From a bacterium (GTDB taxonomy: Bacteria; JAGOBX01), in contig JAKPEO010000089.1 of NCBI GenBank assembly GCA_029551925.1, forward strand, positions 1 to 36,215: a DNA stretch of 36,215 nt, written 5' to 3'. Below are positions 1-36,215 of the stretch, in pieces. Position numbers and translations under genes: made by a program. How positions within the stretch are numbered: the stretch's first letter is position 1; each line of letters starts with the position of its first letter. The notes under the pieces are model-generated. The model was given only the letters and a program-made list of their open reading frames with translations, did no database searches and was not told the origin of the DNA.

Positions 1-3000
1 TCGCTGCTTGTAAAATGATATTTTTCTATTATTCCATAAAAATCACTTGTTACTGGTCCGAAAGCCCAATATGCCGCGCCTAATACTTTATATTCTATTC
101 GATATTCGGTTATTAAAGTATCTGGATGGGTATTCCAACCAATAAATACACTCTTATCAAACTGCTGATTTATATAATTAATTTCAAACGAATATTGCTG
201 CTGCGATCCTTCTAAATAATATTCAAAAACATCGCTTATACTTAAAACATTATTATTTTCTTCAACCGCTTTAACCTTTAAATAATATAAACTATCACTT
301 ATTAAATTATCAATAATAACGAAACTATCAAAACAATCATACCATTCAACGTTGCTAAAATTATTATTTAACGATATTCCGACACTATATTTATATAAAT
401 TTTGCGCGAGATATGGCGTCCATTCTACGCGTATTGTATTATCGGAAATTTTAAATACCTCATTAATCTGAATATTCTGCTGACTGCCACCATCTAAAAC
501 TTGAATGTTTCTATATGCTTTATGTAAAAGCTGATTATTAGCATCAAACGAAGAAACAACAATATTATAATATGCTCCAGGAATTAAATTACTTAAAGTA
601 TATTCAGTAATATTCCCTACATTAATATTTGGCGAATTTGAAGTTATTTGAACTGTATCATAAAAAATCTTATAATACGCTACTTCGTAATCCACATCAT
701 CTTCTATATATGGATAAATATCTTCTGTCCAATTCAATGATACTTCACTCACTTCATTTGATACTGCGTTTAGCGTAAACCAATGAGCAAATCCTTCTGA
801 CGCTTGCACTGCAACTTCATTTGAAATGCTTTTATTTGCGCCAGTATAATCAACAGAAATTACTTTTACATAATACAATCGGCCTGGAACTAAATTTTTT
901 ATATTTATCCACATATTTACATCAGGCGTTAAATATTCTCCTTGTTTGTTTTGTAATGTTACACCTGGTGTTGTTGACCATATTACACGATATTTTACAA
1001 TACCATTATTAAAATCAGGATTTATTTTCAAGCCTATAGTACCTGCCAATGGACCAGGATGATACTCCTCTATACTAAATGGCGGAGGAGTAAAACTAGT
1101 TAATTTTGAATACGCAATCTGTTCTTGTGTTTCAAATAACATAGTCATATCTTCTGATACTGCCACTACGCCGATATCAAATTTCATGCCTGCTGGAATA
1201 CCAGTAAATTCATATCTATCTACTAATCCTAATCTCACACTAAATTCACGACGTTGAGTATCTGGCATATCTTCTTCACCAATATGAACAATATAATTTA
1301 CTATCCGCGAATCATTTTGATGGATTGTCTGCCATCTTACAAATAATGACCCATCAGTATTCCCTGGCCGCGCTTCTAATATCTCAAAATTTGTAATTTT
1401 TTGTAAAGTTGAAGTAGTGCTAACAGTTTGATTTTTAGATTCTGTTGCTGCTAATTTTACGCCATTTGATGAATATGCTTCTACTACTACGCTATATTGT
1501 CTGCTCGGCTCTAATTTTTCAATAAAATAACTATTGTTATACGGCGGATATAAAATTTTCTCGCCACTGTGAATATATTGAACTACATATGCAGGCGCTA
1601 ACGAACCAGAACCATCACTTAAATTCCATTTTACCTTGTAATATGCCGCGTTTGGATGTTCCGTCCATTCTACCCAAATGCCATCTTCTTCTGGCGAAAT
1701 AATAGTCCAAATTTTAAAATTATAAGGAACAGCATAATTATAAACGCTCGAAACTAATAATTCACTATTAGAAAATAACAATTTTACATTAAAATTATAT
1801 GTTTTTCCCGGATATACTGGAATTTCTGCAAAATTTACATTTGAAACTAATAGAGTTTGGATAGGATCAGAACCTTTTGTATATTCAACTCTATAAATAC
1901 CTAAATTAGGCGCAACTGGCTGAGACCAAGTCAATCTCACTTTATCGTCAAACATTAAATAAGTTGCATCCGTAATCGTTAATTGTCTTGACGCAGAAGT
2001 GAATAAAAATTCCTGCGTTTCTTTTAATAAATTTCCTGCTGTATCGTATGATTTTACTTTAAATCTATATTGTGCTGCAGGATAAATCGGTAACTCAAAA
2101 GTAGATACTAAACGATTCGTTATTCTTGAAGTTGACGCCAAATATGTCTGATTATTAATTGTATATGAATATTCAATAATATAATGGCCAAAATTTAACG
2201 CTATTTCCGGTTCCCATTCGATTGCTGCCATATTACCAACTTGTATTACTGATTTTATTACAAATTCATATTGTCTAAATTTATTAACCTTTCTGACATC
2301 TGAAATCTGACTTCTTCTACTAAATGCATCATAAGCAACAATTATAAAATTATAATCTTTTGTTTGTAAAAGTTTATCTAATACAGAGCCGTCTAACCTT
2401 ACTGTCATATCTGGCACTTCGTGATTTAATTTATCGCGCAAATTCCTGCGTTCTACTCTAAATTGATAATTATTAATTGTCGGAATCATCGGATCTTCTG
2501 CGCCATATATTTCAAATTCAAAGCTCGGTTTGAAATCAGTGCGTTTTGCACTTATTATTTCTTTACCAGCATTCGGATTAGGTAAATTTACCAATACTTC
2601 CCTAAATTCCGGCGCTGATTTAACATCGTTCAATGCTACTTCATTCACTTGATTTATAAACGCGCAATTTAATGGCGCTAATGTCTTATTCGCTATCTGC
2701 GCATTCTGGTCAAAATAAGTAATCTGCACATCTAAATTTACTGATGATAATTTTTCAGTTGAATATACCGCTACTCTAATCGGATTATCAACTGTTATTT
2801 CATTTACTTCCGGCTCAATTTTTATCAATGACGGTTTTATCTGCGGAATAATTTTTATCTTTTGTCTGCCTGCTTCAAATGCGCCGATTTTTGCAATAAC
2901 CCAAACATCAAGCAGTAAATCTTGTTCGCGCCATTCTAATCTTATTTTTTCGCCAACTGTATTAAATGTCCCATTTGTAATTATCGGTTTAAATTTTATT

Positions 3001-6000
3001 TCATCGCCGTCGCCTGCTAAATTATCTAATCTTATTATCTGTCTGCCTATATTATTATTTTGCGGAACAATTATCCTTGACATTTCAGATGAACCCTTAA
3101 ACTGCCATTTCAAGATATATTCATTCGCGCCGCGTAATGCATCCCAAGACACATTCACAATCCCAACGCCTTCATTTGTTACAGTCAACTTAAATAAATC
3201 CGGCGTAAGCACTACATTCCTAAAATCCGCAGGCATATTTAATGTCCCTACATATTTATAAATCGGTTCGATACCTGCTTCAATTACAGTTTCTACTATT
3301 TTTCGAGCACCCTCTAATATCGTAGCCGGTACTGGGGCACTTGTCTTCGTCAGCGCCACTGGCACTGTCTTATATAACACATTATTTACATCATAATATT
3401 TCAAAGATATATTAATCACATCCGGAATATTTTGGACGTCGCTTAATATGCCTGCATTTATAATTATTTCTTTACCCGGTTCTATTACAGCGCCATTTAT
3501 CGGCTGAACAATCGCCCCGAGAGAACTTGTAATTTCTATTGTTACTTTTCCTTTTTTCGCTTGCGCATCTATTAAATTACGCGCTGTATATATTATCGCA
3601 ACAGGCGGAAGCGGTATAATTTCACATTCCACGCTGCGCGGTGCTTGACGATATACGCCTTCGCTTAAAATATCAGCTTGTCTTGCAAGCGCTACCCTAT
3701 CAGTTCTATATGTCGCACCTTTTTCGTCAATATATCTTATAACCGCTGTCAATACTTCTGGCAACTGTGGCAGCGAACCGCTCAATATACCGGCATTTAA
3801 AATTATTTCTCTGCCACCAGGCACCATTTCAAATACGCGACCAACAGACGGACGCAATACCACAGCACCCGGCTCTGCTATTTCTACTACTATCTTTCCT
3901 TTTACAGCTTTGTCAGTCAATATTGATTTTGCAGCATATAATATCGTATTCTGTGGAAGCGCTAATGTATTTAAATCTATTACTTTTATTTGAGCCGCTA
4001 CTACTGCCTCTGGTAATTTTTCTGCTGATCTAGCTAATGTAACTTTTTCTGTTTTATAAATGTTACCATTAGCATCTATATATTTAATATTTACATTCAA
4101 TATTTCTGGCATTCCTGCTGATTCTATCACCGCAGCTTCAAGAGCTAATTCTTTATTTTCTTTTGACGCCTCAATCGTTTCATTATTCAACGGTTTTAAA
4201 ATACTCGCACCCTGCTCAACTACCGCTAAATTTATTTTCCCTGTTTTAACCGCTGATTCAATAACTAATTTTCCTTTATATAAAATCGCAAATTTCTGCT
4301 CTAATTTTACTTTTGTCTCTAATCTTCTTAAATTTGCAGACATTATCGCTGTCGCTAATGAAATCGGGATATCTTCTGCGCGCTTTAATTCTATTGTCCC
4401 TTGATGAGTAACTGCGCCAAAAGCATTTCTAAAAGTATATTTTACAGCAAGTCCTGCGATAAATTCTGGCTGCGGCGCCAATGATTTTGGATATGCAACG
4501 CCTTCTACTATCACAGAGCCATTTGGAAATACTTCTGCTGCATACAGTGGCATTAAACGACCATCTTCTGTCTGTAATTCCAATGTCAATACACCTTCAT
4601 TTGCATCTGCTGGAATTTTTAATTCAGAACGGAATTTTGCCGCTGGTACTGTAAAATATCTTGTAAAAAATGTAAAATCATTATATTTTATATCAAATAA
4701 AACAGGCAATTCAACTGGCGCTTCAAATATAAATGAACCATCTGGCCCTAACTGCAATCTCTGACCATTTGCTAAAACTGTAAAATTAGTAGTTATACTC
4801 TTTTGCTGTTTTACTATATGCGCTGGCTTAGCTAAATCTGCTAATTCTGCTTCAAATTTTGTAGGAATAATTTCACCTTCTGCTAACATACCTTTAATTC
4901 TATATTTTCCAGATGCTCTATCAATTACGGTTTCTACTATTCTCAATACCGGCGGTTTTACTTTAACTTCAAAAGTTCTTTCAAATGCACCATTATCAAA
5001 TATGCGTACTTGCTCGCCATTTATCTTTAATGAAGCAATACCTCTATCATTCGGTTTATTGTCTGTCGCTAACCCCTTAACAACTACTAAATTACCTTCT
5101 AATCTAACATCCCAAACTAATTCCGGAGCATTAACATCTGGAGGTAATTCTGCTTTCGCTATCTTTTCAGATAACAACCCAGCTTTATCTAATGCCTTGA
5201 CTTTCAATTCGACTATTTCCTTACCGCCGTCTACTTTAATCATATCTTTATTTATTGCTATTGTATATTTAAAAACTCCCCCTGTTGGCGGTAATGTCAT
5301 TGCGATTGGTTGACCATTAATAGTAATTTCCTGTAATGCAATATTATCTGTTGCGCGCACTTCTAATATCGCTCTACCATTTTCAATAACCGCGGATATA
5401 ACATCTACTACTGGCGCTAAGTTGTCTTGCAATGTCACTACTACTGTTGTCTTCTTTCCACTGCCGTCTTCTGCTTCAACCAAAGCTGACTGGAGTTTTT
5501 CGTCCATTACCAATATTTTTTCAAATATACCGCGAGCATCAAAATTCAAAAGTTCACCATTTATTCTTATCGCTTTCAATTCTATATCATCTTCGGCAAA
5601 TCCTTTGATTTTAACTGTATTTGCCGTATATTCCGGGGATGAAACTACCAATACTGGCGGCTTTATATCTTCTATTGCTTTTACCACCACTTGTACTTCA
5701 GATGATTTTTTTCCGTCTTTTGCAACTGCCTGTATTTTTAATTGCTTATCTTTTAATTCCTGTTTTTCTACGATCCTAAAAGAACCAGCATCATCGCTTG
5801 TCGCTCTTTTCACGCCATTTACTAAAATATCAGATGCGCCGTTATTTATAATACCTGATATTATAGCTTCTTTTTGTAAATATTTTATATCTCCTAATGT
5901 TATTTCTATTTTCTTTTCTATTTTTTTACCTTCTAACGCAGCTATCTGTTTATTAATAAAATCTATTAAATTTTGAACTTCTACAAATTTATCAGCGGCA

Positions 6001-7340
6001 AACGCCTCCTGAACCTTTTGCAAAACAATAAACAATTCATCAACCTTCAAACCTGCCTCTTTTTTGGTTTCTACCAGTTTTACTGTCTCTTTTATTCTTT
6101 CATCCAATCCTTCCGGCGCCTTTCTCCGCGCTAATGCCAATGCCTTACGCGCTTCTTTCAACAAAGATATAACTTCTACAAAATTTTTGCTTTGATGTGC
6201 GGCTAATGCGTTTTTAAATAGTATCTCCCCTTCGGTTACTATAAAGCCCGCTTTTCCTTTTTCTAATATTTCATTTGAGATTTCTTCTTCTTGTTTTTCT
6301 AAATCAACAAATTCTGATTTAACTGCCGCTGTTTTTAATTCTTGAATTATCTGTTTTAGTAAATCAACCGCTTCTTTATATTTCGCGGAATTATATAAAT
6401 CTTCTGCATCTTTTATTTTTAACATTGAATTTTCAATATCGAATCTTCCAAATTTTTCTTTAACCAAATTATCTATTTCTGCTTGCGCTTTTGAATATTC
6501 GCCGGCAAATTGATTCTCTGATTTTTTTGCGTTTTCTATTTCGTTTAAAAATTGAGCCGCTTCTTTTTCAAATTTAGCGAATTGTCTTGAAGCAAAAGAA
6601 TTTTCCGCTCTTTTTTTCAGACCTTCAAAACCAGTTAAAATATAACCGTCATTTCTTTTTTCTGTCCAAACTATATTTATTTTTTCTAATAAATCTGTAT
6701 ATTTTTTATCTATCGGCTTAAAAAAAGCATCGTCAACATCTTCAGGGCGATTTTCTCTGAATTCTACGCTGCCATCTGTATTTTTCATTAATGTATTTCC
6801 AGCGTCAACAGGATTGCCTTTTGAACCGCTTTCATCTGTTACAAACACATTACCTTCTGTCAATGTAAATTGCGATGGCTTTTCTTCACCCTGCGCACTA
6901 ATTATACCTTCGGTGCCGCGCACGCCGCAAACTGCGCTCGGAGTGGAAATTTTAAATGATGATGATTGATCTTTTAATTTGTCAACATTAAATTTTACGC
7001 CGCCAAAATTTACTTTAATATCTCGATTTTTGGCATTTGTTTTCTGGTTGGTTGAATAATCTTGAACAACTATTTCCGTATTTTCTCTCACAACAAAAGT
7101 TGTTTTTCCCGCATCCATTGTCAATTCTGCAATTGAATTCGTAAAAGTCCGCACCCTGCTCTGTTGATTCAATATCATTCCTTCTTTGCCGTTTTCCCAA
7201 TCAGACGCTGCATCTATTTTCACTCTGACCTTTCCAGTAATTTTAGATAACACAATGTTATCTGTTGCAAATATAAAATTTGCCATTAATGCAATTTGCA
7301 CTAAAATCAAAAATAAAATTTTTATTGTTTTTGTCTTCAT
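1..7340 (-). CDS. Giant exported FecR / Ig-like / fibronectin-III protein (C-terminus beyond left edge)
   Basis: An open frame of 2446 codons runs from ATG at 7340 to the left edge with no stop. The start has AAGGAG about 9 nt upstream. Seen in order: a signal peptide (residues 1-25, hydrophobic core ending FIFA); a FecR-like domain (about 27-185) with the family motif TPSAVCGVRGTEG; a charged, probably helical region (about 195-480); Ig-like beta repeats (about 485-800); four diverged repeats of about 115 residues (about 900-1350); and then at least eight FN3-like units of 85-110 residues, each with a V-x-W strand and a YxVxY-type strand, to the edge. FecR domains occur in iron-signalling sensors but also at the N-terminus of large envelope proteins in uncultivated phyla, where the function is unknown. 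I infer a secreted or surface-anchored structural or adhesion protein. No enzymatic domain was seen. The C-terminal anchor, if any, lies outside the window. Confidence 0.85.
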   Translation of the reverse strand, partial: MKTKTIKILFLILVQIALMANFIFATDNIVLSKITGKVRVKIDAASDWENGKEGMILNQQSRVRTFTNSIAELTMDAGKTTFVVRENTEIVVQDYSTNQKTNAKNRDIKVNFGGVKFNVDKLKDQSSSFKISTPSAVCGVRGTEGIISAQGEEKPSQFTLTEGNVFVTDESGSKGNPVDAGNTLMKNTDGSVEFRENRPEDVDDAFFKPIDKKYTDLLEKINIVWTEKRNDGYILTGFEGLKKRAENSFASRQFAKFEKEAAQFLNEIENAKKSENQFAGEYSKAQAEIDNLVKEKFGRFDIENSMLKIKDAEDLYNSAKYKEAVDLLKQIIQELKTAAVKSEFVDLEKQEEEISNEILEKGKAGFIVTEGEILFKNALAAHQSKNFVEVISLLKEARKALALARRKAPEGLDERIKETVKLVETKKEAGLKVDELFIVLQKVQEAFAADKFVEVQNLIDFINKQIAALEGKKIEKKIEITLGDIKYLQKEAIISGIINNGASDILVNGVKRATSDDAGSFRIVEKQELKDKQLKIQAVAKDGKKSSEVQVVVKAIEDIKPPVLVVSSPEYTANTVKIKGFAEDDIELKAIRINGELLNFDARGIFEKILVMDEKLQSALVEAEDGSGKKTTVVVTLQDNLAPVVDVISAVIENGRAILEVRATDNIALQEITINGQPIAMTLPPTGGVFKYTIAINKDMIKVDGGKEIVELKVKALDKAGLLSEKIAKAELPPDVNAPELVWDVRLEGNLVVVKGLATDNKPNDRGIASLKINGEQVRIFDNGAFERTFEVKVKPPVLRIVETVIDRASGKYRIKGMLAEGEIIPTKFEAELADLAKPAHIVKQQKSITTNFTVLANGQRLQLGPDGSFIFEAPVELPVLFDIKYNDFTFFTRYFTVPAAKFRSELKIPADANEGVLTLELQTEDGRLMPLYAAEVFPNGSVIVEGVAYPKSLAPQPEFIAGLAVKYTFRNAFGAVTHQGTIELKRAEDIPISLATAIMSANLRRLETKVKLEQKFAILYKGKLVIESAVKTGKINLAVVEQGASILKPLNNETIEASKENKELALEAAVIESAGMPEILNVNIKYIDANGNIYKTEKVTLARSAEKLPEAVVAAQIKVIDLNTLALPQNTILYAAKSILTDKAVKGKIVVEIAEPGAVVLRPSVGRVFEMVPGGREIILNAGILSGSLPQLPEVLTAVIRYIDEKGATYRTDRVALARQADILSEGVYRQAPRSVECEIIPLPPVAIIYTARNLIDAQAKKGKVTIEITSSLGAIVQPINGAVIEPGKEIIINAGILSDVQNIPDVINISLKYYDVNNVLYKTVPVALTKTSAPVPATILEGARKIVETVIEAGIEPIYKYVGTLNMPADFRNVVLTPDLFKLTVTNEGVGIVNVSWDALRGANEYILKWQFKGSSEMSRIIVPQNNNIGRQIIRLDNLAGDGDEIKFKPIITNGTFNTVGEKIRLEWREQDLLLDVWVIAKIGAFEAGRQKIKIIPQIKPSLIKIEPEVNEITVDNPIRVAVYSTEKLSSVNLDVQITYFDQNAQIANKTLAPLNCAFINQVNEVALNDVKSAPEFREVLVNLPNPNAGKEIISAKRTDFKPSFEFEIYGAEDPMIPTINNYQFRVERRNLRDKLNHEVPDMTVRLDGSVLDKLLQTKDYNFIIVAYDAFSRRSQISDVRKVNKFRQYEFVIKSVIQVGNMAAIEWEPEIALNFGHYIIEYSYTINNQTYLASTSRITNRLVSTFELPIYPAAQYRFKVKSYDTAGNLLKETQEFLFTSASRQLTITDATYLMFDDKVRLTWSQPVAPNLGIYRVEYTKGSDPIQTLLVSNVNFAEIPVYPGKTYNFNVKLLFSNSELLVSSVYNYAVPYNFKIWTIISPEEDGIWVEWTEHPNAAYYKVKWNLSDGSGSLAPAYVVQYIHSGEKILYPPYNNSYFIEKLEPSRQYSVVVEAYSSNGVKLAATESKNQTVSTTSTLQKITNFEILEARPGNTDGSLFVRWQTIHQNDSRIVNYIVHIGEEDMPDTQRREFSVRLGLVDRYEFTGIPAGMKFDIGVVAVSEDMTMLFETQEQIAYSKLTSFTPPPFSIEEYHPGPLAGTIGLKINPDFNNGIVKYRVIWSTTPGVTLQNKQGEYLTPDVNMWINIKNLVPGRLYYVKVISVDYTGANKSISNEVAVQASEGFAHWFTLNAVSNEVSEVSLNWTEDIYPYIEDDVDYEVAYYKIFYDTVQITSNSPNINVGNITEYTLSNLIPGAYYNIVVSSFDANNQLLHKAYRNIQVLDGGSQQNIQINEVFKISDNTIRVEWTPYLAQNLYKYSVGISLNNNFSNVEWYDCFDSFVIIDNLISDSLYYLKVKAVEENNNVLSISDVFEYYLEGSQQQYSFEINYINQQFDKSVFIGWNTHPDTLITEYRIEYKVLGAAYWAFGPVTSDFYGIIEKYHFTSS
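3270..4640 (-). repeat. Four tandem ~115-residue protein repeats inside the giant protein
   Basis: The encoded segment contains four diverged copies of one module, at roughly 4295-4640, 3945-4295, 3600-3945 and 3270-3600. Each copy has a strand such as KYIDANGNIYKT, RYIDEKGATYRT or KYYDVNNVLYKT, then VxLAR or similar, a helix-like linker and ILYxAK or IIYTAR. The copy nearest the N-terminus is the most diverged. The match is at protein level and the DNA copies are not near-identical, which suggests old duplication. I could not assign the module to a named family. Confidence 0.6.
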
Positions 7341-7866
7341 AACAAAACTCCTTAATTCCATAAAATTTTTAAAGATATTATTATAGTAAAGCATTTTTTT
7401 TTCCATATTTTATTTTTTTTTTATTTTTTTTCATTTTCAAAATACTATATATATTTTTTTTAATGTTTTTTGATAGTTTTAAATTTTTTTTTATTAATTG
7501 TCTATAATTTTATACACTGTTTTTTTTATAAATTTTAGAATTGAAAAATATTTAGTAAATTTTTAACAGACCGTTTTCAATATTATGGTTTGATTTGTTT
7601 TTTTAATAAATATAATTTTTTGCGTGAACATTCGGCTATTGATAATTTATGCCCTGAACAAGTTTATTATGGTAACAAGTAGTTGATTAATTTTAGGTTT
7701 AAAAAAGGAAAAGTCGCTTGATTTTTTTTGTCTTGACTTTTCAGGACATTATACACTATAAAATGCGGTTTTCCCCCCTTTTTTCAATACTTTCTTTTTA
7801 CTATTTTTTTAACCTTTTTGGGAACTCTGTTTAAAAATAAATCAGCGCTGCGATAATTTCTTATTA
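7341..7866. other. Non-coding AT-rich gap between symporter and giant gene
   Basis: This is the only stretch over 300 bases without a gene. It is very A/T-rich with many T runs on the plus strand. It holds the ribosome binding site of the giant gene (AAGGAG on the minus strand, near 7349-7354) and a terminator-like hairpin for the upstream minus-strand operon (7701-7742). No convincing ORF or RNA gene was seen, and I could not fix a promoter for the giant gene. Confidence 0.6.
7701..7742 (-). terminator. Intrinsic terminator after the symporter operon
   Basis: On the minus strand GAAAAGTC (7742-7735) pairs perfectly with GACTTTTC (7715-7708) across a 19-nt loop, followed by C and six T. It lies 125 nt beyond the symporter stop and before the giant gene, as expected for the end of the yajC-to-symporter transcript. 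The stem is short and AT-rich and the loop long, so the strength is uncertain. Confidence 0.5.
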
Positions 7867-9514
7867 TTATTTTTTATTAGATGCCAGCGCTTTTTTCAAA
7901 CAAATAACCAAACTTCCAAGAATAACAGCGAATCCGAACGCCGCTACCATTGAAATCAAAACAGGAAATTTAATTCTAAAAATCAGATAAAATATTAATC
8001 CGATAAATATAAAAAATAGCGGACTAAAAAATTTTGCGAAAATAAATGAAAGAATGATTAATACTGCTACTATTGTCCAGCCTGCAAAATTTAGTAATTG
8101 CTGGGGATAGCCCTCATACGGCTGTTTGAATTCTTGCATCAAAATCAAAATTAATAATGTTATAAGTATTCCGGGCACAACTATTCTAATCAAATCGTCC
8201 CACCATCTGCCTAATTTTATTTCTGATATTTCTGATATTTCTTTGCGCAATTGAGTTATATCAAAAAAATAACCGATTATTAAGCACTGCAATAATCCAA
8301 TAATAATCATTCCATAATTAGTCATCCAATGGTCAACAATATCAAGCCAAATCAGACCTGACTGAGTGCAAAATACTATCCCGAATATAAAACACATTAC
8401 ACAAAAAAACATAGTCAAATATTTGCGATTAAATTTTGGGAACTCATCGTTAAATGCTGTTATCGCTCCTTCAACGAGCGAGAATAGCGAATCAATACCG
8501 AGCGTCAAAAGCGTCATAAAAAATATAATACCAAACAGTCCTTGGACAAAATAACCGCCCGGCAGAGTAGCAATTGCTGAAGGATATGTTATAAATGCCA
8601 GTCCAGGTCCGCTAATTGCCAAATCATTAATTGCTACATTTTTTTGGACTGCCAAAAAACCAAGCGTGCTAAATACAACAAACCCGGCAAAAAAAGAAAT
8701 AAGAACATCTACTAATGAAGTCAAGAATGCATTATTTACAATATCGCTATTACGCGGTTTATAAGATGCGTAAGAAATCATTATTCCGCAACCCAATGAC
8801 AGCGAAAAAAATATTTGACTGTAAGCATCAAGCCAAACCTGCGGATTAGATAATTTCGACCAATCGGGAGTCAAATAATATGTAATACCTTGCACTGCGC
8901 CGTCTAATGTAAATGCTCGTATAAAAAGTATAATCAATAAAATTACAGGTAGCGGCACAGTCAGCATAACTACTTTTCCCACGCGATGTACGCCTTTGTA
9001 TATGATAAAATAAACTGATAGCCAAGTAATCGCCAATCCGATTAAAATTTTAAAATTTATTGCGCCTAATAAAAACGGCTTGTCATTAGTAGGCACTATC
9101 AAATTTAAAATATTTTTAAAAAAGAAATCTTTTTCAATACCAGCCCACGCCATTGAAAAAGAATAATATGTATAGACCCAGCACCATGCCATCACAACAG
9201 CATAATAGATTGAAATCACAAGCGCAATGAATATCGCCCACCAGCCGACAAACTTAAATTTTTTGTTTACTTGCTCTACTGCTTGCGGCGCGCCTTTTTG
9301 ATATAATTGCCCGAGCGCATATTCCAAAATCATTAATGGTATGCCGGCAGTAAAAAGCGCAATGAAAAACGGCACTAAAAATGCTCCGCCGCCGTTTTTA
9401 TAAGCAATATACGGAAACCGCCAGACATTGCCTAATCCTACGGCAGAACCTATTGCGGCAATAACAAATGCCGCTCTACCGTTCCATCGTTCGCGACTAT
9501 TATTTATTTTCCAT
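7867..9514 (-). CDS. Sodium:neurotransmitter symporter (SNF/NSS) family transporter, 5' end out of frame
   Basis: This is a LeuT-fold, sodium-coupled amino-acid or amine transporter in the inner membrane. The long frame has about twelve membrane segments. The family signature of helix 1 (GSAVGLGNVWRFPY) followed by an NGGGAF motif lies upstream of the first in-frame GTG (9375), so GTG cannot be the real start. The frame stays open above it, reading NNSRERWNGRAAFVIAAIG before the signature, but no ATG, GTG or TTG occurs there. AGGAG (9529-9525) precedes ATG at 9514-9512, which is in another frame and meets TAA after four codons. Removing one A from the following A4 run would give MEINNSRERW and a 548-residue protein. 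ATA at 9516, 8 nt after AGGAG, is in frame as it stands. So this is a sequencing error, a fresh frameshift or a non-standard start. It follows pilC as last gene of the operon. The substrate is unknown. Confidence 0.8.
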
Positions 9515-9567
9515 ATTTTAATTACTCCTATAAAAATAATTAAAATTTTAATAGTAAAAAATAATTG

Positions 9568-10776
9568 TCATCTTCGTTGTAAAGATCTTATAAAATCATT
9601 TATCGGCAGAAATATAGACATTGCAATTAAACAAACTATCAAACCTAAAATTACTAAAATCAATGGCTCGATAATAGCTAAGGTTTCTGATACTGTGAAT
9701 TCTACTTCGCGCGAATAAAATGTATTGACTTTTTTTAGCATTTCAGAAAGCGTACCCGACCGTTCGCCGACATAAATCAAATGCAGCGCTAAATCAGAAA
9801 ATTGCCCGCTTTTTTCTAATGCTTTATTCAGTGGCTCGCCGTTTTCAATAAAAGGTATGACAACTAAAATTTTTTGCGAGATATAGCGGTTCGGCACAGC
9901 GTTTGCCGCAATTTTAACAGAATCAACAACGGCATTACCACTGTCTAATAGTATTTGCAGAGTATTCGCAAAAATAGAAATATTTACTTTTGTTATAAGC
10001 GCGCCTATAAACGGAATTTTAATTTTTAGATAATCAAAATATTCAGGTTTGTTAATTGTTTTAAAAATTATATAAGTTGCAAAAACCGCTATGAAGAAAA
10101 TTGCCAAAATCGGTAGCGCGAAATTTTGTAAAATATTAGTAAAAAACACTAAAATATTTACAGTTGCAGAAGTCACGCCGAGCGTCTTGAAGATATTGAC
10201 AAAACGCGGCAGCACATAAATTAATAAAAAAATTATTCCGAAAATAGCTACAGAAAAAAGGACAATCGGATAAGTAAGTATAGTTTTTAATTTGTTTTTC
10301 AATACTTCGCGTCTGTCGATAAATTCCGCTAAACTATTCAAAACTTCCGGTAATTTACCACTTCGTTCGCCAGATTTTATCGCGGCAATATAAGCGCGCG
10401 AGAAAATACGCGGATAATTTTCAATTGAATCAGATAATATTTTGCCATTTTCTATATCATTTGCAATATTATGTATTATCTTTTTAAATGTAATGTCTGT
10501 CATTTGTTTTGAGATAAGTTTTAACGCGTCAAGTATAATAGCGCCGGACCCGAGCATTATCGCTAATTGCCAAGTAAACAGCATAAGATTTTTTGACGAT
10601 ACTACTAATTCAGCCCCGAACGATTGTGTTTTTTCTTTGCTAATATCTATTACTTTGCTGACATACAAATTATTTGCATTAGCATATTCCGCAATTTTAT
10701 TTTGATTTTCTACTGTTAATATTTCTTCTATTTTTACGCCGGCATTATTAATGAAAATAACCCTGTATTTTTTCAT
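9568..10776 (-). CDS. pilC: Type IV pilus / type II secretion inner-membrane platform protein
   Basis: A 402-residue PilC/GspF-family protein, the usual length. It has two homologous T2SSF domains, the first around 65-190 (FTWQLAIMLGSG ... ESYP-like segment ENYPRIF ... GERSGKLPEVL) and the second around 270-390 (ANTLQILLDSG ... GERSGTLSEMLKKV). Membrane segments follow each, at about 170-195, 215-240 and 370-392. In assembled machines the protein sits in the inner membrane at the base and couples the extension ATPase to pilin polymerisation. The ATG follows the stop of the ATPase gene with no gap, so the two are translationally coupled. The family does not by itself distinguish a pilus from a type II secretion system, and no pilin, secretin or prepilin peptidase gene is in the window. 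Confidence 0.92.
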   Translation of the reverse strand: MKKYRVIFINNAGVKIEEILTVENQNKIAEYANANNLYVSKVIDISKEKTQSFGAELVVSSKNLMLFTWQLAIMLGSGAIILDALKLISKQMTDITFKKIIHNIANDIENGKILSDSIENYPRIFSRAYIAAIKSGERSGKLPEVLNSLAEFIDRREVLKNKLKTILTYPIVLFSVAIFGIIFLLIYVLPRFVNIFKTLGVTSATVNILVFFTNILQNFALPILAIFFIAVFATYIIFKTINKPEYFDYLKIKIPFIGALITKVNISIFANTLQILLDSGNAVVDSVKIAANAVPNRYISQKILVVIPFIENGEPLNKALEKSGQFSDLALHLIYVGERSGTLSEMLKKVNTFYSREVEFTVSETLAIIEPLILVILGLIVCLIAMSIFLPINDFIRSLQRR

Positions 10777-12462
10777 TTATTCTACACCGTGTAAAACATT
10801 CAGCGCTTCGTCTAAACTTGTAATTCCGCGAATAATTTTATCAAACGCATCTTGTTTTAAGGTAAGCATTCCGGCATTAAGCGCAGCTTGTCTAATATTT
10901 TCAACTGATGCTTTATTAATGACTAATTTTTTAATTTCATCATTCATCTCTAAAATTTCAAATATTCCTGTTCTTCCTTTGTAGCCGGTATATTTACAGT
11001 TTTTGCAGCCGCGACTTGTATAAAAAATTAATTCTTCATTTTTCGCATATTTTTCAAATTCTTTGATAAATTCGCGCGGCGGCACAAATGTCTCGCGGCA
11101 GTCATTACACAGCATTCGCACGAGCCGCTGCGCTATGACCGCTTGTAAAGTCGAGGCAATTAAATACGGCTCAATTCCCATATTAATTAAACGTGTTAAT
11201 GAATCCGGCGCATTATTAGTATGCAAAGTGCTTAATACAAAATGACCGGTTAACGCTGACCGTATCGCTATTTCAGCGGTCTCTATATCGCGTATTTCGC
11301 CGACCATCATTATATCTGGATCCTGCCGCAAAATCGAGCGCAAGCCAGTAGCAAAAGTCAAACCGACACGCGGGTTAACTTCAATTTGAGAAATATTATT
11401 CAATTGATATTCTACTGGGTCTTCAATTGTAACAATATTTTTTTTAATAGAATCTAATTGCTGTATCGCCGCGTATAATGTCGTTGTTTTGCCGCTGCCA
11501 GTAGGTCCTGTAACTAATAAAATACCGGTGTTTTTTTTCAATAACTCTATTACGCGGTTATATGCTTCTTCATTTAATCCTAAATTTTCTAAACTACTGA
11601 GCATTTGCGTTTTGTCAAATAAACGCATTACTATCTTTTCGCCAAATATTGTAGGCGAAGTTGACACGCGTATATCAATATCTCTTTCGTTCACCTTTAA
11701 TTTTATTCGGCCGTCTTGCGGAATGCGTTTTTCAGATATATCAAGCCGCGCTAAAACTTTTATTCTTGAAATTATCGAAGATGTAAATTGCCGCGGCGGC
11801 GATTGAATTTCATACAATTGCCCGTCTATTCTGTATCTAATGCGCAATCTATTATGCTGCGGCTCTATATGAATGTCTGATGCGCGGTCAACTATTGCTT
11901 GCTCAATAATTAAATTCACAAGTTTTATTATCGGCGCTTCTTCAGCGGTTGTTTGTAAATCAATATATTCTTCTTCTTCAAATTCTGCTGTTATTTCTGA
12001 TTTCAAAGCATTGACTAATTCAGTCATCGAATCTTCAATGCCGAATAATTGACTTATCACGCCGCGTAATTTCGATTGAGATACCAGCACCGGCGAAATA
12101 TTGAGTCCTGTAATCTGTTTGAGTTCATCTATCAAATATAAATCAGTTGGATCAACCATTCCGACAGTGAGCATATTCTGAATTTTAAAAATAGGAATTA
12201 CATTATTAGTTCTAATAATTTCTTCTGGTATCAAATTTACAATATTTCGGTCAATCAGCGATACATTCAAATTTATATAAGGAATATTTATTCTTCGCGA
12301 AATTAGTCTGATTAATTCTTCTTCTTTGATTATATTTTCATCTTCTAAAATTTCAAAAATGTATTTCTGGCTACGGTCGTTCAGCGTTTTTAATTCAGAA
12401 TATTTAGCGTCGTCAATTACATTTTCTTCAAGCAAAATGTCTAATATTGTTAAATCATTCAT
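10777..12462 (-). CDS. pilB: Type IV pilus / type II secretion assembly ATPase
   Basis: A 561-residue cytoplasmic hexameric ATPase of the PilB/GspE family. An N-terminal T2SSE_N-type domain (about 1-150) precedes the motor domain. Seen motifs: Walker A GPTGSGKT at 319-326, the Asp box with IEDPVEYQ at about 347-353, Walker B in DPDIMMVGEIRD near 381-392, and the His box LSTLHTN at about 410-416. Two CxxC pairs (C452/C455 and C486/C489) form the zinc-binding element typical of extension ATPases and absent from PilT. The start ATG is one base beyond the stop of the response-regulator gene and the stop abuts pilC, so the three genes form one translational unit. All catalytic motifs look intact. 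Confidence 0.95.
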   Translation of the reverse strand: MNDLTILDILLEENVIDDAKYSELKTLNDRSQKYIFEILEDENIIKEEELIRLISRRINIPYINLNVSLIDRNIVNLIPEEIIRTNNVIPIFKIQNMLTVGMVDPTDLYLIDELKQITGLNISPVLVSQSKLRGVISQLFGIEDSMTELVNALKSEITAEFEEEEYIDLQTTAEEAPIIKLVNLIIEQAIVDRASDIHIEPQHNRLRIRYRIDGQLYEIQSPPRQFTSSIISRIKVLARLDISEKRIPQDGRIKLKVNERDIDIRVSTSPTIFGEKIVMRLFDKTQMLSSLENLGLNEEAYNRVIELLKKNTGILLVTGPTGSGKTTTLYAAIQQLDSIKKNIVTIEDPVEYQLNNISQIEVNPRVGLTFATGLRSILRQDPDIMMVGEIRDIETAEIAIRSALTGHFVLSTLHTNNAPDSLTRLINMGIEPYLIASTLQAVIAQRLVRMLCNDCRETFVPPREFIKEFEKYAKNEELIFYTSRGCKNCKYTGYKGRTGIFEILEMNDEIKKLVINKASVENIRQAALNAGMLTLKQDAFDKIIRGITSLDEALNVLHGVE

Positions 12463-12463
12463 A

Positions 12464-13330
12464 TTACTGCCATAATTCCTTTATTTCTTTTAATTGTTTT
12501 ATGTTGTCTGTAACATTCGATACAGTTGATTTTAATTCTGTATTTATTCCAGCAATAATATCGTCTAATGATTCAAAATTAATTTCAAAAATATATGAAT
12601 TATTATTTTTTGAAAATTTAGAAGTTTTATTTTTTAAAATTTCGATAATTTGATTGTCTAATTTTTCTAATATCTCAGGTTCTTCTATTTCCATTTTCAT
12701 TATAATTTTAGTTGAAGATTCTGCGAAATACGCGAATTTTAGATAAAATAATTTATCAGGATTAGCGTTTAAAATTAAGTCAGTCAATTCGCTAAATAAA
12801 TCTTCTATATATTGCAAAGTTTTTTTTGAAAGCGCATACATTTCAGTCAATTCAATAACTATTTCTCTTATTTTAGTTAAGCCGTCAAGATTATTTGGTA
12901 ATTTAAAGAGCACTGTGTTATTTTGACCGTATCTAATTTTCGGCGCGGGCTTTTCCGCGCGTTCAAGCAGCGCCTTCACGCGATTTATGACATTTGATAT
13001 GTCGAATGGTTTATAAATATATTCGTCTGCGCCGAGCGTAAAACCGGTTAATTTTGATTTTATCTCGCGTTTTGCTGTCAGCATTAAAACAGGAATTTTT
13101 TTTAGTTGCTCGTCTAATTTTATTTCGCGGCATAATTGATAGCCGTTTAATTTTGGCATCATTATATCTGTTATTATTAAATCAGGCTTCGGCTTTGTTG
13201 ACCGCAAATAATCAAGAGCATTTTCACCGTTTTCACATAATATTGTTTGCATTTTTTCTTTTTTTATACGCATATCCAATAACATTCTAATCGGCTTATC
13301 GTCTTCGGCAATCAAAATTAGTTTTTCCAT
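12464..13330 (-). CDS. Response regulator with C-terminal degenerate ATPase-like domain
   Basis: A 288-residue protein. The receiver domain (1-120) has the acidic pocket E9-D10-D11, phospho-acceptor D55 in ITDIMMPK, T85 and K107 in YKPF, so it should be phosphorylatable. The rest is not a known DNA-binding output. Residues about 145-245 (IREIVIELTEMYALSKK ... FSELTDLILNAN) resemble the helix and N-box of RsbW-type HATPase_c_2 domains, but the glycine boxes are not evident, so an inactive ATPase-like fold is only an inference. A short helical tail follows. It lies between the microcompartment gene and pilB, with a 1-nt gap to pilB, which suggests control of pilus or secretion activity by protein-protein contact. 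No Shine-Dalgarno was seen before the ATG. No histidine kinase is in the window. Confidence 0.82.
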   Translation of the reverse strand: MEKLILIAEDDKPIRMLLDMRIKKEKMQTILCENGENALDYLRSTKPKPDLIITDIMMPKLNGYQLCREIKLDEQLKKIPVLMLTAKREIKSKLTGFTLGADEYIYKPFDISNVINRVKALLERAEKPAPKIRYGQNNTVLFKLPNNLDGLTKIREIVIELTEMYALSKKTLQYIEDLFSELTDLILNANPDKLFYLKFAYFAESSTKIIMKMEIEEPEILEKLDNQIIEILKNKTSKFSKNNNSYIFEINFESLDDIIAGINTELKSTVSNVTDNIKQLKEIKELWQ

Positions 13331-13363
13331 AAAAAAAGCAAAATAATTTTAGAATAAAAATTT

Positions 13364-13918
13364 TTAAATAATCTCGCGATAAATTTCTTTGCGCGGACCG
13401 GGGATAATCACAGCATTTACTAATAATCCCTTCTCTTTTATAAATTCCTGAGCCGCTTCAACCGCCGCTTTGACATCCGCTACTGTCCCGGTCAGCGTGA
13501 AAAACGCTTTACCGCCTAATGCCATTGCTAATCGAACTTCAATTAACTGGACTTGTGCGGCTTTTACAGCGGCATCAGCACCTTCAATTAATGCGGCAAC
13601 TGAAAAACTCTCTACTATTCCGAGCGCATCAGGATTATCGATTACATTCATTCCGCGTATCGCTGGAAATACTGATTCGTGGACATTTGGGATAATCAAT
13701 GAATCAACAAGCGCAAAATCGGCAAATCTTCTACCAGCTTCAACGCTCGCTTTAACTGCGCCAACTTCGCCGCAAACTAATGTTATATGCTTGCCAGAAC
13801 ATATTGTGCGCGCAATTAATAATTCTACTTCCGCAGCTTTCAGCATTTCATCAGCTACAAGATAACCTTGCGCAATACTTGAAACTTCTATTAATCCAAT
13901 AGCATTTTGCATATCCAT
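13364..13918 (-). CDS. pduT: PduT-like tandem-BMC microcompartment shell protein with probable Fe-S site
   Basis: 184 residues with two BMC domains (about 5-88 and 96-180), the BMC-T architecture that forms pseudohexameric trimers in bacterial microcompartment shells. The sequence follows Salmonella PduT closely in layout (AIGLIE...ADEMLKAA...TICSGK; second half LGIVES...AALIEGAD...GEKG-like KEKGLL). C40 in TICSGK aligns with PduT C38, which with its trimer mates holds a 4Fe-4S cluster in the pore, so this subunit probably carries electrons across a shell. ATG at 13918 is chosen because GGAAAG ends 5 nt before it; the GTG 3 nt upstream overlaps that site. It sits 16 nt after pduS, the PduS-PduT pairing known from pdu loci. 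No other shell gene is present, so the rest of the compartment must be encoded elsewhere or be absent. Confidence 0.88.
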   Translation of the reverse strand: MDMQNAIGLIEVSSIAQGYLVADEMLKAAEVELLIARTICSGKHITLVCGEVGAVKASVEAGRRFADFALVDSLIIPNVHESVFPAIRGMNVIDNPDALGIVESFSVAALIEGADAAVKAAQVQLIEVRLAMALGGKAFFTLTGTVADVKAAVEAAQEFIKEKGLLVNAVIIPGPRKEIYREII

Positions 13919-13934
13919 CACTTTCCTTAAAAAT

Positions 13935-15269
13935 TTATTTCTTTATATGAATAAATTTATCAGTAATATTAACTACCTTTCCATTGATGCTTGAATGTAT
14001 CGCAGCGCCTAATTTGTCATCTGGCGTTTTGCCAATCATCTGCCCTTGTTTTACTGCATCGCCGATTTTTACAAGCGGCTGGCAAGCTGCGCCGATCTGC
14101 TGCGCTAATAAAATAAAGATTTCGTTCGGCTGAAATTTTATTTCTTCAAAATGCGCTGATACATCATAATCAGATAATTTCAATCTTTCGATTAATCGTT
14201 TTGTCGGCACTTTGCGAAATTCGCGCATCGGATGCGCTTTTAATTCCGCGCCTTCCGGCAATTTATATCTAATTCCTTGTTTTGCTAATTCGCGCTTTGA
14301 TATGCCGCAAGTTTCGCCGGGATACAATAATTCCGGACATGAAAATAATGTGCATAATTTACATTCAACGCATAATAACGAATATTTAGAATTTACCGTA
14401 TATTGTCCGCCTGTTAAACCCAATGACCGCATAACAGCGTGCGGTCTGACATCATGCCCTACTAAATAACGCGGACAAAATTCTGTGCAATACGAACACT
14501 GGTCGCACGCGCTTTTGCCGATTCTTTGAGTTGACTGCTGCGGCAATGTTTTTCTGATAATCAGCGGATGCTGCTTTGATAAAACTATATAACCGGCAGA
14601 TGTTTTGCTGACCGGAGTATTTTCGTCAAATACCACGCTGCCCATCATAGGACCGCCGTCAATAAATACCGGATCGCTAACTGTCACGCCGCCGGCGAAC
14701 GACAGTATATCTTTGATTCTTACACCAACCGGAACTTTTATAGTAATCGGCTTCTTAACTTCGCCGGTAATAGTCAAATATTTATAAATTACAGCTTCAT
14801 TATTTTTTACAGCGCGATGAATATTTATAAATGTCTCGCTATTTGATACTACGCACCCGACTTGTAATGGTATTCCAGCAGGCGGCACAATACGCTTTGT
14901 CACTTCATACACTAACACTACTTCGTCGCCAGACGGATAAACATCAGGTATAATCTCTACGCGGATACCTTTATATTTTTTTGAAATTTCTTGTAATTTC
15001 GGTATCGCTTCTTTATTTTTTGCTTTTAATGCTATTATGCCGGTTTTCGCGCCTGTTAATTCCATTGCGATATTTAAACCGCTTACCATTTCTTCCGGAT
15101 ATAAACGCATTACTTCTTTATCTTTATACAATAATGGTTCGCACTCTGCGCCATTAATTATTATTGTGTCAACGTTAGCGTTTAATTTCATATAAGTCGG
15201 AAAACCTGCGCCGCCCGCGCCTATTATTCCAGCATTTCTAATGATTTCTATTATTTTTTTCTTATCCAT
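13935..15269 (-). CDS. pduS: PduS-like flavin / 4Fe-4S oxidoreductase (RnfC-related)
   Basis: 444 residues. An N-terminal glycine-rich GAGGAGFPT (17-25) begins the Complex1_51K-like flavin/NADH fold. An SLBB-like region follows (about 165-225). Two 4Fe-4S sites are seen: C255, C258, C261, C265 and C300, C303, C306, C311. The C-terminus (about 385-444) is a barrel-sandwich domain (VKIGDAVKQGQMIGK). With the sandwich domain at the C-terminus rather than the N-terminus, this matches PduS rather than RnfC. In Salmonella PduS is a cobalamin reductase binding PduT. Here no cobalamin enzyme is nearby, and RnfD and RnfG are encoded just across the divergent promoter, so it might instead take the place of RnfC (inference). 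AAGAAGG precedes the ATG by about 9 nt. It is the second gene of the yajC operon. Confidence 0.88.
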   Translation of the reverse strand: MDKKKIIEIIRNAGIIGAGGAGFPTYMKLNANVDTIIINGAECEPLLYKDKEVMRLYPEEMVSGLNIAMELTGAKTGIIALKAKNKEAIPKLQEISKKYKGIRVEIIPDVYPSGDEVVLVYEVTKRIVPPAGIPLQVGCVVSNSETFINIHRAVKNNEAVIYKYLTITGEVKKPITIKVPVGVRIKDILSFAGGVTVSDPVFIDGGPMMGSVVFDENTPVSKTSAGYIVLSKQHPLIIRKTLPQQSTQRIGKSACDQCSYCTEFCPRYLVGHDVRPHAVMRSLGLTGGQYTVNSKYSLLCVECKLCTLFSCPELLYPGETCGISKRELAKQGIRYKLPEGAELKAHPMREFRKVPTKRLIERLKLSDYDVSAHFEEIKFQPNEIFILLAQQIGAACQPLVKIGDAVKQGQMIGKTPDDKLGAAIHSSINGKVVNITDKFIHIKK

Positions 15270-15294
15270 AATAAAAACCTTCTTATATAAAAAA

Positions 15295-15651
15295 TTATTT
15301 TTCGTCTTTTGCCAAAGGAGTATTGTCTTTAATTACACTCACAACTGATTTCAACATTTTCAATTTTACATTATTATCTACTTTTACATATACAACATCA
15401 TTTTCGATTTTGGCAATTTCGCCATAAATACCGCCGGATGTTATAACTTTATCGCCGACTTTTAAATTTTTCAACATTTCTTCGCGTTTTTTACGCTCTT
15501 TACGCTGCGGCATAAATACCATTAAATAAAAAACCGCAATAATAATTATAAAAGGGAATAACATTTCAAATACGCTCGGCTGGCGCGCCGCAGCTTGCTG
15601 CGCCGGCGCTTGACCAGCGGCATATACCACGCTTGCAAATAAATTCGTCAT
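15295..15651 (-). CDS. yajC: Preprotein translocase accessory subunit YajC
   Basis: 118 residues, the usual length for YajC. A short Ala/Gln-rich N-terminus precedes one membrane helix (about 27-46, LFPFIIIIAVFYLMVFMPQ) and then the family signature PQRKERKKREEMLKNLKVGDKV with the VTSGGIYGEI-like segment. YajC joins SecDF to stimulate Sec translocation. SecD and SecF usually follow but are absent here; the next gene is pduS, 25 nt downstream. It is the first gene of the minus-strand operon, about 32 nt downstream of a predicted start site from TTGACA-N17-TAAAAT, with GGAG ahead of the ATG. Confidence 0.93.
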   Translation of the reverse strand: MTNLFASVVYAAGQAPAQQAAARQPSVFEMLFPFIIIIAVFYLMVFMPQRKERKKREEMLKNLKVGDKVITSGGIYGEIAKIENDVVYVKVDNNVKLKMLKSVVSVIKDNTPLAKDEK

Positions 15652-15689
15652 TTTAAATTATACTCCATAAAATAAATTTTAAAAAATAT

Positions 15690-15718
15690 ATTTTATCATA
15701 AATTTATAATCTTGTCAA
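15690..15718 (-). promoter_or_regulatory. Promoter of the yajC-pduST-pil operon
   Basis: On the minus strand, TTGACA (15718-15713), a 17-base spacer and TAAAAT (15695-15690) make a near-consensus sigma70-type promoter. Transcription should start near 15683, about 32 nt before yajC. Confidence 0.75.
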
Positions 15719-15740
15719 TTTATAAAATAAAAATTGACAA
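15712..15740. promoter_or_regulatory. Inverted repeat covering both -35 boxes of the divergent promoters
   Basis: TTGTCAATTT (15712-15721) and AAATTGACAA (15731-15740) are perfect 10-base inverted repeats separated by 9 bases. Each arm contains the -35 box of one promoter. It may be a shared operator, or simply a mirror-image promoter pair. Confidence 0.6.
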
Positions 15741-15762
15741 TTCATTTTTTTGATACTAAAAT
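15734..15762 (+). promoter_or_regulatory. Promoter of the porGD-rnfDG operon
   Basis: TTGACA (15734-15739), 17 bases, TAAAAT (15757-15762). The predicted start site near 15769 leaves only about 4 bases before the porG ATG at 15773, so the message is nearly leaderless. The TTG at 15734 is in frame with porG but is the -35 box and not a start codon. Confidence 0.75.
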
Positions 15763-15772
15763 TCCAAAGAAT

Positions 15773-16366
15773 ATGGATACTAAAAATTTAGTCGAACTAA
15801 TTTTTATAGGACGCGGCGGGCAGGGAATAGTAACAGCCGCGCAATTAGCGGGCGCCGCAGCTTTCAAAACTGGAATAAAAGATGTTAATATCGCTCCTTT
15901 TTTCGGAGCTGAACGTCGCGGCGCGCCTGTTGAAGCATATCTGCGGCTCGCAAATCAAAAAATAAATATCTATTCGAATATCGAACAAGCGGATATTTTT
16001 ATTTTATTTGATGATTCGCTGCTTAATAATATAAGTCAAAGACGAGTAAAGCATAATCAAACAAAATTATTAATTAATTCCGCTGATGCGGAGATATATA
16101 AAAAATTGGAATATTATAAAGAATTTTCAGAAATCGCAATTATTAATGCTACAAATATCGCTAAATCTATAAATCTATATGTCGGCGGCGCTTTGATTAT
16201 AAACACCGCGCTAATTGGCGCATTAGCGAAATTTACTGATTTGTATGATTCATCGGCAATTGAAAAAACTTTTATAGAGACATTCGGTCAAAAAAATTCT
16301 CAAAAAAATATTGAAGCTGCGAAAATTTCATTTAACGAACTTAAAATTATAAAAATTACGGAATAA
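15773..16366 (+). CDS. porG: 2-oxoacid:ferredoxin oxidoreductase, gamma subunit
   Basis: 197 residues from the ATG at 15773, matching the family length of about 180-200. The N-terminal GRGGQGIVTAAQLAG motif is the family signature, followed by FFGAERRGAPVEAYLR. The gamma subunit is part of pyruvate- or ketoisovalerate-type oxidoreductases that oxidise 2-oxoacids to acyl-CoA with reduction of ferredoxin. Delta follows after 4 bases, but the catalytic alpha and beta (TPP-binding) subunits are not in the window. The substrate cannot be read from gamma. The start is fixed by the promoter lying immediately upstream and by the family N-terminus. No Shine-Dalgarno is evident. Confidence 0.88.
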   Translation: MDTKNLVELIFIGRGGQGIVTAAQLAGAAAFKTGIKDVNIAPFFGAERRGAPVEAYLRLANQKINIYSNIEQADIFILFDDSLLNNISQRRVKHNQTKLLINSADAEIYKKLEYYKEFSEIAIINATNIAKSINLYVGGALIINTALIGALAKFTDLYDSSAIEKTFIETFGQKNSQKNIEAAKISFNELKIIKITE

Positions 16367-16370
16367 TAAA

Positions 16371-16646
16371 ATGAAAAAAGATGTAGATAAAATATTGGCT
16401 ATTAGCAAACCGTCAATAGGCGAAGCTGGCTTGACCGGCGGCTGGCGTATAGAAAAACCCGAACTCGATAAAACTAAATGTATAGCCGCTGTGAAAAATA
16501 AAATCGTATGTCAATTATGCTGGGTATATTGTCCGGAAGCGGCTATAAAACGCGGCGCGCCGCCGGAAATAAATTATGACTATTGCAAGGGCTGCGGCAT
16601 CTGCGCAGAAGAATGCCCGAATAAAGCAATAAAAATGATAGAATAA
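16371..16646 (+). CDS. porD: 2-oxoacid:ferredoxin oxidoreductase, delta (2x4Fe-4S ferredoxin) subunit
   Basis: 91 residues. A short N-terminal segment typical of PorD (GGWRIEKPELDKTKC) leads to two ferredoxin-type clusters: C43 region with CQLCWVYCPE, and CKGCGICAEECPN. The delta subunit passes electrons from the TPP/Fe-S core to external ferredoxin. It is translated directly after porG and followed 28 bases later by rnfD. Without alpha and beta alongside, either those subunits are encoded elsewhere or gamma/delta has been recruited for another electron-transfer role (inference). Confidence 0.9.
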   Translation: MKKDVDKILAISKPSIGEAGLTGGWRIEKPELDKTKCIAAVKNKIVCQLCWVYCPEAAIKRGAPPEINYDYCKGCGICAEECPNKAIKMIE

Positions 16647-16674
16647 ATTTTTTTATAGGGGATTACGCGCTATT

Positions 16675-17670
16675 ATGTTTGAAGTAACATCTTCTCCACA
16701 TATACAAAAACACGAAACAGTAAGATGCGTAATGCGCGATGTTTTGCTCGCATTAATGCCGGCGGCATTTGTCGCTGTATTAGTTTTTGGATTGCGGGCA
16801 TTATATACAATGCTGCTGACTACCGCGTTTTGCATAATTTTTGAATATATTTTTAATCATTTAATTTTGAAAAAGAAAACTATAAATGATTTATCAGCGG
16901 CAGTGACTGGTTTGTTATTAGCAATGAATCTTCCGTCGAATGCGCCGTGGTGGATTATGGCAATTGGCGCATTTGTAGCGATTGTAATTGCGAAAATATC
17001 ATTTGGCGGATTAGGCAATAATCCTTTTAACCCCGCGTTAGTCGGCAGAGTCGTGTTATTAATATCCTGGCCTTCTATAATGACTACTTGGCAAAAGCCG
17101 CAAATAATTTTGTCAATAAAAGAATTATTTTCAAATTTTGATGTTGTTACAGCTGCTACGCCTTTATCTATTTTGCAAGAGCGCGGTGTAACAGAATTAA
17201 TGAAAACCGACCATTTATATGCAAAATTATTTTTTGGATATTGCGGCGGCAGTTTAGGCGAAATATCGGCATTTGCTTTGATTATCGGCGGAATATATTT
17301 ATTTATGCGCGGACATATAACTTGGCATATACCATTGACATTTATTGGCTCTGTTTTTTTGATTGGACTAATATTTCATATTTCCGATCCTGCGCGATAC
17401 GCTGATCCGATTTTTCATATTTTATCTGGCGGCGTGATGCTAGGCGCTATTTTTATGGCTACTGATATGGTCACTAGTCCATTAACGAATAAAGGTATGA
17501 TAATATTTGGTATCGGCTGCGGAATAATTACAATGATTATCAGATTATTTGGCGCTTATCCAGAAGGCGTGTCTTTTTCTATTTTAATAATGAACGCATT
17601 TACTCCGCTGATTGATAAATTAACAGCGCCGCAGCGTTACGGCTTTACCAAAAAAATAGGAGGAAAATAA
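16675..17670 (+). CDS. rnfD: Electron-transport complex subunit RnfD
   Basis: 331 residues, polytopic (about ten membrane segments), the usual length for RnfD/NqrB-type proteins. Family features seen: NLPSNAPWW, GGLGNNPFNPALVGR, DVVTAATPL with T162 as the likely covalent FMN attachment residue, MATDMVTSPLTNKG, and YPEGVSFSILIMNAFTPLID near the end. In Rnf the subunit carries electrons through the inner membrane in ferredoxin:NAD oxidoreduction coupled to Na+ or H+ movement. It lies between porD and rnfG. RnfC, E, A and B are not encoded here. Confidence 0.93.
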   Translation: MFEVTSSPHIQKHETVRCVMRDVLLALMPAAFVAVLVFGLRALYTMLLTTAFCIIFEYIFNHLILKKKTINDLSAAVTGLLLAMNLPSNAPWWIMAIGAFVAIVIAKISFGGLGNNPFNPALVGRVVLLISWPSIMTTWQKPQIILSIKELFSNFDVVTAATPLSILQERGVTELMKTDHLYAKLFFGYCGGSLGEISAFALIIGGIYLFMRGHITWHIPLTFIGSVFLIGLIFHISDPARYADPIFHILSGGVMLGAIFMATDMVTSPLTNKGMIIFGIGCGIITMIIRLFGAYPEGVSFSILIMNAFTPLIDKLTAPQRYGFTKKIGGK

Positions 17671-18267
17671 ATGAAATCAATAATCACATTATTATTAATA
17701 TGCTTAATTTCAGCGATTTCATTAACATATATTAATCAACTTACGGCAAAACAGCGTTCAGAAAATCAAAATAAAAAATTGCAAGAAGCGAAGAAAAATG
17801 TGCTGTCAGATGAAATAAAAAATAAAATGGCAAGTATAAGCGAAGCAATTGAAATTGAAAATGTCAAGGTTTATAAAGTATTAGACGCGCAGGGCGGCAA
17901 ACTTGCAATAATCGCGGAATTTAGCGGACAGGGATTTGCAGGCGATATTAAATTATTAGCTGCTATTGATAATGATTATAAAGTATTAGGACTAAAACCA
18001 TTATCGCACAGCGAGACGCCCGGGTTAGGCGCAAAAATCGAAGAAGTGAATTCGAGTATCGCTCAAAAAATAAAACAAACTAATAAATTAGTGGACGAAA
18101 AAAAACCTTGGTTTTGCGAACAATTTAAAGGATTAGGTATTGAAAAATTAAAATTAAAAAAAGAAGGCGGAGAAATTGACGCTATCACAGCTTCGACTAT
18201 TACCTCGCGCGCTGTGACTAATGCAGTATCTAAAACAATTGAAGTCATAAAATCAAAAGGACTATAA
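17671..18267 (+). CDS. rnfG: Electron-transport complex subunit RnfG (FMN-binding)
   Basis: 198 residues. One N-terminal membrane anchor (about 3-22) is followed by the periplasmic FMN-binding domain. SHSETPGLGAKI (112-123) and DAITASTITS (170-179) match RnfG/NqrC. T176 is the probable phosphoester FMN attachment site; the usual SGAT is TAST here. Its start directly follows the rnfD stop, with a strong AGGAGG inside the rnfD end, so the two are coupled. After rnfG the operon goes to queF instead of rnfE/A/B. Confidence 0.92.
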   Translation: MKSIITLLLICLISAISLTYINQLTAKQRSENQNKKLQEAKKNVLSDEIKNKMASISEAIEIENVKVYKVLDAQGGKLAIIAEFSGQGFAGDIKLLAAIDNDYKVLGLKPLSHSETPGLGAKIEEVNSSIAQKIKQTNKLVDEKKPWFCEQFKGLGIEKLKLKKEGGEIDAITASTITSRAVTNAVSKTIEVIKSKGL

Positions 18268-18270
18268 AAA

Positions 18271-18738
18271 ATGCTGAAGAAATCAGATTACAATGATTTA
18301 ACAATTTTAAAAAATAAAAATACTGTTTATCCTGCCGCACCAGAAAAAGCGAAATTAGAAAGATTTCAAAATCAAGTAAAAAAAGATTATGTCGTGCGTT
18401 TTAATATTCCGGAGTTTACTTCGCTTTGCCCGATAACAGGGCAGCCGGATTTTGGAAATTTAATAATCGACTATATTCCAAATCAATATTGCGTTGAATC
18501 AAAATCATTAAAACTATTTATTTTCAGTTTTAGAAATCACGGCGCATTTCACGAAACAGTGGCGAATTATATAATAGATAGAATTTACGATTGCATAAAA
18601 CCGAAATGGATAAGAATAACAGCGTTATTTTATAGACGCGGCGGCATATCGATTGACATATTTGCAGAACGCGGAAAAATACCGAAAAATGTTAATGTTC
18701 CGCCTGCTCCGGCATTATTAGACCGCGGTAGAATATAA
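18271..18738 (+). CDS. queF: NADPH-dependent 7-cyano-7-deazaguanine reductase
   Basis: 155 residues, type I (unimodular) QueF. It reduces preQ0 to preQ1 in queuosine biosynthesis in the cytoplasm. The catalytic Cys is C53 in FTSLCPITGQPDF, with D60 as general acid. The family motif ESKSLKLFIFSFRNHGAFHE (76-95) contributes NADPH binding and E95 for substrate. It starts 3 bases after the rnfG stop, so it is in the same transcript although the pathway is unrelated. No other queuosine genes were seen. Confidence 0.93.
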   Translation: MLKKSDYNDLTILKNKNTVYPAAPEKAKLERFQNQVKKDYVVRFNIPEFTSLCPITGQPDFGNLIIDYIPNQYCVESKSLKLFIFSFRNHGAFHETVANYIIDRIYDCIKPKWIRITALFYRRGGISIDIFAERGKIPKNVNVPPAPALLDRGRI

Positions 18739-18749
18739 TTTTTTTATTT

Positions 18750-19628
18750 ATGATTTCAAAAAAAACTATCTTTATATTTTTTGTTTTTTTTATTAGCGCC
18801 GCGCCTTTATACGCTTGGGGACCGGCTTCGCATCTGATGTTTGATTCGTATATATTGGCGCATTTATCATTGATTACTCTTATCTCAACAAAAAAACTTT
18901 TAAAAAAATACGCTAATGATTTTTTATACGGGTCTATTGCTCCGGATATATTTGTCGGCAAGGGCTCAAAGCCGGATAAACATCACAGTCATAATTGGGA
19001 TATCGGCTTTGCATTATTTGAAAACGCTAATAATGATAATCAACGGGCATTTGCTTACGGTTATCTTACGCATTTAAGCGCTGATTGTTTAGCTCATAAT
19101 TTTTTTGTGCCGTTTAATATATTCCGCAAAAAAAATATCGGATTGACTATGACGCATATTTATTGGGAATTGCTTTTTGATTTGAAACTGCCTAAGCAAT
19201 TCAGCGCATTAGCAGAATATCTTATAAAACACCACAATCGCGAAAATGACGAATATTTGAAAAGCATTATAATTCAAAAAAAATCATTCGATTTAAGAAA
19301 ATCATTATTCGGTAAAATTGTCAATTTACTGAATTCTAAAATGACTAAACAAATATTGTCAAATCCGAAATCACAACAGGCATTATCTCAAAATTGTTTG
19401 GATTTTTTTATAACATCTAATATTGGCATTTGCGCTGATATTATAAATAATTTGTATAAAAGCGAAATAACAGATTTTGACCCTGTCGGCTCTGTGAATC
19501 TATTGTCTTCTAAATTTGTAAAAAAAGCGTCTATCGCCAATCCTTTTGCGCTTCCGGAAATTATTCAGTTAAAAAGTTTAAAGAAATATTCGTTCAAATA
19601 TTTAGACTCTTTTAATTTCAAACCCTAA
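18750..19628 (+). CDS. Exported zinc-dependent phospholipase C family protein
   Basis: 292 residues. A signal peptide (1-22, ending LYA) would leave W23 as the first mature residue. In Bacillus-type phosphatidylcholine PLC the N-terminal Trp binds zinc through its amino group. The other ligands of the three-zinc site appear in the right order: H28, D66, one of H78/H79/H81, H108, D112, H116, H136 and E140. It is therefore probably an active exported phosphodiesterase or phospholipase. The C-terminal half (about 150-292) is not recognisable. The start ATG is 11 bases after queF with no clear Shine-Dalgarno, so it may be coupled. The substrate is unknown. Confidence 0.8.
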   Translation: MISKKTIFIFFVFFISAAPLYAWGPASHLMFDSYILAHLSLITLISTKKLLKKYANDFLYGSIAPDIFVGKGSKPDKHHSHNWDIGFALFENANNDNQRAFAYGYLTHLSADCLAHNFFVPFNIFRKKNIGLTMTHIYWELLFDLKLPKQFSALAEYLIKHHNRENDEYLKSIIIQKKSFDLRKSLFGKIVNLLNSKMTKQILSNPKSQQALSQNCLDFFITSNIGICADIINNLYKSEITDFDPVGSVNLLSSKFVKKASIANPFALPEIIQLKSLKKYSFKYLDSFNFKP

Positions 19629-19671
19629 AAAATTTCAGACAAAAATATCCGATAATTTTCTCGATTTATGC

Positions 19672-19699
19672 TTGTTTTATTTTTAAATTAAAATATAAT
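19672..19699 (+). promoter_or_regulatory. Possible promoter of the DHH-like gene
   Basis: TTGTTT (19672-19677), a 16-base spacer and a perfect TATAAT (19694-19699), 35 bases ahead of the ATG at 19735. The region is AT-rich, so chance matches are possible. Confidence 0.45.
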
Positions 19700-19734
19700 A
19701 TTTGCATTTAAATTTTTTTTTGGAGAAAATAAAA

Positions 19735-20778
19735 ATGTTCTATGTCGAAGGCAATCAAAGCGTATATTTATACCAACAGCATAAAATCAAAGTATTTTTA
19801 GAAAATATTCAAAAAAAAGAAGAAGTATTAATCGCTTATCACGGCGCGGCGGCTGGCGAAATTTCAGCGTTATATATGCTGTTGTATCTTAGAAAAGAAC
19901 GAAAAATTAAAGATATTCATTTATATAATTTTGCAGAATTAAGATTAAAAGAATTTGAAGAATTAAAAAAAATCATAAAAAAGAAAAAGATAGACAAACT
20001 AATTATACTTGAAGGATTTAGTTTGCCGGAATATTATGCTGAATTTAATGATTTTGCTATAAATATTGATTCGCATTTTAATGATAAAGAACCGATTGCT
20101 ACTTTTTTAAATCCGATAAGCGCTAAATTTACGCCAGTGCCTTCTACTTGTTTAGTTGTGTATGATTTATTAAAAGAGTATATTCCTGAAAAATATAAAT
20201 GGCTGGCTGCTATCGGTTCTATTATGGATTATAATAGCGAAGCAGCAAGCAGAATAATCGAAGATGAAATTGATAAAGTTAAAAAATTACCTGATATTCG
20301 CTATACATTTTGGTGTTGTCAATATATTCAAAAATGGGGCGATAAAATTATAGAAAAATTATATGAAAATCCAAGCATTAGTGTATTAGAAAAAGATAAA
20401 GAATTAATTAAGCGCCGTGATAAATTTTTGAAAAAAATAAATGAACATATCGAAGAAATAAAAAGTAAGTATAAAAAAGGGCCTATTTATTATGAAGTAA
20501 TAAGCGATGAATTTAGATTAACAAGTCCGCTTGCTTCATTTTTGCTTGACATTTATCCAGATAAATTAATTTTTGTAGTTGAAAAATTCAAAGATTCCGA
20601 TATTGTTCGTATTTCAGCGCGCTACAGAAATCCGGAAGTAAATTTAGGAAAAATCAGTCAAAAATTAGCGAAAAATTTTAATGAAACAGATGCTATTGGC
20701 TATAAAGAAACTGTGAGTTTTAGAACGCATAAAAAATATGTAAAAAAAATATTTGATACTTTGAGTAAATATTGTTAA
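19735..20778 (+). CDS. DHH-family phosphoesterase-like protein with degenerate active site
   Basis: 347 residues from ATG 19735, chosen for its upstream TGGAG; the in-frame TTG at 19702 has none. The layout matches the DHH/DHHA1 superfamily (RecJ, NrnA, GdpP relatives): an N-terminal beta strand and His at VLIAYHG (31-37), a strand at DKLIILEGF (87-95), INIDSH (109-114) at the DHH position, AAIGSIMDYN, and a C-terminal DHHA1-like domain (about 265-347, ending near RTHKKYVKKI). The metal-binding residues are altered: the DxDG of motif I is AAAGE, the Asp of motif II is E93, and DHH is DSH. I infer loss of the usual Mn-dependent nuclease or phosphodiesterase activity, perhaps leaving a binding role. 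No SD precedes the next gene, 5 bases downstream. Confidence 0.65.
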   Translation: MFYVEGNQSVYLYQQHKIKVFLENIQKKEEVLIAYHGAAAGEISALYMLLYLRKERKIKDIHLYNFAELRLKEFEELKKIIKKKKIDKLIILEGFSLPEYYAEFNDFAINIDSHFNDKEPIATFLNPISAKFTPVPSTCLVVYDLLKEYIPEKYKWLAAIGSIMDYNSEAASRIIEDEIDKVKKLPDIRYTFWCCQYIQKWGDKIIEKLYENPSISVLEKDKELIKRRDKFLKKINEHIEEIKSKYKKGPIYYEVISDEFRLTSPLASFLLDIYPDKLIFVVEKFKDSDIVRISARYRNPEVNLGKISQKLAKNFNETDAIGYKETVSFRTHKKYVKKIFDTLSKYC

Positions 20779-20783
20779 TTAAT

Positions 20784-21827
20784 ATGAAAACGAAAATAAA
20801 TGCTTCTATTATCGGAGTCAGCGGTTATACAGGTTATGAATTAATAAGGATTTTAACTAATCATCCATTTACTGAAATCAAATATGTGTGCTGGAGTCAA
20901 GATAAAACCGAAAAATTAGAAAATATTTTTCGCGGTTCAACAAAAGTAATTGATATAACTTGCGAGAAACCAAATCTTGAAAAAATCGGCAAAGAATCTG
21001 ATGTGGTATTTTTAGCAGTGCCGCATTTAACGGCAATGGAATATGTTGAAAAACTTTATAAATATAATTGCAAAATAATAGATTTAAGCGCCGATTTCAG
21101 AATTACAAATGTTGATGTTTATGAATATTGGTATAAAGAAAAACACAAATGTCCTGAACTACTGACTCACGCAATTTATGGATTGACTGAATTGTATCGC
21201 GAGAAAATTAAGACTGCGAAATTAATAGCTAATCCGGGCTGCTATCCTACTTGCTCGATACTTGGTATTGCGCCGTTATTAAAAAATTCATTAGTTGACG
21301 GCGATATTATAATAGACGCAAAATCAGGCGTATCAGGCGCAGGCAAAAAATTAACTGAACGAGTGCATTTTTCTGAAACAAACGAAAATTTTTTGGCTTA
21401 TAGTTTACAACATCGTCATCAGCCGGAGATAGCGCAGGAATTGAACAAATTAAACTATGAGCCTGTAAATCTTACATTCATTCCGCATTTAGTTCCGATG
21501 AATCGTGGAATGTTATGTACTATTTATTTAAAGTCGTTAAAAGAAACATCTACAAATGAATTAATCGAATTATACAAAAATTTTTATAAAAATGATTATT
21601 TTGTCAGAATTTTACCGAACGGTATATTGCCTGAAACTAAATTTGTCAAATATTCTAATTTTTGCGATATTGGTTTATATTATGATAAACATTCAGAAAC
21701 GATAATTGTAATAAGTTGTATAGATAATATTTGTAAAGGCGCATCAGGCGAAGCAGTGCAGAATATGAATATAATGTTTAATTTCGCAGAAACCAGCGGC
21801 TTGAATTTCAGTGGAATTTATCCGTAA
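20784..21827 (+). CDS. argC: N-acetyl-gamma-glutamyl-phosphate reductase
   Basis: 347 residues. It reduces N-acetyl-glutamyl-phosphate to the semialdehyde with NADPH, the third step of arginine synthesis, in the cytoplasm. GVSGYTGYELIRIL (11-24) is the dinucleotide-binding loop. The catalytic Cys is C153 in NPGCYPT. SGVSGAGKK and the HRHQPEI His residues (210, 212) are present, as is the C-terminal CKGASGEAVQNMNIMF. ATG at 20784 gives the standard N-terminus; an in-frame TTG at 20772 overlaps the previous stop and is less likely. No other arginine genes are adjacent. Confidence 0.96.
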   Translation: MKTKINASIIGVSGYTGYELIRILTNHPFTEIKYVCWSQDKTEKLENIFRGSTKVIDITCEKPNLEKIGKESDVVFLAVPHLTAMEYVEKLYKYNCKIIDLSADFRITNVDVYEYWYKEKHKCPELLTHAIYGLTELYREKIKTAKLIANPGCYPTCSILGIAPLLKNSLVDGDIIIDAKSGVSGAGKKLTERVHFSETNENFLAYSLQHRHQPEIAQELNKLNYEPVNLTFIPHLVPMNRGMLCTIYLKSLKETSTNELIELYKNFYKNDYFVRILPNGILPETKFVKYSNFCDIGLYYDKHSETIIVISCIDNICKGASGEAVQNMNIMFNFAETSGLNFSGIYP

Positions 21828-21872
21828 AAAGTAAAAATAAAATTTTAAATTAATATATTTCCGCAATTTTTT

Positions 21873-23609
21873 ATGTATGTTCATTTGCATAATCATTTTT
21901 TGATAGATAGTTCTATAAAAATCAAAGACGCGCTTGAAAAAATAAAAAAAGATAATCAGCCGGCAATAGCTATTACTGACCATAATTTAGTATCATTGCA
22001 TTTTGCTTTTTATTATGAATGCATCAAACAAAATATAAAACCGATATTAGGCTGCGAATGCTATTTCGTAGATGACGCGGAATCAAAAGGCGCGGCAAGC
22101 AATAAAGACCATATAATATTGTATGCTAAAAATATAGACGGTTTAGCAAATCTATATAGATTAATAATCGAAAGCCGTTTAAAATATTCAGTAAGCGACA
22201 AAGCGTCATTAATAGATTGGCAATTGCTTGAAAAATATCGCGACGGCTTGATTGTCACGAATGCTTGTATTTACGGTGCGCTCGCAAATTCTATAGTTAA
22301 AAAAAGCGATAAATATTTATATCGCGCCGATAGATTTGTGAATCTATTTGGCGACGATTTTTTCTTTGAAATCGGCTATCATTATTTTCCTGAACAATTA
22401 TACGCTAATGAAGCAATCATTAAATTAGCGGAAAAATACGGAAAAACAGCGGTATTAGTGAATGATGCTCATCATCTTAATAAAGAAGATTGGTATATAC
22501 AAAATATAATATTCAAACGCAGTTTTAATGTCAAAAACGGCGGTAATGCCGAGACGCAAGACAGTTATTTAAAAACAGAGCGCGAAATGCTGGATATGAA
22601 TTACGATAAAAAACATTTAGAAGAAACAGTCAAATTAGCAGAGCGCATAGAAGAATTTTCTCCTGAACAATTATTTAATGACAAAAATTTTCAGATGCAT
22701 AATTCAAGCGAAACTTGCGCGCTTTCGGAATTTGTTAAAATAACAGCTAAACAAGCAGTGGAATTATCTGCGGATTATTTTAAATTCGATTATTCAAAAT
22801 GCGCAGAACTACTCAACAGCATTGACGACAATTATAGTTTAGAACAACAAATATCTGCAAATAGAAAGTTACAAAATTTTTTAGATGATAATCCGTTAAT
22901 AAAAATCACATCTTTAAAATTAGACGGAATAGTATATGATATAAAACCAGATTACAAACATCTAATAAAAAAAAATAAATTTCTTCCCGTGATACTAATG
23001 AATAATCTATTGGAATTATCGCAATTCACAATTGAAACGCTGCCGGACATTTTAAAAGAAAAAATTTTAATTGCGTCAGAAAAGGAAAAAAATAATCTTG
23101 CCAAATTCCAAAAATTGAATTATGCTATTAGTTTGTATAATGACGAACAATATGAAATAATAACAAACTCTGATGAATTAAAAAAATTAACTGACGATAT
23201 TATGATTGGAAATTTGATGTCATATTATATAGCTAATAGTTATTACTTTAAAAATAAATATGCGGAAGCTATAAAATATTATGAACATTTGTATTTTGAA
23301 AATTTAGAGATAGATAAAAAATATTTGGCATTATATTTTTATTCTTTAATTCTTCATAAACTCGTCAAAGACAATGTCAAAGCTATAAAAATATTAGAAG
23401 AAGCAGTGAAAATAGCGCCTTATAAACCGAATGCTTATTATGCATTCGGTTTTATTTTTTATAATACCGGTGACTATGAAAAATCGCTTGAAAATTTTTT
23501 AAAGTTTATCGAATGCGCAAAGAAAAAAGAAAATGCGCAGGTTATGATTGCGAAGAAATATATCCAAAAAATCAACAAAAAATTAAAAAATCAAGAGGGA
23601 ATGATTTAA
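21873..23609 (+). CDS. DnaE-type PHP domain fused to tetratricopeptide repeats
   Basis: 578 residues. Residues 1-275 follow the N-terminal PHP domain of DNA polymerase III alpha: HLHNH at 4-8, AITDHN, KPILGCECYF, DHIILYAKN, NACIYG, NDAHHLNKED, and then the KTEREM and ETVKLAERIEEF segment that follows PHP in DnaE. The metal ligands appear intact, so a PHP phosphoesterase or exonuclease function is possible. The polymerase palm and fingers are absent. After a middle region I do not recognise (about 290-430) come about three TPR-like helix pairs (about 430-560; YIANSYYFKNKYAEAIKYYEHL, AYYAFGFIFYNTGDYEKSLENF), usually protein-binding. No Shine-Dalgarno was seen. It is not a truncated dnaE, since the frame is intact and the TPRs are clear. 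Confidence 0.78.
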   Translation: MYVHLHNHFLIDSSIKIKDALEKIKKDNQPAIAITDHNLVSLHFAFYYECIKQNIKPILGCECYFVDDAESKGAASNKDHIILYAKNIDGLANLYRLIIESRLKYSVSDKASLIDWQLLEKYRDGLIVTNACIYGALANSIVKKSDKYLYRADRFVNLFGDDFFFEIGYHYFPEQLYANEAIIKLAEKYGKTAVLVNDAHHLNKEDWYIQNIIFKRSFNVKNGGNAETQDSYLKTEREMLDMNYDKKHLEETVKLAERIEEFSPEQLFNDKNFQMHNSSETCALSEFVKITAKQAVELSADYFKFDYSKCAELLNSIDDNYSLEQQISANRKLQNFLDDNPLIKITSLKLDGIVYDIKPDYKHLIKKNKFLPVILMNNLLELSQFTIETLPDILKEKILIASEKEKNNLAKFQKLNYAISLYNDEQYEIITNSDELKKLTDDIMIGNLMSYYIANSYYFKNKYAEAIKYYEHLYFENLEIDKKYLALYFYSLILHKLVKDNVKAIKILEEAVKIAPYKPNAYYAFGFIFYNTGDYEKSLENFLKFIECAKKKENAQVMIAKKYIQKINKKLKNQEGMI

Positions 23610-23611
23610 TT

Positions 23612-24832
23612 ATGAAAATCTTGACAGTTAATAGCGGAAGTTCATCTTTAAAATTTAAAGTGTTTAGTATGTGTACAGATTCGCTGCTTGTCAGCGGTAT
23701 AGTCGAATGTATCGGGCAGTGCGATATCGGGTCGTTTTTAATATATAAAAATCTTCCAAAAAATCTTTCAAAAAAAGAAACAATAAATGCAACTACTCAT
23801 TCGCAAGCGCTCGAATATGTATTAAAACTATTTGAAGATCCAGAATACGGCTGTCTTGAACATATAGATGATTTAATAGCAGTAGGTCATCGTGTTGTCC
23901 ACGGAAAAGATGTGTATAATTCTTCTATTTTAATTACAAAAGAGTCATTGGAAATTTTGAAGTCGTTTATCGAACTTGCGCCCTTGCATCAGCCGGCAAA
24001 TATTACTGGTATCGAAGCATGTATGAAAATTTTGCCGGATAAACCAATGGTTGCGGTTTTTGATACTGCATTTCATCAAACAATGCCGGCAGAAGCATTT
24101 ATGTACGGCGTGCCATACGAATATTATACAGATTACGGCATCAGACGTTACGGATTTCACGGCACTTCTCATAAATATGTTGCACAGCGCGCAGCTGAGA
24201 TATTAAAAAAATCATTTAATGACTTAAATTTAATTACTCTGCATTTAGGGAATGGCGCAAGTATCACGGCAATAAAAAACGGCAAGGTTATAGATACATC
24301 TATGGGCTTTACGCCGCTTGAAGGAATAATGATGGGCACGCGTTCAGGCGATTTAGATCCCGCGATTGTGCCGTTTTTAATGCATAAATTAAATTGCGAT
24401 TGGGAAACAATGGATAAATTATTAAATAAAAAAAGCGGATTGCTCGGATTGTCTGGAATAAGCAATGATATGCGCGATTTAGTAGAAAAAAAAAATGCCG
24501 GTAATGACCGCGCAAAAATCGCATATGATGTGTTTATCTATAAAATAGTCAAATATGTTGGCGCTTATTATGCGGCAATTAATGCAAAATTAGACGCTAT
24601 TATTTTTACAGCTGGCATTGGCGAGAATTCAATAGATGTGCGCCGCGATATATGCAATAGATTAAAATATTTCGGCGTTAAATTAGATAATGAACGAAAT
24701 AATGTCATTTCTAATACTCCACGCCTTATAACCGCTAATGATTCTTTTATTGATGTTTATGTTATTCCTACTGATGAAGAATTATTAATGGCACGCGATA
24801 CATTTGAAATTTACAAAAAAATTAACAGTTAA
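23612..24832 (+). CDS. ackA: Acetate kinase
   Basis: 406 residues from ATG 23612, the standard length. A longer in-frame reading from 23513 overlaps the previous gene and adds a sequence unlike the family, so it is rejected. Motifs: VNSGSSSLKFKVF at the N-terminus, AVGHRVVHG, HLGNGASITAIKNG, DTSMGFTPLEGIMMGTRSGDLDP, and FTAGIGENS near the C-terminus. It converts acetyl phosphate and ADP to acetate and ATP, the last step of acetate fermentation, which fits a ferredoxin-linked 2-oxoacid oxidation. No phosphotransacetylase gene is adjacent. Confidence 0.97.
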   Translation: MKILTVNSGSSSLKFKVFSMCTDSLLVSGIVECIGQCDIGSFLIYKNLPKNLSKKETINATTHSQALEYVLKLFEDPEYGCLEHIDDLIAVGHRVVHGKDVYNSSILITKESLEILKSFIELAPLHQPANITGIEACMKILPDKPMVAVFDTAFHQTMPAEAFMYGVPYEYYTDYGIRRYGFHGTSHKYVAQRAAEILKKSFNDLNLITLHLGNGASITAIKNGKVIDTSMGFTPLEGIMMGTRSGDLDPAIVPFLMHKLNCDWETMDKLLNKKSGLLGLSGISNDMRDLVEKKNAGNDRAKIAYDVFIYKIVKYVGAYYAAINAKLDAIIFTAGIGENSIDVRRDICNRLKYFGVKLDNERNNVISNTPRLITANDSFIDVYVIPTDEELLMARDTFEIYKKINS

Positions 24833-24849
24833 AGTTTCGGCTAACAATT

Positions 24850-25335
24850 ATGGGCGTTAAAAAAATTATCGAATGTCCGAATTGCGGCAATAAATGGGAG
24901 GATTGGAAAAATCCAATTCCTACTGTTGACGCGCTGATTGAAGTATATAATCATTCCGGCGAATTTCAAGGCATTGCTCTTATTGAACGAAAAAATTATC
25001 CGTTCGGTTGGGCTATTCCCGGCGGTTTTATGGAATACGGCGAGAGCGCGGAAATCACCGCTGTGCGCGAGGCAAAAGAAGAAACTAATCTTGATGTTGA
25101 AATTATTAAATTATTCGGTTTTTACAGCGAACCGACGCGCGACCCGCGTCATCATACAGTCACAGCAGTATATTTGTGCAAAGCGATTGGCGAACCGCTC
25201 GGCGGCGACGACGCAAAACAAGCAAAAATTTTTAAGTTGCACCAGATTCCGAAAAATCTCGTATTTGACCATAATAAAGTAATTGACGATTATTTAGCAT
25301 ATAAAAAAAAATCCGAAAAAAAAAATAATCGATAA
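24850..25335 (+). CDS. Nudix hydrolase with N-terminal zinc ribbon
   Basis: 161 residues. A short CPNCG motif (residues 9-13) suggests a half zinc ribbon. The Nudix box GGFMEYGESAEITAVREAKEET (about 56-77) has the full G-x5-E-x7-RE-x2-EE core; the usual Gly near its end is Asn. The FDHNKVIDDYL segment near the C-terminus is common in ADP-ribose or 8-oxo-dGTP-type members. It hydrolyses a nucleoside diphosphate derivative, but which one cannot be read. It starts 17 bases after ackA. The C-terminal tail is lysine-rich. Confidence 0.85.
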   Translation: MGVKKIIECPNCGNKWEDWKNPIPTVDALIEVYNHSGEFQGIALIERKNYPFGWAIPGGFMEYGESAEITAVREAKEETNLDVEIIKLFGFYSEPTRDPRHHTVTAVYLCKAIGEPLGGDDAKQAKIFKLHQIPKNLVFDHNKVIDDYLAYKKKSEKKNNR

Positions 25336-25341
25336 AAATAA

Positions 25342-26415
25342 ATGTCTTTTAAAAGAAAAATTATTCATTTTATTCACGGCTTGTATTACGGCGACGCGCA
25401 ATATTATTATATTCAAGCGTTAAATAAAATTTTTGAGGAGCTAAATTATTATGCGCAAATATATGCTGAAAATACAAACTTAGAAAATGAACAAATCGTC
25501 AAAAAAGAAAATATCAATATCTCGAAAAACGATGTTTTAATTTTGCATTATTCAAATTATTTTCCGATTAATTCAATCGCCGCTGATTATGATTGTCTCA
25601 AAATTTTAAATTTTCAAAATGTCACGCCACCGATTTTTTTTAAAGAATATTCGCTTGAATTATTTGAACAAACAAGTAATGCTTATAAAGAATTTCCGCA
25701 TATTTTTAATAAATTCAACTATATTCTCACGCATAGCGAATTTTCTAAAAATACGATTATTGAACACTGCGGGCAAAAACTTAATCATAAAATTACGATA
25801 CTTCCGCTATTACTTAATTTTGAGCGTTATAAAAAAATTGATTTTATCGCATATTTAAAAAAAAAATTCAAGCCCTACAAAAAAATATTGTTTATCGGCA
25901 GACTGTATCCTAATAAAAGACAGGATTTATTAATTGAAATGATGAATATAATTGTAAATCAAAAAAACAAAAAAAACTATAAACTTTTTTTAATGGGCGC
26001 GGCGCTTGAAAATTATTTTATAAAATTGCAAAAAATGATTGATTATTATTCATTAAAAGATAATATTGTAATGATACCTAAAATCGTAAATGAAAATGAT
26101 ATTTATTTTCATTATCAGACGGCGGACATTTTTGCTTGCGCGTCAGAGCACGAAGGATTTTGCGCTCCGTTAGTTGAAGCGGCATATTACAATCTTCCGA
26201 TTATTACATTTAATCAGGATACGCTCAAAGAAACTTTATGCGGTAAGCATCATTACATTAATGAAAATATTCCGCAAAATTATGCTGATGCAATATTAGA
26301 ATTTAATAATATATTTTCAAAATCTAAAATCAAAAATGACAATTGCGAAATTTTAAAAATTCATCAAAATTCTAAAAATAAATATTTGGATTTTTTCAAA
26401 AAAATTTTAAAATAA
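25342..26415 (+). CDS. GT4-family glycosyltransferase
   Basis: 357 residues with a GT-B fold. The N-terminal half is diverged (HFIHGLYYGDAQYY; ILTHSEFSKNTI). The C-terminal half shows the GT4 signature: ILFIGRLYPNKRQDLLIEMM (about 179-198), then FACASEHEGFCAPLVEAAYYNLPII, with the E-x7-E nucleotide-sugar pair. It probably transfers a sugar from an NDP donor to a glycan or lipid on the cytoplasmic side. It begins 6 bases after the Nudix gene. Donor and acceptor are unknown. Confidence 0.82.
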   Translation: MSFKRKIIHFIHGLYYGDAQYYYIQALNKIFEELNYYAQIYAENTNLENEQIVKKENINISKNDVLILHYSNYFPINSIAADYDCLKILNFQNVTPPIFFKEYSLELFEQTSNAYKEFPHIFNKFNYILTHSEFSKNTIIEHCGQKLNHKITILPLLLNFERYKKIDFIAYLKKKFKPYKKILFIGRLYPNKRQDLLIEMMNIIVNQKNKKNYKLFLMGAALENYFIKLQKMIDYYSLKDNIVMIPKIVNENDIYFHYQTADIFACASEHEGFCAPLVEAAYYNLPIITFNQDTLKETLCGKHHYINENIPQNYADAILEFNNIFSKSKIKNDNCEILKIHQNSKNKYLDFFKKILK

Positions 26416-26445
26416 AAATTATCTTAATAAAAAAGGAGTAAGATA

Positions 26446-27831
26446 ATGATAAATCATTATGAATATTACAAATATCCGGCAGTGCGCGAACGAATAGCCG
26501 AATATTGCGGCGGCACCGCGAATAATCCATCTAATTTTTCATCTGAATATATTGTCGGTTATGGCGAAGAATTATTAAGAAGCCAAAAAAAAGATTTTTT
26601 ATCAATAGACACAAAGTATTTTCACGATATATTAGATAAAGGTCTTGATATTTTTAGAAGTATTTGGGATAAATGCGGAACCGTATGCGTGCTCGATATA
26701 GAGTATTTTAATTTAGACTATGCCGGCGAAGTTTATTATAATCCAGAACGAACATTTAAAAAAATAGAACCATTATACAATCTCATAAAATCTCTTTATC
26801 AAAAATACAATATTCCTTATCTGTGCATAATGACTGGACAGGGCTATCATTTTTCATCGTTTGTCAGCACTGACAGCGCCTTATCAAAAAAACTGGAAAA
26901 TATCGGATATATCGAGGAGACAGTTGCGAAAAAATATCGTGAGATGACAAGACGTAGAAGAAAAGTATCTATCGCTTACGGCAAAATATTTAACGCAATT
27001 GGTAGATTAATGGAATTTTTGACGCATCAAATTTTAGCGGAAGGCAATAAAATCAGTCCTGTGCCGATAGTATTTTCTGATATACCTGTTGGCAAACGCG
27101 GAGAGATTGGCAGAGAAGCAATTTCAATAGATTTAACTGCATTTGCCGATCCCGTATATATGCGCGATATCCGCTGCCCGTTTTCTACTCATCAGAAACA
27201 TAGATTACAAAAATATAAAGTCGGCGAGTATATCGCGGAAAAAATACCTATACAAATTGCGCTGCCGCGCGATAATAAAATATCATTAGACGAATTATTA
27301 TTTGCGCGCAGACATTTTCGCCGTTCTTCTGAAATTGCAGAAAATGCTAATTGTCAGATACCAAAAGCTGAGCAAGGTTTTGAAAATTTATTTAATGATT
27401 ATCTAAAATCTAAATTATATGAATTTCATAGAAATTTTGACAGCGTTCAACACGATACTCCGGAATTATGGCAATATACATACGATAAGTTAGACGAGTC
27501 TAACTTTCCGGAATGTATAAAAAAAATTTTGCATTATCCAAATCCTAATGCTCTAATGCCGGGCAATATCCAAACACTGGTAAGATTTTTATTAAAAAAT
27601 CATTGGCATCCAAAACATATAGCCGGCTTATTGCGTAGTAAATACGAACGCAGTCATTATTTTTGGGATACTGATTGGAATAAATACGATCCCTCATCGC
27701 GCGCAAATTTCTGGTGCAGATGTTTTGCCGGTTTTATTTATTGTAATATAGACGGCGAAATTGATTATAATTGTGTGAGCCATCAAGAAAAAGGATTGTG
27801 CCCTAATCTTAAATGCGGGCATTATTTATAA
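26446..27831 (+). CDS. Archaeo-eukaryotic primase (AEP)-like protein with Cys-rich C-terminus
   Basis: 461 residues with an AAAGGAG site 8-9 bases before the ATG. Not annotated by close similarity, but the AEP motifs can be followed: motif I VCVLDIEYF with D84 and E86, motif II MTGQGYHF with H135, motif III ISIDLT with D229, and then DIRCPFSTHQK (241-251), resembling the RLPGSLHxKTG segment of PrimPol-type primases. A C-terminal helical domain (about 340-420) precedes six Cys (424, 426, 433, 443, 452, 457), which could bind zinc or an Fe-S cluster as in the PriL C-terminal domain. I infer a primase-polymerase or a nucleotidyltransferase of this fold. No helicase, phage or plasmid gene lies nearby; neighbours are metabolic. 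Confidence 0.6.
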   Translation: MINHYEYYKYPAVRERIAEYCGGTANNPSNFSSEYIVGYGEELLRSQKKDFLSIDTKYFHDILDKGLDIFRSIWDKCGTVCVLDIEYFNLDYAGEVYYNPERTFKKIEPLYNLIKSLYQKYNIPYLCIMTGQGYHFSSFVSTDSALSKKLENIGYIEETVAKKYREMTRRRRKVSIAYGKIFNAIGRLMEFLTHQILAEGNKISPVPIVFSDIPVGKRGEIGREAISIDLTAFADPVYMRDIRCPFSTHQKHRLQKYKVGEYIAEKIPIQIALPRDNKISLDELLFARRHFRRSSEIAENANCQIPKAEQGFENLFNDYLKSKLYEFHRNFDSVQHDTPELWQYTYDKLDESNFPECIKKILHYPNPNALMPGNIQTLVRFLLKNHWHPKHIAGLLRSKYERSHYFWDTDWNKYDPSSRANFWCRCFAGFIYCNIDGEIDYNCVSHQEKGLCPNLKCGHYL

Positions 27832-27852
27832 TTTTTTAAGGTGAGCATTTTT

Positions 27853-28677
27853 ATGACTGTAATATTAGATAAAAAATTTTCAATAATGACTGGCATGTAT
27901 TGGAATAGACCAATACTTGAAACTTTTGAAAATTTAATTGCTGCCGGTTTTCGCTCTTTTGAAATTTGGGGACATGCTTCGCATTTTGATTATATGAATA
28001 AAACAATAATTGATAGATTATTAAAATTAATGGAAAATCATAATTTATTTTTTTCTGCTTATCATATACCGTCAAAGCAGCCATTTGCTTTTGATACTTT
28101 TGATAAATCAGCAAATAATCAAGCTATAGAAAACATCTGTAATTTAACTAATTTATTTAAAATTTTGAAAATAGATATTATTGTTATGCACTGCGGAAAT
28201 GAATTGACTGATAATTATAAGCAGCAGCGAGAAATTGCGCTTGAAAATCTTAAAATTATAACTGAACATTTTTTAAAAAATAATATTTCTATTGCTTTTG
28301 AAAATACGCTCCCGCATCATTTAGGCGGAAAACTTGAAGATTTTAATTTTTTTATAGAAAATTTAAAATATCCGAATGCCGGCTGGTGTATTGATACATC
28401 GCATGCATATTTATCCGGCAAATTAGAGTTGTTTTTTTCAAAATTTAAAGACAAAATTATTCATACTCATTTATCTGATAATTTCGGCAAATACGACGAT
28501 CATTTTATCCCAGAAGAAGCAAACATAAATTTTTCGGAAATATACAATTTTTTGTTATCATCAGAATACAAAGGCGTAATAAATTTTGAAGTACTTAATT
28601 CTAAATATACTGCGCAGCAAAACCAAAACGGCAAATTGGAAGAACTATTAAAAAATTATATATTGCAAAGATTTTAA
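27853..28677 (+). CDS. Sugar phosphate isomerase/epimerase-like TIM barrel (AP endonuclease 2 family)
   Basis: 274 residues from ATG 27853, which has AAGGTGA about 8 bases upstream; a GTG at 27841 is part of that ribosome site. The fold is the xylose-isomerase-like TIM barrel: FEIWG near strand 2, FSAYHIP, IVMHCGNE, IAFENT, AGWCIDTSHAYLSG, IIHTHLSDN, and VINFEV. The E, D, H, D/H and E residues of the metal site are present (FENT Glu, CIDTSH Asp and His, HLSDN). Members include sugar epimerases, isomerases and endonuclease IV. The exact substrate cannot be read. It follows the AEP-like gene after 21 bases. Confidence 0.8.
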   Translation: MTVILDKKFSIMTGMYWNRPILETFENLIAAGFRSFEIWGHASHFDYMNKTIIDRLLKLMENHNLFFSAYHIPSKQPFAFDTFDKSANNQAIENICNLTNLFKILKIDIIVMHCGNELTDNYKQQREIALENLKIITEHFLKNNISIAFENTLPHHLGGKLEDFNFFIENLKYPNAGWCIDTSHAYLSGKLELFFSKFKDKIIHTHLSDNFGKYDDHFIPEEANINFSEIYNFLLSSEYKGVINFEVLNSKYTAQQNQNGKLEELLKNYILQRF

Positions 28678-28738
28678 TTTTTTTTTTTTACTTTATAATT
28701 TAAAATTTAATTTTAAATATAAAAAAGGAGATTCTAAA

Positions 28739-29707
28739 ATGTTTAAAAAATTTTTATTATTGAGTTTAGTTATTTTATTATCATTAACATTTTCTGTTAG
28801 CGCGGCAGATAATGATGAGAGTTATTTAGGACCTTATCTTGGTTATCGTGATTTTATGAATAAACGCTATTATAAAGATCGTCCGGAATTCGGTATAAAA
28901 TTTGAAAACTATTTAAAAAATGAGTGGAACTATGAATTAGGTGCCGGGCTTGTTTTCACTAAAAATATTAATAATGAAAATAAAAAAATATTTATGTATG
29001 GATTAAATCTTATATACAATTTTTATAATAATAGTTTCTTAAACAGTGCTGTTATTCCATATATTGGATTCGGTTTGAATGGCTCATATATTCGCAATGA
29101 TTCCAAAAATGGTCCTGATGTTGCAGTCGGTTTAAAATATAAAATAAACGAAAATTATCTTTTAAAACCAGAAATAAAATATATAAATTATTTCAAACAC
29201 AGAGATGATTTAGTAATATCTGTCAATTTAAGTTATATATTCAAATCAAGTTCAGCGAAAGTAAATCAAGTTTCAAATCAACCACAGCAGATACAGAAAG
29301 CTGACATACAGACATATTATAATAAATACAAACTTCAAAATATTAAAACTGATGACCACGGAAAAATAACTTCCGTTACTTTAAAAATAAATTTTGAAAC
29401 TGATAAATCGGATATTCAAGAAGAATACTATTCAGAAATCGAAAATTTTGCAAATTATTTAAAAGACAATCCTGAAATAAAAGTAGAAATTCAGGGACAT
29501 ACAGATAATGTTGGGACCGCAGAATATAATCAGAAATTATCAGAATCTCGCGCAGATATGGTAAAAAAAATTCTTATAGATAAATATAATATTTCCGCAG
29601 ATAGAATTTTTTCCAAAGGTTATGGTCAAGAAAAACCTATTGAATCTAATGACACAGAAGAAGGTAGAAGGGCAAATAGAAGAATCGAAGCAGTAATTCT
29701 TAATTAA
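28739..29707 (+). CDS. OmpA-family outer-membrane protein
   Basis: 322 residues with AAAGGAG upstream. A signal peptide (1-22, ending VSA) leads to an about 150-residue region of alternating strands (YLGPYLGYRDF ... YELGAGLVF ... YIGFGLNGSYI ... VISVNLSYIF) that looks like an eight-strand outer-membrane beta barrel. A linker (about 178-205) follows, then a C-terminal OmpA domain (about 215-322) with NFETDKSDI, VEIQGHTDNVGTAEYNQKLSESRA and GRRANRRIE, carrying the Asp and Arg that bind peptidoglycan. It anchors the outer membrane to the wall and shows the cell is diderm. Confidence 0.9.
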   Translation: MFKKFLLLSLVILLSLTFSVSAADNDESYLGPYLGYRDFMNKRYYKDRPEFGIKFENYLKNEWNYELGAGLVFTKNINNENKKIFMYGLNLIYNFYNNSFLNSAVIPYIGFGLNGSYIRNDSKNGPDVAVGLKYKINENYLLKPEIKYINYFKHRDDLVISVNLSYIFKSSSAKVNQVSNQPQQIQKADIQTYYNKYKLQNIKTDDHGKITSVTLKINFETDKSDIQEEYYSEIENFANYLKDNPEIKVEIQGHTDNVGTAEYNQKLSESRADMVKKILIDKYNISADRIFSKGYGQEKPIESNDTEEGRRANRRIEAVILN

Positions 29708-29730
29708 ATAAATATTGAAGAGGGATTCAA

Positions 29731-31923
29731 ATGATTGAACATAAATGGCAATTTGTAAGATTAGGCGGATTTGATCAAGTCAATATTCGAACTGGCAAAG
29801 ATATAACTTCATTAAAATATTTAGATCAAAAATTATGGGCTGTTTTAAGTTGTCCAGTCAATAATATTGAAATTGACCAAAAAACACTTTTTTTAATTGA
29901 TACTGATAATGATGGCTATATAAGAATTCCTGAAATTCTGTCTGCTATTGAATGGTGTTGTTCGTTATTAAAAAATCCAGATATATTAATCAATAACAAT
30001 AAAGTTTTAAAATTGATGGATATAAACACTGACTCCGAAAATGGAAAGCGTGTATTTTTAGCGGCAAAAAAAGTATTAGAAAATACAGGAAAATCAAATG
30101 TAGAAGCCATAAGTTTAGACGACATATCAGACACTATTAATATTTTTAAAAACACAAAATTTAATGGCGATGGAATAATAACTGTTCAATCTACTGATAA
30201 TGAAAATTTAAAAAAAGTAATTGAAGAAATTATTATTTGCGTAGGCAGTGTGGAAGATTTAAGCGGACTGCCCGGCATTTGTTCGGATAAAGTAAATTTA
30301 TTTTTTAGCGAATGCGATGATTTTAATAATTGGTATAAAGAATATGAAAATAATTCTGAAATATTACTTTTTAAGGAAAATATAGACGATGTATATCAAT
30401 TGTATAAAAAAATAAAAACTAAAATTGACGATTATTTTACAAGATGCAAATTAAGAAAATATGATGAGAATGCAACAAATTTATTGAATTCTTTTGAAAA
30501 TATCTATAAACAGATTAGTTTAAAAGATATTGATGCAAATGATGAAAATATAGGAATATTGCCACTATCATTAATTCATAATGAAGAATCTTTAAATCTT
30601 AAAGAAAACATCAATCCATTTTGGGCTTCAACGCTTCATACATTTAATAAAAAAATAGTTTTACCGTTATTCGGAGAAAAAGAGAAAATTACTTTCGATG
30701 AATGGCAATTTTTAAAAGATAAATTTTCAAATTATGAAAATTGGTTAAATGGAAAAAAAGGAATATTAGTTGAAAAACTTGGAATAAATAGAATTCGCGA
30801 AATATTAAGCGGAAATTATAAAAATCTCTTGCTTGATTTAATTGAAAAAGATAAAGAATTAGAACCAGAAACAAAAGCGATTTCTGAATTAGATAAACTC
30901 ATTAGATATTATTGTTTTTTAAACACATTATTAAATAATTATGTTTCATTTAGCAATTTTTACAATAAAAAACAAAAAGCGATTTTTCAGGTTGGAACTT
31001 TATATATTGACAGCCGCGCGTGCGAATTATGTATTAAAGTTGATGATATATCTAAACATTCTCAATTTGCAGCCAGAAGCCATTTATACATAATTTACTG
31101 CGAATGCAGTAGAAATAACGGCGCTGAAAAAATTAATATTGCAGCGGCGATAACTGCCGGAGATTCTGATCAATTATTTGTCGGCAGAAATGGAGTTTTT
31201 TACGATTGTCAAGGCAGAGATTGGAACGCTACGGTAGTAAAAATAATTGAAACTTCAATTAGTTTAAGACAAGCGTTTTGGGCTCCTTATAAACGGGTAA
31301 GCAAAATGATCAGCGAACAAATACAAAAATTTGCCGCAGCGAAAGCAAAACAGCGCGAAGAAGCAATGGCTGCAAAAATTATGGAAACCAAAGATAAAGT
31401 CCAAGAAAATGAAACTAATTCAGCGCAAAAAAACCAACCGTTAGATATTGCAAAATTTGCAGGTATATTCGCGGCAATCGGTCTTGCAGTTGGCGCATTA
31501 GGAACTGCTATTGTCTCAATTGCCAAAGGATTATTTTCTTTGCAGTGGTGGCAAATTCCGCTTGTCTTAATTGGCGCTATGCTTGCGGTTTCGCTGCCGT
31601 CAATGATTTTAACTTGGTTCAAATTAAGAAATAGAAATATTGCGCCGCTTCTTGATGCAAATGGCTGGGCTGTAAATGCCAAACTAAAAATTAATATTTT
31701 ATTTGGCGCAACATTAACATATTGCGCTAAATTGCCCGCATCAGCAGAACATATTATAATTGATCCTTTCAATTCAAAAAAAAGCAAATGGCGAATATTG
31801 GTATATTTGTTTTTTATATTAGCAATTTTATTTTTAATATGGCAATATAATGCCAAAGAAAAATTATTTTTTTTCTCTAAACTAACGAATTATTTGAATA
31901 ATTGTTTTGCTGTAAAAAAATAA
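29731..31923 (+). CDS. Large membrane protein with N-terminal EF-hand, unknown function
   Basis: 730 residues. LIDTDNDGYIRIPEI contains a canonical 12-residue EF-hand loop (D57, D59, D61, G62, I64, E68), so it probably binds calcium. A second weaker DG segment is seen near residue 147 (NGDGIITV). The N-terminal WQFVRLGGFDQVNIRTGKD and LDQKLWAVLSCPV resemble an uncharacterised bacterial family. The middle is helical and soluble; a highly charged Ala/Lys stretch (about 525-565) precedes two membrane segments (about 575-600 and 608-632) and a third (about 690-710). There is no signal peptide, so the EF-hand is probably cytoplasmic. AGAGGG precedes the ATG. It lies 23 bases after the OmpA-family gene, with the same orientation. 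Confidence 0.65.
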   Translation: MIEHKWQFVRLGGFDQVNIRTGKDITSLKYLDQKLWAVLSCPVNNIEIDQKTLFLIDTDNDGYIRIPEILSAIEWCCSLLKNPDILINNNKVLKLMDINTDSENGKRVFLAAKKVLENTGKSNVEAISLDDISDTINIFKNTKFNGDGIITVQSTDNENLKKVIEEIIICVGSVEDLSGLPGICSDKVNLFFSECDDFNNWYKEYENNSEILLFKENIDDVYQLYKKIKTKIDDYFTRCKLRKYDENATNLLNSFENIYKQISLKDIDANDENIGILPLSLIHNEESLNLKENINPFWASTLHTFNKKIVLPLFGEKEKITFDEWQFLKDKFSNYENWLNGKKGILVEKLGINRIREILSGNYKNLLLDLIEKDKELEPETKAISELDKLIRYYCFLNTLLNNYVSFSNFYNKKQKAIFQVGTLYIDSRACELCIKVDDISKHSQFAARSHLYIIYCECSRNNGAEKINIAAAITAGDSDQLFVGRNGVFYDCQGRDWNATVVKIIETSISLRQAFWAPYKRVSKMISEQIQKFAAAKAKQREEAMAAKIMETKDKVQENETNSAQKNQPLDIAKFAGIFAAIGLAVGALGTAIVSIAKGLFSLQWWQIPLVLIGAMLAVSLPSMILTWFKLRNRNIAPLLDANGWAVNAKLKINILFGATLTYCAKLPASAEHIIIDPFNSKKSKWRILVYLFFILAILFLIWQYNAKEKLFFFSKLTNYLNNCFAVKK

Positions 31924-31980
31924 GAAATAATAAAATATGCTGGCGACAAAACATATTGACAACATTCAAAATTTTTTGGA

Positions 31981-32307
31981 TTATTCCGAAGTATAATGTT
32001 TATCGTCAGGAATACTCGGGATCTTGACGATTACTGTTATCGAATCGTCTATTGACACATAATCTGCCGCTTCATTTTTTTCAATTAGAATAATGTCGCC
32101 TTCGCTGAATTTCTGACCATTAATTAAAATATTGCCTTTAACTACAACTGTAATTTCATCGCAAAATTTATGAAAATGTTTTTTTACTGTATCTCCCGCT
32201 TTATCGTATTTGACAGCAATTTCAAAATTTTTATCGCGAACAATTGCATTTTCAAAATCTCCAATAAACCATCCCTTAAATTTATCTTGTAATTTTTGAA
32301 CTTTCAT
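31981..32307 (-). CDS. Small cupin-fold protein
   Basis: 108 residues. A single cupin barrel is suggested by KKHFHKFCDEITVVVKG (about 42-58), in which the HxH and E match the first cupin metal motif, and then INGQKFSEGDIILIEKNEA. The second metal His is not obvious. No catalytic role can be read; many such proteins bind small ligands or sugars. It is transcribed convergently with the EF-hand gene and separated from thiE by a 42-bp palindrome, so it is probably its own transcript. AAAGGA lies 12-13 bases before the ATG. Confidence 0.65.
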   Translation of the reverse strand: MKVQKLQDKFKGWFIGDFENAIVRDKNFEIAVKYDKAGDTVKKHFHKFCDEITVVVKGNILINGQKFSEGDIILIEKNEAADYVSIDDSITVIVKIPSIPDDKHYTSE

Positions 32308-32356
32308 AATTTAAAATAATTCCTTTGTAATATTTTTTTCTATTTGCCGAATAATA

Positions 32357-32398
32357 AAAATCTATGTGCGAATGTGCGCACATTCGCACATAGATTTT
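32357..32398. terminator. Perfect 42-bp palindrome, probable bidirectional terminator
   Basis: Two 21-base arms beginning AAAATCTATGTGCG and its complement meet with no unpaired base. Each strand ends the hairpin in TTTT. It lies between thiE and the cupin gene, both on the minus strand, where a terminator for thiE is expected. Confidence 0.7.
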
Positions 32399-32403
32399 AA
32401 AAT

Positions 32404-33051
32404 TTATCGCTTACTTGATTTCAAAATTTTTTTGAAAAATTGCGCCGCCTCAAAAATGTCTGGCGCCGCTACAATTGCAGAAACTATCGCAATTCCATCT
32501 ATGTCATATTTCAATAATTGCTCAATATTATTTTTATTTATTCCGCCGATTGCTATTGTCATTTTTTTTTTATAATTTAATATTTCAGATAATTTTTCTA
32601 AACCGACCACCGGGTCAGGATTGTCTTTTGTTTTTGTGGCAAATATCGGACCTATTGCCGTATAATCTGCGCAGGTATCTTGACCTGCGCGATATTGTTC
32701 TAAATTATGAGTTGATAAACCAATAATTTTTTCCGAGCCTAAAATTTCACGAGCAATGCTGACATCTAAATCATCTTGACCTAAATGCACGCCGTCAGCA
32801 TCAGATAATTTAGCAATCAAAACATCATCGTTCACAATAAATATTTTATTATGCTTTGCTGTTAATTTTTTTATTTCTTTTGCTAATCTTAATAATTCGC
32901 GAGCGCTGCGCTGTTTTTCGCGCAATTGAATTATATCTACTCCAGCAATCAATTGTTTTTCCACTACATCAAGTATATCGCAGTTTTTACAATATTTGTC
33001 CGGCGTAAAACCATAAATTATTTTTTTTTCTAATAATTTTAATTTATTCAT
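32404..33051 (-). CDS. thiE: Thiamine-phosphate synthase
   Basis: 215 residues, standard ThiE length. It joins HMP-PP and the thiazole phosphate to thiamine monophosphate in the cytoplasm. Motifs: DIIQLREK, IFIVNDDVLIAKLSDADGVHLGQDDL with phosphate- and Mg-binding Asp residues, IIGLSTHN, YTAIGPIFATKTKD, IAIGGIN and GIAIVSAI. The upstream 156 bases show no TPP riboswitch signature. It stands apart from other thiamine genes. Confidence 0.95.
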   Translation of the reverse strand: MNKLKLLEKKIIYGFTPDKYCKNCDILDVVEKQLIAGVDIIQLREKQRSARELLRLAKEIKKLTAKHNKIFIVNDDVLIAKLSDADGVHLGQDDLDVSIAREILGSEKIIGLSTHNLEQYRAGQDTCADYTAIGPIFATKTKDNPDPVVGLEKLSEILNYKKKMTIAIGGINKNNIEQLLKYDIDGIAIVSAIVAAPDIFEAAQFFKKILKSSKR

Positions 33052-33207
33052 TTTTTTCTTTGCCGCAAAAATATAAAATTAAATTTTTAAATCATCTTAT
33101 AAAATGAATTAAAAAATGCAACTTTTTTCATAACCACTATCTCAAAACAAAATATATTATCACTCTGTTTGCTCTGGGTAGATGAAAAAACAAATTTTAA
33201 TGAAAAT

Positions 33208-33522
33208 TTATTTATTTTGGCCCCAAAGCGAATCATTACCAAATTTATTAAACCACCAATCTTCTATTGAATGATTGTGCGTATCGTTTTTATCGTCAAA
33301 TGAAAATTTATAATTTTCTATATAATCAAATAATAATTTGGCAGCCGCAACAATTTCAATTGTTTTTTGTTTGCATTCATCTAGATTTTTTTTGCATTTA
33401 TCCGGATGCCATTTTTTTAATAATTTTTTGTATTGTGTTTTTATTTCAATATAAGAAACAGGAATCTCTAATTCTAAAATTTTCAGTGCTTCTAATAATT
33501 GTTGCTTTTTTGTATTATACAT
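33208..33522 (-). CDS. Small J-domain (DnaJ-like) protein
   Basis: 104 residues. VSYIEIKTQYKKLLKKWHPDKC (about 22-43) matches helices I-II and the invariant HPD loop of a J domain, and KQKTIEIVAAAKLLFDYIENY the following helices III and IV. J domains stimulate the ATPase of Hsp70/DnaK; this one lacks the G/F and zinc regions of DnaJ, so it is a type III partner whose client is unknown. The C-terminal tail (about 75-104) is His/Asp/Trp-rich. AGGGAAG precedes the ATG. Confidence 0.75.
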   Translation of the reverse strand: MYNTKKQQLLEALKILELEIPVSYIEIKTQYKKLLKKWHPDKCKKNLDECKQKTIEIVAAAKLLFDYIENYKFSFDDKNDTHNHSIEDWWFNKFGNDSLWGQNK

Positions 33523-33587
33523 TTTTGCACTTCCCTATAAATATCTAATTATATAATTGTATAATTACGTAATGAACAGAATATAAT

Positions 33588-34059
33588 TTAATATTTATTT
33601 TTTTGCGCATTTTGCGCAAATACCTTGTTATCAGTTCTTATCTGATTTAATATTTTAAACTTATGTTTTTTTGCTAATTCTTTTTCAATTTTTTTTAGTA
33701 ATTCTATTTTTTTATCAATAAAATCATTATAATTAATTATTAAGCCGCATTTGAATTAAATGATGATAATTTTGGCTGTTTTTATCAAACGCTGATTCAT
33801 AACGCGTTTTTCTGTCTCCAATATCAAATTTACTTAATATGCTGTTTTGTACCATAAGTTCAAGCGTGCGGTAAATAGTGGTTAAACCAATAACATTTAC
33901 ATTATTTTTTAAAGCGAAATAAATATCTTCCACAGTTAAAAGATATTTTTGGTTTTTCGATAGATATTCTAAAATTATTTCACGTAGTCTTGTCATTTTA
34001 CATCCACAATTTTTTAGAAGCTCGCGCCAGCCGAAATGTTTTTTACAAGAATTCTGCAT
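33588..34059 (-). pseudogene. Fur-family regulator, frameshifted near its metal site
   Basis: The first frame (34059-33733, 108 residues) has the Fur winged helix: TRLREIILEYLS, YLLTVEDIYFALK, GLTTIYRTLELMVQNSILSKFD and then YHHLI. It then leaves the family. In another frame from 33749 the Fur C-terminus continues (CGLIINYNDFIDKKIELL ... KKHKFKIL) to a stop at 33588. In family members HHLI is followed by CxxCG; here only four bases separate HHLI from CG, as if five bases were lost. The first Cys and the distal CxxC are missing, so the structural zinc site is gone. Either the gene is broken or the sequence has an error. A TTGATA-N17-TATATT promoter and an inverted repeat lie upstream. The metal sensed (Fe, Mn, Zn or peroxide type) is unclear. 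Confidence 0.7.
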
Positions 34060-34084
34060 AATTTATAAATTCCTCATAAAACGA

Positions 34085-34105
34085 AATTGAAGACTATTTT
34101 CAATT
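34085..34105. promoter_or_regulatory. Inverted repeat at the fur-like start site
   Basis: AATTGAA (34085-34091) and TTCAATT (34099-34105) are perfect 7-base inverted repeats 7 bases apart, overlapping the predicted +1 region of the fur-like gene. It could be an autoregulatory operator but does not match the classical Fur or PerR box. Confidence 0.35.
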
Positions 34106-34107
34106 AG

Positions 34108-34136
34108 AATATACATTATAATTTTTTATTTATCAA
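34108..34136 (-). promoter_or_regulatory. Promoter of the fur-like gene
   Basis: On the minus strand TTGATA (34136-34131), a 17-base spacer and TATATT (34113-34108); the start site should be near 34101, 42 bases before the ATG at 34059. Confidence 0.5.
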
Positions 34137-34257
34137 ATTTTTTTATATTTTTGTTTAACAGATTTTTAATGCGAATTTTTATATTATTTTTTTATAGTTA
34201 TTTGACTTTTTTAGGCAATTCTTTTGAAATTTTTGAGAAGAACGCTAATTAAAAAAA

Positions 34258-35175
34258 TTAACCGTGCGGATGAAAATTTTTATGCACCTCCTTAATATAA
34301 TCAAAATTCAAATGCGTGTATATTTGCGTTGTCGCTACATCAGAATGTCCGAGCATTTCCTGCACAGCTCGCAAGTCTGCGCCAGCATTTATAAGATGCG
34401 TGGCAAATGTATGGCGCAGCGTATGAGGACTAATATGACTTGTTATTCCTGCTTTAACAGCATATTCATAAAGCATTTTATTTAATGCCTGCCTAGTAAA
34501 TTTTTTTCCGTGTTTAGTTATGAATACTTCGTCGCCGGTGTCTGGCTTGCTTAATTTATGGCGTGCTGTTGACAAATATTCGTTTAGCGCCTCTATTGCG
34601 TATCTGCCTAATGGTATTATTCGTTCTTTTGAGCCCTTGCCAAAAACTTTTATATATCCCTCTTCTAAATACAAATTTTTTGTTTTTAATTCCACTAATT
34701 CAGAAATTCTCAATCCGCAGCCGTATAATACTTCTAATATCGCTTTATCTCTTTTGCCTTGAATAGTATTTGTATCCGGCGCATTTAATAATCTGTCTAT
34801 TTCTTCATAACTCAAATAATTCGGCAATTTTTTTGACATTTTAGGCATATCAATATTTTCCGTCGGATCTGTTTTGATTGTGTTTTCAATAATTAAAAAT
34901 TTAAAGAAATTGCGGATAGTCACTAAATGCCTTATAATTGTCCGCTCGTTTTTTGAATTTAAACGCAAATTGTTTAAATATTGAGATATTATTTCGCTGC
35001 TTACATTTTCAATATTTAGAATATTTTGCGCTGTAAGAAATTCGAAAAAAGCAATTAAATCAAATTCATAACTTTCAATGGTGTTCTTTGAGGATTTTTT
35101 TTCAGCGAATAGGTAATTGAGATAGTTTCTTAAAATTCCTGTAAATGCTTTTATTTTGTCGTATTTTTCAGTCAT
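34258..35175 (-). CDS. xerD: XerD-type tyrosine recombinase
   Basis: 305 residues. An N-terminal SAM-like core-binding domain (about 10-100) is followed by the catalytic domain with all active residues: R156 in GCGLRISEL, K180 in FGKGSKERIIPLG, H251 and R254 in HTLRHTFATH, H277 in MLGHSD and Y286 in IYTHLNF. The end FHPHG resembles the XerD-type HPRA tail. It resolves chromosome dimers at dif with XerC and FtsK. It is a housekeeping gene by sequence; no integrated element or att sites were seen. It has no Shine-Dalgarno; the ATG follows immediately after the U-tract of a terminator-like hairpin, which is unusual. Confidence 0.92.
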   Translation of the reverse strand: MTEKYDKIKAFTGILRNYLNYLFAEKKSSKNTIESYEFDLIAFFEFLTAQNILNIENVSSEIISQYLNNLRLNSKNERTIIRHLVTIRNFFKFLIIENTIKTDPTENIDMPKMSKKLPNYLSYEEIDRLLNAPDTNTIQGKRDKAILEVLYGCGLRISELVELKTKNLYLEEGYIKVFGKGSKERIIPLGRYAIEALNEYLSTARHKLSKPDTGDEVFITKHGKKFTRQALNKMLYEYAVKAGITSHISPHTLRHTFATHLINAGADLRAVQEMLGHSDVATTQIYTHLNFDYIKEVHKNFHPHG

Positions 35176-35215
35176 AAAAAAAGTGCCGCTAACCCGAGGG
35201 CAGTGGGTTAGCAGC
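35176..35215 (-). terminator. Intrinsic terminator/attenuator directly before xerD
   Basis: On the minus strand GCTGCTAACCC (35215-35205) pairs with GGGTTAGCGGC (35195-35185) over a 9-base loop (11 pairs, one G-U), then AC and seven T (35182-35176). The xerD ATG begins at 35175. Termination here would leave a ~79-nt RNA from the promoter at 35261-35289. Confidence 0.75.
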
Positions 35216-35260
35216 GTTAGAGGAAGTAAAACGAGTTAGAACTCGATATTACATTCCATA

Positions 35261-35289
35261 ATTATATTTAACTTTTTAATTTTATTCAA
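35261..35289 (-). promoter_or_regulatory. Promoter of the xerD leader
   Basis: On the minus strand TTGAAT (35289-35284), 17 bases, TATAAT (35266-35261). The predicted start near 35254 gives a short leader that holds a small CGAGTT/AACTCG hairpin and the terminator before xerD. Confidence 0.65.
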
Positions 35290-35366
35290 GAGTTTTTTTC
35301 TTTTTTTATACAACTCTAATATTTTTCAGTTGTTTGCCCCCTGTATTATTATCCCCCTTTTTTATT

Positions 35367-35891
35367 TTATTTTTTTGTCGCGCCTATTATCGCCTTTTGT
35401 ATTGCGTCTTCATTTTTTAGCACAGCAGCAGTATCGGTTTTTTGTGCCTTTGATATAGTTTTGTCAGTATTAATATTAGTTTTGTCGCTTTCCTGCTTTG
35501 ATGCCTTTTTATTTTTTTCTTGATCGATTAGCGCGCTCGATGCTGTATTAGTTTTTTTAATAATATCTTTATCTTTTTCGTCTTTCTTTTTTTCTGCTGT
35601 TTTAGTTTTTTCACTGGCGTTCGATTGTTCTTTTTTTTGTACTGCTACTTTTTTTTCATCTTTTTTTTTCGACGAATTTTTTTTTGGTTCTTCTGTTTCG
35701 GTTTTGTTAATTTTTTTCAAAACATTTTCTATTTCATCTTGATCTGTTTCTTCTTCTAAACCAATGGATTTATTATTTGTTTCTGATTTCCAATATTCCA
35801 ATTCCAACCATTCGGGTCTATATTTTCCTATAAAATAACCGCTGAAAAAAAACAAACAAAATAATAAAAGATATATAAAAAATTTTTTCAT
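35367..35891 (-). CDS. Anchored Lys/Glu/Thr-rich low-complexity protein, unknown function
   Basis: 174 residues. An N-terminal hydrophobic stretch (about 4-24, FFIYLLLFCLFFFSGYFIG) is a signal anchor; the remaining 150 residues are strongly charged, with runs of Lys, Glu, Asp, Thr and Ser and no recognised domain, probably disordered or extended. Poly-A runs in the codons reflect this. Its function is unknown. It sits between the flagellin C-terminus and xerD on the same strand; no Shine-Dalgarno precedes the ATG. Confidence 0.55.
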   Translation of the reverse strand: MKKFFIYLLLFCLFFFSGYFIGKYRPEWLELEYWKSETNNKSIGLEEETDQDEIENVLKKINKTETEEPKKNSSKKKDEKKVAVQKKEQSNASEKTKTAEKKKDEKDKDIIKKTNTASSALIDQEKNKKASKQESDKTNINTDKTISKAQKTDTAAVLKNEDAIQKAIIGATKK

Positions 35892-35928
35892 AAAAAATTA
35901 TGATTTTTTAATTTTTTTGTTATAGAAA

Positions 35929-35974
35929 AAAATATCGCATTTGCGGATTTTCTAATCCGCAAATGCGATATTTT
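35929..35974 (-). terminator. Strong terminator after flagellin
   Basis: A perfect 21-bp stem (35929-35949 with 35954-35974) closes a 4-base loop TTCT. On the minus strand the hairpin begins 9 bases after the flagellin stop and ends in a T run, a strong intrinsic terminator. Confidence 0.85.
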
Positions 35975-35983
35975 GTTAATTAA

Positions 35984-36215
35984 TTATCCTAACATCTGCA
36001 ATACTATCTGCGGTCTCATATTCGCTTGCGTCAACATCGCTTGACTTGCCTGCATTAAAATCTGTTCTTTAGTATAGTTCACCATTTCTGCTGCAAAATC
36101 TACATCGCGGATTCTGCTTTCTGCTGCTTGTTGATTTTCTTTTGATATTCCGATGAAATTATATGTGTGTTCTAATCTGTTTTGTATTGCGCCTAATTCT
36201 GCGCGCTGTCTTGAT
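35984..36215 (-). CDS. Flagellin, C-terminal end (5' part beyond right edge)
   Basis: The last 76 codons of flagellin. [19 protein letters not shown] and then [20 protein letters not shown] and [21 protein letters not shown] form the conserved C-terminal D0/D1 coiled-coil region. The stop is at 35984-35986. It shows a flagellar filament protein, exported by the flagellar type III system. It is transcribed leftward and closed by the terminator at 35929-35974. The variable and N-terminal domains are outside the window. Confidence 0.95.

Follow-up and report, generated by a model that had tools for sequence, protein, structure and literature searches.

The pduS-pduT pair (pduST) bears on the question of how a sealed microcompartment without an alcohol dehydrogenase re-oxidizes NADH. 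In the window analyzed here, which is the entire contig C92 (36,215 nt) of a 2.96-Mb, 131-contig and 86% complete genome, the pair lies divergently to porG, porD, rnfD and rnfG. The first-pass annotation had suggested that the two halves may be one dedicated route between shell, ferredoxin and membrane, with PduS seated on RnfD/G in place of RnfC. Does the pair work with these neighbors, or does it belong to a microcompartment encoded elsewhere in the genome?

Gene organization of the pduS-pduT region

The genes and coordinates first given for pduS, pduT, porG, porD, rnfD and rnfG were borne out by family matches (Table 1), which range from E 1e-25 to 1e-113 for the four plus-strand genes. On the minus strand, yajC, pduS and pduT form an operon-like run, with gaps of 25 bp between yajC and pduS and 13 bases between pduS and pduT, and beyond pduT follow a response regulator gene, then pilB and pilC. 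The plus-strand genes are separated by 4 (porG/porD), 28 (porD/rnfD) and 0 (rnfD/rnfG) bases, and queF begins 3 bases after rnfG. A profile search found no shell gene other than pduT in the window, PF00936 being matched only there.

Table 1. Features of the yajC-pduS-pduT / porGD-rnfDG region
Feature	Position	Strand	Basis
pduT-type BMC-T shell protein gene	13364..13921	-	two BMC domains, PF00936 twice
pduS-type NADH dehydrogenase flavoprotein gene, two 4Fe-4S clusters, permuted RnfC relative	13935..15269	-	Pfam domains
yajC, heads the yajC-pduS-pduT run	15295..15651	-	TIGR00739, 88.2 bits, above cut-off
Divergent promoter region, 121 bases, two back-to-back sigma-70-like sites	15652..15772		predicted sites
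porG, gamma subunit of 2-oxoacid:ferredoxin oxidoreductase	15773..16366 (ATG at 15773)	+	TIGR02175, 144.1 bits, above cut-off
porD, delta (ferredoxin-like) subunit	16371..16646	+	TIGR02179, 89 bits, above cut-off
rnfD	16675..17670	+	TIGR01946, 379.4 bits, above cut-off
rnfG	17671..18267	+	TIGR01947, 130 bits, above cut-off

The length first reported for the divergent gap is exact, but the gap separates porG from yajC, which had been omitted, and not from pduS. It contains two predicted sigma-70-like sites (TTGACA-17-TAAAAT, 11/12 each), one at 15718-15690 on the minus strand and the other at 15734-15762 on the plus strand, whose TTGACA boxes stand back to back on opposite strands. They are the two best-scoring promoter-like sites of the 6.6-kb region. 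Because the total of promoter-like sites in this region is no higher than in shuffles (33 vs 29.8), only the quality and position of the pair make the case for divergent promoters.

PduS is a permuted relative of RnfC, and PduT is a shell protein

In PduS, Pfam places Complex1_51K at residues 10-152, SLBB at 165-210, Fer4_17 at 254-313 and, at the C-terminus, RnfC_N at 380-438. The eight cluster cysteines, arranged as two four-cysteine motifs, are invariant in 94/94 homologs, and the glycine-rich FMN/NADH loop GxGGxGFP is nearly invariant in the same set. The closest named PduS (53%) is that of UBP16_UBA6123.

PduS had been called a homolog of RnfC. This is correct for the NADH/FMN/4Fe-4S core, but the two proteins are permuted relative to each other. 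When PduS was compared by BLAST with the genome's own RnfC, RnfC 118-412 corresponded to PduS 1-312 and RnfC 28-83 to PduS 381-437, and PduS lacks the RnfC-type N-terminal RnfC_N barrel and arm ahead of the FMN domain. Further, in a tree of 47 rows, all RnfC proteins including that of this genome split from PduS with 100/100 support. The C-terminal position of RnfC_N, the absent N-terminal arm and this split set PduS apart from RnfC proper. PduS does pass TIGR01945 (rnfC) with 259.7 against a cut-off of 245.95, a subfamily score that is blind to the permutation. Its AlphaFold model reached a pLDDT of 93.7 with 45 sequences (68 with 5 sequences), and the best solved matches of the model are RnfC chains, with Z 26-31 over residues 1-333.

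PduT has two BMC domains (PF00936, E 6e-44) and aligns over its full length with the solved PduT proteins PDB 3pac, 3n79 and 3vcd (E 1e-44 to 1e-49). It scores 132.8 bits against the 250.3-bit cut-off of the NCBI equivalog TIGR02526, so we regard it as being of the PduT type but not as a close ortholog. The pore cysteine, in a CxGK motif, is invariant in 88/88 homologs. It is the cluster cysteine first noted as C40, a number counted from the start chosen in that annotation; it is C38 in the usual PduT numbering, and C38 or C41 depending on the numbering.

pduS and pduT are conserved as a pair apart from the neighboring genes

Gene presence was scored by tblastn in 80 named pduS loci, which represent about 15 phyla. 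pduT was found in 75 of these loci and lay directly beside pduS (within 400 bases) in 71, while rnf, por, yajC or pilB genes were found in 0/80. No other BMC gene was present in 67/80, and where at least 5 kb was available on both sides, 34 of 39 loci showed no other microcompartment gene. A search of relatives gave 15 pduS genomes, with pduT adjacent in 14 and the pair isolated in 9. BMC domains were present in 8/8 other pduS genomes tested from this set, and single-domain BMC-H lay away from pduST in several of them, e.g., G054, G030, G069 and G013. An all-against-all comparison of the flanking ORFs of 95 loci yielded no recurrent electron-acceptor gene; the only recurrent neighbors of pduST were BMC genes, ABC and signaling proteins, and Ignavibacteria-specific neighbors.

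The same-family comparison consists of one genome, G001, where, just as in the window, pilB and pilC come after pduS (76%) and pduT (83%). Only 23 bases of contig precede pduS in G001, and the comparison covers the pduST-pil side. In G001, rnfC-rnfD-rnfG lie together (L069), as do porG-porD-porA-porB (L159). Because these clusters are separate there, the porGD-rnfDG join in the window most likely arose when two clusters were rearranged locally; one relative does not make the direction of change certain. The divergent arrangement put forward as a possible joint module was absent from G001, as far as its rnf and por clusters show, and from the 80 named loci, and porG is a neighbor outside the conserved pduST unit.

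The genome encodes an SPU-type microcompartment on other contigs

That pduS and pduT are encoded without any other microcompartment gene holds for the contig of the window, but a BMC locus and scattered shell genes lie on other contigs. Contig C68 encodes PduL, BMC-H, BMC-P, an acylating aldehyde dehydrogenase (PRK15398, 638.7 bits), a 106-aa protein, RpiB and a LUD-like protein, whose label comes from reading its sequence, with no NCBIfam match at the cut-off used. Contig C36 encodes BMC-P and an N-terminally extended DeoC (TIGR00126, 304 bits), contig C91 the last of the genome's three BMC-P, and contig C2 a protein in which the BMC domain occurs three times. The look for BMC-H, BMC-P and signature enzymes that the first-pass annotation suggested was thus rewarded on all three counts.

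The sugar phosphate utilization (SPU) type is marked by DeoC, RpiB, AldDH and PduL (PMC4207490, PMC8217296). All four are found alongside shell genes when C36 and C68 are pooled, and the assignment is one of pooled content because DeoC sits on a separate contig from the rest. pduST itself is an incomplete, contiguous shell set in a genome that has another BMC locus, as in the BMC satellite loci of Axen 2014. Neither an alcohol dehydrogenase nor a glycyl radical enzyme was seen beside the genome's BMC genes; the former could be hidden, because the BMC locus on C68 reaches the contig end and the genome is 86% complete. SPU loci without alcohol dehydrogenase were reported by Axen et al. (PMC4207490), and the role of PduS in SPU loci was left unexplained (PMC4207490, PMC8217296).

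Proposed role of pduS and pduT

We consider it rather likely that pduST is a satellite locus that provides the redox port of the SPU-type (deoxyribose-phosphate) microcompartment encoded on the other contigs. The pair is probably an electron wire through the microcompartment wall. The PduS of the Pdu system is an NADH-oxidizing protein with FMN and two clusters that binds PduT (PMC6325248, PMC8667426), and electron transfer across the shell has already been proposed for the pair (PMC6325248, PMC8667426); the role of a shell electron port is therefore one already proposed, not new. Transfer from PduS through PduT, as first suggested for this locus, is a predicted role that agrees with the invariance of the cofactor-binding residues, with the conservation of the gene pair and with this literature.

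In our model, DeoC inside the shell would produce acetaldehyde, from which the aldehyde dehydrogenase would form acetyl-CoA and NADH in the lumen. PduT would hold PduS on the lumen face, where PduS would oxidize lumen NADH by way of FMN and then the two 4Fe-4S clusters, and the electrons would leave through the pore of PduT, carried by its 4Fe-4S cluster, and reach an acceptor in the cytosol.

A broader reading, which we put forward tentatively, takes pduST for a 'redox port' cassette that is spread across phyla, mostly stands alone and serves many different B12-independent microcompartments, which could then do without an internal alcohol dehydrogenase because their NADH electrons are exported across the shell; in this lineage the cassette would belong to a dispersed SPU system in which a tile with three BMC domains is also used. 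The interest of the cassette lies in its breadth, and the electron-export role becomes testable with two genes.

Electrons might instead run inward from cytosol to lumen, for example for aldehyde reduction or to hold some lumen redox enzyme in its reduced state. Their direction cannot be read from sequence, and according to a suggestion of Axen et al., PduS may turn an aldehyde into an alcohol where AlcDH is missing (PMC4207490). However, PduS draws electrons from NADH, the potential published for the PduT cluster (+99 mV, PMC6325248) favors outflow, and no lumen acceptor enzyme was recognized, so that inward flow seems a rather unlikely direction. That most pduST copies lie apart from other BMC genes would also suit a leftover or general-purpose redox unit with no tie to a microcompartment. 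We find this improbable: PduT has the fold of a shell protein and an invariant pore cysteine, BMC domains occur in every pduS genome tested, and the strong conservation over phyla argues against decay.

The textbook function, which makes PduS a cobalamin reductase regenerating B12 for a dehydratase enclosed in the compartment, as happens in Salmonella Pdu, draws on the finding that Citrobacter and Salmonella PduS reduces cobalamin (PMC6325248, PMC4207490). EutB was detected in none of the 15 pduS genomes (the E. coli control was positive), and a B12 diol dehydratase gave no match in them either, which is weak evidence because the search controls were silent. The SPU aldolase works without B12. 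The isolated, conserved pduST in about 15 phyla and the lack of a detected B12 enzyme in the 15 genomes support electron export over this function, which we hold to be quite improbable here.

The divergent operon probably serves its own complexes

The genome has all six Rnf subunits, with RnfA and RnfE on contig C72, RnfB on C71, RnfC on C3, and RnfD and RnfG in the window, and porA/porB are on C37. This RnfC is a true RnfC with the N-terminal arm, and since the genome encodes it as well as the other five subunits, the normal partner of RnfD/G is present. It had been reasoned that complete Rnf and microcompartment loci elsewhere, carrying their own copies, would speak against a joint module. 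An RnfC and a separate BMC locus do exist elsewhere, but second copies of pduS and pduT were not seen, nor was a second rnfD or rnfG in the loci read.

The predicted divergent promoters within 121 bases, the RnfC-like core of PduS and the absence of rnfC from the porGD-rnfDG cluster would fit a single PduST and PorGD-RnfDG route. In the solved Rnf complex, however, the N-terminal arm of RnfD is buried in RnfC (PMC9588780), and PduS has RnfC_N at the other end and no N-terminal arm. The soluble domain of RnfG is extracellular (PMC9588780), which makes contact with a cytoplasmic PduS unlikely, and +99 mV, the published PduT value (PMC6325248) and not that of this homolog, lies much too far on the positive side for ferredoxin reduction. 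It is thus unlikely that PduS has a dedicated link to RnfD/G, and the whole joint route, which is conserved neither in the named loci nor in relatives and is proposed for a genome with a resident RnfC, is most improbable. pduST probably has no functional tie to the adjoining operon; porGD-rnfDG would contribute to POR with PorAB and to Rnf with the subunits listed above, and the intergenic promoter region would be all that it has in common with the pduST run. In a genome with scattered operons, a divergent neighbor is a poor guide to function.

Comparison with known systems

Read as the redox port of an SPU-type microcompartment, pduST can be set beside four known systems. With the Pdu microcompartment of Citrobacter and Salmonella it shares the domain order of PduS, a BMC-T with a pore cysteine and the adjacency of the two genes. 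Unlike in Pdu, the pair here is outside any pdu operon, PduT is below the equivalog cut-off, and no B12 diol dehydratase was found, by a search with silent controls. Glycyl-radical (GRM) microcompartments are likewise B12-independent, and their PduS/PduT pair, too, has been proposed to conduct electrons across the shell, but they differ in the glycyl radical enzyme, which was not seen beside the BMC genes here.

RnfC of the Rnf complex and PduS have in common the NADH/FMN domain, SLBB, two 4Fe-4S clusters and the barrel-sandwich domain. The last is C-terminal in PduS, the N-terminal arm is gone, PduS forms its own clade, and the genome has its own RnfC. The SPU metabolosome (Axen 2014, Sutter 2021) shares the DeoC aldolase, RpiB, AldDH, PduL and several BMC-P, and PduS was already noted in Atribacteria SPU loci. 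Compared with known SPU loci, the genes here are spread over several contigs, and pduST stands by itself as a satellite next to yajC and pil genes.

Conserved neighborhood of pduST

The only conserved neighborhood of the pduS-pduT pair (pduST) found within the family, which is represented by two genomes, is pduT-pilB-pilC. In both the genome under study (window 9568-13921) and its sister genome (locus L054), pilB and pilC follow pduT, with a response regulator lying between pduT and pilB in the window. At the contig end, a very long open reading frame of at least 2468 aa (window 3-7406, minus strand) is interrupted. We also observed two pduST pairs inside 7 kb of a Myxococcales locus (L122:5115-11890), one within a DeoC/BMC-P/AldDH locus (34%/41% identity), and the other divergent and window-like (46%/53%).

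Divergent promoter-like sites and Rnf/POR genes

At window 15690-15762, the TTGACA boxes of two divergent promoter-like sites are oppositely oriented and lie within the inverted repeat TTGTCAATTT...AAATTGACAA, which may serve as an operator shared by both. In the genome under study, the Rnf and POR genes are spread across contigs C3, C71, C72, C37, and the window, while rnfCDG and porGDAB remain clustered in the sister genome.

DeoC aldolase and triple-BMC-domain shell protein

Features encoded outside the window
Feature	Locus	Source	Description
Shell protein with three BMC domains	L018:9830-10705	G000 (genome under study), contig C2	291 aa, single chain
Triple-BMC-domain shell protein	L161:2802-3686	G001 (sister genome)	75% conserved relative to the G000 protein
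DeoC aldolase, extended N-terminus	L020:10434-11804	G000, contig C36	DeoC part, residues 239-447

The long N-terminal part of this DeoC likely carries an encapsulation peptide, and contains a flavoprotein-like stretch with a weak, below-cut-off match to PF02441.

Full-length relatives of the G000 triple-BMC protein (30-38%) were found in three genomes of another family (L172, L173, and L174). As far as its list of building blocks sets them out, the 2021 microcompartment catalogue (Sutter 2021, PMC8217296) includes only single and double PF00936 proteins.
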